DNA of 64,000 nucleotides, from positions 5,469,473-5,533,472 of the forward strand of contig OX442424.1 in NCBI GenBank assembly GCA_949361645.1. Reading direction: 5' to 3'. Position 1 is the first letter of the stretch; the number at the start of each line of letters is the position of its first letter. This document shows positions 1 to 64,000 of this stretch, piece by piece. Origin of the DNA: Spongilla lacustris. Taxonomy: Eukaryota > Porifera > Demospongiae > Spongillida > Spongillidae. Position numbers and translations under genes: made by a program. The notes under the pieces are model-generated. The model was not told the DNA's origin, did not search any database, and worked only from the letters and a program-made list of their open reading frames with translations.

Positions 1-454
1 AGTTCAAGCTGTTCTGAGTCAGACATTGTGTTTTTCATCTTTCATGCTGCTATATTTGAAATACTATACATGCTGTGTATATACTTGTATGCCATCTGAA
101 AGGTTATAGTCAAAAAGCAAATTAAATTGTCTCAATATGTTTTGTAGCATACATATACATAGAACCAAATTGTCTCCCTAAATATATATATATTGTAATT
201 ATAATTATAATTATTGTAATATGCATGTATGCAGGACATATATATATATTATTCTTTTATCAGTCTCGGACAAAAACAGGCTGCCTAAAGTTGTCTGTCT
301 AACGGACCAAAACAGGCAGAGTAGGACCATTTTGGGCAGCCTGAAATGGTCCGGTGGACCATTTTAGGCATCTTGATTTGGTCTGCCGGACCATTTCAGG
401 CAGCCTAATTAGGTCCGCCGGACCATTTCCGGGTAGGACAAAATTTGGCGTGAC
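1..454. other. AT-rich flank with short GGACCATTT repeats
   Basis: There is no gene here that I can support. Positions about 180-250 are AT-rich with a run of ATAT. Between about 296 and 432 the motif GGACCATTT followed by GGCAGCCT recurs four times with small changes, partly in inverted form. The homology to copy B starts just after this block. Confidence 0.5.
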
Positions 455-656
455 ATACCTACATCTATAAGTACATGTATACCAGACACGGCATGTGTGC
501 GTAATACATGTATAATAGAACGAATGTGCGCGGAGCTGTATTTGATTGATTTACGGACAATTACAAATGTGTACCATAACAACGTGCATGCCGTTGCCCT
601 GACGATATGGCGAGGCGTCCTTTTCATGCATATCGTTCCTTCTGGCTGCCGGCATT

Positions 657-1910
657 ATGCATCGTATTAAAAGAGCGCTCATTGCCCTGTGTAGAAGTGT
701 GGCATCGTGTGTACTTGGAACAAAGCGGCAACCTTCGGCGGCTTCGCATTCCAAGCGTCATGGCGGCATTGCTGATCGCACCTCGAAGCTTGCAACTGTG
801 GAGCAGAATTTGAGTACTTCAAGCGTAAGATCCCCGCATGGAAGTTATGTATTCAGTAGCTTGAACACACGTAAATATGTTTGCCATCAGATTTGCAGTG
901 GCGATAGTATCGAGCCAGTGCGAGGTCCCTAAAACATTCCCCATCAAGGCTTTCAAAGCATGAATTGTTTCTCGTGTTCCAAGAAAGGCTTCCGCCTATA
1001 GGAAAATCGAAATACAGTTCGCTTCTTTTGCTACATGTAAGGGAATTATGGACAGTAAACTACGGTGTACCATGTGATAATGTATATGTAGTTTAATAAC
1101 CCCAGTTTCTATACGTAGGATCTACACGTATCTTCTTCAAGGTCCACCTCTCTACCATCTGGCTTAAGTGATCGGCCTGTGCAACAGTATAGCAAAAAGC
1201 GTTACTTCACTCACAGAAGCCTGACCCCCACCACTATTGCAAGTCTTGATACACCACATGTGTCTTCAGTGATGTCTGATGTCCAGACCAGCAGCTCTAG
1301 GTACCAAGAAAAGATGGGGTGCAAGGGATGTGATAATAGTGTTTCCTCCATCTCCAGTAGTGATGCCTTCTCTTACCAAAAGACATCAGAGCTAAAGAAG
1401 AGCCTATGTGGATTGTACTTGGTGATGGCAGACTTTAATTTGCTGCCACTAATGAGTGCGACATCTCGGTGCATGTGGGTGAGCAAGTGACGGTATGGAA
1501 TCAAGACAATCGGCACTGGTTTTGGATCATGAGGCAAACAGCAGAGAATGAGGAAGGATTTGTTCCAAGCTGCTGTCTACATGAGATAGCCACCATATGC
1601 ACCAGTAAGTGGACAACAATCACTTACAGATACACACATGTACATATAAGCTTGTATGGAACTGACCTTGGATGAAATATGTAGTAATGGTGTGAGGTTG
1701 TACTTATGTGAGGAGGTGGGAGGTGGGGTGGGGTGATCTTTAGACTTAAGGAAGTGGATTGAGGTACAATATAATTCTTAAGTTGAAAGGTGAGATGAGA
1801 TTATCCTTACATCTATACATTCCATGCTTACTATACTCTTTTCCTCTCATCTTACTCAGAAACTGCTCTCCAGCCTCCACCTCCTGCTCAAAGAGTATGA
1901 TGGCTCAAGT
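657..1910 (+). pseudogene. SH3-domain protein gene, copy A, frameshifted and interrupted
   Basis: Three exons can be traced: 657-824 (ATG, 56 codons, donor GTAAGA, phase 0), 1119-1604 (acceptor at 1117-1118, donor GTAAGT) and 1860 onward. Exon 2 encodes a Ser/Thr-rich linker followed by an SH3 domain (GLYLVMADF start, HWFWIM tryptophan strand, GFVPSCCL end). Compared with copy B, exon 2 has five extra bases (AATTT, about 1437-1441), which shift the frame inside the SH3 domain. Exon 3 has one extra base and is cut at 1910 by a transposon. Exon 1 is open here, whereas it has a stop in B. I read this as a decayed paralogue; what the protein bound is unknown. SH3 domains bind proline-rich peptides. 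Confidence 0.75.
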
Positions 1911-3746
1911 CGAGGGGGGGGCAAAAAAAAAAGTTATAGACACCATCCCAAAAATTCTTAAAACCAAGGGCCAGGTCAACCCCCCCCCCCCCCCCCTCCG
2001 CCTTCGACCACGCCCATTTTTCGACCACGCCCCTTAAAATAATTACGTAATCGACAATTGACCACACCTGCAGTTAAGATAATATTACAAATTGAAAGCA
2101 GGCTTCGTTGCAGATTGCTGCTGTAGGTGTTGTCACTTCGTCGCTTGCAGCTGGAGACGCTGTTTCACTTGTACCATAGAATTTCGTGATACTCAGTCTC
2201 TCGTGCCATGACGTAATGCACAGGCTGTAGGCCTATCGAATATTACATCCCTGCCCATCAATTAAGGTTTGTGGTACTCCAACAAGATTTTGAAGAACGG
2301 CACGCATTATCGTTCATGACTCGGTAAAGTACTCGTTTAAACAATAGCAGGCGGGGCATGCTCGAGTGAGGCGTGACCTCATGCATGTTACTTAGTACCA
2401 GGTGTATCCGTGGCTTACTTAGTAGCGTCATAGATATTTAAGTAAGGGGATTGGAAACGGATCAATGAATCTAATTAGTCACGTACAGTCCATGTTACGC
2501 CTACAATTAAAAATTCATATCGTACGCAGCAGCTGTTTTGGACTATAGGGACCGAGACGTCAGGATCACAGGTTCACATCGTTGCGAGTGGTATATGGAC
2601 AAGCAAAGCCTGGTACCCAAAGCCTTTGTTTTCCAGTCATACTTTCTTCTACACACTCGTAATGTCTTATACCCATTGCTTAAAAAATAATCAAAAATCG
2701 ATAAATGCTTCTCTCCTTAGCTTCGTTACCTCTCCTAAGGCGATACGGTTAAAGGGAAAATGACAGCCAATAGGCACGTAGCACACTGTGCACATCTATA
2801 ATATGCAACGTTTAGCGCGCCAGCACCTGTAGAATCGTAGAAAAAGGTACAGTGCCAAAGTAACTCCATTTACGCTTCTTACGTACTAGAATGGAGGTTG
2901 CGAAGTAAAGAACAGTCCGCCGTGCACAAAATTAAGGAAAGGCATACAGATATGACCTACCAACGACATAGTAGTAACAGAATCGCGCTGAGATGAACTG
3001 GTCAAAAATAAAAGGTACAGTCCGTAACCGAGTCGCGTAAGGTACTAGAAAATCGCGTTCAGCAAGCAAACAATAAGAGCAAAGAGCCGTGCCAGTTAAA
3101 GAATGGCTTACAGACACGTAGGAAGATGTAATATGACGTTTTAGGACGAAAACAAATCACACAGTAGCAGCAGTTTTCAAGTCTTCATTGGTTTAAGGGT
3201 AATAATAACCGTGTCAAGGAGTGTACGTGTACAATCATGCGCTCACGTGATGCGTTTCCAATCCCCTTACTTTAATATCTATGGTAGCGTTATTATAGTT
3301 TTTATCTTTACATTGCTTTGCGACGCTTCAATTGTTGCACTATTGGTTAGTGAATTGGTATGAAGGCCACGCCCACGAATTGTGTCTCAGTCACGTGATA
3401 ATATGCTTTCCACAATGAAATAGCTTACAATCGCACTAGATAGGCAGTTAAGCCATATCTTTGCACGAATTGGACACCCATGAACACTACAAACAATATG
3501 ATTCCATCATTATGTTGCTGTAGTGCGAGCTAAAGTTCCAAAAAAAAAATTAAGAAAAGTGATGAATTTTTTTTTTTTTTTTTTTTGGCCAAGACCCCCC
3601 CCCCCCCCCCCCCCCTAACTTTGATACCTCATAACTTTTTTCCCTAGACCCCCCTGAAAAAAAGAATAGCATATTCGTGATGCTCTCAATGAGCTCTTCA
3701 AAGTTGGGGGATGGTGTCTTCCACTTTGTTTTTTGCCCCCCCCTCG
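1911..3746. mobile_element. hAT-like non-autonomous DNA transposon with 8-bp target duplication
   Basis: Inverted ends start CGAGGGGGGGGC on both sides and continue for about 40 bp with few mismatches (left about 1911-1950, right about 3706-3746). The flanks are an 8-bp direct repeat, GCTCAAGT, at 1903-1910 and 3747-3754. Copy B has the same exon sequence with a single GCTCAAGT and no element (about 50008-50020), so this is an insertion after duplication or a clean loss in B. There is no long ORF; poly-C and poly-T runs lie near both ends. An 8-bp duplication fits the hAT superfamily (also P elements). About 970 bp remain once the nested element at 2429-3284 is removed. Confidence 0.8.
2429..3284. 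mobile_element. Nested MITE-like element inside the hAT-like transposon
   Basis: Inverted ends begin CATAGATATT and run into AGTAAGGGGATTGGAAACG on the left (2429-2465) and its complement on the right (about 3250-3284). They are flanked by the direct repeat TAGCGT at 2423-2428 and 3285-3290. About 856 bp, with no convincing ORF. It inserted into the outer element, so it is the younger of the two. The superfamily is not clear from a 6-bp duplication. Confidence 0.7.
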
Positions 3747-4579
3747 GCTCAAGTACTCAAAAATCCAGCCCACTTTCCAGTCCAACTACCATTTCAGCAA
3801 ACCACTGACTGGGATAGACATGCCAGTGTGAATTGATCACCTGCTCCATGTCCTTGTCTAGTTATGAGAAGTACTTTAGTATATGTTAGTAGTGTGCCAA
3901 TATTTGTATAAACTATAATATATGTAAATTGAATGCATAAGTGTATTAAATGTTTAATTAGCTGTACATTTCATTGCAAGTGGTACTGTCCTTTGCTTGT
4001 CCTGCAAATACAATTGCAAACAAATAGGTGCACAACATTACAAAAACTGCTCCAGTGACATGCACATGTACATGTATAGCCCATCAATACTATTTTAATA
4101 GTGCAGTGCTACACAACCTGAATTCTAGTACAATACCGGGCCATTCTAAGGTATCATGCAGCATGCAGCTCATACAAAGCTTCATGCTGATGGGGAGCAA
4201 GATGGATGACGGAAACAGGTGTGAGAAAATACATGCATGAGGTATGGTCTAAGCATCATGCATTGTCCTTGCATGCTGATAAAGTGAAAGCGTAAAAAAA
4301 TTAGATTGCAGAATTTCAAAAATATCTGTGAGAAGAAAGCATTATAGAATACAATAAAGCTACCCACACAACATGCACAGCTAACCTGTACCACATGAGA
4401 CATTAATGAAAATAACACAGTTTCATTCTGCAATATGAACTTGTATTGTGCAATATAAACGTGCATTGACAGACATGCCCAAACGCGCAAAAAACCAAAC
4501 ATAAAGATGACGTCGATCGAAACACAAGAAACAAGAAAAATGTTTCATTACTGTATGCAGAAGGGACATCATAATCCTT

Positions 4580-7500
4580 TCATCCTCTGGATATTTTAAT
4601 GATCACTGCTACAAGTAGAGAGAGAAAAGACCAAGTGATATGTGAGTGTCCCCATGTGCCCATGTGAGTGTGTACCCATGTGTGTGCCCATGTAGGTGTG
4701 TAGCCATGTGAGTGTGCTCATGTGAGTGCCCATGTGTGTGTGCCCATGTGTGTGTGCCCATGTGTGTGTGCCCATGTGTGTACCCATGTGAGTGTGCCCA
4801 TGTGTGTACCCATGTGAGTGTGCCCATGTGTGTACCCATGTGAGTGTGTACCCATGTGAGTGTGCCCATGTGTGTACCCATGTGAGTGTGCCCATGTGTG
4901 TACCCATGTGTGTGCCCATGTGTGCACCCATGTGAGTGTGCCCATGTGCGTACCCATGTGAGTGTGCCCATGTGTGCACCCATGTGAGTGTGCCCACGTG
5001 TGTACCCATGTGAGTGTGCCCATGTGTGTACCCATGTGAGTGTGCCCATGTGTGTACCCATGTGAGTGTGCCCATATGTGTACCCATGTGAGCGTGCCCA
5101 TGTGTGTACCCATGTGAGTGTGCCCATGTGTGTACCCATGTGAGTGTGCCCATGTGTGTACCCATGTGAGTGTGCCCATGTGTGTACCCATGTGAGTGTG
5201 CCCATGTGTGTACCCATGTGAGTGTGCCCATGTGTGTACCCATGTGAGTGTGCCCATGTGTGTACCCATGTGAGTGTGCCCATGTTTGTACCCATGTGAG
5301 TGTGCCCATGTTGGTACCCATGTGAGTGTGCCATGTGAGTGTAATAAATAGAGGTACTGTACACTTGTACATGTAGCAGTGTACACGAGAAATATTATAT
5401 GCAGCAATCTATGTGTACATGTACATGTACATGTAGATGTACACTGATTATTTACACTACATCATAGTTACATGTACTAGAACATACCAATGATGATGAT
5501 GAGTATGATGATTACAATGACAGCAATAACCAACTTCCACTACAGAACAAGAGTGTGTGAGGTGAGTAGCAAGTGTGCACATGTGACAGTGCATGTGTGT
5601 GCATGTGAAATGTGGGCATGCAATCAAGTTGTATGCAGGAAGAAAAACAAAACCATGATACAAAAGACACAGGTCGGCCCAATGTGACTTGCCTTGCACT
5701 GCTGCCACCACAGCTTGTGCTGAAGTCGTCTTGAACTGTGTCTGAACCTAGTGGCACTGTCAGCCAGCTCCCCTGTATGTAGGAGGTACAGGCATACATA
5801 AATGGACAAGTCCCCTCACTGGACCATCCCACCAATCAGATCACTGACAGGTGAAATGTAGTACATGTGCAGTGTACAAATTAACATTGATTTGATACAA
5901 GCAATCAATAATAATTGCTCTCTCCCATGCTTAGCTATAACACCCAGCCCCCCCCCCCCCCCCCACCCCTCCCTCCTAACACTGAGACCAACTCCAGTTA
6001 CCCAGGTCAAAGTTAAATGGTTAGGTCATGCAGGAGGGGTAGATGCCCAAAGGGTGGCACCTGCCATTGATGTACACATATGACCACAATGCAACTGGTC
6101 AGTCAATGCATACAAATTATATTGATTGCAATTGATTGCAGCCCACCTACGTGTACAAGTATGTGTGGACCGCACCATATCTTTTAGGAGACAGCTGAGT
6201 GTGAATGAAGGTGTGGCTTTTCCCAGACCTTAGGCTCAATTATGTGCTCTCATTCACCAAAACATTAAACCAATTTTAGCACTTACACTGTAACCCACAT
6301 AGTAAGAGTGCAAACCCAAATTCATTGCATGAACAAAAATATCAAGCAAAAGCAAACATCAAAATTTCTTCCTGGACTCATATGTATAAGTATTTGAAAC
6401 CTCTGGTAGCCTATCACCATCTAGGCCACTGACTTAAGCATGCAAGTATCCAGAGATATCAGTTCACTTCTATTGCCTCCTTGCTTTAAAGGCTCTCTGT
6501 GCTGCACAACAAGGAATTGAAGCACCAACTAAATTAATATTTTTCATACCATGTGTGAGTATGTGTGTGTGTGTGTGTGTGTGTGTGCGTATATGTATGT
6601 GATTGTGTGTGTGCATGTGTTGTGTGCACAAATGGATCCAGTTTTTTCTAAGCAATTTACAACACCATTATACATGTACATTTTATGGTTGTGGTGTTTG
6701 GTTTCTGAACTTATTCTAAAATGAATTGTAAGATGTTGTGGACTAAAATAGATCACCTCATAAGTCTGGGGACCAGATGACTGGCATTCAGCAGTCAGTC
6801 TGGCCAAGGGTACATGTACATGTACACATGGCCAGTGTATATGCCAAACTTCTGCTGGTTATTGATTTGGATTGTTTATATAAAATTCATCTTGCTATGA
6901 ATACAATTATAGTCTGAGTAGTCTGGGGACCAGATGGATGGCATTGCTAGAGTGCAAAAAAAGTCATAGATTGCCCAAACCATGTCATAAAACAATGCAA
7001 GTACTGAATGCCCTCATTTCATGTAAATGTAACGGACTAACCTGATGGAGAAGTGTTAACTACCCTAAAGGTGTCGATTGATCACGTGCATGTCATGCCT
7101 CTAGAACATTCTGTGATATATATAAGTTACTATACTTGATACATAGGTGTGCTTGTACTGCCATTTTTATGATAAAAGGACAACCTGTTACATTGGCGTA
7201 GTCAGCAGGATGGCTAGCCGACCTCTGATCGTGCCTGAGGTATTCTGCGGCGATGGCAGTTGGGGACAATGGATCTATCATTTTGAGAGCGTAGCGAAAA
7301 TCAACAAATGGGACGATGACCACAAACTGCAGTGGATCACCTATGCAAATGGTGGCTGTTGACATCCTTGGTCCACTGCCACGGACATCAGCTGGAAATA
7401 GATATGTCCTTGTGGCCGGAGACTATTTCACTAAGTGGATTGAAGCATACCCAATTCCAAACCAGGAAGCTGTAACAGTGGCACAGAAGCTGCTAGATGA

Positions 7501-10500
7501 GATGTTCTGCCGCTTCTCCTTACCTGAAAGACTACACTCGGATCAGGGAAGGCAGTTTGAAGCAGACATAATCAAGCAGTTGTGCCAACTCCTACAGTTT
7601 GAAAAGACAAGGACCACTCCATACCATCCCCAGTCGGATGGCTTCATTGAGAGATTTAACAGGACTCTCTTGAATATGCTCAGCACCTGTTTAGATCACC
7701 ACAATTCTGATTGGGATATGTATGTGAGCAAAGTCTGTATGGCATACAATTCAAGCGTACAAAGCACGACAGGCTACTCCCCCTTTTACCTCATGTTTGG
7801 CAGGGATGCTCGGTTGCCAACTGACATCATTCACGAGCCCCCCCAGTGCATTGCTGACATTCCTACGCAACAGTTGTACGGGCAGTATGTTGTGAATCAG
7901 CAAGAAAAGTTTCTTAAAGCCTTTGAGGCTGTGCGGAAGAGTATCTCTACTAAACAATGCCATCAGAAGCAGCTGTACAACCAGAAAGTGCATGGGGACC
8001 CTTACAGACCAGGGGACCTTGTGTGGTTATACAACCCAGCAGTTGCAAAAGGCAAATCAAGAAAACTTCACAGGCCTTGGAAAGGACCTTACCAGGTCCA
8101 TGCAAAACTATCGGATGTGAATTATAGAATTCAGCACACAGGTAACAACAAATTCACAGTTGTCCATTTTGATCGGCTAAAGCATTGCCCCCCAAACATC
8201 CGATTACCAGGAAAGGTGCACCCCCCTGCACCTGAAAAGAGGTCAGTGGACTTAACACCCCCAGGGACGTCCCTAGAACTGGTGGAAAATGAAGATGGGC
8301 TGGACCCTCAAGATGGTGATGATACAGCTGATCCCCCTGCCCCAGCAAACCCCCCCTGCTGATGATGAGCGGCGGTATCCACAACGTGCAAGACGGCCTC
8401 CAGATCGATATTAAGTAGAATAAATCCGGGACGTATTCTTTGAGGAAGGGGGCATATGTAACGGACTAACCTGATGGAGAAGTGTTAACTACCCTAAAGG
8501 TGTCGATTGATCACGTGCATGTCATGCATTCTGTGATATATATAAGTTACTATACTTGATACATAGGTGTGCTTGTACTGCCATTTTTATGATAAAAGGA
8601 CAACCTGTTACATAAACTTTGAAGCCGACATGTATTTTGCATTAGTATGGAGTATACTAGAACATGTAATAATTTAATTTACATCATGTATGAATGCAAT
8701 GCGTTATTCAAATCCATGATCAATTGAACCTAATCAGTACAATTAGCATAAAATACTGCGTGTGAGTTATAATATACTTAGAGAATCAGAACATAATCAT
8801 AATATGAAACACACAAAACACACACAAACAACTACATACGCGAATAACTGTCCTGTTGGGTTGATTGGGGGTAGGAGCGGACCAAGATTGATCGAGCATT
8901 AGCTCTAATCAATAACAGGCTGAGGCGGCCATATAGCTCAGCTACCACCTTAGACTTGGGGGTGTTACCACAAATGGCTAACCGTGAAGCCACCTGCGAG
9001 AAGGCCTTTAATGCCTCTGGTCCCCAGGCCCCATATTTCTCCACTGCCAATGGTACACATCGCCAACCCAACTCAGCACACTTGAGATCATTTTTGTTGT
9101 TTTCTGTGCTCAGCTGTCTTTGCTGAAAACCCTGGTACATGCCCGCTTTCAGCATAGTGTGTGAATTAAGCAGTGATGCAACGTAATGTCAAAGGCAGCC
9201 TAGGTGCCACAATCAGACTAAACAATATTATAGAGGATTTGACTTTTCACTGATTTTATAACCACAATTATACATAGCAAAATAGTTAAAATTAGAAAGT
9301 GGGGAGATTTGTACTTGGCGATAATAGTAGTAAATATTTTAAAGCTTTTTTGGGAAAAATAATTTGGTATTTATATTTCTGATTATAATATACCAGTACA
9401 GACATTATATTATTACATTTATCTTTTTATATATTCACTGTAATCTTAGTTCTCTCCAAGTCTGGACCTCAGTACATGTACTATGTGGCCCTCTACACAC
9501 CCAAACATATATTCTCCGGCCTTTCTGCATATATTCTAAATTCAAAATTGCTAGTGTTATTGGAGATTAATGTCTCTACAAATGACATACATAACCAAAA
9601 GGTTAAGTATACCGGGTGTCCACAAATGAACGTAATTAACCATTTTAATTTTTACATACATTACAGTAGTTGGGCAAACACTATAAATTCAATTAGGTTT
9701 AAATAAATTCTAAGCATGCAGTTAAGAAATTATATCAAAACTCTCATAAATCAAAGTATTCAAAACCCTCGATTATCAAAATTATTCAATATTAAGGTTA
9801 GAGATAATTGATTTAATAACCACTAATAAGTAATGCAAGATCTGAATATGCAGTGGAATAGCATTGATTTCAAGTTACGGAGTTCAATAGTAGGCTATTA
9901 TCTTTTAAGACCATAATTCACTTATAAGTTGTTAACTTGGTTGAAGTTGCTAAAGTATAATCACCACCACTAATTAGGGAATTATTAAATGAAGTAGGAA
10001 ACACCTTTCTTTTTGGTATTGAATCATGCAGTGGTCAGTTATTAAAACTCAAAGTTCATTGAAATTGTAGTGGCCTTTTAGCATTTTCAAGTTTTATTAT
10101 TTGTTTTGAATATTAACTACTGAAACGCCAATGAAACTGCCTGCAGTTTCTAAATGGTGTGTTGAAATGTACATGTACATGTACATGTGGCTCACGCCAA
10201 ATGATAGCACATGTTGCAAGAAACATTCTGTGCTGATATGGTAGATGTTAAAAAAATCTCTACATGTATATGTACGCATTAAAGTTATTAGCCGTTAATA
10301 AAACTATTTGTATTTATACATATACATTGTAAATATACATGTACACATGTAGGTGTGTAACCACATACACAAACACATCGTGTGATAGCTACATGTAGCT
10401 GTGTGTGCATGTTTAGTATTAAAAACTTTCATACCCAAGGCTCCATATGACTCAACAACTGATGGAACACATACCAATCCTATCATCATTGTTGCTGTGC

Positions 10501-13500
10501 AATGTAAAATTCACACTACACTCTCAAGGTAATTTCAATGATTAGTTTCTCATCATTATCCACATGTCTGCACTAAACCTTAGATTATTGAAATATCCAT
10601 ATCATGTGATGCTACTTTATTATATAACGAGCCTACATGTACTACCCCATTGTGTTTGACTGGAGGACTTCCTACATGTACATGCAGGTGGCTCCAGCTC
10701 TGAAAGGACGTATATAGCTACTTATTAAATATGTGAACATTATTAATAATTTAATAGTGAATAGTTACTGCTTGCCTACATCCTTTTTGAAACAAGGCAA
10801 ATGAGTAGCTAATAATCCAATTTGCATGGCCTTGAATATATTGCAGGCCACATGTGTTAAGGGACAATTATTCAATGTAAATTCATAACAACGTTATTTA
10901 CATTGAATGTACATTACCATTGTTTTTTGCGATCGCGCATACATGTATTTTGAATGAAATGTTTATAGAAAATTACAGGCATGATGTCCTCAGTTAAAGA
11001 TATAATTTAATGATTTTAGCTTGCCATAGGTAAAAATGTAACACCCTAATCAAGATTAAATGACCACTCATTTCAAGGTGGAGGGGTAATTTGTCAAGTA
11101 CAAGTACAATGCTCTTTTATACATTAATATTTGGCAGTGTGCTTAATTTTGTAGAAGTTTGAGTATACCTTGAACTTCACCTAACTGCTTTCCATGCCAG
11201 TAGGATTTTAATGACTAAACACTTACATTGTGTACCTACATGTAGTTGTGGTACATTTTTAAGCAGCTTTCCCTTGATTGTGGGACACCTAACCAGTCAA
11301 TGGATTGGCTACAGTATATCACTTAGACGGTACATATAGATTACATAGACTGACATTTACATTTAGTACACACATGTACAACTGTTAGCAATGTCACATT
11401 ACGCTCATCTTAACACACAATTGTAGGATATATTTTACATCAATAATCAATTAAGTGAACATATCAGTTGCTATGCCAACTATAGTAACAACAATCACAG
11501 TACAAAGCCCAGCACCAAGCTGACCTGCAATGCCCCCTGATGATGAGTACCGATAATGAGTACTCCAGGCCAAGTTTCAGCAGCTGCAGTCCCCACAATA
11601 AAATAATTCAACTCATCATGGTACAATGTACATGAGGAACAAAACTGATTTTTCAGGACACTAGCTTTTAGCCTCAGCCTACATGTAGTTCTGTTAGGCT
11701 ACCAGAGATCTTGATTACAGAAGCAAACATGTAACTAAGAGTCCAGCAACTTTGGTTTTTTCACCTAACCTCTACCCTTCCTCCTTAGCACGTGGACCTG
11801 TGGCATCCCATGTAACAAGTTAACCACATTTCCAAGGAAGTGGCAGTGTGACCTCACCTCCTATGGAGACCAAACGTGCTAACAAACACAATGACTCTTA
11901 CATTGTGGGGTTTCAATACCCTGCATGTGCATACACAAGTACATGTACATGTATATGTACATGTACATGTATATGTACATGTACATGTATATGTACATGT
12001 ACATGTATATGTACATGTACATACACACTTTAACCTCCAATTTGTGCACAAAGGAATGCCGCGTAAGATGGCCAATTTAAGCAGTTGCAATTTCATGCTT
12101 GCATTGCTGGACGACAAAAAAACTTCTTTATTCAGGTTATTGTGCATCAAAGGTTTTCATTTCACTATTTCATTCCTTGTAAAATTGCATTTCACTGACT
12201 TTTTAGTTTCTGAGGTAGCAGGAACCAAGATAAGACAAAGGTCGCAGTTGAGATGGCAAACTTTTCCTTAGCAATCGCAAATCAACAACAACAATGTCAT
12301 ATATTTTTTCAGGATCACTGACATTACTCTAGAACAGTAAACATGTTTCCAAGGCAAATACATGCATGCATGATACTCAAAGCATGTACAGACTTTACTG
12401 TGCCACAAAAGATCATAGTGCACATCAAAACTGCAGGTACAGTTGGCATCCAGATATCACCAGGTGCCAGTACAGTGTACATGTAAATGTACAATGCACA
12501 CACACACACACATGTTCATACACAGGTAGAATACTTAAAAGGTGTGACAGTTTCCTATCATTTGGAAAATGCATTCAATCTACACACAAACATGTACATG
12601 TACATGTTCATACAGTATACACAAGTAGAATACTTAAAAGGTGTTACAGTCTCCTATTATTTGAAATTGCTTGTGTCTTGTGTCTGTCTCTGCACCTAAT
12701 TTTACCACATTAGTAACCTTGGTACAAGATCACTTTTGACCCTAATCAGCATTGGTAACCTTGGAACAAGATCACCTTTGACCCTAATCAACATGCACAT
12801 GTACATACAATTGTACATGTATGTCTGTACGAGGACTGTACATGTACACTGTAGATGACTGTATCAAAGATGTCTACTGCATTCCTTCATACACATAAAT
12901 TACACTGCGCCCAAAGCAAATACAATATACATGTAGACATCATACGTTCAATCACACATTGACCACACACCTTTTGCCACAACACCATGATAGCTGCCAT
13001 CACACCATGATAGCTGCCATCACACCATGACCATGATAGCTGCCATCACACCATGATAGCTGCCATCACACCATGATAGCTGCCATCACACCATGATAGC
13101 TGCCATCACACCATGATAGCTGCCATCACACCATGATAGCTGCCATCACACCATGATAGCTGCCATCATACCATGATAGCTGCCATCACACCATGATTAC
13201 TGCCATCACACCATGATAGCTGCCATCACACCATGATAGCTGCCATCACACCATGATAGCTGTCATCACACCATGATAGCTGCCATCATACCATGATAAC
13301 TGCCATCACACCATGATAGCTGCCATCACACCATGATAGCTGCCATCACACCATGATAGCTGCCATCACACCATGATAGCTGCCATCACACCATGATATC
13401 TGCCATCACACCATGATAGCTGCCATCACACCATGATAGCTGCCATCACACCATGATAGCTGCCATCACACCATGATAGCTGCCATCACACCATGATAGC

Positions 13501-13787
13501 TGCCATCACACCATGATAGCTGCCATCACACCATGATAGCTGCCATCACACCATGATAGCTGCCATCACACCATGATAGCTGCCATCACACCATGATAGC
13601 TGCCATCACACCACCATGACAGCTACATGTGCAAGTACAAGCTTATAACCCACACCCCTCCTCCCCCAAGTGGTGCCATCACTGACCAGACTTCTCCTCG
13701 AGGTCATCCAGCTTCTCTCCTCGCTCCATCACTTTGCTTATGTTGTCCTTCATCACACCTATCACCTTGGACACCTGGCTCTGCACC
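4580..13787 (-). CDS. VAMP/synaptobrevin-like R-SNARE gene, copy A
   Basis: Four exons on the minus strand join in phase: 13687-13787 (101 bp), 5693-5772 (80 bp), 5488-5539 (52 bp) and 4580-4608 (29 bp with TGA). They encode an R-SNARE motif with the zero-layer arginine (VMERGEKL), a basic stretch ending in LWWQQCK before the membrane, a transmembrane segment WKLVIAVIVIIIL and a short tail AVIIKISRG. This is the layout of endosomal or plasma-membrane VAMPs (VAMP8/VAMP3 type) that drive vesicle fusion. The intron after the second of these exons starts with GC (AAG then GCAAGT), a GC-AG intron also seen in copy B. The first exon (initiator Met and a few residues) was not found; it may lie beyond 13.8 kb. 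The introns hold the large minisatellites. No lesion is seen in these exons. Confidence 0.88.
4640..5345. repeat. Minisatellite in last VAMP intron, 26-bp dimer unit
   Basis: Tandem repeat of CCCATGTGAGTGTG alternating with CCCATGTGTGTA, giving a 26-bp dimer, preceded by a more irregular part (about 4640-4790). The units are not multiples of three but lack stops, so three overlapping minus-strand ORFs of 229-258 codons appear (HMGTHMGTLTW-type repeats). They are artefacts of the repeat. The partner array in copy B (50870-51170) uses mainly the 14-bp monomer. Confidence 0.9.
6556..6590. repeat. (TG)n microsatellite
   Basis: A short TG run inside a VAMP intron, matched by a longer run in copy B (52361-52397). 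Confidence 0.9.
7210..7341 (+). pseudogene. gag N-terminal remnant of the Gypsy element
   Basis: Starting at ATG 7210 the frame reads MASRPLIVPEVFCGDG then WGQWIYHFESVAKINKWDDD, which matches the start of Gypsy gag proteins (compare HEWFVRFDICSDANKWDDD in the element at 38.7-43.9 kb). After about 7341 the sequence joins the integrase region in another frame, marking the edge of the internal deletion. Confidence 0.7.
7342..8362 (+). pseudogene. Ty3/Gypsy integrase (deleted element)
   Basis: About 340 codons of pol remain. The integrase catalytic core is visible with the DDE pattern: Asp in AVDILGPLP, Asp in HSDQGRQFE and Glu in DGFIERFNRTL. These residues insert retroelement cDNA into chromosomes. 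A C-terminal GPY/F-like region follows (HRPWKGPYQVHAKL). The stop at 8360-8362 seems to follow a 1-base slip in a C-run, because the next frame continues RRYPQRARRPPDRY and then stops, as in intact relatives. The N-terminal zinc-binding domain and everything upstream is deleted. It is probably non-functional alone, though its catalytic triad is intact. Confidence 0.88.
8790..9210 (-). mobile_element. Truncated retroelement-like fragment with 6-bp target duplication
   Basis: A 421-bp insertion flanked by AATCAG at 8784-8789 and 9211-9216. Copy B has one AATCAG and no insert (about 52979). The minus-strand frame at 8832-9155 contains KCAELGWRCVPLAVEKYGAW and later AELYGRLSLLLIRANARS, the C-terminal end of a repeat-borne reverse-transcriptase-like ORF also found at 26912-27662. 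The short length and terminal position fit a 5'-truncated non-LTR copy. Confidence 0.75.
9610..10060. mobile_element. Left part of a mariner-like MITE (right end deleted)
   Basis: The end TACCGGGTGTCCACAAATGA starts at 9610 after TA and matches the left end of the complete copy at 53381-53983. Homology runs to about 10055 and then breaks; the right inverted end present in B is missing here. Confidence 0.6.
10425..10490 (-). pseudogene. Small relic of the RT-like family
   Basis: On the minus strand the frame reads GLVCVPSVVESYGALGMKVF, the same motif as CVPLAVEKYGAW in the fragment at 8832-9155. The relic occurs at the same place in copy B (54655-54725), so it predates the duplication. Confidence 0.6.
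11935..12022. repeat. 18-bp minisatellite ACATGTACATGTATATGT
   Basis: About four tandem units in a VAMP intron. Copy B (about 57760) has only a fragment of one unit, so the array expanded in A or shrank in B. Confidence 0.85.
12705..12795. repeat. About 43-bp tandem repeat (GGTAACCTTGG-type unit)
   Basis: Two units of GGTAACCTTGGTACAAG plus ATCACTTTTGACCCTAATCA. Copy B holds three to four units at about 58455-58580. Confidence 0.75.
12983..13618. repeat. 20-bp minisatellite CACACCATGATAGCTGCCAT, array 1
   Basis: About 32 head-to-tail units with few variants, ending about 70 bp below the VAMP SNARE exon. The same 20-mer forms arrays at 58765-59592, 60537-60838 and 62582-62985. There is no spacer between units, so this is not CRISPR-like. 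Confidence 0.95.
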
Positions 13788-14351
13788 CTGACAAAGGACA
13801 AGGACAGAGACGATCAGCTGGTAATGATGGCATCAGGTGACCCCACCCATGCACATATATGAAAGTATGCAATGTGTGTACATGCACGTGATTAATGCGT
13901 ACAAGCATAGATATATATGGTACATGTACACAATGTACATACATAATGTATGGATTGCACATACACATGCATGTACATGTATGTATATGTGTATGTACAT
14001 ATACACACACACACATGTATGCATACATGTACATGTGTATACCCCTGATGAGAACACTTTTAGGTGGATGAAAACTACACCTTCCCAAGTATTATTTCCT
14101 TCCCTCAAATTCATCTGACACTGTTTTCCTAGAGCAAGTTTCAGTTCTACATGTGTGTACACATGTGTACACATGAACATGTATATATATGTACACATGT
14201 ATAATTATATAAGTGCACATGCATGTACATGTATATATAAGTACACTACTACTTTAACCATTGAGCTGCACAGTGTGTTGATATTTGATGGCTTATAGCA
14301 TTGTGAGGGGTCGAAAAATAAATAATTACATACATGTATTACAGTCTGTAC

Positions 14352-16747
14352 CTGAAGAACCTTATGGATGTGATTCCCCACAAATACCCCACCAACGTAT
14401 TCTTGGCGTTACACCTTAAATGACTGTAAGGCTGCACCCAGACCATTAACAAATGGTCCATCATGTCTGTCAAAACCCTTATCCATGGCTTTTGTGGTTT
14501 TTGCTATTTCACTTTCCTGTATGTGTTTTTAGAGTGCATGTAGCCATTGTGAAACATGTATTCAAATCATTACCATTGTACTTGCAACTTTCCTTTTCTC
14601 CTCAACTTGTTTCATCATGTCTGGCGATGGACGCGTTCTCACCCAAAACAGCTACATATGTAAGCAGCTCCTCCAATGTTGCCAGCTCGTCCCTGACCTC
14701 TGCATAACATGCCTTCATAAGCTGCAGCTGCTGCAATTCTGCACAATAAGCTGAAAAGCTGGATGTGCTAGACGTTGGTTTGGTAACAAAGGCCATCTGC
14801 AGGTCGAAGTCATGGCAAGAATCTTCATGAAGATCCCTTGGGTTACATGAAGTCCAGGTATGCATACCTGTCAGTAATAAATACAGAAGACACACTTGTA
14901 TATCACTTCTTGCATGTACATAAACTTACATGTGATATGGGGATATAAAAAGTAGCTCTGCAATGCAATTCCCATGTTCCATTGCACTTCTGCGCACACC
15001 TCCAGCAGCCATAAAGGATCTGTAGTTAGCTCTGATGGTTTCCAATGTTCTTTCTGGAAAGGCTCCTCTTGTGCTTCGTGCAACTTGCATGTGATCATTA
15101 TCTATTTCGCACAGTGGACAAGGGTGCTTCCCTGTACAAATAACAAACTGACTTTACCATGCCAGTGTAATAGCGCTAAATGCAAGAATAATGCATGCAT
15201 ACCTGATGCACCAGATAGGCCATATACATCCTCCCCAATAATTCACAATAACTCACAATCACCACATAGGAACACAATTAGTGTGTATTGCCTGCATGGG
15301 TGTTGAAGATATAATGTTAAGCAATATAAGCCATATGTACCTCCACTTCATTCCTTGTAGCTGCCGGACTTGGGCTTTGAAGCGATCCAAAGCAATTTGC
15401 AAGTTGACAACTGTGTCAGCTGCTTCGAAACAACTGAATACACAGGTATTATATACAGAGTTTGGTGCAGGGACATTGATGATTTGAAAATTCATTTTGG
15501 TTGTGTTCAGCACATCTCCACCCTTTACACCTCCTAGCTTCACCCATATCTAAGTTTCAGGGATGAATCCATTGTGCCAGGTTAATCTCCCAATGCTGCT
15601 CACAGATGCACACCTCGCAACATCATTGGAATGTATAAGGTGTGCAGTTTACCTGTAATTTTCTTCCAAAAGTTGAATGACTTTCTGGACCAGATTTGGC
15701 ATATAGATGTGTGGTCTCGCTCTAATTTCCTCTCCACCAGAATGAAGGGAAAATGACATTGGGGCATTTTTTTCCTTTTAGCTCATCCCTGCCAGATATC
15801 TGATCAGCCACCTGCCTCATTTTCTCTTCACATGCGATGGAGATGCCTGAGGCCTTTAACCATCTACTGAAAGTGAGCCACACCTTTAATGGACAAATAT
15901 AGTAATTTTACCCTTTAAATTAATAATTACAAAAAACATATTATAACATTTCACCTACAGTATGTGCATCACCTTCGAAGAATTCGCAGTTGTGTCCAAG
16001 GTATTCCCAGGCCGGCTTTGATCGCCAATGCCTGTTTTGGACTGATATAAGAGACAACACCAGCCTGCTGTAGTAATGCCTGTCTTTCTGCATCATCGAG
16101 GTATTCCACCTCATTTTGGAGCAGATCAGAGGGTTCCCCCATGCTGACAAGTTCTCTAAGACTTTGTAACTCTCTGCACCTCCTTTTGAGTGTCCTTGAG
16201 CTGGCCACATGTGTGGGAGTACGTCCCTGTGTTACCTGCATGAATGTTCTAGGCTAAAGAAGGGATGGAATGTCAGTGTGATGTAGAACATCATGGTTGG
16301 GTCGGCAATGTGGTGGTACAATGCCTTTAATGCAGGCAATAATGCTGTTAGTTACTGTTGGCCGACCTCTTGGATGTGCTTGTGTATGCTTGACACCTCT
16401 CTTGGGTGGACAGATCTGGGTGAAACATAGTACACTTTTCATGCACATACTGTACATGTAAGCCTTTAGCATACCACACATCCTTCATCAGTATGTGCCT
16501 CCCATTGGTATATGTTTGTGGAGCTGTAATACGTGGTACATCTGTCCATCACCCGTTTGCAAAATAAGCAAAACAATAGAGGGTGGATCACCGGTAGATC
16601 ATTGGTAATGTCAATGTGGAAGACACTATTTAGGCGTTCAGATAAGTCTGTGCACTTATATGATGGCCTCTTTCTCTTTTCTTTAGCCACCAAAAGGCTT
16701 CCACATAATCTACAGCGTTGCTGAAGCTTCGCAACGTGCTGATCCAT
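14352..16747 (-). pseudogene. RAG1-like (N-RAG plus core-like) multi-exon gene relic
   Basis: Nine exons were traced on the minus strand: 16475-16747, 16356-16415, 15973-16235, 15653-15866, 15341-15595, 15203-15291, 14930-15131, 14643-14867 and 14352-14423. The first seven join with matching phases once the lesions below are set aside. Exon 1 has the RAG1 N-terminal cysteine pattern: CRLCG, FHIDI, IHPLLFC with a second C-x2-C, then W-x2-HT before CVIC. Exons 5-7 read RLTWHNGFIPE, KLGGVKGGDV, VFLCGDCELL, YGLSGASGKHPCPLC and VARSTRGAFPERTL. The GD and the CPLC fit RAG1's second catalytic Asp and its Zn-binding C-x2-C. The first Asp of the family appears as Val (GGV). Exon 8 has VCIPGLHVTQGIF; exon 9 has FVGNHIHK. 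Lesions: an A7-run frameshift in exon 4, TAG at 15550-15552, TGA in exon 6, a frameshift at exon 8 and TAA in exon 9. The third catalytic residue and the 3' part are missing. The RAG1 N-terminal match is firm; the core match is inferred from memory of motifs. Confidence 0.7.
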
Positions 16748-17372
16748 TCAAAACTGTGACCGAACTGTACCAAACTATGCCGATTATTCATAAAAAACAC
16801 ATTCGTGATTTGTATGTTGAAAGAAAAAATGTGGCATGTCCTAAACCATGTGTTCGCCTATTGGCATGCGTGTTCTCAATAATAATGCGTACTGACCTTC
16901 TCGGGAATTTGGCTGGCGTCCACCTGATTAGTTTGAAGTGACCCCCTTCCCTACGGCTATGGTGTTAAAGTAGGATGCGCACTTAAAGGAAACGCAATCA
17001 ATGCTTGCGCACATCGGATACTCTTAGCTACGATAAGCATTTTGATGAAATAACTGTGTTTCGATTCTACGAAGAATGGATATAGCTCGCTCCAAAAGTA
17101 GCATTTATAATGAGGTGTGGATTACACTTCCAAAACCATTTACGGTATCGTTCTAATTATAACCTAGTGTCCAGCCTCAAACAACAGTGACGGGCTCACT
17201 TCCTATACTGATTTTCATCTACATATGTCAATGAACAACTACCCAAGTGGACGCATCCCAATTCAACAATAAGTCGTTATTTTGCAAATACCATTCCCCC
17301 CATCCCCCTACTACAGTGGCAAAATGCCTGACACAATAGTTTAATTAACTCCACCACTAGATAACTAATCAT

Positions 17373-17508
17373 CGCAATGCCCACGATCTGTGTATGCACT
17401 CAGGCAGACGTCACAGGCCACCAAAATGTCCTTGAACTGTGCCCTCACCTCCTTGATGGCCAGTATGGTTGGGTTGGTGGGGTCAGTGGCTATGGATCCA
17501 CTTAAATC
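17373..17508 (-). pseudogene. ALAD: Aminolevulinate dehydratase exon relic 1
   Basis: The exon reads in one open frame (45 codons plus 1 base): SIATDPTNPTILAIKEV, AQFKDILVACDVCLSAYTD, RGHC. CDVCLSAYTDRGHC keeps the three zinc-binding cysteines of porphobilinogen synthase, the second haem-pathway enzyme. A good acceptor precedes it (CCATGATAG), but the donor is ATGATT instead of the GTGAGT seen in the second copy (37508-37640), so it probably cannot be spliced. The phase fits the GLLSPDG exon at 44333-44402, but that lies upstream in the wrong order for this copy. I call it a stray duplicated exon. Confidence 0.75.
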
Positions 17509-18048
17509 CTATCATGGATATAAATCACAGCCCTATAGACGTAACCAATGCACAATGTTTAAAAGATTGTTGTACATGATCAAATGCACACACACACACA
17601 CACATTAACATGACGCACACAACAAGCTCAGGGATGTCTGTCATGACAGTACCATCATGCCTGCATCAGCACCAAGGCAGAAACTGGCAGTGGACATGGA
17701 CGTGAGCTCCAGCACACACATATCCTCCTGACATCCTAGCTGTGATTTGACCTTACTGTGACTTCATAGTAGTGGCTGCTGAGCTTAGAAACCACTCAGT
17801 CAACACTTTCAAGTGCTCTGAGCTGGGGTGGACACAAAGAACATACCCACATACACCCTGAAGACCTCACATCACCGAGCTGATGTCCATCTCTCCACCA
17901 TCCTTAGCAGATTCATCCCCTAGCCTTACTCCTGTTCAAATACTCAGTGGCCAAAATGGACTGCCATAGATTTCTGTTCACTGAGTACAGTCATGGTGAT
18001 GTGTCCCAAAAAAACATTTCATCTTATCATCAGATACAAATACAATAG

Positions 18049-19492
18049 TTACACGTGACATGACTTAAAATGATAATCCAAACTGTTCTTGTACAGGTAA
18101 GACTTGGTACATTCACTGTGGCTGCACCTAAATCTCTCTCCAGTATGAATTCTGCAGTGGGCCTTCAATGCACATGAGCTTGTGAATGATCTTTTACAGA
18201 AACATCTGTAAATCCTCTCTGCAGTATGAGTGAGCATGTGTGTTTTTAGAGTTGACTGTCGTGAAAATGCCTTTCCACAACATTCACACTGATGTGGCTT
18301 CTCTCCGGTATGAGTGAGCATGTGATTTTTCAGATGTGACTGTAATGAAAATGCCTTTCCACAATGTTCACACTGATGTGGCTTCTCACCAGTATGAGTG
18401 AGCATGTGCGTTTTCAGAGTTGACTGTACTGAAAATGCCTTTCCACAAAGTTGACACATATGTGGCTTCTCTCCAGTATGAGTGAGCATGTGCATTTTCA
18501 GAGTTGACTGTTGTGAAAATTGTTTTCCACAATGTTCACACTGATGTGGCTTCTCACCAGTATGAGTGAGAATGTGCCTTTTCAGATTTGACTGTAGTGA
18601 AAATGCTTTTCCACAATGTTCACACTGATGTGGCTTCTCACCAGTATGAGTGAGCATGTGCGTTTTCAGAGTTGACTGTACTGAAAATGCCTTTCCACAA
18701 AGTTGACACATATGTGGCTTCTCTCCAGTATGAGTGAGCATGTGTTTACTAAAAGCTGACCTAACAGAAAATTGTTTTCCACAATGTTCACACTGATGTG
18801 TCTTCTGTCCAATATGAGTGAGCATGTGTTTTTTCAGATATGACTGTTGTGAAAATGCTTTTCCACAATGTTCACACTGAAGAGTCTTCTGTCCAGTATG
18901 AGTGAGAATGTGTTTTTTCAGATTTGACTTTTGTGAAAATGCTTTTCCACAATGTTCACACTGATGTGGCTTCTCACCAGTATGAGTGAGCATGTGCGTT
19001 TTTAGAGCTGACTGTACTGAAAATGCCTTTCCACAAAGTTGACACATATGTGGCTTCTCTCCAGTATGAGTGAGCATGTGTTTACTAAAAGTTGACCTAA
19101 CAGAAAATTGTTTTCCACAATGTTCACACTGATGTGTCTTCTGTCCAGTATGAGTGAGCATGTGTTTTTTCAGATTTGACTGTTGTGAAAATGCCTTTCC
19201 ACAATTGTTCACACTGATGTGGTTTCTCACCAGTATGAGTGAGCATGTGTCTTTTCAGATTTGACAGTTGTGAAAATGCCTTTCCACAAAGTTCACACTG
19301 ATGTGGCTTCTCTCCAGTATGAGTGAGCATGTGCGTTTTCAGAGTTGACTGTACTGAAAATGCCTTTCCACAAAGTTCACATTGATGTGGCTTCTCTCCA
19401 GTATGAGTGAACATGTGCGTTTTCAGAGTTGACTGTTTTGAAAATTCCTTCCCGCAATGTTCACATTGATGTAATTGCCATCCTGAAGCCAT
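18049..19492 (-). CDS. Tandem C2H2 zinc-finger protein gene with one frameshift
   Basis: The minus strand encodes about 17 C2H2 fingers of the form CEHCGKAFSxQSxLKxHMLTH joined by TGEKP or TGQKT linkers, an 84-bp unit. The best start is ATG at 19492 (MASGWQLHQCEHCGK), just after a possible 3' splice site (TCAGTCTGCAG), so an upstream exon may exist. Three fingers are read first. An extra T at about 19205 (ACAATTG where other units have ACAATG) breaks finger 4, and the other frame carries the remaining 13. The last two fingers are unusual (CFC start; FRCSHSECTKSYLYK) before the stop at 18049. Such arrays usually bind DNA. No KRAB, BTB or SCAN partner domain is visible. The indel may be real, allelic or a sequencing error. 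Confidence 0.85.
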
Positions 19493-19549
19493 GTTCTTTC
19501 TGCAGACTGAGACATATAGTATTACTGTGGCTAGCATGATAAGTACAAC

Positions 19550-20347
19550 TTCATCAGATATGGGCTTTTCTTCTCATGCACTATGATCTTGCTAGGGACA
19601 GTACTTAACATGCATGTTATATGAGCTCCACAGACCTAAGGTCTAAGTGGCATGGCTGTTTCATATAACGCATCAAATACAGTGGAAACCAAAGCACTTT
19701 ATTTTTATCGGCAACTTTAAGCTTAATTACACCTCCTGTAGGCAATGTATCTTGCAACATAACAAGCATTACTAACATTTGGCCGTGTTCATTTTTAAGC
19801 CTGGTAAATAGCTACAGGGATGCCATTTCGTAGAACGCTTACACTGAACTGATATACATCATATCATAAAAGCACTCTTTGGAGCTTATAGACCCTCGTT
19901 TGCCATTTAAAAATTGCTATCAAAGACCAATATATGAAAACTTTTGCCACTTGTAGCAATTTTTTTGTATGAATTGGATTTGAAACATCATCACTGCGTC
20001 ATTTCACTGTGACATCATTGTTTATTTATCCAATGGATGCAAATGCTGTTAATGGAAATATCGAAAATGGTTCAGAGGTTGAACCAACCCAATGATATTG
20101 CATCTGTCAGCTACACTCACGATCAATGGCTAGTAAATCAGCAGCATCAAATTGAGCAGACCTCATCAAACGGCAAGCAATAAGAGCCGGGCATCTCCGA
20201 TGCTGAAAACGAAAAGCGGTGAAGTAAGCGGTCTGGATGCATATGGTGCGCAGGACGCCTTATAGCATTCGGAGAAGAAGTATATTCGTTCAGTGACAGC
20301 GTTTTATGAAATCACATCCCTAACCTTTTACAAGTTAAAAACGCACA
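19550..20347. other. No gene seen
   Basis: Unremarkable AT-leaning sequence upstream of the zinc-finger gene and left of the transposon at 20356. It could contain the promoter or a 5' exon of the zinc-finger gene, but nothing supports one. Confidence 0.4.
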
Positions 20348-20559
20348 CCTAGCTCTAGGGTGTGTAACCTCCCCTGAATAATGAAAATCGATTTTTCCGA
20401 ATACTTTTAAAACACTAATCGATTTTTCAGGTTCTTCTGGATCTGAAAATCGATTTTTCCGAATACTTGAAAAAAGAAAATCGATTTTTCCGAATAGGTT
20501 TTGACAATTTGCCAGCCGAATACCTAGGTTATTCAGGTTTTCTGCTCACTGAGCCACCT

Positions 20560-20965
20560 AAATGTACACATCACACCAGAGACCCTCTTACAACGTCCTC
20601 CATCACACCAGAGATCCTCCTACAGCTTCCCCCATCACACAATGCCCTCAGCACACAACCACACGCCCTCATGAAACACACAACCATAGCTTCCCCCATC
20701 ACACCAGCTGCCCTCAGCACACAAACACACTTACCCCCATCACACCAGATGCCCTCAGCACACAAACACACTTACCCCCATCACACCAGATGCCTTCATG
20801 AGGCACACAACCATAGCTTCCCCCATCACACAACCACAGCTACCCCCATCACACCAGATGCCCTCATGAGGCACACAACCATAGCTTCCCCCATCACACA
20901 ACCACAGCTACCCCCATCACACCAGATGCCCTCATGAGGCACACAACCATAGCTTCCCCCATCAC
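20560..20965. repeat. Minisatellite inside the hAT-like element
   Basis: Irregular tandem repeat of about 46 bp built from ACAACCATAGCTTCCCCC and ATCACACCAGATGCCCTCA. Its CCATAGCTTCCCCCATCACA core resembles the 20-bp CCATGATAGCTGCCATCACA unit elsewhere in the window. The plus-strand ORF across it is repeat-driven. Confidence 0.8.
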
Positions 20966-21040
20966 ACCATCTAAAACTGGATCCTACCTTTTAACATTAA
21001 TTAAACTAAAGTTGAACCTTCGCTGATGTCAATAGCGGAA

Positions 21041-21328
21041 TCAGTACACTAACCAGTACTTTCCAAATGCAGCTGCTGCTGTTTTCGATGAACCGTCTAC
21101 ATCAATAACTTCTGCTCCGCTTGTAATAGCTTCCCTGATTCTTTCTATTATATCCTTTTTCCTACAACATGATTTGGCTTTTATTCCATGGCAAATAAGC
21201 CACCATTTGAGTGCTGCTATGTTGTGACTCTCTAACGGTTCAGACAGCGTAGCACCAGGAATGTCGTCTTCATAAAGCATTATGCGGGAATTGACTCTTG
21301 ACGAAGATGATTTTGCGTGTTTAAACAA
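21041..21328 (-). CDS. SAP-like domain exon carried by the hAT-like element
   Basis: A 95-codon minus-strand frame from ATG 21328 contains HNIAALKWWLICHGIKAK and RKKDIIERIREAI. The spacing of hydrophobics and the G, K and R positions match the SAP helix-turn-helix used by nuclear proteins to bind DNA. Basic residues precede it and an acidic patch (EVIDVDGSS) follows. Before the stop, GGTTAGTG could be a splice donor, so this may be a first exon. It lies wholly inside the transposon, suggesting capture of a host or transposon gene's N-terminal exon. Whether it is expressed is unknown. Confidence 0.5.
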   Translation of the reverse strand: MFKHAKSSSSRVNSRIMLYEDDIPGATLSEPLESHNIAALKWWLICHGIKAKSCCRKKDIIERIREAITSGAEVIDVDGSSKTAAAAFGKYWLVY

Positions 21329-21479
21329 GTGAGATTTTTAAAAAGCTTGAATACATTACCCCCAGAAACTTTACTATAAGGCTTACGTGGGCAGTTTGGC
21401 ATAGGACCCAAGCTACAACGTGTACTCCGGATGTGACGTCACGTAGCAATCATAATTTTCAATCTTCGAACTACATGTA

Positions 21480-22460
21480 GCCAACATCTGATCTCGTCCC
21501 CCCGTATATATAAATAGTAAAAACAGTGACGTTATTAACGTTACGTTTCAAATTAGAAGTGATTATTATCGTACATGTAATATCGTAAACACGTAACCGG
21601 ATATCGTCAAAAAGCTATTCGAATAATGGGCGAATTGTCGATGCGGACGACGAATACCTAAGTACCTCCGAATGGAGATTCACAAACCGGTTGTTTCGAA
21701 TAGAACAAATCCAATAATCGATTTTTCCGAGTAATGCTAAATTACTATTCGAACGGATAGGTTTTTGCGAATATCCGAATAACCCGAATAACCTGATAAC
21801 CGGTTACACACCCTACCTAGCTCAATAAAACTGTAAGTATTTACCGGACTTAATGACTTACACAGCCAAAGGTTGGTAATGCTTGTTATTTAGATATATT
21901 GCTAAGATCAGGAGGAATTCAGCTTACAATATTTTTTAAAAAACACAGGGGTCACAAAACAGTTGATAACAAATAACCATGTCATGCTTTTTAACTTTCA
22001 GTATATAGTTTTACACCATACCTACATTGTCAGATTTGCATTTGAGCTCATTGTTGAGCACCCCTCTAAAACGGGATGATGTAGTATACACGTACGCGTT
22101 ATCATATACATGTTAACTACATGCATAGATAGCGCACACGAACCCATTTCGCTGGCGCTCGCGTGATACGTAAGCGTATATACGTAATAATAGTGCCAGC
22201 TGCTACTTTGTATTGGATCATCTGGTTATATCGAGCCAAAAAACAACGTGGAACAGAGAACAGACAAGCCAAGTTGCAACATCAATTAATCTCTCAAGTG
22301 CACAATCCGTAAATTCTTTCCTTGTGTATATTGATCTCCTCAATGGAATAACCACAGCCTTCTATTTCAACCAAATCTATACAGACCAAGTCTTATAAAG
22401 CAGATGAGCATTGCAACAACTACTTTCCATTTCAGAATAACTGTTAGTTATTCTTCAGTC
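21480..22460. other. Transposon right end, then no gene seen
   Basis: From 21480 to 21815 the sequence is the right part of the hAT-like element. From 21824 to about 22460 I see only short AT-rich ORFs and no recognisable gene or repeat. Confidence 0.35.
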
Positions 22461-22463
22461 CTC

Positions 22464-22772
22464 CTATACTTTCTTCAACAGCCACAACGGCCATACCCAT
22501 CTCTCCTGCACACATGCATGCCTTCTACATCCATGCCATCTACATCTATGCCACCTACATTGTACATCCATGCCATCTACATCTATGCCATCTACATCCA
22601 TGTCTTCCGCCTCCAATTCATTTGCATCCCTGCCTTTGTACACTTCCGCCTTTTGAATCATAATGCTTTGCTTCAACTGCATGCCCATTGTCAGCATGCC
22701 CTCCCGGACTGTCTTCAAAACAATGCCAGTACTGTACAATATTTGCCCAAATTCTGTACCATAAAAATGCAA
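22464..22772 (-). other. Unrecognised ORF with acidic 12-bp repeats
   Basis: A 102-codon minus-strand frame reads EFGQILYSTGIVLKTVREG, then a linker, then EAEDMDVDGIDVDGMDV. The acidic part is encoded by a short tandem repeat (CATCTACATC units on the plus strand). It could be an exon of an unknown gene or chance. I do not recognise it. Confidence 0.25.
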
Positions 22773-23094
22773 GTGTTAGTGCTGTAGGTTTGTGGCAGCA
22801 GTGTGAAAATACCTTTTAAGATCTCTCATGCAGTGATTATGACAAATACTGTATTTTGACACATCACATAAGGCGTAAAGAGGACTACAAATTTCTAAAA
22901 GATAGACATTCTAGAAAGTGCTGTACATCTATGCTAGTAATGATTACATATACAGCCATCATCAAACAGCATATTTTGCTTACCGTGCTGCCTCTTTGTA
23001 CCAATTGATACTAACAAAAAAAGGCCTAATAACAGATGCCAGTTATCATGCACGGTTTGTAAATCAGTGTCGGTTGCGAAAATTACAAAATGAT

Positions 23095-23240
23095 ACATGC
23101 AAAGCAACAATGCATGCCTCTTTTTGGTATAGTCAGCAGCATTGTGACACTGTTGCTTATTGTAATTTTTGAAAAGCAACAGTGTCATGCACAATGCTGC
23201 TGAGTACCACAAAGAGGCATGCTTTGTTGCTGAGTGCATC
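23095..23240. repeat. Foldback (inverted repeat, about 65-bp arms)
   Basis: The left arm begins near TGCAAAGCAACAATGCATGC and the right arm ends near GCATGCTTTGTTGCTGAGTG. The arms match with a few changes around a loop of about 15 bases at 23160-23175. Confidence 0.75.
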
Positions 23241-23499
23241 AAATAGCGATTTGAAAAGCCTGAGTCAACCATTAAAGCACGGAGGTTAATCCAAAGGCTA
23301 TATACGATATTGAGGCTGTCAAGGCTGAATTTCATGCTATTAGATCTGGAGTTGTTGAGGAATATATGACCAGGCTGAACATTTAGGCGCATTGATTGGA
23401 GTGGAACCGCTGATGCCCAGAATCGCACAACGACAAAGTCATGCATGTGCCGCGGTGTATGTACATGTACCAGTACTAACATATTTACTGAATATGCTT

Positions 23500-24198
23500 G
23501 CTTATCATATAGAGAGAATCACCTAGCAGACAGTCCAGCAGAATATTACCGCTGGACTCGTGCTATTCCTTTGCTAGATTGCCGAACTGGATTCACCTCT
23601 GTCCACTGAGAACTGCATCCAGCATATTTTATACCTGGGACCTGCAGTAGCGGTTGATGGCGAACACGATTTTGTATCACTGTATGAGAAGGTGTGCAAA
23701 TACCTTTTGGATCAAGAAATAATGCTTTGGAAGCAAAAATGGGCACAATGCTCACTTGAAGAGCGTCCCAATTCCCTTGGTGTAGCGCTTCAACGGTGCG
23801 ATGAAGAGCACTTTCCAAATATGTTTTGCCTCCTTAAGGCTGATTGCGCACTCCCTATTACAAGCTGCACCTGTGAAAGGAATTTCTCCACACTGCGCCA
23901 TCTGCGCAACTGCATGGCTTCGATCATCTATGGGCTGCACTCGCTTATCATCACTGGCACCATGAATATACATTATGGTCACGCAGTTAATTACAACACA
24001 GCAGTTGAAATATTTTTGAAAATGCACCGGAGCTAGAAAAGTAGAGCTGTCAGATCTTATTTTAGAGTAAATGTAAATGTATTTCTACACATGCATTATA
24101 TACGTAACAAAATGATTATAATAAGTTAACATCTTAAAAGCCCCACCCCTTTTGGCGCTTGGGCCACGCCCCCTCTATAAGTGCTGGGGCCGCCTCTG
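23500..24198 (+). pseudogene. hAT transposase C-terminal relic with right terminal repeat
   Basis: The frame at 23692-24036 contains LPITSCTCERNFSTLRHLRN followed by a helical stretch ending TMNIHYG. This is the hAT C-terminal dimerisation region that helps assemble the transposase. Upstream, AEYYRWTRAIPLLD (about 23540-23580) fits the preceding part of such transposases but the frame is broken. At 24160-24198 the sequence ends GGGGCCGCCTCTG, a likely right terminal repeat (CAGAGGCGGCCCC inward). No matching left end was found, so the element is truncated. Confidence 0.75.
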
Positions 24199-24638
24199 AC
24201 CACTCATGGGGTGCCACCCTTATATACAGATACCTTTGCACCATCATATGTAGCTATGGCATACTGTCTATTTGCATCCGAACTGTGAACAGGTGTGCAC
24301 ACTTTACTGCATAACTTCCTCATTGTCTTACACAACTAAAGAAGATCAGATTAGGTCAAGGTTTTTATATAACATACCCAAAGGTGGTTTTGATATATGG
24401 CTTTAATATTATTTGAAATTATTAAGTCCTTATGGTGATTTGAAGGCTTCATGAACGAGTTGTTAGTGAAGAATTTCAGCCAGAAAACCAGACTTAACTC
24501 TCCTTGTATGTAATTACCAGATGGAATGTAATTTTCAAAGTTCAAGTTAAGATTTGCATTACGCTATCACCTGACAACATTGGTAATATGTGGTTTTAAT
24601 TTATAGTTTATTTATGAGTAACTTAATTAGGCTTAAGT

Positions 24639-24847
24639 AAAGTGTGAACACACATTCACACTTTACTTTTATTAGCACTTTAAATTGAATTTTGCATCAG
24701 GGGAACATGATATAAAATAGTAAATCACAATGATGATAGAGGGCATTAAGGCCTATGTACCTCATCTTGGATCATCTTAATTAGATTAGTGTATACAAAG
24801 CACTGATGCTTTTTAGGTACAGTGTGCACACCTGTGCACACTGTACC
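24639..24847. repeat. Two palindromes of the GTGTGCACAC type
   Basis: At 24639-24664 AAGTGTGAA faces TTCACACTT across CACACA. At 24816-24847 GGTACAGTGTGCACA faces its exact complement across two bases (arms of 15 bp). They share core bases with the palindrome at 25975-26022, suggesting decayed copies of one small foldback family. Confidence 0.7.
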
Positions 24848-24849
24848 AT

Positions 24850-25974
24850 GCACCATGTTGTGTGGTACGGATAATTGCTGACAATTATTATCTTGACATT
24901 TGTATCAGTGGTTATTGTTGTCAATCATTATGTAAGGAAACACTATGTAATAGGAGAAAATTGCATAAGCCAAAATGCACTTAGTGTTGCTACTTGCTAA
25001 TCATTTGCCGCAGATCCAACACTCTGCAAAGCTGTCTGCCTCTTCTAATTTGCAGGTACATGTACAAAACATTTAAAGTGAAATATAAGACACCTAAGCT
25101 TTGAAGCAGGGAACAGGTACAGTGCAGAAGCTTCCTTCCTTCTGACTTCCCAGGTTCACAAGGGGATTGGGCCACACCTCCATCATGTCACTGATTCTGC
25201 CATGCACACATCCTGCAGCGGTTACTGTTACAGATGACTAGTTCATGCTCGACATCTGCTTCAGCCTTAATCACCCATGTAGCCCTGGCTTTAAATTCCT
25301 CCAGGCCTCCTTCTCATCTGAGTCTATAGGCCTCTTCTTCACTGGCTTCATTAGAAACTACATATATACGCTCTGTTCAACTGCCCTACATACATGTCTT
25401 GTCCATTCTCACTAGTCTGGCACATCGTCACTGGGGACTCATTGTAAATCCATTGCCACGCCCTCCTTTGTCCGTGTCTGCTAGTACCACCGTACCGCTG
25501 CCTTGTTGTGATTGCATACTCACGCCTATACGTGTAAAGGCGTTATAAAAAGCCATAGGTATATCCCTACTTCGAAACACTTCCTGTAATACCAGCTGTC
25601 TGCTGAAAATTCTGCACAGATTTCTTAACGTCCTAGAAGGTCTGTAGCTTGCCGAGTTTTACAACGCTCAAAATTAAGCCTGAAGGTCCTGGCTCCTCCT
25701 TTATAGGTACAAAAGGGTCCTGGATCCGATCCTCAATGGTTTTAAGTTGATGCCCAATACCTTCATTGAATGGTATTGTTTAAAAAGTAACCTAGCATAA
25801 ACGCATGTACTGCGCGCGCGCGAGCTGATTTTGAACCAACTTTGCGATTAGTAAATTAAATAACCTGTTATTAAATTATTATTTTTATCATTGGCCACTC
25901 ATCCACAAGTCTTTTTATGTAAAAATCTAGAACACTGCTCATCTGTATCAAATAGTGCAGAGCTAAAAGTGAAC
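24850..25974. other. No gene seen
   Basis: No ORF longer than about 60 codons and no recognisable domain. Nothing stands out apart from a short GCGCGCGCG run near 25815. Confidence 0.35.
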
Positions 25975-26022
25975 TGTGAACACCTGTGCACACTGTGCGT
26001 ACAGTGTGCACAGGTGTTCACA
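25975..26022. repeat. Perfect 48-bp palindrome
   Basis: TGTGAACACCTGTGCACACT plus GT forms a 22-bp arm, exactly mirrored after the 4-base loop GCGT. It belongs with the GTGTGCACAC palindromes at 24.6-24.8 kb. Confidence 0.9.
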
Positions 26023-26471
26023 CGGGCGCAAATAGACAATACTGTGTCAAAAAGGGCTGGTGAGCTGGCTGCACATGCAGAGTAAGTAAAATTTGCTGTT
26101 CACATTTCTTCCAGGCTGTGGCCATTGAGACCTCAGGTGAATGTGGTAAGACCCTTGCTCACCTTTGTAACAGAGCTTGGTCGAAATATTACAGTTTATA
26201 CTGAAGATCAGTGATCATTCAAGCTACCTTATACCAAAGCTGTCTGTTGCAGTCTAGCAGGGTAATTCTGCTGCAGTTCATATAATTTAGGCACCATGGA
26301 GATACCTCATGCACTGTGACTATATACGTAAATAGGCCATGTGTGTTGTACCGCATATATGCTGTATTACATGTAGACAGATATAAAATAAATGACATTG
26401 TCTATTCTTTGCATTACAGTCCAATTCCAAGTCATATGTAAGGTTAAGATATTTCAGTGATATCCATAATT

Positions 26472-26849
26472 TTAGCTACCTGTCCAACATTGATCAAAGT
26501 AGGATAGCTCTTGATATCCCATCACAAATAAACATACCATTTTGATATTCTCATTTCTCTGATACATATTCTTCCGCTGATCAAAGAAAGGGCGCCTGTA
26601 ACTTTTATTATTTTTAGGTAGTAGGCATGTTGCATGCAATCCGTGCAATAATTGTCCTCCATCCCACATTATTATTGCAGGATTATTAACACTTTTGAGA
26701 TCAAATTCAAAAACTTGCCTTGCGTAGGGTAATGGGATAAAAAAGTTCTTTGCTTTATCATTTTCTATGTTGATTTCATTAAAAATACTAACTTTTCCAG
26801 ATCTCACATTAACTTTTCCGGCAGAACATCTTTGGAAGTGTTTGGACAT
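26472..26849 (-). other. Unrecognised 125-codon ORF
   Basis: The frame from 26849 starts MSKHFQRCSAGKVNVRSGK and includes FIPLPYARQVFEFDLKSV and IIMWDGGQLLHGLHATCLL. I see no known motif. It lies directly downstream of the RT-like relic on the same strand, so it may be part of a repeat or a stray exon. Confidence 0.25.
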
Positions 26850-26911
26850 TCAATGTAGTTTATAACGTTGTTTACTTAATTTTGTAAAAATAATATTGTA
26901 ACTAATATTAC

Positions 26912-27662
26912 TCATTTTAAATTATACAGCAGTAAGATAAATAAATGCACCCTACTATTTCTAATAGTCAGAGACAAAACATCTGGAGAGGATGGCTTGG
27001 CGTTGGCTCGAACTAAGTTGAGGTTCAGCCTGCCATATAAGGCAGCTAGGACCTCAGCCTTAGCCCTGTTGGAGCTAGTTGCAAGGCAAGAGGCCAGAAG
27101 TGAAAATGACTCCATTGCTTCTGTCCCCCAAGCACCAAAACACGATGAAAATGCAAGAAGGTTTGCGTCCCCATGGTGGTTAGCTCTGGCAGCCTGACTT
27201 GCTGCTAGTCCCGCTTCAAATAAAACATTGGAGTTAAGTGGTGACATCACAGACACGTTGAAGGCTGCTGGCTTACCCAAAGACCAGTTGGGTACTAGGA
27301 TGTCTGCAGGGCGAGTGTGGCTATGGTCTTTGGTGAAGTTACTTCCTGCCTCCACCGTGTACCTTAACACTCAGGTGGGCCCTGCGACAGGTCTCAGCAA
27401 GGGTGTCACGTAGTTTATTGTGGCGGGTTACTACATCTCCACCACGCTTGCAGGTGAGTGCATGATGGCCAAGGGGATCAAGTACTCTCCCAGGACACAG
27501 GACATGCAAATTGAGCCACATGAGGTGTCTAGGCCCAGCCACCACTTGATGGCCACCTGGAACTCTGAAGGCTGGAGATGAAGGCCTAGCCCCTCCGAGG
27601 GAATGACTGACACCCAAGATGCAGCATGAGGGGATGAGACAGAGGGAAGGCGTGCTCTATCT
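26912..27662 (-). pseudogene. C-terminal part of a reverse-transcriptase-like repeat ORF, frameshifted
   Basis: Three frames on the minus strand, read in order, give a continuous family signature: VSVIPSEGLGLHLQPSEFQV then WWLGLDTS (27431-27662), DPLGHHALTCKRGGDVVTRH (27339-27617), and HTRPADILVPNWSLGKPAAF with later AALYGRLNLNLVRANA (26912-27370). The C-x(n)-H-x-C followed by R-PAD and a downstream N/D-VSVMSPL strand is reminiscent of a zinc knuckle plus PD-(D/E)xK nuclease at the end of some non-LTR retrotransposons. That nuclease reading is inference. At least two frameshifts make it a relic. The same family occurs at 8790-9210 and 10425-10490. Confidence 0.65.
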
Positions 27663-29341
27663 GCGGCAGAAGATTGCTCATAGAGTATATTGAACCTTGT
27701 ATTCTATTTAAAAAAACCTGACAATGCATGCGAAGGTACTCTTTTTTTTCTCCCGCATGTACTTTATTTTATTCGTCGGACTCGTAGTGTTAAATGAAGC
27801 ACCATTCAACTGGCTGACCATCCAGGAAGCTCTCACATTGTTGCTTGGTGACAGTTCTTTAGTTAATGTTTTAATAATAGCAATCAATATGCACTAACTC
27901 AATGTCAGTATATGTTGCTATTAAAGGTATAGAACTATATCGCTTGCATAGTAAATAATTTGAAGGGGCATCTATTAGCCTGACTTTACTGAAACTTCCA
28001 TCTTGATATGTTACATGTATATGTTGCAAACATTACGTGTGATCTAAGAGAACATACTTGCGGATGCATGTTTTAATGAAACCCCGTACTAAAAATTTAA
28101 CCTTTGTCGTCCTCCGCGTAGGATTATCGAGGACGCAAGTTGAAATTGATTTTTAGCAAACTCATATGAACAGAGAACAAACAGAAATCTCAATGTACTG
28201 TAGAAACGGTTATCAATAAAGAAAATACTGGTACTTCCTTGCAATTCTTTAAACATTGTGAAATACAAAAAAAAAAAAAAAAGCAACTTCAAGTGCCGAC
28301 AAGTAATGTTGGACAGATCAGAACAACATGTTAAAAGAAGGGGGTAGTAAGACAGGTCTTTTGCACTAAGCAAGTAATAAAGCATATTGTAGATTTGGAA
28401 TTTGCTACTAAGTCCCACAAGCGTATGAATGATAGGTATTTGTCAGTCGCATTTTGCTAAAATAGCAAAGTGAATGGACAAAATCCTACAGTGTGTTTTT
28501 GGTAAAAAAAAAAATAGCTAAACCGATTAGAGGTAGAACACTGCCATAGAATGTTTTAAGTACCACACACATCATGCTTCATAAAAATGTTATACTTGTA
28601 CATTTTTCTGTGACAATTAAATTCTCCACATAACGCATTTTTTAAAACCGCATCCGTTTTTTTGCATCATGTAACCAACGGTGTGATTTAAAAAAATTTA
28701 GCACACTAGAAACATCAAACAACAGCGAAATGGATGCCAAAAACCTGCATTTCTATTTTTATTCAAACATTGGAAAAACTTGTGTTTCAAGTGGTAGACA
28801 ACTTGCAAAAAGTGGTTCGAAGTTGCCTCAAATTTAACCCTTTACCCACACCCCAAAATAATCATCATAGATCAGTTCTACTGATCATGTCCTTCAATTT
28901 GATGCCAAAATCTCTGCTATGAATTCTATTGCAGCCAAGATATGAGTGTGCAAAGTTGCAAATTTATGACAAAATTCAGCGGCATTTATTTCATACACCC
29001 CATGAACATTTTTAACTCAATAAATGGAAAAGGTCAATTTCATATCAAGACCAACATATATGAGCAGTTGGAACAAATAAACAGACGTAAGGCATAACTC
29101 CTGCTCACAGATACATACACAGCACTTAACAAGCATGTGACATGAACTCCACAGGCCTAATGTATATCTGTTTTTTTGACAAATAATTCCGGGACCGGAA
29201 GCCACACCCTATGTCACACCCACTTTCCCCACCCGCCATGACGTAGCATGACATTTAAATTATGACAAAAATGTCAGTGTACTGGCAACCGCAATCCAGA
29301 TCGATCCGGATCCGGATCGATCCCCATATCCAGAGTGAAGG
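27663..29341. other. No gene seen; AT-rich with homopolymer runs
   Basis: Short ORFs only, an A16 run near 28268 and an A12 run near 28504. No domain or element ends could be supported. Confidence 0.4.
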
Positions 29342-29437
29342 TAGTCTCGTACCCAGACCCTAGTACGGCTAGTTCTAGCGTAGCGATGATGTAATCCATC
29401 CGCAGCTGTGACGTACTAGGGTCTGGGTACGAGACTA
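29342..29437. repeat. Foldback element, GTCTCGTACCCAGACC family, member 1
   Basis: A 26-bp perfect arm, TAGTCTCGTACCCAGACCCT and on, is mirrored at the right end, with 44 bases between. The interior (GATGTAATCCATCCGCAGCT) is shared with the member at 38072-38196, so this one has lost part of its left arm. Confidence 0.88.
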
Positions 29438-30163
29438 GATTGAGGGTGCACCCAAACTAGTAATTACCATTCATCGACCAAACCGAATCGACGCAGTTAG
29501 GGCGTGCCGATACTGATAATTAATGGCCGCTGTCTCGAGTCCACGAAACACCCGCTGGGAAAGGCATACATTTGCTTAGCGGCGTACATGGAGCTACGCA
29601 AAAGTCACCATAGGAAAAAAAGGACACGTGGCCTTGTCCTGTTACATGTATACCATTACTACCTCCATTAGAGCCCTTAACCTAGTACCTGTGCGCGTTT
29701 ACGTCTCGTATAATGGTATGGATGATGCATGCTTATAACCTTTTTGTATTTCTACACTAGGTTTTTCATCTTCAGGACGCATTGCTTCCACGTACGATTG
29801 TACACGCAGTACAGTAGCTATCCGGCCGCCTATAGATTAACTTGTTGCGCGCACAACTCCATCGAGCTATCGTTGCACATCTGGCCCTCCCCCCTAGTCT
29901 CCTACCCAGATCCCTTGTCTCGTACCCAGACCCAAATGTACGTAACGATGATTATCGCTTACAGTATAACATCACGTAAGTGATGTTATACTGTAAGCGA
30001 TAATCATCGTTACGTACATTTGGGTCTGGGTACGAGACTTCCAGATCCCACCAAATGTGCGAGTAACAGTTTCCTCCAAACTCCAAAGTGAATAAAACTG
30101 CATGCAGCCATTTTCTATTATGGGTCGATGAATGCTAGTGTGGACGCACCCTCAATCCGGATC
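29438..30163. mobile_element. Possible DNA element with GAGGGTGC ends
   Basis: The left sequence GATTGAGGGTGCACCCAAAC (from about 29436, reaching CATTCATCGACC by about 29478) recurs in inverted form at 30121-30163 with a few differences. The sequence CATCGACCAAACCGAATCGA also recurs just outside, at about 30203. No target duplication could be fixed. It encloses the foldback at 29917-30038. Confidence 0.4.
29917..30038. repeat. Foldback element, GTCTCGTACCCAGACC family, member 2 (near-perfect hairpin)
   Basis: Arms of about 59 bp, starting GTCTCGTACCCAGACCCAAA, mirror each other exactly around a centre at about 29977. A degenerate copy of the arm start (TAGTCTCCTACCCAGATCCC) lies just left at 29895. 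Confidence 0.92.
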
Positions 30164-30777
30164 GGCGGTTGATAGCCTGAAGAAACGCCTTAATTAGAAT
30201 TCATCGACCAAACCGAATCGATGCAGTTTTAAGTACCACGGCATAAGAATAACTGCAGTATCTTATTCTAGTACATGAACGTACCTCACGATTCACGCAC
30301 AGCCAGAAGTTTTTTTCTTGTCTCAAACCTGTACCCAATGTTGAATCAGATTGTTTACCAGACCTTTGTAGACTTGGTGGAAACCTTAAGCTTTGGCTCA
30401 GATATGATGGAGTAATTTAAAATTGATTCAGATTGTATTACCAGAGTATTACCAAACCTCGCTATCAATCTGAAATAGGGTAGCGCACAATGTAGTAGTG
30501 TTCGCCACCCGCGAGTACCGATGTTGGTTGTCTTGAGTATATATATAGCGGCAAACAGGAAGGATATCGATGATTATATAAACATACCTGATTCCAAGAG
30601 ATCGTCAGCCTTCACTCTATACTACTACCGCTTTGTTTACGTGTTCCGTCCGAAGGAAAACATGCAGCGTTTTGTACATTAACAAAAAGTCACTATTCAA
30701 TAATTCCAACCAAATGTCACCTATCAATGCATTTGTGTAATAAATAATTCAAAGTAAACATAAACTAAGATGCAAAA

Positions 30778-31665
30778 CAGTGGTTTGCGGCCACAAAAGG
30801 GATACCTATTGAAACAAGTAAATCAAAAACTTCTCTATCGAGAAAGTGATTCGTGGTATGTAGGATTAGTGGTTCAAAAAGCAAAGAAACAAGTATGTTA
30901 CAGTGAGGTTTGGTAGTATCCTACAACTCACAGTCCTAAATTTGCAAATGAAGAAGCCTATTTGCAAATGTAGGACTGTTATAGTTTTAGGCCCCTACCA
31001 AACCTCACTGTAACATACTTGTTTCCTTGCTTTTTGAACCACCAATCCTACATACCCCGAATCACTTTCTCGATAGAGAAGTTTTTGATTTAAGTGTTCC
31101 CCTAATTTTTTTTTTGCTCTGACAGGAGTGTTCAGTCAATATAACATATATGGCTTATCAGTAGTGTATTCGTTGCAATGCATAGTACGCTTAGATTCAT
31201 CCTGAGTACATAGGCCTCTTTTTGAATTTTATTGATACTCATGCAGGTAGAGCGTTTTTATTGAATTGTATGCAATTAACGGGCGCGCGCGTACGTTGCT
31301 TGGTTTCGAATAACTATAATGGCAGCTGCTGCGTATGAACAATACACGTAGCCAAAGCGTGTGGAAAATAGCATCCTTTATAGACTAGTTGTTGTTTAAA
31401 AAGAACAACTATTTCTTCTGTTATTGTTTGGCAGCGTATCGATTTGTCAGAATCGAGTGACACGTGCAGCTGTCGAAGTGGCCGTATAGGACCTTAAGGT
31501 AAACATATATCTATATAGGCTTTGCCGGAGGGTATGCCAACGGGTTTCTGGGTATTTTATTAGTCGGATCCACTCACTGAACTATGTAGAATCCGTTTTG
31601 TGGTTGGGGTTGGAAGGAATAAGTGCACACAGTGGTTTGCGGCCACAAAAGGGATACCTATTGAA
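30778..31665. repeat. Direct repeat pair flanking a foldback element
   Basis: CAGTGGTTTGCGGCCACAAA plus AGGGATACCTATTGAAA is present at 30778-30814 and again, identical by eye, at 31629-31665. The foldback at 30819-31093 lies just inside the first copy. These could be the ends of a larger repeat or a local duplication. Confidence 0.6.
30819..31093. mobile_element. Long-armed foldback element, member 1
   Basis: Arms of about 100 bp (left from AAATCAAAAACTTCTCTATC, right ending GAGAAGTTTTTGATTT), with a second inner pair of arms around TTTGCAAAT. Its outer arm resembles that of the element at 55232-55518 (AAAAAC, TTCTCT, GAGAAAGT, GTGGTAT, TAGGATT), so the two are one family. Confidence 0.85.
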
Positions 31666-32794
31666 ATTAAAATGCTCGATCTAAAACCACGCCCACGAAG
31701 CCAATCCTACATAGGACCCACTACCGTGGGTCCTGATATTGAAAAAGTGGCGTAATGCCTTAGCAACCACCCTTGACAACCGACAACCTTACAAACTTTG
31801 CACTACGTGTTAACACGCACGTTTGAACTTGTCGCCATTTAAAGGCCATACATGGAATGAAGTACCTTAATTTGTTCTATTAGTAGCCAATGTCACACCG
31901 CTTCCGACAAGCGGCCATTTTTACGAACCCATCGACTTCAACGTAGTTTTTCGACAACGCAGACAAATTCTGCTCCCCAAGTGGAAGCACAGAACAAAAG
32001 GAGACAGAAGGTACTTACAGCGTATAGTATGGAACTGTAGCCATACTTTTTCTTTGCGATGGTATACGCGTGTGAAGTACATTGTATACTGTGGTAGGCA
32101 CAGTGGAATTTTTTTTTTTAAATGCTCAAAAGATTATAATATTATTATCGTTAGAAAGAGCAAAAAAGGCTGCGTTTAAAAGTACGTTATGCGTCATCGT
32201 AGTATATTTAGCACCGGAGATATGTAGCGCCAAAGTGACAACTTTTTTAGTACAGCGGTCAATGCGTAATCGCAATAAAAACTGTGACGGTTGAGGAACA
32301 ATAAAGCATAACCTAGCCAATCCGTAAGATATTAATTCTAAACATTGCATATAAGTGGTTCTGACCTTGTTAAGACTTTTAGAAGGTTTTTAACTAAAAT
32401 TCATCACATGTATATTTTCAAATTGTGAACAAAAAACTGACTAGCATGCATACACTTGAGCACAATATCATTTAGCATTGAAGAATATTATTTTCATTGA
32501 CCACAAACACTAAATCACCAATTAAATAGTCCACGAGCATGTCAATGACCATCAATTCGTTATTCTTCAGGTTCCTCCATCATTCAATACTGATTTTACT
32601 TTTAGTTTTGGTAACTTGCATGCCTTATGAGTTATCTGCCCATCGTATAGCACGTTGGTGAAATTTACATGCACCGGCCTTGCAGAGAAGTTAAATTAGC
32701 AAATACTCTGGAAATGAAGGTTTGCTGCTCCTGTGAAATTGTCATAGTATATATTTTTTGCAAGATGTATAGACATCTTATGAGGCTATACAGA
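31666..32794. other. No gene seen
   Basis: Only short ORFs. A small palindrome, GACCCACTACCGTGGGTCC, lies near 31707. Nothing else could be supported. Confidence 0.4.
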
Positions 32795-32802
32795 GGCAAT
32801 GT

Positions 32803-33793
32803 CAGGCGCGGCGGAGGGTGTCCATATTTGGGGGGCAGGGGTAATAAAGATAATTATATTCATACCAATGCGCGTACCGTAGTAGTACCCCCTCCCTCCG
32901 CCCCCACTGAAAAAAAAAATGGTCCGTGTTTAAACAAGCGTATCTTTGTAATCTTTCATGCTTCCTCGTAACCTGTTTCAACATTTCAGAAAAGAACTGG
33001 TACTCCAACAAGATTTTTGAAGAAGAATTGCACGCAGCTGCGTTCATGATTTCATGATTACGTCAATACGTCGTTTATACACGGGCCATTTTTTTTCGGT
33101 GGGAAATTACCGAATTCGCTGCATGATCATTTAATTCCTTGGCTACATCCTCCAGATTTATGCATTCTGCTGGCTCTTTATGCACATGCAAGTTGAAGCA
33201 GTTATTAAATCTTCTTTCTGTCATGGAGGATCTCAAATAAGTAAACAGTTGTCTCATCGTCAAAATTACGTCTATACTTGCGTTTGACGTTGATGTCTTG
33301 TAGTTTTTTTAAGGGTACTGACTCGACAACTCACAGAACTACATTTACTCTTTTTGAATTTGTTCCCCAAATTCAAAACCGCAACGTTTGCCTTCAGTAT
33401 ACACGTATTTCTTCGGAGCGGACCATGATTCATGCAATAGAACCTGTCTTCATTTCATCCACACACACCCAAACAAAACACCAATAAATAAGTCATTCAC
33501 AGTAAGCTAGTCTCGCAAGCCAGACCTACTTCGTTATTGACGATCGATTACAATGGCCTGGGAACCAGTACTTATCCTGGTCCCCAGTCCATTGTAATCG
33601 ATCGTCAATAACGAAGTAGGTCTGGCTTGCGAGGCTAACCCTATTTAAACACACAGCCACTAACAGTACAGAAATCGCAATAAGATTATAGTTATTCATA
33701 ACCTGATGGTAGCGCAAGGGGGGGCTGAGCCCCCCCACCTCGATATTTGGGGGGGCAATAGCCCCCCCAGCCCCCCCTGCTCCGCCGCCCCTG
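32803..33793. mobile_element. Possible hAT-like element with CAGGSGCGGCGGAG ends
   Basis: The left end CAGGCGCGGCGGAG (32803) and the right end, inward CAGGGGCGGCGGAG (ending 33793), differ at one base. The flanks GGCAATGT (32795-32802) and GGCATGTA (33794-33801) are an imperfect candidate 8-bp duplication. The interior shares about 50 bp (TACTCCAACAAGATTTT region, about 33000-33057) with the element at 1911-3746, ends with G/C hairpins at about 33718-33780 and contains a foldback at 33508-33641. An alternative is a very short element ending near 32902 (CCGCCCCCACTG). Confidence 0.45.
33508..33641. repeat. Foldback element, GTCTCG-type, about 60-bp arms
   Basis: The arm TAGTCTCGCAAGCCAGACCT and on is mirrored by AGGTCTGGCTTGCGAGGCTA, with about three mismatches over 60 bp and a loop of about 12 bp. 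The end resembles GTCTCGTACCCAGACC of the other foldbacks, so it is probably a divergent subfamily. Confidence 0.88.
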
Positions 33794-34052
33794 GGCATGT
33801 AACTATAATCATTCACAGCTATAGACACTTGAAAACCAAAGTAGAACGTATTTTAATGGTGGTATACTACGTATTAAGGCCCTCATCTGGCTGACTATTG
33901 TACTCGTTGCAGTATACCAGTGCAGCTATGGCTGTTCGGTTGACATCAACATTGTTGATTATACATGTATATGCATGTATACAGTATAATTATATTATAT
34001 TATTATATTGCTGCAATCTGTGTCATAAGCGACAGCTGAAATTCTGATTCGT

Positions 34053-34266
34053 TCAACGAGTTCGACAAGCACCATATTTTTGCCTCCTCTCTGAGATATC
34101 GAGATCTTCCGCTAATAGACCCGTCATATCACGCGCTTTCGGATTAGGCTCGTGGCTCTTTGTTCCAGAATGGTCCATCTGGGATGCCAAGCTGCATTGG
34201 TTCTGATTTCTGAAAGAACCCGTGGTGTTTGACGCGGATAACTGGCTTTTACTGAAGAATCCTAAC
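34053..34266 (-). other. Possible terminal exon of an unknown gene
   Basis: After a plausible 3' splice site (TTTTATGTTAG) the minus strand reads GFFSKSQLSASNTTGSF, then a polar stretch with AEDLDISERRQKYGACRTR before TGA. The composition looks coding, but no family is recognised and no upstream exon was found. Confidence 0.3.
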
Positions 34267-34279
34267 ATAAAATACAATT

Positions 34280-35790
34280 TCTAAAATTTTAAGCTTTTCT
34301 GCCTTTATAGCAATGTTTAGTATGGTTAACAAATGTCCAATAAATTATATGGTTACTTTAGGGACCTCTGAATAGTATGACATGATTTTCATCTCTTAAG
34401 TCGGCCGTAATGATGCTAAGCAGCACTCATATCAAAAACCATATAAAAACAATCCTAACTTCACAACAAATTGGAGTTCAAACATTCCATATATAAAGCT
34501 ACTATAATGAGCTATCTGTGCAACAAAAAGGAGCTCTTAAGTCGAACTATTTGTTGAGTTGTAAGCCAAAAACCTTAACCTGAAGATACCTGAGGCTTAA
34601 TGTTTTCACCTTGAAAATTCAGTGTCAGATAGGAATTTCGACATTTTTAGTGATCCAAACCCAAAAGTTATGGTCTAAGTTATACAAAATGATGTTTCTG
34701 TAGATCCTGGTGTATAGTACCATTTGATGTATCGGTCCAAAGATGTTCAGTAACTGGCGCATCGTAGAAGGTACCCTGGGCTTCGTCAAATCTTTAGAAA
34801 CTTCGAATTCGTAGAAAGATAGAAGGAGGAATTATCTATAGGGGAGAGTACTTACAGTGGAGAGGACGCAGCGTTTTGGAGTCGAAAATCGTGGCCAGAA
34901 AATTATATTCTATTTGAACAACACTTAATAAATACCCCGATACGGTGCGTGTTTTAAAACTTAAAATCTAGTCTGGTCTATTGCTCACTCATTCGGCAGT
35001 CGTTCTGAATGCACAGTAAACCAAAATGAAGCTACCAGATCGTTTCTACCAAATGATGTCAATAAAAATTTCTAAAATTGCAAACAGAAAAATTTTCTTC
35101 TGGCGTCTAGGATTTTACGGTCTAAAATCAAGGATTCCGCAGTGCCTAACTGTGGTTTGAGCCGTGGTAACTCTTAATAGACAAATAGTACATGTGCGTA
35201 TGGACGTGTCATACGATGTTAAGGGATAGAATGTCTTTCTCCTTTGTTTGGCGGTGGAATTGCTTCCACAATCCGGGGTGCAATGGATAGCCTGTGCTCT
35301 TGAACAATAAGAGAGGGGTGTAGACCTTCTTGTAGATACTTGCACATGTGTGGGCATGGATAGTCAGGATAGACTCTACCCCCTGTTAATAAACTAGGAG
35401 ACCAAAGCCTGCACCCATTCACCTTGCCCATTGTTATAGATATATAAATTCTATCAACTTGATTGCTCTTGTAGACCACAGTGTACAGACAGGTGGTGCC
35501 CAAGAGAAGTGAGCAATATGTGGTGTGTGGGATGGCTCGTATCATCACAATTAGAGTTAGGTTGAGCAGTGCTGTACATGACATGTGGGTCTGGGCCCCA
35601 GACACTGGTTGTCTTCTCTCCCATAGGTTAACCATTAAGATCAATGTCCTAGCCATCATCAATTAAGCAGCCTCAGGTTTTAGACAACCCTCCTCTTAGT
35701 GTCTACCCATCATTGAGACTGCATCCCCCGGTACATGTACACTTCTCATGATCAGGTGTGCCTACATAGTGACTACTATTCTGACCCCAA
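34280..35790. other. No gene firmly seen
   Basis: Two overlapping minus-strand ORFs (35115-35357 and 35219-35662) have ordinary composition but no recognisable motif. One includes RVYPDYPCPHMCKYLQEGLH. They may be part of a decayed gene. Confidence 0.3.
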
Positions 35791-35799
35791 TCCATTGGT

Positions 35800-36775
35800 C
35801 TCCCTCTTTCCTCCCCTTCTCCCTCCCTCCCATCCGTCCCCTCTCCTCCCTCGCTCCCCTCCCATCCCTCTCCCTCCTCCCTCCCCTCTCCCTCCTCCCT
35901 CCCCTCTCCCTCCTCCCTCCCCTCTCCCTCCTCCCTCCCCTCTCCCTCCCCTCTCCCTCCTCCCTCCCCTCTCCCTCCCCTCTCCCTCTTCCCTCCCCTC
36001 TCCCTCCCCTCTCCCTCCTCCCTCCCCTCTCCCTCCTCCCTCCCCTCTCCCTCTTCCCTCCCCTCTCCCTCCTCCCTCCCCTCTCCCTCCTCCCTCCCTC
36101 CTCCCTCCCCTCTCCCTCCCCTCTCCGTCCTCCTTCCCCTCTCCCTCCTCCCTCCCCTCTCCCTCCTCCCTCCCCTCTCCCTCCTCCCTCCCCTCTCCCT
36201 CCTCCCTCCCCTCTCCCTCCTCCCTCCCCTCTCCCTCCTCCCTCCCTCCTCCCTCCCCTCTCCCTCCCCTCTCCCTCCTCCCTCCCCTCTCCCTCCTCCC
36301 TCCCATCCTTACCCTCTCCTCCCTCGCTCCCCTCCCTCCCCTCTCCTTCCTCCCTCCCCTCTCCCTCCTCCCTCCCCTCTCCCTCCTCCCTCCCCTCTCC
36401 CTCCTCCCTCCCCTCTCCCTCCTCCCTCCCCTCTCCCTCCTCCCTCCCACTCCCTCCTCCCTTCCCTCCTCCCTCCCATCTCCCTCCTCCCTCCCCTCTA
36501 CCTCCTCCCTCCCCTCTCCCTCCTCCATCCCCTATCCTCCCTTCCCTTCCCCCTCCTCTCCTCTCCCCCTCCTCTCCTCCCTCCCCTACCCTCCCTCTCC
36601 CTCCTCCCTCTCCTCTCCTCCCATCCTCTCCTCTCCCCTTCCTCTCCTTCCCCTCTCCTCCCATTTCCCTCCCTCTCTCCTCCCCTTTCCCTCTCCGCTC
36701 TCCTCCCCCCTTTCCTCTCCTCTCTCTCCCACCTCTCCCCCTCACTCTCCTTCTCCCTCCCATTCTCCCTTGTTT
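35800..36775. repeat. 1-kb polypyrimidine array, mainly an 18-bp unit
   Basis: The plus strand is almost pure C/T: repeats of CTCTCCCTCCTCCCTCCC with variants. Because the unit is a multiple of three and lacks stops, long ORFs of 250-409 codons (PSPLPP / GGRREGG repeats) appear in several frames on both strands; they are not genes. Such mirror-repeat tracts can form triplex DNA. Confidence 0.95.
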
Positions 36776-36964
36776 TTATAATTTCCCTTCTATTTACTGT
36801 ACTACACTAATGCCAGTCTGTTGGTTCTCCTTAATAATTCTGTTTATACTTATAACTACACTGTCAAAGTACTGCTCATACACGTCACAAGCACCTACAG
36901 TGGGTGCCATCAGGGGATGTATGCTTATAGTAACTCTGAACATTGATAGAATGCCCTCCTTTTC

Positions 36965-37035
36965 TTCCCTGTACTAATAGCCACCAAAAGGCTTCCATAG
37001 ACTCTGCAATGTTTCTGGAGCTGGTCTCTGTGGTG
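36965..37035 (-). pseudogene. Second N-RAG exon 1 fragment
   Basis: On the minus strand QLQKHCRVYGSLLVA parallels KLQQRCRLCGSLLVA of the RAG1-like relic (16475-16747); the nucleotide match includes TAGCCACCAAAAGGCTTCCA. The fragment stops where the polypyrimidine array begins. Together with the dehydratase exon at 37508-37640 it forms a second copy of the 16.68-17.51 kb segment. Confidence 0.7.
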
Positions 37036-37241
37036 TTACATCTAGGCTATGTGACCCAACAAAGCAACTGAAGCCGCATTATTCATAGCAAAGCAAAACC
37101 GTTTATTGTGTGATGAAAAAAAAGTATGGCTGCATCTGAATGGTGTTTCTGTACACCTCATTGTGTGTAGTTTACGATGCGGCATACCAACCGTCTTGAG
37201 AATTTGTCTGTGCTTGGTGTTTTCAGCTAGCCTAAAGCTTA

Positions 37242-37276
37242 GTCTCGTACCCAGACCCAAATGTACGTAACGATGA
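37242..37276. repeat. Single arm of a GTCTCGTACCCAGACC foldback
   Basis: GTCTCGTACCCAGACCCAAA followed by TGTACGTAACGATGA matches the arm of the member at 29917. The second arm is missing. Confidence 0.8.
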
Positions 37277-37507
37277 AGAGTGCGCATGTGGCATAGTCTC
37301 TAGTACGACGATAAACCAGTTAAATGGGAGGGATCAACGGGCATTCGATGGTAAAATGAACAAGATACGGCTCTCTCAAAAAACGCCATTTTAATGAGGC
37401 CATGGCGCATCTAGCCGCAATGGATTATTTGGGTTTACGGTATTGTCTAATTATGGACCCTTTTGTCCACCCGCAGAGGGCTGTGAATTAGTGCTTGACA
37501 AATAGTT

Positions 37508-37640
37508 AATTAACTCCACCACTAAATAACTACTCACCGCAATGCCCATAAAAAGTCCTTGAACTGTGCCCTCACATCCTTGATGGCCAATATGGTTGGG
37601 TTGGTGGGGGTCAGTGGCTATAGATTCTCTTGAATTTTGA
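37508..37640 (-). pseudogene. ALAD: Aminolevulinate dehydratase exon relic 2
   Basis: Same exon as 17373-17508, with one extra C (frameshift) and about 45 bases deleted across the zinc-cysteine segment, but with a good splice donor (GCATTGCG then GTGAGT). The flanking sequence TTAATTAACTCCACCACTA is shared with the first copy. Confidence 0.75.
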
Positions 37641-37647
37641 AGTACAT

Positions 37648-37649
<2 letters not shown>

Positions 37650-37706
<57 letters not shown>
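37650..37706. repeat. (CA)n microsatellite
   Basis: About 28 CA units. It accounts for the minus-strand CVCVCV ORF. Confidence 0.95.
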
Positions 37707-37707
<1 letters not shown>

Positions 37708-37711
<4 letters not shown>

Positions 37712-37806
37712 TCGTACCCAGACCCAAATGCACGTAACGATGATTGTATGACATCACGTGATGTCATACTGTAAGCGACGTACATTTTGGGTCTGGGTAC
37801 GAGACT
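37708..37806. repeat. Foldback element, GTCTCGTACCCAGACC family, member
   Basis: Left arm TTCGTACCCAGACCCAAATG, right arm ending TTTGGGTCTGGGTACGAGAC. The centre ATGACATCACGTGATGTCAT is palindromic. It abuts the CA repeat, which may have eroded its left end. Confidence 0.88.
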
Positions 37807-38071
37807 AGTTTGTGGGTTTCATGCCGACGTTACGTATACATGTGTACCCCTTCCTGCCGGATGAATTTTAAAGAAAAAAAGTAATATCGGGTTGGGTGTG
37901 GTTTTACTAATATAACTTCGAAACGCAACAAGGTTTCTACGTGCTACTTTCTTGAAATCTGTTCATTGATGTATGAGCGATGTTTTTATGTTGATGGATC
38001 GCCTCTGTGGCTACATTGTAACACCGAACGAGCAAACGGAAAAGTTGGATCGAAGCGTCGTGCTATCAATC

Positions 38072-38196
38072 TAGTATCGTACCCAGACCCTAGTACTTCA
38101 TAGCTGCGGATGGATTACATCACCGCTACGCTAGTTCTAGTTCGGTGATGTAATCCATCCGCAGCTGTGAAGTACTAGGGTCTGGGTACGAGACTA
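38072..38196. repeat. Foldback element, GTCTCGTACCCAGACC family, longest arms
   Basis: Arms of about 55 bp (GTATCGTACCCAGACCCTAG and on; mirrored ending TAGGGTCTGGGTACGAGACT) enclose CTACGCTAGTTCTAGTTCGG. The fullest copy of the subtype at 29342-29437. Confidence 0.9.
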
Positions 38197-38579
38197 CTAT
38201 CATTGATAAGGTTGGTTCTACTTTTTTGGTTTCATATAGTTCTGTCTTTCATGGAGATTGAATTTTGAATGATATTAGCTGTGTTTTAAAGCAGCGATGG
38301 TACGAACTGAGTTTTTGGGACGGAATGCATTACGCTTGATGGGTGGATTACATCACCACTACGTTCGGTATAGGGTTTCTTGTGCCCACTGGAATGCAAT
38401 TAGATCATACATCGTCAATTATCCGATTTTATATTCATGGCTAAAATGTGGTAACATACTTTGAACGCAGCCAGTTGTGACAGCTCATGACAGCAACCAC
38501 ACGCCATTCATTTCATGAAGCTTACAAGGGGGTTGATAAAAAGGCAGATGTGATGATGAGTGATTGTGGGGAGTGATAG

Positions 38580-38660
38580 GGAAGCAGTTCCCACCCTCTC
38601 TCCATAGCCTGATAGCCCCAACTCATGCCTGAGGGAGCTATCAGGTGAGTCCTTGATGTT
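38580..38660 (-). pseudogene. Degenerate dehydratase exon fragment left of the Gypsy element
   Basis: GAGGGAGCTATCAG and GGTGAGTCCTTGATGT occur here and at 44160-44222, on both sides of the retrotransposon. On the minus strand CTGATAGCTCCCTC corresponds to LIAPS of the exon at 44147-44190. It looks like a partial tandem copy. Confidence 0.5.
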
Positions 38661-38876
38661 TGTGTGTGCATGTGTGTGCATGTGTGTGTATAGCGCGTAC
38701 GCTCCCAGTCACAAGTAACAGCTCAGCGACAAGAATGACTCTTCACAGAACACGCATGATATATATAGACTATTGGTATTTCTAGATCTTTCTAGTGTGT
38801 GTGCATGTCATGTGCCTGCTTAACACCCAAGGTGTAGAGTAGCTGGCACTACACTCGTCACCCTCTCTTCGTGAGC

Positions 38877-41800
38877 TCAGTACCCAAATCTCACTGGTGC
38901 ATGCCTGTCTCTGGTAGGGTATCTTTTCTCTGTTTGTGGCGTAGGCTCCTCGAAGTGGTCTATTCCTGGTGGCTCCCATGACTGTGCACTGCGGATTGCT
39001 GGTGTGGCTGGAGGGGGCATGGTTCCTGGCTGGGAGTTGATTGCTGGCTGGATTTGTTGATGAAGACGGTTGGTGTGCACTATTTTTGTGCGTACTCCAT
39101 CAGAAATCTCCACCGTGACTGGTGATTTCACACTCCTTATTATCCAGTTCCCCTCCCATCGCGGATCTAGTTTGCCTGCTGTAGGCACTGATAACCACAC
39201 CGGGTCCCCAGCCTTGAAGTGTCTCTCTTCAGACTGTCTGTCATAGTGCACTTTCTGCCTGTGTGCAGACTCAGTGATGTGGGCCTCCACAAGGTCCTGT
39301 AACTCAGCCATCTTTGCCTGCAGTACTGCCTGGTAGGATGTGGCTTCATATCCTCCAACGGGGGTAACGATATTTGGCTATGCCTTCCATACATCAGCTG
39401 GAATGGGGACACTCCAGTGGAGGTGTGTGTAGCAGTTCTGTATGCATACAGAGCCAGTGGTAGATGTTGTTCCCAATCTTCCTGTCTCTCCACATAGGTT
39501 CTCAGCAGCTGCAACAATGAGCGGTTGAACCTCTCAACCATTCCATCACCCTGTGGGTGATAGGGTGTGGTGCGGCTTTTCTTTACCCCGAAGGCCTCCA
39601 ATGTGCTCTGGACAATGCTGCTTTCGAAGTTTCGACCCTGGTCAGAGTGAACGATTTCTGGGACACCGTATGTACAGAACAGCTTAACCAGTTCTGCTGT
39701 GATTCTTATGGCTGTCTGGTCTGGAAGTGGTCTGGCATCTACCCATTTGGTGAAGTAGTCCTGTATAACAAGAAGATACCTGTTGTTCTTGGTGGACACA
39801 GGTACTTCTAGGATGTCAATCGCAATCATCTGCCATGGTCGTCCAATAGGAATGTTTGTGAGGGGTGACCTCACTGGCATTGGTAGTTTGGACTTCTGGC
39901 ATGTGATGCATTACCTGCAGTGTCTGTCCACATCTTGGGCCATGTTCACCCAGTATGCCTCCCGTCGTATCCTTTCCAACGTCTTCTGTGTCCCCTGATG
40001 GCCTGCTGCCGGGGAGTCATGGCACATGCTCAGGGCCTTCTGGTGCAGTGTTTCTGGCAACAAGGGGACCACAACGGTGTCAGATGTAGGGCCTGGCTGG
40101 TACTTCCTGCACACAATACCATCCACTGTAACAAGCTGTGACCAGAGCTGGGCATATCGTCTCATTGGTGGTCGTTTCCAATTTCTGAGTGGAGGGTGTT
40201 GCTTGGACTGGAGTGCACTGTACAGTTGCTGGATTGTGTCCTCCTGTTTCTGTGCTTGCCTGATCTCTTCTGCTGTGAAGCCAGAATACACTGTGGTCAA
40301 GGCTGCATGGAGTGTTTCACTTTCTGGTTCTCTCCTTCGTGACAGTGCATCCGCATTTCCATTGGCTGTTCCCTTCCTGTACACTATCTCCAAGCTGAAT
40401 TCCTGTATTGCCAGAGCCCAACGACACAGGAGGCCCTCCATTTTCTGTTCAGCGAGCCATTGCAGGGGGGCATGGTCCGTCATTAGCTGGAAAGTACGTC
40501 CCAGCAGGTAGTGGCGGAACTGTTTCATGGCCCACACAATTGCTAAGCACTCACGTTGGATCACGCTTTAGTTGGCCTCTGCTTTGGTGAGTGTGCGACT
40601 GGCATAGCCAATCACTCGCTGATCTTGCTCCAGGACAGCCCCCAGCCCTACAATGCTAGCATCTGTCTGTAGTACCATAGTGCTGGCCTGCTTGCCGAAC
40701 GATGGGTATGCCAAGACTGGTGCTTCTGTCAGGCACGCCTTCAGCCTCTGGAATGACTCCTCGCTCTCCTTTGTCCATTGGAAGGGAGTGTCCTTCTGAG
40801 TCAGCTGGTATAGGGGGGCTGCCATGTCAGCAAACTTATCGATGTACTTGCGGTAGTATGAAGCGAGTCCAAGGAATTGCCGCACCTATGCTTCATCCTT
40901 TGGCTGGGGCCAGTTTACCACCGCGTCCACCTTGCTGCTATCTGGTGACATTCCTTCCCTGGAAAAGGTGTGTCCCAGGTACGTTACCTGTGCCATCCCG
41001 ATCTGACACTTGCTTCCTCTGAGGGTCAGTCCTGCCTCTCTCAAGCGTTGGAATGTTTGCTCCAAGTGGCTCTTGTGCAGCTCCTCATTTGCTGAGTGGA
41101 TCAGGACATCATCGATGTAGGTGGTGACAAATGGCAGTCCCCACATCACCACGTCCATGAGTCTCTGGAATGTGCTGGGTGCCCCACACAATCCAAAGGG
41201 CATCCTTGTGAACTGGAACAACCCCATTCCAGGACCAGGCGAGAATGCTGTCTTCTCTTGGTCCTTTGGGTCCACTGGTACTTGCCAGTACCCACACTGG
41301 AGGTCCAACTTGCTGAAGACAGTTGCCCCTGATAAACGATCCTGGACTTCTTCAATTAGAGGAAGTGGGTAGGCATCTTTTCTTGTCCTCTTGTTTACCT
41401 CTTGGTAGTCCACACACAGCCGGATTTCTCCCGTCTTCTTCCTGGTGTAGACAGCAGGTGCTAGCCATGAGCTGCTGCTTTCCACAATGATCCCTTTCTT
41501 CAGCATATCGTTTATCTGCTCCTGAACTTCTTGCTGGAAGTGTGCTGGTATCCTCCTGGGTGGGACTCTTGCCGGAGACCCCACAGTGTCAATCTGGTGA
41601 CAGGCCAACTTGGTAAGCCCAGGGGTCTTGACAAATCGGTCTCTTGCCTGTCGAATTGTCTCTTCAAAGCAAGGCTTGATAAATCCTGGAAGTTCAGCAT
41701 CTGCCAACTCCTTGAAAACCGGTATTACACACTCGTCCACCTCATCTGGAACTGGGACTTCCAAGGATGCCACAATGCACACCTTTTCTCTCCTCTCTCT

Positions 41801-42960
41801 TTCCGCTTTCCAAATTGCCTGCAGTGCTTCTGGTTCTGGTAATGGTGCTGGTCCAGGTGCTGTACTCACAGGTGTCGGCCTTTTCTGCCTAGCAACGGTG
41901 ACTGACACGGGCGAGGTAGTGAAGTCGAGTACCAACCCTTGTTGTTGCAGAAAATCAACCCCAAGGATGACTTGTGAGATGAGCTGTTCGACCACGATGA
42001 AACTATGCTCCGGTACCTCTTTGATGCCGCTTAACTTCACTGACGCCTTGACGTGGTTCACAACAGGGGCGGATACAGGAAATCTGGAAGGGGGGGGGTC
42101 CGACATGAATAATCAATAGGGGGAGGGTGCGGGAGGGGGATGTGCCCCCTCCCGCGCGAAGCGCGGAAGCTTTTGGGGTTCCCGCTCTTGGCGACACAGA
42201 CTATCTATCAAGCCTTTTAAACTGGGGCGAAAGACTAAAAAATGGCGGCAAAAATGGTTGGGGGGGGGGGAGGGGGGGAGTGTGGTATTTATCCGCATTT
42301 CACATTTGATTGAACTAATGGTTGTTGTCCGTTTTGGGCTCGATACAAGAAGTGGCCTGTGTGATAACTGGTCAGTGGGACTATAGAAGACCCATAAACT
42401 TAAAAATACAGTCTGTAGTTTATGGTGAATACCGGGCATAACGAGATAACGCGATCGGGCGTGTGCGTGATTCCTGTACGCGTAGGCCTAAATCTTTTAG
42501 CGCATTACATAATTACCTTTTGCTTTCTTGGAAAAGTAACTCAAGATACTTGCCGAATGAGGTGAGTGAACAGATTGTTTGCCATCTGGACGATACGCTA
42601 TATCACGTGGGATGTTGTTAATTGCATTCATTAATGGTATTGATACTTAATTTTATTCATCATCGGGTCTGAGGGGGGGGTCCGGACACCACCGACCCCC
42701 CCCCCCCCCCCTGTATCCGCCACTGCACAATGGTGATCTCCTCGTCGCCTGCCGAAACCAACCTTAGCTTTGGCGTATCATCCGGGCTAGTCGTTCCGTT
42801 GAAGCGTTTGGCGATGTCGTGCCTGATGAGCGATACTGAAGAACCGGAGTCCAACATCACCTCCACCATCATCCCTCCCACCAGTCCATTCACCACGGAG
42901 ACGCCGCTTCTGATGGAAGCGACGAACGCTGCTTCAAGTGGGCTCACTGGCGCGCAGGGT
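38877..42960 (-). pseudogene. Gypsy pol: protease, RT, RNase H, integrase (broken)
   Basis: In order: protease with MLDSGSSVSLI (near 42830) and ILGVDFLQQQG (near 41960); RT with LCVDYQEVNKRT, MPFGLCGAPSTFQRL and the TYIDDVLIHS catalytic box (near 41100); RNase H with LQTDASIVGLGAVL and an LMTDHAPLQW segment; integrase with IAIDILEVP, VHSDQGRNFE and DGMVERFNRSL; and a C-terminal chromatin-facing tail ending RHAPVRFGY. In-frame stops lie at 40886-40888, 40568-40570 and 39911-39913, and a frameshift at about 39350. A transposon at 42064-42725 splits the protease end; the frames on its two sides agree. Not functional as it stands. Confidence 0.93.
42064..42725. mobile_element. Small hAT5-like DNA transposon nested in Gypsy pol
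   Basis: 16-bp inverted ends, CAGGGGCGGATACAGG and inward CAGTGGCGGATACAGG (one mismatch), are flanked by the 5-bp direct repeat CACAA (42059-42063, 42726-42730). No ORF; G- and C-runs sit inside both ends. Leaving out the element and one CACAA leaves the pol frame uninterrupted. CAGNGGCGG ends are common in hAT elements, and a 5-bp duplication fits the hAT5 group rather than the usual 8 bp. Confidence 0.88.
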
Positions 42961-42967
42961 GTCTGTA

Positions 42968-43743
42968 TTAGCCCTCTGCAGACACCCCTCTGGAGTTTTC
43001 CGGATACTGCTCGCGATTTGTAGGTAGATTTCGGCAATTTCGACGGATGTGACCCACTTTCCAATCCCACAGTAGTAACAACGTACAGGCCGTGCGGCGC
43101 GTGGGGTACCATCCTGTTTTCTTTGTTGTAGCGCGCTCAGTGCTGCAACCTGCTCTGTCAAAGCTGCTACTTGCTCCGACAGCTTCTCTACGACTGCGTT
43201 TGTCGGGTTGCTAGGAGACGCTACTGCTTCGGCCTGCTGTTCGTTCTCGATCTCCAGGGCGGTCAACAGTTTCGCGCGCTCTACGGTCGACCGCAAGTCA
43301 GTGGTGTTTCCCGTTGCCCGTAGCTGCTTGCTGATTGCCGAGGGAAGGCCCGCCACGAACTGATGCAGCAAGAGTTGCTCCTTGGCGGTAGAGTCGAGCC
43401 GGGGCATGGCTTGCTCCAGCAGCTGCTTTAGATCATGCAGGAACACTGGCAGCGCTTCGCCGGGGACCATTTTTCTCTGCCGAAACCTCTCCATGGTACT
43501 AAAACTCGTTGATGTCATCGCTGCCAGTAGCTCCTTTTTTGTCTTCGCATAGGTCTTCTTCACTTCGGTGCTGAGTTCCAGCCATGCTGCGAGCGCTTCA
43601 CCTTCTAGCAGCGTAGGGAGTTTCAATACCTTTGTGTCGTCGTCCCATTTGTTTGCGTCGCTACAAATATCGAAACGCACGAACCATTCGTGGATGTTGC
43701 CCGACGCAAACGGTTTGGGCAGACTGACATGGACATTAGCCAT
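42968..43743 (-). pseudogene. Gypsy gag (frameshifted in the zinc knuckle)
   Basis: The start is ATG 43743 (MANVHVSLPKPFASGN), just inside the 5' LTR and primer site. About 240 residues follow with the gag core (EWFVRFDICSDANKWDDD, KLPTLLEGEALAAWL) and a coiled-coil (EQVAALTEQVAAL). The nucleic-acid-binding knuckle begins CYYCG; five bases that do not fit (near 43055) then throw the frame, and GHIRRNC continues in another frame to a TAA at 42968-42970. Pol follows in a third frame, as expected if the element uses frameshifting. Confidence 0.85.
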
Positions 43744-44146
43744 TCCGCTCTCTGCTACCAATATAGCGCGTACGCTCCCAGTCACAAGTAACAGCTCAGC
43801 GACAAGAATGACTCTTCACAGAACACGCATGATATATATAGACTATTGGTACTATTATTTCTAGATCTTTCTAGTGTGTGTGCATGTCATGTGCCTGCTT
43901 AACACCCAAGGTGTAGAGTAGCTGGCACTACATGTGCATGTGCATGTGTGTGTGCATGTGTGTGTGCATGTGCATATATGTGTGCATGTGCATGTGTGCA
44001 TGTGTTTACAGTTGTTTATGTGCATCTGCATATGTGTGTGCATGTGTGTGTATGTGTGTGCATGTGTGTGTATGTGTGTGCATGTGTGTGTGCCCATGTG
44101 AGTGTGCCCATGTGTGTGTCCATGTGAGTGTGCCCATGTGAGCTCA

Positions 44147-44402
44147 TTGATGGCCCTGTCCATCATGTCAGAGGGAGCTATCAGCTGATAACCTGAGAAA
44201 GTGTCGAGGTGAGTCCTTGATGTAAGTGTATGTGTATGTGTATGTGCAATTGTGCACTTGTGTGTGCATGTGTATGTGTGTGCATGTGTGTACATGGTCT
44301 CCTGTGGCTGCACCACACCTGCCTCAGCTTACACAAGAGCTACTTCAGCCAGTCTCTGGATGCTGGCCTTGTTGTCATGGGTACCATCAGGACTCAGAAG
44401 CC
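44147..44402 (-). pseudogene. ALAD: Aminolevulinate dehydratase exon pair, relic 3
   Basis: Exon 44333-44402 (70 bp, acceptor after CATTGCAG, donor GTAAGC) reads LLSPDGTHDNKASIQRLAEV AL and continues in phase from the GHC-ending exon type at 17373-17508. A second piece at about 44147-44190 reads GYQLIAPSDMMDRAINEL, matching the APSDMMD segment of the enzyme, but with residues missing after MMD and no in-phase splice site, so it looks decayed. The Gypsy element inserted 215 bp further on. No N-terminal or C-terminal exons are seen nearby. Confidence 0.72.
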
Positions 44403-44419
44403 CTGCAATGAGATCAGAA

Positions 44420-46250
44420 GCCCATCATAAAGCACTTGATCAGTGCAAATATTAACACACAAACTGGACTCATGGGCGTACGCAGCCATTGGGAAAGGGG
44501 GGTAACAGATGACCTTTCATCACACAAAATTATGGATTATGTAATCTGTGCCTACATGTATACATGTACATCTACACTTTCATATGTATATGCACTCGTA
44601 TAGTAAATACATGTGGAGTAATCAACAAATAATAAAAACTTTAAATGTGATATCAATGGTGACCTCGTTTTGGGGAGTGGGGGAGTCATCGAACCGAACT
44701 AAAGAATCTTGACATGATGTATACTGAATCAGTGTCGGGTGCATACCAAAATAAACTCAACAGCCCTTTAATCCATTCTTGACCGAAGGTTCAAGGGCTG
44801 CTTTCAGCTAGGTCACATCGTACATACACGAACGATGTCTACCATGTTGGATCAGCACAGTGGTCATGTACTATGCATAATCTTGACCATTTCTTCTGTT
44901 AAAGACTGCACTCAAGCAATAAGCTTAATACTGTAGGCACTATGTGACTGGTAGAATTATGCTGATGCCAACTTACACAGATATTTGTGTGTACTAACTG
45001 GTTGTCCACTCAGGCCCATGCATATTGCATTTCTGCAGAAATCGTGAAGCTGAAAAAACTTTTCTATATTATGGCTCATGAAAACTGTGAAGTGCCAACT
45101 TCAAATGTTTCCCGTGTACAACGTATGATACTCAGTGGAGCACATCACAAAACCAACAGGAGCACAAGGAAGTGCCATACTTGTGAGCATTTATATAATA
45201 GAAAACTGCATAGTGTGACAAAATCCATGCATAAAGTAGGCCTATGGTCTAAACATAAAGTGAAATTGCCACAAATAGTACACGAGGTGTACGGATTGAC
45301 AAACATAATTAAAATGCGTAGCACTTCTGTACCGATGACACAAATGACCTTGGAAGTTTCAGTCTGGACATGTTACGTGTTGTTCAATGTTGTGATTCTC
45401 TGGGCAGAGATCTGATTGTGCCATAGGTCACCACACCCCCAATTATTGAACTGGAGATGGAACAATTTCAGTGAAATTCATTGCCACTACCACAAGGGTG
45501 ATATGTTTCCAAGGTGAGAGTCTGCACAATATCTTTGGCCACACCTCTTCCTTCCAGGAGCAATCACCGAGCCCATTGGATTGACCGTGCCGCAATCTTA
45601 TTTATTTCATGCGGGCCTGCCATCATTAAGGGATAGATGTGACATCACAGACCGGATGGTGTGTGCAGATTTGTTTATTGGTTCTCACTTTTTATTTGTA
45701 ATCATCTCTGCCTAAGTAAATTGTCTGCTTGCATTGTACAGTCAACATGACTGACAGAACATTACTTCCTTAGTACAAGGTGAGTGTTGCCCTTCTGATA
45801 CTGAAGTTAAGTTTGTATCATAGGTCTGTTCTGTGAGCAAGAACAACACTTTACTAACTTGAAGAGCTCTGTCATGTTTTTATACAGCTGTGAAAGGTTT
45901 TGGACTAAACTGATCATCTATCTGGCCTTGGCTGAAGTTGATTTCTCTGGTAACTATACTGTTACACAGTTGTCACACGTTCTGAATGTTTCAGTGGAGC
46001 TCATACAAATCCAGCATTTGGGCCAAACAAATCAGTGTGTGATTCTATGTATTTGTAGTGCTGGATCTTTATACTAATCATTTTATTTAACTCAATACTG
46101 AGACTGTCATTATGCTACTTGCATGTGATTAAATTTAATAGCAACAATTCCGCCTAAGGAATGCTATTGACATTAAAAACGCTTAAGTAATGTCACCAAA
46201 AACATATCCTTATGTGGGGATGTGAATGAGGTTGATTATGAGAGGTTATA
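44420..46250. other. No gene firmly seen; one unrecognised ORF
   Basis: The plus-strand frame at 44987-45415 (142 codons, no ATG at its start; first Met in MAHENCEVPTSNVSRVQ) has ordinary composition and a CHTCEHLYNR stretch but matches nothing I know. A plus-strand ORF at 45859-46077 is likewise unrecognised. Nothing supports a gene here. Confidence 0.3.
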
Positions 46251-46256
46251 AAAATA

Positions 46257-46377
46257 TGACCTCAGCAAACCACTAGGCATGCCAGTGTGAATTGATCACC
46301 TGCTCCATGTGGCATCCTTGTCTAGTTATGGGAAGTACTCAGTATTTGTTAGTAGTGTGCCAATCTTAAGTGATAAT
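46257..46377 (+). pseudogene. Third copy of the SH3 gene 3' end
   Basis: CAGCAAACCACT, GGCATGCCAGTGTGAATTGA and TTAGTAGTGTGCCAAT match the stop region and 3' UTR of SH3 copy B (about 50055-50165) and copy A (about 3795-3905). The upstream exons are absent, so this is a fragment left by an older duplication. Confidence 0.8.
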
Positions 46378-46570
46378 AGCCAATAGTGTTCATGTAATAA
46401 AACTACAATCAGGCATGCAGGCCTTACAAAGTTCATACAGTATACAGGGTGATGATACTCATTTATACTAATATAGGTCAGCGCCATAGTGACCAAAAAC
46501 GTATGTGTCCATATTTGGAATCTTCTGCACATCATCATACTTGTGCAGTTCAGTTATTGATCCCTATGGG

Positions 46571-48225
46571 TTAAATCTCAAATATCTTTTCACATGCATA
46601 CTTCAAAGCTTCATACTTTTGAATTGAAGTCATCATTTTCTTCATAGACAGTAATTTGCTGTTGAGAATGTTTTCTGCAGTAGCAATAATCTAGCTTATT
46701 GTACGTTACAAGAGTTCACATACCTTATACTATCCAACATTGATGGAACATGTATGTCTCTTTCTGCCAATGTTTCTGTATCATCTATATTTATAATTTA
46801 CGATACTTGATAATCAACTAATTCTAAGCACTGGGCTTACCATGGGCTGCAACCAAACACTCATGATCAGACATTCTCCAATTATCCTTATTAAAAGGCT
46901 ATGTAATAGGGATTACATAAATCACAGTTGGAACAACCTGTACCACATACATAAGGCAGTATGCAGCTGCTGGACATTGAATCTGGCATAGGGCTGCATT
47001 GCTCTGCATCCTATAGGAACGATTGATATCAACAGACATCAAGTTAAAGAGATACGTGCATGAACAACCATATCGTCTTATTAAGGTGTATGCTGTTCTC
47101 AAAACAAATACCTTGGATTTAGTTGATGTTGCTTCCATTTCATTTGATGGGATCCTGTTACACATTGAAAATACTGAGTTAATTTTACACATAAATTAGA
47201 TCAATTTTCTATTTAGAAGTCACTTCTATTTAAAATCAGTGCATTGTAGAGTTACATGTACATGTAACTTTAGTTACTTGGAACGACAATAACAAACTAC
47301 CTGGCATGACTGCTTGTTACATTGGCGAGCTGCTCATCAAGTGCTTTTACACGTTCCGTTGAGGCAAGCAGTGCTTCGCTTGTCTGTGCCTGCTCTCTTA
47401 TCAGTGCCTCTCTGTTCTTCTCTGACTTGTACAATTCTACTTGAAGCTTGTAATTTTCCTTATGCACCGTGGATAAGGCAGAGGCTAAATGATGGCACGT
47501 TTCCTGCAAACGTGTAAATAGTATACATATTTTTACATAAATATAGCACAAACTTGTGATCATATAAAAAAAAAAATTAAACAAATAAATCCACATCCGA
47601 TGATTAGCTTAGCAATATTCGTATTTTCCAACAGCTAATCCCAGTGACATTAATTTGTAACGTTTCCCTGTCTTTAAAGATTTCTAACTAAGCGGAGTTT
47701 TTTTTTTTTTTAAGCGGTACACCATGCGTATACAGAGCTAGCGTTACAGATAATACGTTACCATGGTGACACTATAGAGTCGGATTGACTTTTGACTAGA
47801 CCCTTTTTATATCATACACAAAACCTTTCAGTAAAGCTGATCTTAATTACGCACACGATTTTATAGATGATTACTTGAGCAGAGCATCGTTGAAATCAAT
47901 TGCATGCACTGTATAACGGAATTCGAAATTTATTCACGCTTTGGATGCTATCTACACAATATAAAAAGGAACGCCAAAACTTGTAGTACATGTACGTGGC
48001 ATCCATCGTATAGCCTGCTGTTGGATATATATAGGACACTTAATACAAAAATTTGGGTCAATCGCAGACTTGCTGCATGTGTATATGTACATCTTACCAT
48101 TTGGCGGAGTGAACACTTCCGAAAATACAAGTACATCAATGTTCATATATACGTTACTACAACACTCATATGACACCAACCTTCTTTGATGCCTTTAGGC
48201 GAGACTTTTTAAAAGTGTTGCCCAT
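46571..48225 (-). CDS. Small coiled-coil protein gene, five exons, intact
   Basis: Exons 48181-48225, 47301-47503, 47112-47154, 46944-47010 and 46571-46674 join in phase, with consensus splice sites, into 153 codons plus TAA. The protein starts MGNTFKKSRLKASKK, continues with a helical heptad-like stretch (LASALSTVHKENYKLQVELY, KSEKNREALIREQAQTSEAL), a Ser/Cys-rich linker and a second helical end (SMKKMMTSIQKYEALKYACE). I do not recognise the family. A basic start followed by a KENYKLQ-type coiled coil is vaguely like shugoshin N-termini, but that is weak. All exons are free of stops, so it is likely a working gene. It starts about 500 bp from the SH3 gene on the other strand. Confidence 0.75.
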
Positions 48226-48740
48226 ATCAATTGTGAAGCAGATCTTCAAATCGTGACAACGACGCTATGCTAACTTCCACGCATGCGCGACATATCCGTA
48301 GCCTAACCTGCATGTCATTGTTCACCACATCAGACTTGCATCTATATGTAGCCCGCGACCATCGCAGATCAGGCTGTAGGTGGGAGCGTTCTAATATTTG
48401 CACGGTGAATAAGAGGCTAGCATGATATGGACGTCAGACTGCACATGATCATGATCAATGGGCGTAGGGTACCTCTCCCATCGCGGTCTTATCTAACGAT
48501 TGTTTCCTTTGGAGTAGCTACATACATGTATATGTACCTACATCTAAGTACTTGTATACCAGACACGTCATGTGTGCGTAATGCATGTATAATAGAACGA
48601 ATGTACGCGGCTCGATCTATATTAATTGGTTGATTTACGGACAATTACAAATGTGTACCATGACAACCTGCATGCCGTTGCCCTGACGATATGGCGAGGC
48701 GTCCTTTTCATGCGTATCGTTCCTTCTGGCTGCCGGCATT
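48226..48740. promoter_or_regulatory. Candidate divergent promoter region
   Basis: About 500 bp separate the ATG of the coiled-coil gene (-) from the presumed first ATG of the SH3 gene (+). No TATA box or initiator could be fixed. Copy A shares only the right half (from about 455), so the duplication broke inside this region. The call rests on position alone. Confidence 0.35.
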
Positions 48741-50068
48741 ATGCATCGTATTAAAAGAGCGCTCATTGCCCTGTGTAGAAGTGTGGCATCGTGTGTACTT
48801 GGAACAAAGCGGCAACCTTCGGCGGCTTCGCATTCCAAGCGTCATGGTGGCACAGCTGATCGCATCCCGAAGCTTGCAACTGCGAAGCAGAATCTGAGCT
48901 AGTACTTCAAGCGTAAGATCCCCGCATGGAAGTTATGTATTCAGTAGCTTGAACACACGTAAATGTTTGCCATCAGATTTGCAGTGGCGATAGTATCGAG
49001 CCAGCGAAGAGGTCCCAAAAAAAACATTCCCCATCAAGGCTTTCAAAGCATGAATTGTTTCTCGTGTTCCAAGAAAGGCTTCCGCCTATAGGAGAATCGA
49101 AATACAGTTCGCTTCTTTTGCTACATGTAAGGGAATTACGGGCAGTAAGCTAAGATGTACAATTTGATCAGAGATAATATATATGTATTATATTATCTGA
49201 TTTGATAATGTATGTTTAATATCCTTTCTATATACGTAGGATCTACACGTATCTTCTTCAAGGTCCACCTCTCTACCATCCGGCTTAAGTGATCGGCCTG
49301 TGCAACAGTATAGCAAAAAGCGTTACTTCACTCACAGAAGCCTGACCCCCACCACTATTGCAAGTCTTGATACACCACATGTGTCTTCAGTGATGTCTGA
49401 TGTCCAGACCAGCAGCTCTAGGTACCAACAAGAGATGGGGTGCAAGGGATGTGATAATAGTGTTACCTCCATCTCCAGTAGTGATGCCTTCTCCTACCAA
49501 AAGACACCAGAGCTAAAGAAGAGCCTATGTGGATTGTACTTGGTGATGGCAGACTTTGCTGCCACTAAGGAGTGCAACATCTCAGTGCATGTGGGTGAGC
49601 AAGTGACGGTATGGAATCAAGACAATCGGCACTGGTTTTGGATCATGAGGCAAACAGCAGAGAATGAGGAAGGATTTGTTCCAAGCTGTTGTCTACATGA
49701 GATAGCCACCATAGGCACCAGTAAGTGGACAACAATCACAGATACACACATGTACATGTAAGCTTGTGTGGAACTGACCTTGGATGAAATATGTAGTAAT
49801 GATGTAAGGTTGCACTTATGTGAGGAGGTGGGGTGAGGTGATCTTTAGACTTAAGGAAGTGGATTGAGGTACAATATAATTCTTAAGTTGAAAGGTGAGA
49901 TGAGATTATCCTTACATCTATAAATTCCATGCTTACTATACTCTTTTCCTCTCATCTTATTCAGAAACTGCTCCTAGTCCCCACCTCCTGCTCAAAGAGT
50001 TTGACGGCTCAAGTACTCATAAATCCAGCCCACTTTCCAGTCCAACTACCATTTCAGCAAACCACTGA
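48741..50068 (+). CDS. SH3-domain protein gene, copy B
   Basis: Exon 2 is 49240-49720 (acceptor ACGTAG, donor GTAAGT) and exon 3 is 49965-50068. They join in phase and end at TGA. Exon 2 encodes a Ser/Thr-rich linker and an intact SH3 domain (LCGLYLVMADFAATKECNIS, VHVGEQVTVW, HWFWIM, GFVPSCCL). Exon 3 adds a Ser/Pro-rich tail (TAPSPHLLLKEFDGSSTHKS). The presumed first exon (48741-48912) carries four extra bases relative to copy A, giving an in-frame TAG at 48900-48902, so translation would need another start (for example the Met of VMSDVQ in exon 2) or a different first exon. An adaptor role is likely from the SH3 domain; partners are unknown. Confidence 0.7.
49158..49203. repeat. Small AT-rich hairpin in SH3 intron 1, copy B only
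   Basis: GATCAGAGATAATATATATG is followed by an inverted partner (TATATTATCTGATTTGAT). Copy A has no such sequence at about 1070-1080. Probably a tiny insertion or local inverted duplication. Confidence 0.6.
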
Positions 50069-50869
50069 CTGGGATAGGCATGCCAGTGTGAATTGATCAC
50101 CTGCTCCATGTCCTTGTCTAGTTATGAGAAGTACTTCAGTATATGTTAGTAGTGTGCCAATCTTTGTATGAACTATAATACATAAAGTGAATGCAAAAGT
50201 GTATTAAATGTTTAATTAGCTGTACATTTCATTGCAAGTGGTACTGTCCTCTGCTTCTCCTGCAAAGACAATTGCAAACAAATAGGTGCATGATGTTACA
50301 AAAACTGCTCCACTGTGATGTATAGCCCTTCAGTACTACATGTAGTGCAGTGCTACACAACCTGAATTGTAGTAAGGTATCATGCGGCATGTGGCTCATA
50401 CAAAGATTCATGCTGATTGGGAGCAAGATGGATGATGGAAACAGGTGTGAGAAAATACATGCATGAGGTATGGTCTAAGCATCATGCATTGTCCTTGCAT
50501 GCTGATAAAGTGAAAGCGTAAAAAAATTACACCAACTACTCTCAGTGATGTAAGGATTGCAGAATATCAATAATAGCTATGAGAAGAAAGCATTTTAAAA
50601 AGAAAACAATAAAGCTACCCACACAACACATGAGACATTAATGAAAATAACACAGTTTCATTCTGCAATATGAACTTGTATTGTGCAATATAAACGTGCA
50701 TTGACAGACATGCCCAAACGCACAAACAAACCAAACATAAAAGAAACACAAGAAACAAGAAAAATGTTTCATTACTGTATGCAGAAGGACATCATAAACC
50801 TTTCATCCTCTGGATATTTTAATGATCACTGCTACAAGTAGAGAGAGAAAAGACTAAGTGATATGTGTG

Positions 50870-51170
50870 TCCAGGCGAGTATGCCCATGTGTGTGTGCCC
50901 ATGTGAGTATGCCCATGTGAGTGTGCCCATGTGAGTGTACCCATGTGAGTGTGCCCATGTGAGTGTGCCCATGTGAGTGTGCCCATGTGAGTATGCCCAT
51001 GTGAGTGTGCCCATGTGAGTGTACCCATGTGAGTGTGCCCATGTGAGTGTGCCCATGTGAGTGTGCCCATGTGAGTGTGCCCATGTGAGTGTGCCCATGT
51101 GAGTATGCCCATGTGAGTGTGCCCATGTGAGTGTGCCCATGTGAGTGTGCCCATGTGTGTGCAATAAATA
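50870..51170. repeat. Minisatellite in last VAMP intron, copy B, 14-bp unit
   Basis: About 20 units of GTGCCCATGTGAGT, with occasional GTA or TAT variants. The partner array in A is longer and built of 26-bp dimers. Overlapping ORFs on the minus strand are repeat artefacts. Confidence 0.9.
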
Positions 51171-51706
51171 GAGGTACACTTGTAGCAATGTACAGGAGAA
51201 ATATTTTGTACATGTACATATATGTAAACATTATACAGCAATCTATGTATATGTGTACACTGAATATTTACACTACAACATAGTTACTAGAACATACCAA
51301 TGATGATGATGAGTATGATGACTACAATGACAGCGATAACCAACTTCCACTACAGAGCAATGAGCGTGTGAGGTGAGAAGCAAGTGTGCACATGTTGTAT
51401 GAAGAAATAAATTTTAAAAACATTGATTCACAAGACACAGGTCGGCCCAATGTGACTTGCCTTGCACTGCTGCCACCACAGCTTGTGCTGAAGTCGTCTT
51501 GAACTGTGTCTGAACCTAGTGGCACTGTCAGCCAGCTACCCTGTATGTAGGAGGTACAGGCATACATAAATAGACAAGTCCCCTCACTGGACCATCCTGC
51601 CAATCAGGCCACTGACAGGTGAAATGTAGTACATGTCCAGTGTAAAAATTAAATTAACATTGATTTGATATAAGCAATCAATAATAATGGCTTAGCTAAA
51701 ACACCC

Positions 51707-51735
51707 AGCTCCCCCCCCCCCCCCCCCCCCCCCCC
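51707..51735. repeat. Poly-C run
   Basis: About 25 C bases. Copy A has a shorter C run at about 5949-5964. A similar G run of about 30 lies at 56845-56875. Confidence 0.9.
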
Positions 51736-52359
51736 TCCTCCCTCCTAACACTGAGACCAACTGGTTACCATTGGGTTAGCCAGTTAGCCACATCTAGGTC
51801 AAGGATAGGTGGTTAGGTCAGGAAGGGTAGATGCCCAAAGGGTGGCATCGGCCACTGATGTACACATATGACCAAGAACACAGCAAATATGTGCACACAA
51901 TGCAACTGGTCAGGCAATGCATGCAAATTATATTGATTGCAATTGATTGCAGCCCACCTACATGTATGTGTGGACCGCACCATATATTTTAGGAGACAGC
52001 TGAATGTAAATGAAGGTGTGGTTTTTCCCAGACCTTAGGCTCAATTATGTGCTCTCATTCACCATACATTAAACCAAATTTAGCACTTACATTGTAAACC
52101 ACATTGCACCATACCAAATCAAATTCATTGCATGAAAAAACTGATTCAATATCAAGCAAAGCAAATATCAAAATTTCTTCCGGCCTGGACTCATATGTAT
52201 AAGTATTTGAAACCTCTGGTAGCCTATCACCATCTAGGCCACTGACTTAAGCATGCAAGTATCCAGAGATATCAGTTCTATTGCCTCCTTGCTTCAAACA
52301 CTCTCTGTCGCTGCGCAACAGGGAATTGAAGCACCAACTAAATTATTTTTTTTCATACC

Positions 52360-52360
<1 letters not shown>

Positions 52361-52397
<37 letters not shown>
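52361..52397. repeat. (GT)n microsatellite
   Basis: About 18 GT units, the partner of the run at 6556-6590. Confidence 0.95.
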
Positions 52398-52401
<4 letters not shown>

Positions 52402-53380
52402 TGTGCACACAAATGGATCCTGTTTTTCTATGCAATTACATGTACATGTAATAAAACCATTATACATGTACATTTTATGGTTGTGGTGTTTGGTTTCTGA
52501 AGTTATTGTAAAATGAATCGTAAGATGTTGTCATCACTCATAAGTCTGGGGACCTGATGACTGGCATTCAGCGGTCAGCCTGGCCAAGTATACTTGTACA
52601 CATGGCCAGTGCATACGCCAAACTTCTGCTGGTTATTGATTTGGATTGTTTATAGGAAATTAATCTTGCTATGAATACTATTAAAGTTCAGAGTAGTCTG
52701 GGGACCAGATGAATGGCATTGCTAGAGTGCAAAAAAGTCATACATTGCCCTAACCATGTCATGAAGCAATGCAAGTACTGAATGCCCTCATTTATTTGAA
52801 GCCTACATGTATTTTACACTACTATGGAGTATACTAGAACATGTAATAATCTAATTTACATCGTGTATGAATGCAATGCATTATTCAAATCCCTGAAAAT
52901 CAATTGAAAAATTGAACCTAATCAGTACAATTAGCAAAAAAATACCGGTAATTTTATTATATACATTGTATTTAGAGAATCAGACTAAACAATATTACAG
53001 AGAATTTTATTTTCTATACTTCTCACAGATTTTATAACCACATTTTTTTTTTTAACCATATCATACATAGAAAAATGGTTAAAATTTTAAAGTGGGGAGT
53101 TTTGTACTAGGCGACAATAGTTTTGAAGCATTTTAATTCGGTATTTACATTTTTGATTTATAATATACCGGAACAGACGTTACATTTATCTTTTTACATA
53201 TTCACTGTAATTTTGCATGTACACATGTAGTTCTCTCCAAGTCTGGACCTACTATGTGGCCCTCTACACACCCAAACATATATTCTCCAACCTTTCTGCA
53301 TATATTCTAAATTCTAAATTGCTAGTGTTATTGGAGATACTAGAGCTTTATGTCTCATTAATCGACATGAACATTAAGTA

Positions 53381-53983
53381 TACTGGGTGTCCACAAATGA
53401 ACGTAATTAACCATTTGAACTTTTTGAACATATGTTACAGTAGTTAGGGATTTAAATCATTCTAAGAACTATATCAAAACCCTCATAAATCAAACTATTC
53501 AAAAACCTCGATTATCAAAATTATTCTAGATTAAGGTTAGAGATAAAATAACCATTAATAAGTAATGCAAGATCTGAATGTGCAGTGGAACAGCATTGAG
53601 TTCAAGTTACTGAGTTCAATAGTAAATTATCATGTAAGACCATAATTTGCTTATAAGTTATTTAGGTTGAAGCTGCTATCACTACCACTAATTAGAAAAT
53701 TATTAAATGAAATAGGAAACACCATTCCATTTGGTATTGAATTGTGTAGTGGTGAGTTATTAAAACTCAAAGTTCATTAAAATTGTAGTGTCACATTAAG
53801 TAATTGCAACTTATTTGCTTTTATCTTTTGACCAATTCAAGATAATTGAATTTTAATAATGTGGTTCGTATTTGCCTCCCTTAGTCACTGAATATGTATA
53901 TTCATACATTCATTTAGAGTAATAATTCCATTAAGGAATTATATTCATTTAGAAGCGTTGCGTTCATTTGTGGACACCCGGTA
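53381..53983. mobile_element. Mariner-like MITE, both ends present
   Basis: Inverted ends TACTGGGTGTCCACAAATGA (left) and, inward, TACCGGGTGTCCACAAATGA (right), about 24 bp, are flanked by TA on both sides (53379-53380, 53984-53985). 603 bp, no ORF. TA duplication and end length fit Tc1/mariner-derived MITEs. In copy A only the left part remains. Confidence 0.75.
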
Positions 53984-54654
53984 TACTCTTAGCCAGTATG
54001 ACTGATTGTGACCCATATTCAAGTGTGCTGCTTGCATAACGTGGACTAAGGAGGTGATCTTTATATTAGAAACTTTCTGTTGTTAGATCAAAAAACCCGC
54101 ACATTGTCACAACTAATGACAAGACCAAATAATTTACAATAACAACTCATACATACATGTATGTACATGTATGTACATGTGTAGCTGGATTGTATGACTA
54201 TGAACAGTGTAGCTTGGAACGGAACTAAATGCAAAAGTACATGTACAAAAGAATAGCATCTAAAGCTGTAAACATACAGGCATACTAAGAACTACATGCA
54301 GTATTGTTGTCATCTAAATTTGCCTATACACCACTGTACTTATGCCTGCAGTTTCTAATAAGGCAGGACTGTGGAAAAAATAGTGTGTTGATATGTACAT
54401 GTACATGTGGCTCACGCCAAATGATAACACATGTTCCAAGAAACATTCTGTGCTATTATGGAACATGTAAAAAAAATCTCTACATGTATATGTACATATT
54501 AAAGTTATTAGCCTTTAATAAAACTATTTGTATTTATACATATACATTGTACATGTACATGTACACATGTAGGTGTGTAACCACACACACACACTAGGAA
54601 ATTTCAGTATCATGTGATAGCTACATGTACATGTAGCTGTGTGTGCAAGTTTAA

Positions 54655-54725
54655 TATTAAAAACTTTCCATACCCAAGGCTCCATATGACTCAACAACTG
54701 ATGGAACACATACCAATCCTACCTC
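54655..54725 (-). pseudogene. Small RT-like relic, copy B
   Basis: The sequence matches the relic at 10425-10490 (CATACCCAAGGCTCCATATG). Shared by both copies, hence older than the duplication. Confidence 0.55.
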
Positions 54726-55119
54726 TGAACACTTCTCATCAACACTCTCAAGGTTAAAAAGGAAATTTCAATGACTAGTTTCTCATCATTGCCCACATGT
54801 CTTTTGGAAGCCTGCACTAAACCTTCAATTATTCATGTGATGATGCTTTATTACATAACGGGCCTACATGTACTACCACATTGTGTTTGACTGGAGGACT
54901 TCCTACATGCAGGTGGCTCCAGCTCTGAGGGGACGTATATAGCTACATGTACTTATTGAATACATGTATGTCAACATTATTAATAATTAATAGTGAATAG
55001 TTACTGCTTGCCTACATCCTTTTTGAATAACAAGGCAAATGAGTAACTAATAATCCATTTTGCATGGCCTTGAATATATTGTAGGCCACATGTGTTAAGG
55101 GTCAATCATTCGATGTAAA

Positions 55120-56560
55120 TTTTAAACAATGTCTCAGCATGGTATCTAATTTTACCACAGGTGTGCATGATCCATGCATGCCACACCATCATATGACAGT
55201 GCAAGATACACATGACTTACATTTATATATACAACAAGATATAAAAACATTCTCTCTGAGAAAGTTAGTGGTATATAGGATTTGAAGGCAATGGTGGTGT
55301 ATAAAGGAAGGGAACAAGGGATTCAGTGGAGATATACAATAATTATTCCTATATTTAGCAACATGATTGTAATGACGTTCTATATACAGTGCTAAATATA
55401 GGAATAATTATTGTATATCTCCACTGAATCCCTTGTTCCCTTCCTTTTTACACCACCATTGCCTTCAAATCCTATATACCACTAACTTTCTCAGAGAGAA
55501 TGTTTTTATATCTTGTTTCATTCTTTTTTTTTTTAATACTAGTATATAGGTGTACATGTAGTACAATGTAGACAGACGATCGTACGATAAAATCCAGCCT
55601 TTATTGTAATTCCCATTTTAATTTATTGCCTAGCAACACAATGTTTACAGTTATGATACATTTGCAGCTGTTCCATTAGTTAGAAACTCGCGCGCCAAGC
55701 TTTCCCTCTTAGAAGCTCGTTTCTCGTCTGAGTTCAGTTCATAATGTCGCATCTTAGAAGCTCGCACCGCAACAGAATTCTTTTCCTGTTGCCACCTCTT
55801 AGAAGCTCGGTTCGACTCAGATTTGCTCTGTACATGTTACGAGCAGACGCCCGCCTTTGTTCAGCATCACTCTAACTCATAGCCTCGATTTAGGAGGTAT
55901 TCCTCTCTTCGCTTAGTTTTCCTCTTTCGTAGCCGTAAAGCAATTTGACAAAAACAACTTCGCTAGCTTAAAATGGTGAGCAAAACTAAAAATACAAATG
56001 AAACTCCCACCTGTTCCAATCATACCGCGATACATTTTGTGAAACATTGTCATGGAAACGGTCTTAATATAGGTAATTAACTCTAGCTCTACTTATATCT
56101 TGGCGCGCGAGACTAAAACAGCTGCAAATTTCGTATATCGGTTACATGCTTTATTTATATATATCTGATACCTGAAGATGTATTGTCAGGAAATTCTACG
56201 ATTTTTGGTGTAACTGGCGCTATTTAAAACCTTTCCTATCTCGAGTTATACTCACCCATAAAGACGACGACGACGACGACGACGAAGACGACGACTATGG
56301 ACAAATTACGGTCTGGGAACGAGAACTACGAGCTTTTTTTGTTCTCTTAAAGTAAACGGTCTGTCGACTTGAACAAAATATGAAAATGACCGTCTTTCCA
56401 TTGTGGATCGATAGCAATAAAGAGCTACGCTATCCGTTTCTCGGTTCGTCAGTTATACGCGGGACGCGGTTTTTTAATGATATTCATGATACGGCACAAA
56501 TCCTATATGAGAGTTACTGCCGTAACTCTCGATACCATTGTTTATTGCTATCGCGCATAC
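55120..56560. other. Sequence present only in copy B
   Basis: Copy A goes from GATGTAAATT (about 10880) to ACCATTGTTTTTTGC (about 10917) in about 50 bp, where B has about 1.4 kb. It contains the foldback at 55232-55518. It also contains four copies of TTAGAAGCTCG or TTAGAAACTCG at about 55678-55812, a GAC trinucleotide run at about 56260-56292, and at 56303-56325 a solo end (GGTCTGGGAACGAGAAC) resembling the GTCTCGTACCCAGACC foldbacks. No gene is seen. It could be a composite insertion or a region deleted from A. Confidence 0.6.
55232..55518. mobile_element. Long-armed foldback element, member 2
   Basis: Arms of about 115-125 bp (left from AACAAGATATAAAAACATTC, right ending GAATGTTTTTATATCTTGTT) around a short loop near 55365-55385. 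Same family as 30819-31093. Confidence 0.88.
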
Positions 56561-58454
56561 ATGTGCATGTACATGCAAAATATAAAATTCTAAATACATG
56601 TATAGTACTTTACCACCAGACAGTTAGCTTGATTACAAAGGTCCCACAGTTAAAAAAATTAACTGAATCAACTGTTTATAGAAAATTACAGGCATGATGT
56701 AAAAAATAAAATAAAAAGCAAAAACCAATAACACATTACAACCTGTACCTCAGTTGCTGATATTTTTATTATAGCTTGCCTTAGGTAAACATGTAACATC
56801 CTAATCAAGATTAAATGACCACTCATTTCAAGGTAACATGCTGGAGGGGGGGGGGGGGGGGGGGGGGGGGGGAGGGAATTTGTCAAGTACAAGTACAAGC
56901 TGCCCATATTTGGAAGTGTGCTTAATTTTGGAGAGGTTTTGAATGTACCTGAACTTCACCTAACTGCTTTCTATGCCAGTAGGATTTAATGACTAAACAC
57001 TTACATTGTGTACCTACATGTAGTTGTGGTCCATTTTTAAGCAGCTTTCCCTTGATTGTGGGACACCTAACCAGTCAATGTATTGGCTACAGTATATCAA
57101 TTAAACGGTACATATAATTTGCATAGTGACATTTACATTTAGTACACACATGTACAACTGTTAGCAATGTCACATTACGCTCATCTTAACACACAACTGT
57201 AGGATTTATTTTACTTCAATAATCAATTAAGTGAACATATTGGTTGCTATGCCAACTATAGTAACAAAACAAACAAACAAAAATCACAGTACAAAGCCCA
57301 CCAATTTAGGCCAGCCCCAAGCTGACACTGCAATGCCCCCTGATGATGAGTACTGATAATGAGTACTCCAGGCCAAGTTTCAGCAGCTGCAGTCCCCACA
57401 ATAAAATAATTCAACTCATCATGGTACAATGTAGGTGTACCAATTTAGCTGGGAAGGAACAGAACTTATGTTTCAGGACACTAGCTTAAGGCAGCAGCCT
57501 ACATGTAGTTCTGTTAGGCTACCAGAGATCTTGATTACAGAAGCAAACATGTGACTAGAGTCCAGCAACTTTGGTTTTTTCACCTAACCTCCACCCTTCC
57601 TCCTTAGCTAGTGGACCAGTGGCATCCCATGTAACAAGTTAACCACATTTCCAAGGAAGCAGGAGTGTGACCTTACCTCCTATGGAGACCAAACGTGCTA
57701 ACACATACAATGACTCTTACATTGTGGGGTTTCAATAGCCTGCTTGTGCATACACAAGTACATGTACATGTACATACACACTTTAACCTCCAAATTGTGC
57801 ACAAAGGAATGCTGCATAAGATGGTGAATTTAAGCAGTTGCAATTTCATGCTTGCATTGTTGGACTACAAAAAACTTCTTTATTCAGGTTATTGTGCATC
57901 AAAGGTTTTCTATTCACTATTTCAAAATAGCATTCCACTGATTTTATAGTTTCTGAGGTAGCAGGAACCAAGATAAGACAAAGGTCGCAGTTGAGATGAC
58001 AAACTTTTCCTTTTTGTTTTCAAAGCAATCGCAAATCAACAACAACAATGTCATATCTTTTTCAGGATCACTGACATCACTCTAGAACAGTAAACATGTT
58101 TCCAAGGCAAACACATGCAAGATACTCAAAAGCATGTACAGACTTTACTGTGTCACAAAAGATTATAAGTGCACATCAAAATTGCATCCAGATATCACCA
58201 GGTGCCAGTACAGTGTACATATAAATGTACAGTGCATTCAATCTACACATACACATGTTCATACACAGGTAGAATAGTTAAAAGGTGTGACAGTTTCCTT
58301 ATCATTTGGAAAATGCATTCAATCTACACACATACATGTACACATGTACATGTTCATACAGTGTACACAGGTAGAATACTTAAAAGGTGTGACAGTTTCC
58401 CTATTATTTGGAATTGCTTGTGTCTTGTGTCTGTCTCACCTAATTTTGCCACAT

Positions 58455-58580
58455 CAGTAATCTTGTTACAAGATCACCTTTGACCCTAATCAATATTGGT
58501 AACCTTGGTAAGAGATCACTTTGACCCTAATCAACATTGGTAACCTTGGTACAAGATAAACTTTGACCCTAATCAACAAG
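58455..58580. repeat. About 43-bp tandem repeat, copy B
   Basis: Three to four units containing GGTAACCTTGG and TTTGACCCTAATCAA, one or two more than in copy A. Confidence 0.75.
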
Positions 58581-58764
58581 CACATGTACAGGTACATACA
58601 TTTGTACATGTATGTCTATACGAGGTCTGTACATGTACACTGTAGATGACTGTATCGAAGATGTCCGCTACATTCCTTCATACACATACATGTACATGTA
58701 CACTGTGCCCAAAGCAAATACAATACAGACATCATACATTCAATCACACATCGACCACACACCC

Positions 58765-59592
58765 CTTGCCATCACACCATGATAGCTGCCATCACACCAT
58801 GACAGCTGCCATCACACCATGATAGCTGCCATCACACCATGATAGCTGCCATCACACCATGATAGCTGCCATCACACCATGATAGCTGCCATCACACTAT
58901 GATAGCTGCCATCACACCATGATAGCTGCCATCACACCATGATAGCTGCCATCACACCATGATAGCTGCCATCACACCATGATAGCTGCCATCACACCAT
59001 GATAGCTGCCATCACACCATGATAGCTGCCATCACACCATGATAGCTGCCATCACACTATGATAGCTGCCATCACACCATGATAGCTGCCATCACACCAT
59101 GATAGCTGCCATCACACCATGATAGCTGCCATCACACCATGATAGCTGCCATCACACCATGATAGCTGCCATCACACCATGATAGCTGCCATCACACCAT
59201 GATAGCTGCCATCACACCATGATAGCTGCCATCACACCATGATAGCTGCCATCACACCATGATAGCTGTTATCACACCATGATAGCTGCCATCACACTAT
59301 GATAGCTGCCATCACACCATGATAGCTGCGCATGCCATCACACCATGATAGCTGCCATCACACCATGATAGCTGCCATCACACCATGATAGCTGCCATCA
59401 CACCATGATAGCTGCCATCACACCATGATAGCTGCCATCACACTATGATAGCTGCCATCACACCATGATAGCTGCCATCACACCATGATAGCTGCCATCA
59501 CACCATGATAGCTGCCATCACACCATGATAGCTGCCATTACACCATGATAGCTGCCATCACACCATGATAGCTGCCATCACACCACCATGAC
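58765..59592. repeat. 20-bp minisatellite, array 2 (copy B VAMP intron)
   Basis: About 41 units of CACACCATGATAGCTGCCAT, more homogeneous than array 1, with a small GCGCATGCC interruption at about 59328. Confidence 0.95.
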
Positions 59593-60356
59593 AGCTACAT
59601 GTACATGTACAAGCTTATAACCCACACCCCTCCTCCCCCAAGTGGTGCCATCACTGACCAGACTTCTCCTCGAGGTCATCCAGCTTCTCTCCTCGCTCCA
59701 TCACTTTGCTTATGTTGTCCTTCATCACACCTATCACCTTGGACACCTGGCTCTGCACCCTGACAAGGGACAGGGACAGAGACGATCAGCTAGTAATGAT
59801 GGCATCAGGTGACCCCACCCATGCACATATATGAAAGTATGCAATGTGTGTACATGCACATGATTCATGTGTCCATGCACATACATAATGTATGCGTTGT
59901 ATATATACATGTACATGTATATGTACATGTACACACACATACACACATGTATGAATACATGTACACATGTATACCCATGGTGGCAAGCACACCCTCATGA
60001 GTCAACCATCCTACATGTACATGTAGGTTACGAGAACACTTTTAGGTGGGTGAAAACTACACCTTCCCAGGTACATGTATGATTTCCTTCCCTCAAATTT
60101 ATCTGACACTGTTTTCCTAGAGCATGTTTCAGTTCTACATGTGTGTACACATGTGTACGCATTGTACAAGATACTGAACAAACCGTTAAACCTATATACA
60201 TGTACATATATGTACATGTAACTATATATGTACATGTAACTATCCATGTATATGTACACGTACATACATGTATATATGTACATGTAAATGTACACAAGGC
60301 AGTTCACATGTTTGAGTCCCTACACGTTGAAATGATCACTTTCTGAATTCATAGCT

Positions 60357-60838
60357 TTTGTCTGTGCCACTTCCTGTTCACAAGAACCAGGGTGAGAATG
60401 AGCTTGAATTTTGGTGCAAAATCAAGTGTTGCTGCCTAAAGCACTTTTTTTTCTATACCACTTCCTTTTCTTCAGGAACCCAACTGGGGGAAACTGAGAC
60501 ATTTGCAGACAGCCACACACCTGCCTGTATTCATCACCCCATGATAGCTGCCATCACACCATGATAGCTGCCATCACACCATGACAGCTGCCATCACACC
60601 ATGATAGCTGCCATCACATCATGATAGCTGCCATCACACCATGATAGCTGCCATCACACCATGATAGCTGCCATCACACCATGATAGCTGCCATCACACC
60701 ATGATAGCTGCCATCACACCATGATAGCTGCCATCACACCATGATAGCTGCCATCACACCATAATAGCTGCCATCACACCATGATAACTGCCATCACACC
60801 ATGATAGCTGCCATCACACCATGATAGCTGCCATCTAT
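60357..60838. repeat. Module: about 180-bp unique stretch plus 20-bp array 3
   Basis: CATAGCTTTTGTCTGTGCCA through ACCTGCCTGTATTCATCACC is followed at once by about 15 units of the 20-mer. The same unique stretch and array junction recur at 62387-62985, so unique part and array were duplicated together. Confidence 0.88.
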
Positions 60839-60839
60839 T

Positions 60840-62386
60840 TTCGCGCTCGATTCGCGCCAATCATTTGGGCAAATTGCGTTCCGCTCGATGTATGGAGAGG
60901 CGGGGATTATAACATTGGCGCGAATCAAGCGGGAAAACGTGCACTTAGTTTGTTCAACTGTATCTCTGTAACGGATGGCATAAAAATTAATGAACAGAAC
61001 AAATCGATAGGTATAGGACCTCTCTACCTACAAACCGAATTTGAAGCAGTTTCATTACTCCTACTGAAAGTTATGTCGGGTTTGAACCCGGTGGGGTATC
61101 GAACGTTGCAATACTGGCACGGAGAGAAATGGTGTGGTATGAAGTGTTTAAAATAGGAAGTTTATAGCCTTAATCGTTTGGAAGTTATTACGATTCAAAT
61201 GCAAAGCTATTTTATAAGATTTTATAATTATAAACGAAGAGCCATTTTCTCGGAAACTGTCCCGTATATTATATTGCATAGCAACCTGTTTTATACGGCA
61301 TGAACATACATGTGTCCATGTATGCATTACAGATATATATGCGATATATTTCATTGTCAGTTTGCATCATGATTGAACTAAAAATGTATCTTAGGTACAT
61401 GTATATGTATCACATTTGTAACTCTGACCAAAGACATATCGTCAATCCAATAATAAAGGCTTATTTTACACACATTTGTTTTAATTGCTTTTGAATGTTT
61501 CCACAGCATACATATACATGGACGTGTGCTATTGAGCAAATCAGTGGCATTTCTAGTCCGATGTATGAGGATGATGCACCTGCAAACACATACACATCTA
61601 CGTACATGTATACACTGTACATGTATGGTATGCCCATGTGAAATAATCACTCGAAGATGAGGTTAGAATATCAACCATTTTCATTTCATCATACATGTAC
61701 AAAAGCATAAGCATTTATGCAAGCACCTAAATGTAATAACACGAGATGGCTACTATGCCAAATGATCGCTGTCTTAGACTACATGTGCTTCACGAAATAG
61801 CAATCAACAAGACAAACAACACAGTGATATGTAATAGAACTCCTAGTAAACACACAAATCCTACACTTTGAAACGGATTTGATATCCCTTTAACCATTAA
61901 TCCCCCAATGCATAACGGGTTATGCAAATGACTAACCGGTTTAGCATTTTTCAAAAGTGGGATACCACTTGTTTGGTTGATATCTTCTTATTATGCCTAT
62001 ATTCATATGATAGCTAGATGCTTGCAAGGTGGGTTATCAACCTTTGTTCGTGATTACGTAAACGAATGCGGCAGTACAAAGTGTCAAAGTTAGAGTGGAT
62101 AAAATGGTGCACTGGAAATGGTGTCAAAGTAAATGGATGTATCGCAAAGGAAAGGTGACTGCAGTTGGTCCCAAAGATTATTACACGTCAAATGGAGCAA
62201 TGGCATGTGAACAGAAGAGGTGGAGTGGGGGGTAGTGATTCCTGGTTCTGTGAAGGCTAAGCAAGGGGGGAAGAAGCAAAAGAGACCAGCTCAATTAGAT
62301 TCCATACCTATGAGGAGGTTGATGAGAATGACGAGGGAAATCAGGAAGAATGAAAAATTGGACAATACATGGCCTAGCTGGTTAAG
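60840..62386. other. No gene seen
   Basis: One 111-codon plus-strand ORF overlaps the array end (60821-61156) and is unrecognised. GATTCGCGCCAAT (about 60849) is mirrored by ATTGGCGCGAATC (about 60914). A second ORF at 62220-62594 runs into the module and is not recognised. Otherwise AT-rich sequence. Confidence 0.35.
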
Positions 62387-62985
62387 AATTCATAGCTTTT
62401 GGCTGTGCCACTTCCTTTTCACAAGAACCAGGGTGAGAATGAGCTTGAATTTTGGTGCAAAATTAGAATTATATACAGTGTTGCTGCCTAAAGCACTGTT
62501 ATCTATAGCACTTCCTTTTCTTCAGGAACCCAACTGGGGGAAACTGAGACATTTGCAGACAGCCACACACCTGCCTGTATTCATTACACCATGATAGCTT
62601 CCATCACACCATGATAGCTGACATCACACCATGATAGCTGCCATCACACCATGATAGCTGACATCACACCATGATAGCTGCCATCACACCATGATAGCTG
62701 CCATCACACCATGATAGCTGCCATCACACCATGATAGCTGACATCACACCATGATAGCTGCCATCACACCATGATAGCTGACATCACACCATGATAGCTA
62801 ACATCACACTATGATAGCTGACATCACACCATGATAGCTGCCATCACACCATGATAGCTGCCATCACACCATGATAGCTGCCATCACACCATGATAGCTG
62901 CCATCACACCATGATAGCTGCCATCACACCATGATAGCTGCCATCGCACCATGATAGCTGACATCACATCATGATAAAGCTGCAA
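62387..62985. repeat. Module: about 195-bp unique stretch plus 20-bp array 4
   Basis: Second copy of the 60357-60838 module, with about 20 units, many with GCTGACAT in place of GCTGCCAT. The array ends directly in retrotransposon coding sequence at about 62975-62985. Confidence 0.88.
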
Positions 62986-63595
62986 GATGCTGGGTTGAAA
63001 CTTAGGTCTGAGAAATGCCACTTTGTACAGAAGGCTGTCAAGTACCTCGGACATGTAGTGTCAGCTGAAGGTATCTGTCCAGATCCAGCCAAAACTGAGG
63101 TTGTTGTCAGCTATCCAGTCCCAACAAGTGCAAAAGAAGTCAAACAGTTTATGGGCCTCTGCAATTACTACAGAAGATTTGTGAAGGACTATTCAAAGAT
63201 TGCTGCTCCCTTGTTTAAGCTTTTGAGCAAAGAAAACGCTAAGTCCTTCTCTTGGAATTCATCAAGTCAGGATGCTTTTGAGGAGTTAAAGTCAAGATTA
63301 GTCTCACCACCCATTTTGGCATATCCTGATTTTAAGCAACCGGCCATTCCTACTCCATACGGGTGCATCTGATGCAGCAATCGTGGCTGTTCTTAGCCAG
63401 GTTCAAGAGGGTACAGAACGTGTTATTGCATATTGGAGCCAGAAGTTACAGAAGGCAGAGAGAAATTACTCAACTACAGAGAGAGAGGCATTGGCTGTGG
63501 TTGCTTCATTGAAGGAATTTTATCCTTATGTGTATGGCTTTCCATGCAAGTTGATCACAGATCATAATCCTCTAGTTTTGTGCATGTTCTGTGTT
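62985..63595 (+). pseudogene. Ty3/Gypsy RT C-terminus and RNase H fragment
   Basis: The first frame reads LQDAGLKLRSEKCHFVQKAV, YLGHVVSAEGICPDPAKTE and FMGLCNYYRRFVKDYSKIAA, the end of a Gypsy reverse transcriptase. After a 1-base frameshift at about 63347 the RNase H follows (ASDAAIVAVLSQVQEG, ERNYSTTEREALAVVASL, KLITDHNPL) and stops at 63598. The first RNase H Asp is Gly here (HTGASD where relatives have TDAS). The catalytic RT palm is missing because the minisatellite joins just upstream. A different lineage from the element at 38.7-43.9 kb. Confidence 0.88.
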
Positions 63596-63599
63596 TAGG

Positions 63600-64000
63600 C
63601 ATAGATATGTTGTGAGATCTTTAAGGAGGGCCCAAGCCCCGAAACAACGTGTACTAGTAAGCTAGTACGTCCAGTCCGATTAAAATACACATCTAGTCCG
63701 TCCTTTGAGCAACACAGGCCTACGAATCACTCGCTCGATCAGTCTTATCATTTACAAGACAACACATTCTTAGTTTTAAGACCTGCAAAAAAAAAACTAC
63801 GAGCCGATTGAGATCATGACCTCAATCGTCTCGCAGCATAGTAGATACTGGTAAATTAATATAGGCCTACGCAAGGCAGCATATAGACAGTGTTCTTTCA
63901 ATATTGTTAAAATGTCAAGTCAGCTTGGGTGGACAAATTAAACGTGATCCACAGAATCTTATTCTAGTACATGAACGTACCTGACGATGCACGCGCTCTC
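63600..64000. other. No gene; end shares a repeat with 30255-30300
   Basis: The last 45 bases (ATCTTATTCTAGTACATGAA then CGTACCT) recur at about 30258-30300 with two changes. This is an uncharacterised dispersed repeat. Nothing else is seen. Confidence 0.5.

Follow-up and report, generated by a model that had tools for sequence, protein, structure and literature searches.

The minus-strand sequence from 17189 to about 14247 of the window, the 64,000-nucleotide stretch of Spongilla lacustris DNA analyzed here, is, with a probability of about 90%, an inactivated copy of a cut-and-paste DNA transposon of the Chapaev type, whose family has a transposase with a RAG1-like layout. An earlier note had placed the start at exon 1; the feature begins with CAC at a transposon end 442 bp ahead of it, at 17189, the very position at which homology to the copies L002 and L003 sets in and beyond which the flanks differ. 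The first 60 bp were identical to the mobile derivative L031 at 55 of 60 positions, and identity was 80% over 721 columns, the longest stretch that aligns between the two elements. Only the 5' transposon end is present in the window copy. Its parts are as follows.

17162 to 17189, minus strand: 5' transposon end, with CAC box (17189-17183), 12-bp spacer (17182-17171), and inner 9-mer (17170-17162), from the homology start and the L031 match
16475 to 16747, minus strand: exon 1, RAG1 N-terminal (Chapa) domain; Pfam RAG1_imp_bd (PF12560), 44.5 bits, cut-off 23.3; RAG1 in the PDB, E 6.5e-5
16288 to 16415, minus strand: exon 2, 5' part (linker), with the RING part deleted at the junction 16287-16283, from comparison with L002/L003
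15973 to 16253, minus strand: exon 3, NBD-like region and core start, assigned by position; 135 genomic matches
15653 to 15863, minus strand: exon 4, broken frame; P0012 tblastn and exon model
15341 to 15595, minus strand: exon 5, first acidic position (Val codon 15528-15526) and TAG (15552-15550); Pfam DUF1280 (PF06918), 33.7 bits, cut-off 25
15203 to 15291, minus strand: exon 6, second acidic Asp (15260-15258), TGA (15245-15243), four extra residues; P0012 tblastn and exon model
14930 to 15131, minus strand: exon 7, C-x2-C (Cys codons 15120-15118 and 15111-15109); exon model
14574 to 14867, minus strand: exon 8, broken frame; P0012 tblastn and exon model
14352 to 14516, minus strand: exon 9, TAA (14411-14409); exon model
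14247 to 14291, minus strand: exon 10 fragment, beyond the end of exon 9; P0012 tblastn and exon model

Exons 1 to 9 were bounded by GT..AG junctions in matching phase, exon 2 being cut by the deletion, and both junctions and phases agreed with those of open relatives. The earlier note had thus correctly read at least nine minus-strand exons ending at 14352, and the Pfam score of exon 1 supports the RAG1 N-terminal cysteine pattern that it saw there. A tblastn comparison of the relative P0012 with the window aligned exons 4 to 8 with an E-value of 2e-70, which indicates that the similarity of the relic is not due to chance. The GGV, Gly-Asp, and C-x2-C motifs (the last at 15120-15109) lie where the note had put them, at positions that we take to be counterparts of the RAG1 catalytic positions. 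In RAG1, the second Asp is followed after about 19 residues by the Zn-binding C-x2-C. The distance of 23 residues reported for the relic is real, but it is peculiar to this copy, which has four extra residues; the distance was 19 in the open copies L014 and L018 and exactly 19 in 29 of the 53 proteins returned, many of the others being partial gene models. The relic is decayed, as had been stated, with one stop each in exons 5, 6, and 9 and a disrupted frame in exons 4 and 8. A deletion has removed the RING part of exon 2, which L002 and L003 still keep. The last exon was not found in the window copy; the relic has nothing beyond the exon 10 fragment, so the exon for H-x4-H and the catalytic Glu is absent. 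With Val for the first Asp, a broken frame, and the RING and final exon gone, this copy can no longer encode a transposase.

The relic is flanked on the minus strand by host exons for delta-aminolevulinic acid dehydratase (ALAD; 17508-17365, 42.5 bits) and synaptobrevin (13813-13679, 43.6 bits). A minus-strand fragment at 35308-35231, about 18-19 kb from the 5' end of the relic, resembles the C-terminal end of its transposase (46% over 26 amino acids, E 0.001). By eye, we also recognized a C2H2 zinc finger open reading frame of 401 amino acids (18049-19254, minus strand) and open reading frames resembling Gypsy-type gag, reverse transcriptase, and integrase (38877-43815, minus strand, and 7295-8362, plus strand).

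The genome (248.6 Mb, 51 contigs) was searched with individual exons. Exon 1 gave 150 matches among 150 scored of 831 candidates, exon 3 gave 135 among 150 of 264, exon 5 gave 138 among 150 of 156, and exons 6-7 gave 133 among 150 of 161. Because a few matches belong to the same copy and a large number of candidates went unscored, the copy number is known only as more than a hundred. Twenty 10-kb stretches of family loci were taken for comparison, and elements of 4.3-4.9 kb were common to five groups of copies with at least 96% identity. Three copies gave open gene models of 946, 927, and 1166 amino acids (the introns of the last are doubtful), and the intact relatives that the earlier note had expected elsewhere in the genome therefore exist. 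Five sister copies were lifted over: L012 had no stop but a 1-base deletion, and the other four had 1, 4, 13, and 29 stops; three of the eight copies examined are thus fully open. Among named proteins, one of Ephydatia muelleri came closest to an open copy (96%, covering 48% of the query). In the subfamily of L023 (and L024), the second exon is 1.1 kb long and encodes a long Ser/Pro-rich stretch after the RING. L029-L038, together with L039-L041, are internally deleted derivatives of the window's subfamily.

Copies of this family carry the hallmarks of a mobile element. The ends were examined in 13 copies, from which L009 was dropped as its 5' end was not found. CAC..GTG ends with a 4-bp target-site duplication were present in 10 of the remaining 12; a matching 4-bp duplication was absent in L012 and L021, and a 5-bp duplication was seen in none of the 12. 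The 4-bp duplications were also found in all five of L027, L028, and the derivatives L030, L031, and L032. L031 and L032 were 99.8% identical to L030 over about 2.1 kb, and this near-identity together with the duplications indicates that the three moved recently. The spliced structure of the relic and its position between exons of ALAD and synaptobrevin could suggest a host gene, domesticated and then lost, instead of a transposon, but a copy number above one hundred, the transposon ends, the target duplications, and the near-identical recent copies leave this explanation almost no probability.

Open members of the family encode a single transposase with a Chapa zinc domain, a RING, and an RNase H-fold DDE core that bears C-x2-C and H-x4-H, and they lack a RAG2 partner; the region between the RING and the core is probably NBD-like. 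The RING of the G000 copies and of Antedon was clear by profile, but single-sequence Pfam scores were below the cut-off or absent. In the open copies and relatives, C(2)C and H(3-4)H lie between the second D and the E of the DDE triad, as described for these shared motifs (PMC12730594). Two open copies matched DUF1280 at 54.7 and 51.4 bits; this domain is that of Chapaev transposases, which group with RAG1 (PMC3985635). Chapaev elements are described as having CAC/GTG ends and 3-4 bp target-site duplications (PMC4079192). The Chapa domain has been reported in Chapaev and TransibSU, the RING in two Chapaev subgroups, and Chapaev elements that unite Chapa, RING, and core are already on record (PMC4411706). 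The relic itself is therefore of a known kind, and the novelty of its family lies in the host being a sponge and chiefly in the 12/23 spacing of the ends, described below.

The earlier note had regarded the relic as a RAG1-like protein outside vertebrates. The joining of a RAG1 N-terminal domain to a RAG1-like core holds, but assignment to RAGL/ProtoRAG does not, and the family belongs to Chapaev on the basis of its DUF1280 core, the lack of a PF12940 match, the 4-bp duplications, and the lack of room for RAG2L. The Pfam RAG1 core, PF12940, gave no match to the L018 and L014 proteins at E up to 1 or to seven relatives at E up to 0.1; a genome search with PF12940 also gave no match, but its control was equally silent. 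Profile and sequence comparisons of the core with RAG1 were likewise not significant. By contrast, predicted models of two relatives showed the RAG1 core fold, with 12-14% core identity to RAG1 in structural alignments and RAG1 and Transib nearly tied as fold matches. Thus, a RAG1 profile match beyond the N-terminal domain, on which the note had made its reading depend, was lacking by sequence, but predicted structure supplied the likeness. The nonsignificant sequence similarity would also suit a separate fusion of a RAG1-type Chapa-RING module to an unrelated DDE transposase, which we consider very unlikely. A relic of a true RAGL/ProtoRAG transposon or gene, as the note inferred, would account for the N-terminal domain, the RING in relatives, and the core fold; this is very unlikely, however, since the duplications are 4 bp and not the 5 bp of RAGL (PMC7204232), the core matches DUF1280 rather than PF12940, and its identity to RAG1 in structural alignments is 13-14%, compared with more than 30% for TransibSU (PMC4411706). 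Moreover, the gene of L018 covers 460-3818 of a 4327-bp (4.3 kb) element, and the less than 1 kb remaining leaves no room for RAG2L; a genome search with PF03089 (RAG2L) gave no match, but its control was equally silent. A Transib identity was rejected because of the Chapa N-terminal domain and the 4-bp duplications, 5-bp ones being found in 0 of 12 copies.

For 10 subfamilies of our own grouping, we compared the 5' end of the Chapaev-type elements with the reverse-complemented 3' end. The 10-mers at position 17-18, offset by 11 bp, matched best, with a mean of 8.3 of 10, whereas 300 shuffles of the 3' ends gave at most 5.0. Offset 11 was the best or tied best in nine of the 10 subfamilies (ties in C and G), and the inner box of subfamily D was at offset 10. 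A spacing-blind search of 12 pairs of pieces relied on a terminal match and a target duplication to pick the ends. Convincing ends were found in V, O, K, and G, all with offset 11 (tied in G), K and G being already among the ten; H matched at the termini but lacked a duplication, its offsets 13 and 1 scoring equally, and no convincing ends emerged from the remaining seven pairs. Taken together, 11 of the 12 subfamilies with both ends and a duplication had offset 11, although they share ancestry and are not independent cases. In these subfamilies, the short gap was always at the 5' end and the long gap always at the 3' end. Among 263,829 bp of family loci and the window, which were chosen as such and do not yield a genome count, end-like pairs, with the gap counted in bp from the 10-bp end to the inner box, occurred 14 times at gap 8, 16 times at gap 19, and 10 times at other gaps; shuffled sequence gave three in all, one of them at gap 19.

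The pairwise identity between subfamilies at the 5' end was 0.85 for the terminal box, 0.44 for the spacer, 0.79 for the inner box, and 0.45 beyond it (without G); the corresponding values at the 3' end were 0.83, 0.52, 0.75, and 0.28 (without D and G). Taking the first 7 bp as a heptamer and counting the inner box from its A gives spacers of 12 bp (5') and 23 bp (3') in 10 of 12 subfamilies, 12/22 in D, and 11/22 in G; the exact 12/23 depends on this framing, chosen after seeing the data, but the 11-bp difference does not. Both ends of L030 and L031, from the window's subfamily, begin with CACAGTA, which shares six of seven bases with the RSS heptamer, and the heptamers of other subfamilies share four to five. 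In the 3' ends of D and E (L021, L023), a near-palindrome around TGCATTGA lies in the long spacer between the CAC box and the inner box.

This geometry suggests how the ends might be used. The transposase would cut at CAC, its NBD-like part may read the inner box, and the enzyme would pair a short-spacer (12-type) end with a long-spacer (23-type) one, following the RAG pairing of 12RSS and 23RSS. A functional role of the end asymmetry is an interpretation of the end comparison. We tentatively propose, at somewhat less than even odds, that the sponge Chapaev family is a RAG2-free transposon line that joins the RAG1 layout to ends of 12/23 geometry. Alternatively, the 11-bp inequality of the ends may simply have been inherited and play no part in pairing, with the inner box serving as a promoter or host-factor site. 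The shared ancestry of the subfamilies and a CATTGAA tract partly conserved in many 3' spacers fit this alternative, which is plausible but which we rather doubt, because the 5' spacer has diverged while the inner box and the spacing have stayed fixed, the inner box occurs at both ends, and G shortens both gaps by one (to 7 and 18) yet keeps the 11-bp difference.

The sponge family resembles Chapaev (CMC/CMCT group; DUF1280, PF06918) in its DUF1280 core, CAC..GTG ends, 4-bp duplications, and the order of Chapa then RING, as in the two published subgroups (PMC4411706). It differs in its sponge host and in its 12/23-type unequal two-part ends; unequal Chapaev ends go unmentioned in the openly accessible literature consulted. 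With RAG1 and RAGL/ProtoRAG, it shares the order of Chapa, RING, probable NBD, and DDE core, the predicted core fold, and two-part unequal ends, but it differs in lacking RAG2, in its 4-bp rather than 5-bp duplications, and in its low core identity. Like the V(D)J RSS, its ends have a terminal heptamer that starts with CAC (CACAGTA in the derivatives from the window's subfamily, CACAGTG in the RSS), an inner 9-mer, and, in the chosen frame, spacers of 12 and 23 bp; however, the inner 9-mer matches the RSS nonamer at only three to six of nine bases. One Transib family may have unequal ends. Most Transib families have symmetric ends and ProtoRAG spacers are 27/31 bp (PMC8289069), unlike the sponge 12/23 in the chosen frame; Transib also lacks the RAG1 N-terminal region (PMC8355894, PMC4411706) and has 5-bp duplications. 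N-RAG-TP of Aplysia similarly carries RAG1 N-terminal-like sequence within a transposon, but it consists entirely of that part (PMC8355894), whereas the sponge open copies also have the core. ProtoRAG prefers unlike ends (PMC8289069), whereas a different group has suggested that asymmetry of the ends matters relatively little to invertebrate RAGL (PMC7204232).

The relic is ordinary, whereas its family is not: the latter bears on the origins of the RAG1 N-terminal region and of the 12/23 RSS asymmetry. Its architecture agrees more with the proposed early joining of Chapa, RING, and core (PMC4411706) than with a later fusion of N-RAG-TP-like and Transib parts (PMC8355894). A unicellular alga is reported to carry RAG1 and RAG2 homologs in linkage, and a bacterial Transib ancestor is reported as well (PMC9435367), so RAGL may be equally old and its age cannot be read from the sponge family. 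If a sponge transposon without RAG2 has the RAG1 layout, near-identical recent copies, and 12/23-spaced ends, then RAG2 is not required for these features to exist. If the proposed pairing is true, the pairing of unequal ends read by a RAG1-type NBD needs no RAG2 and would be independent of, and perhaps older than, the RAGL/Transib line, or would have arisen twice under the same structural constraint; the 12/23 rule would then be testable outside V(D)J recombination.
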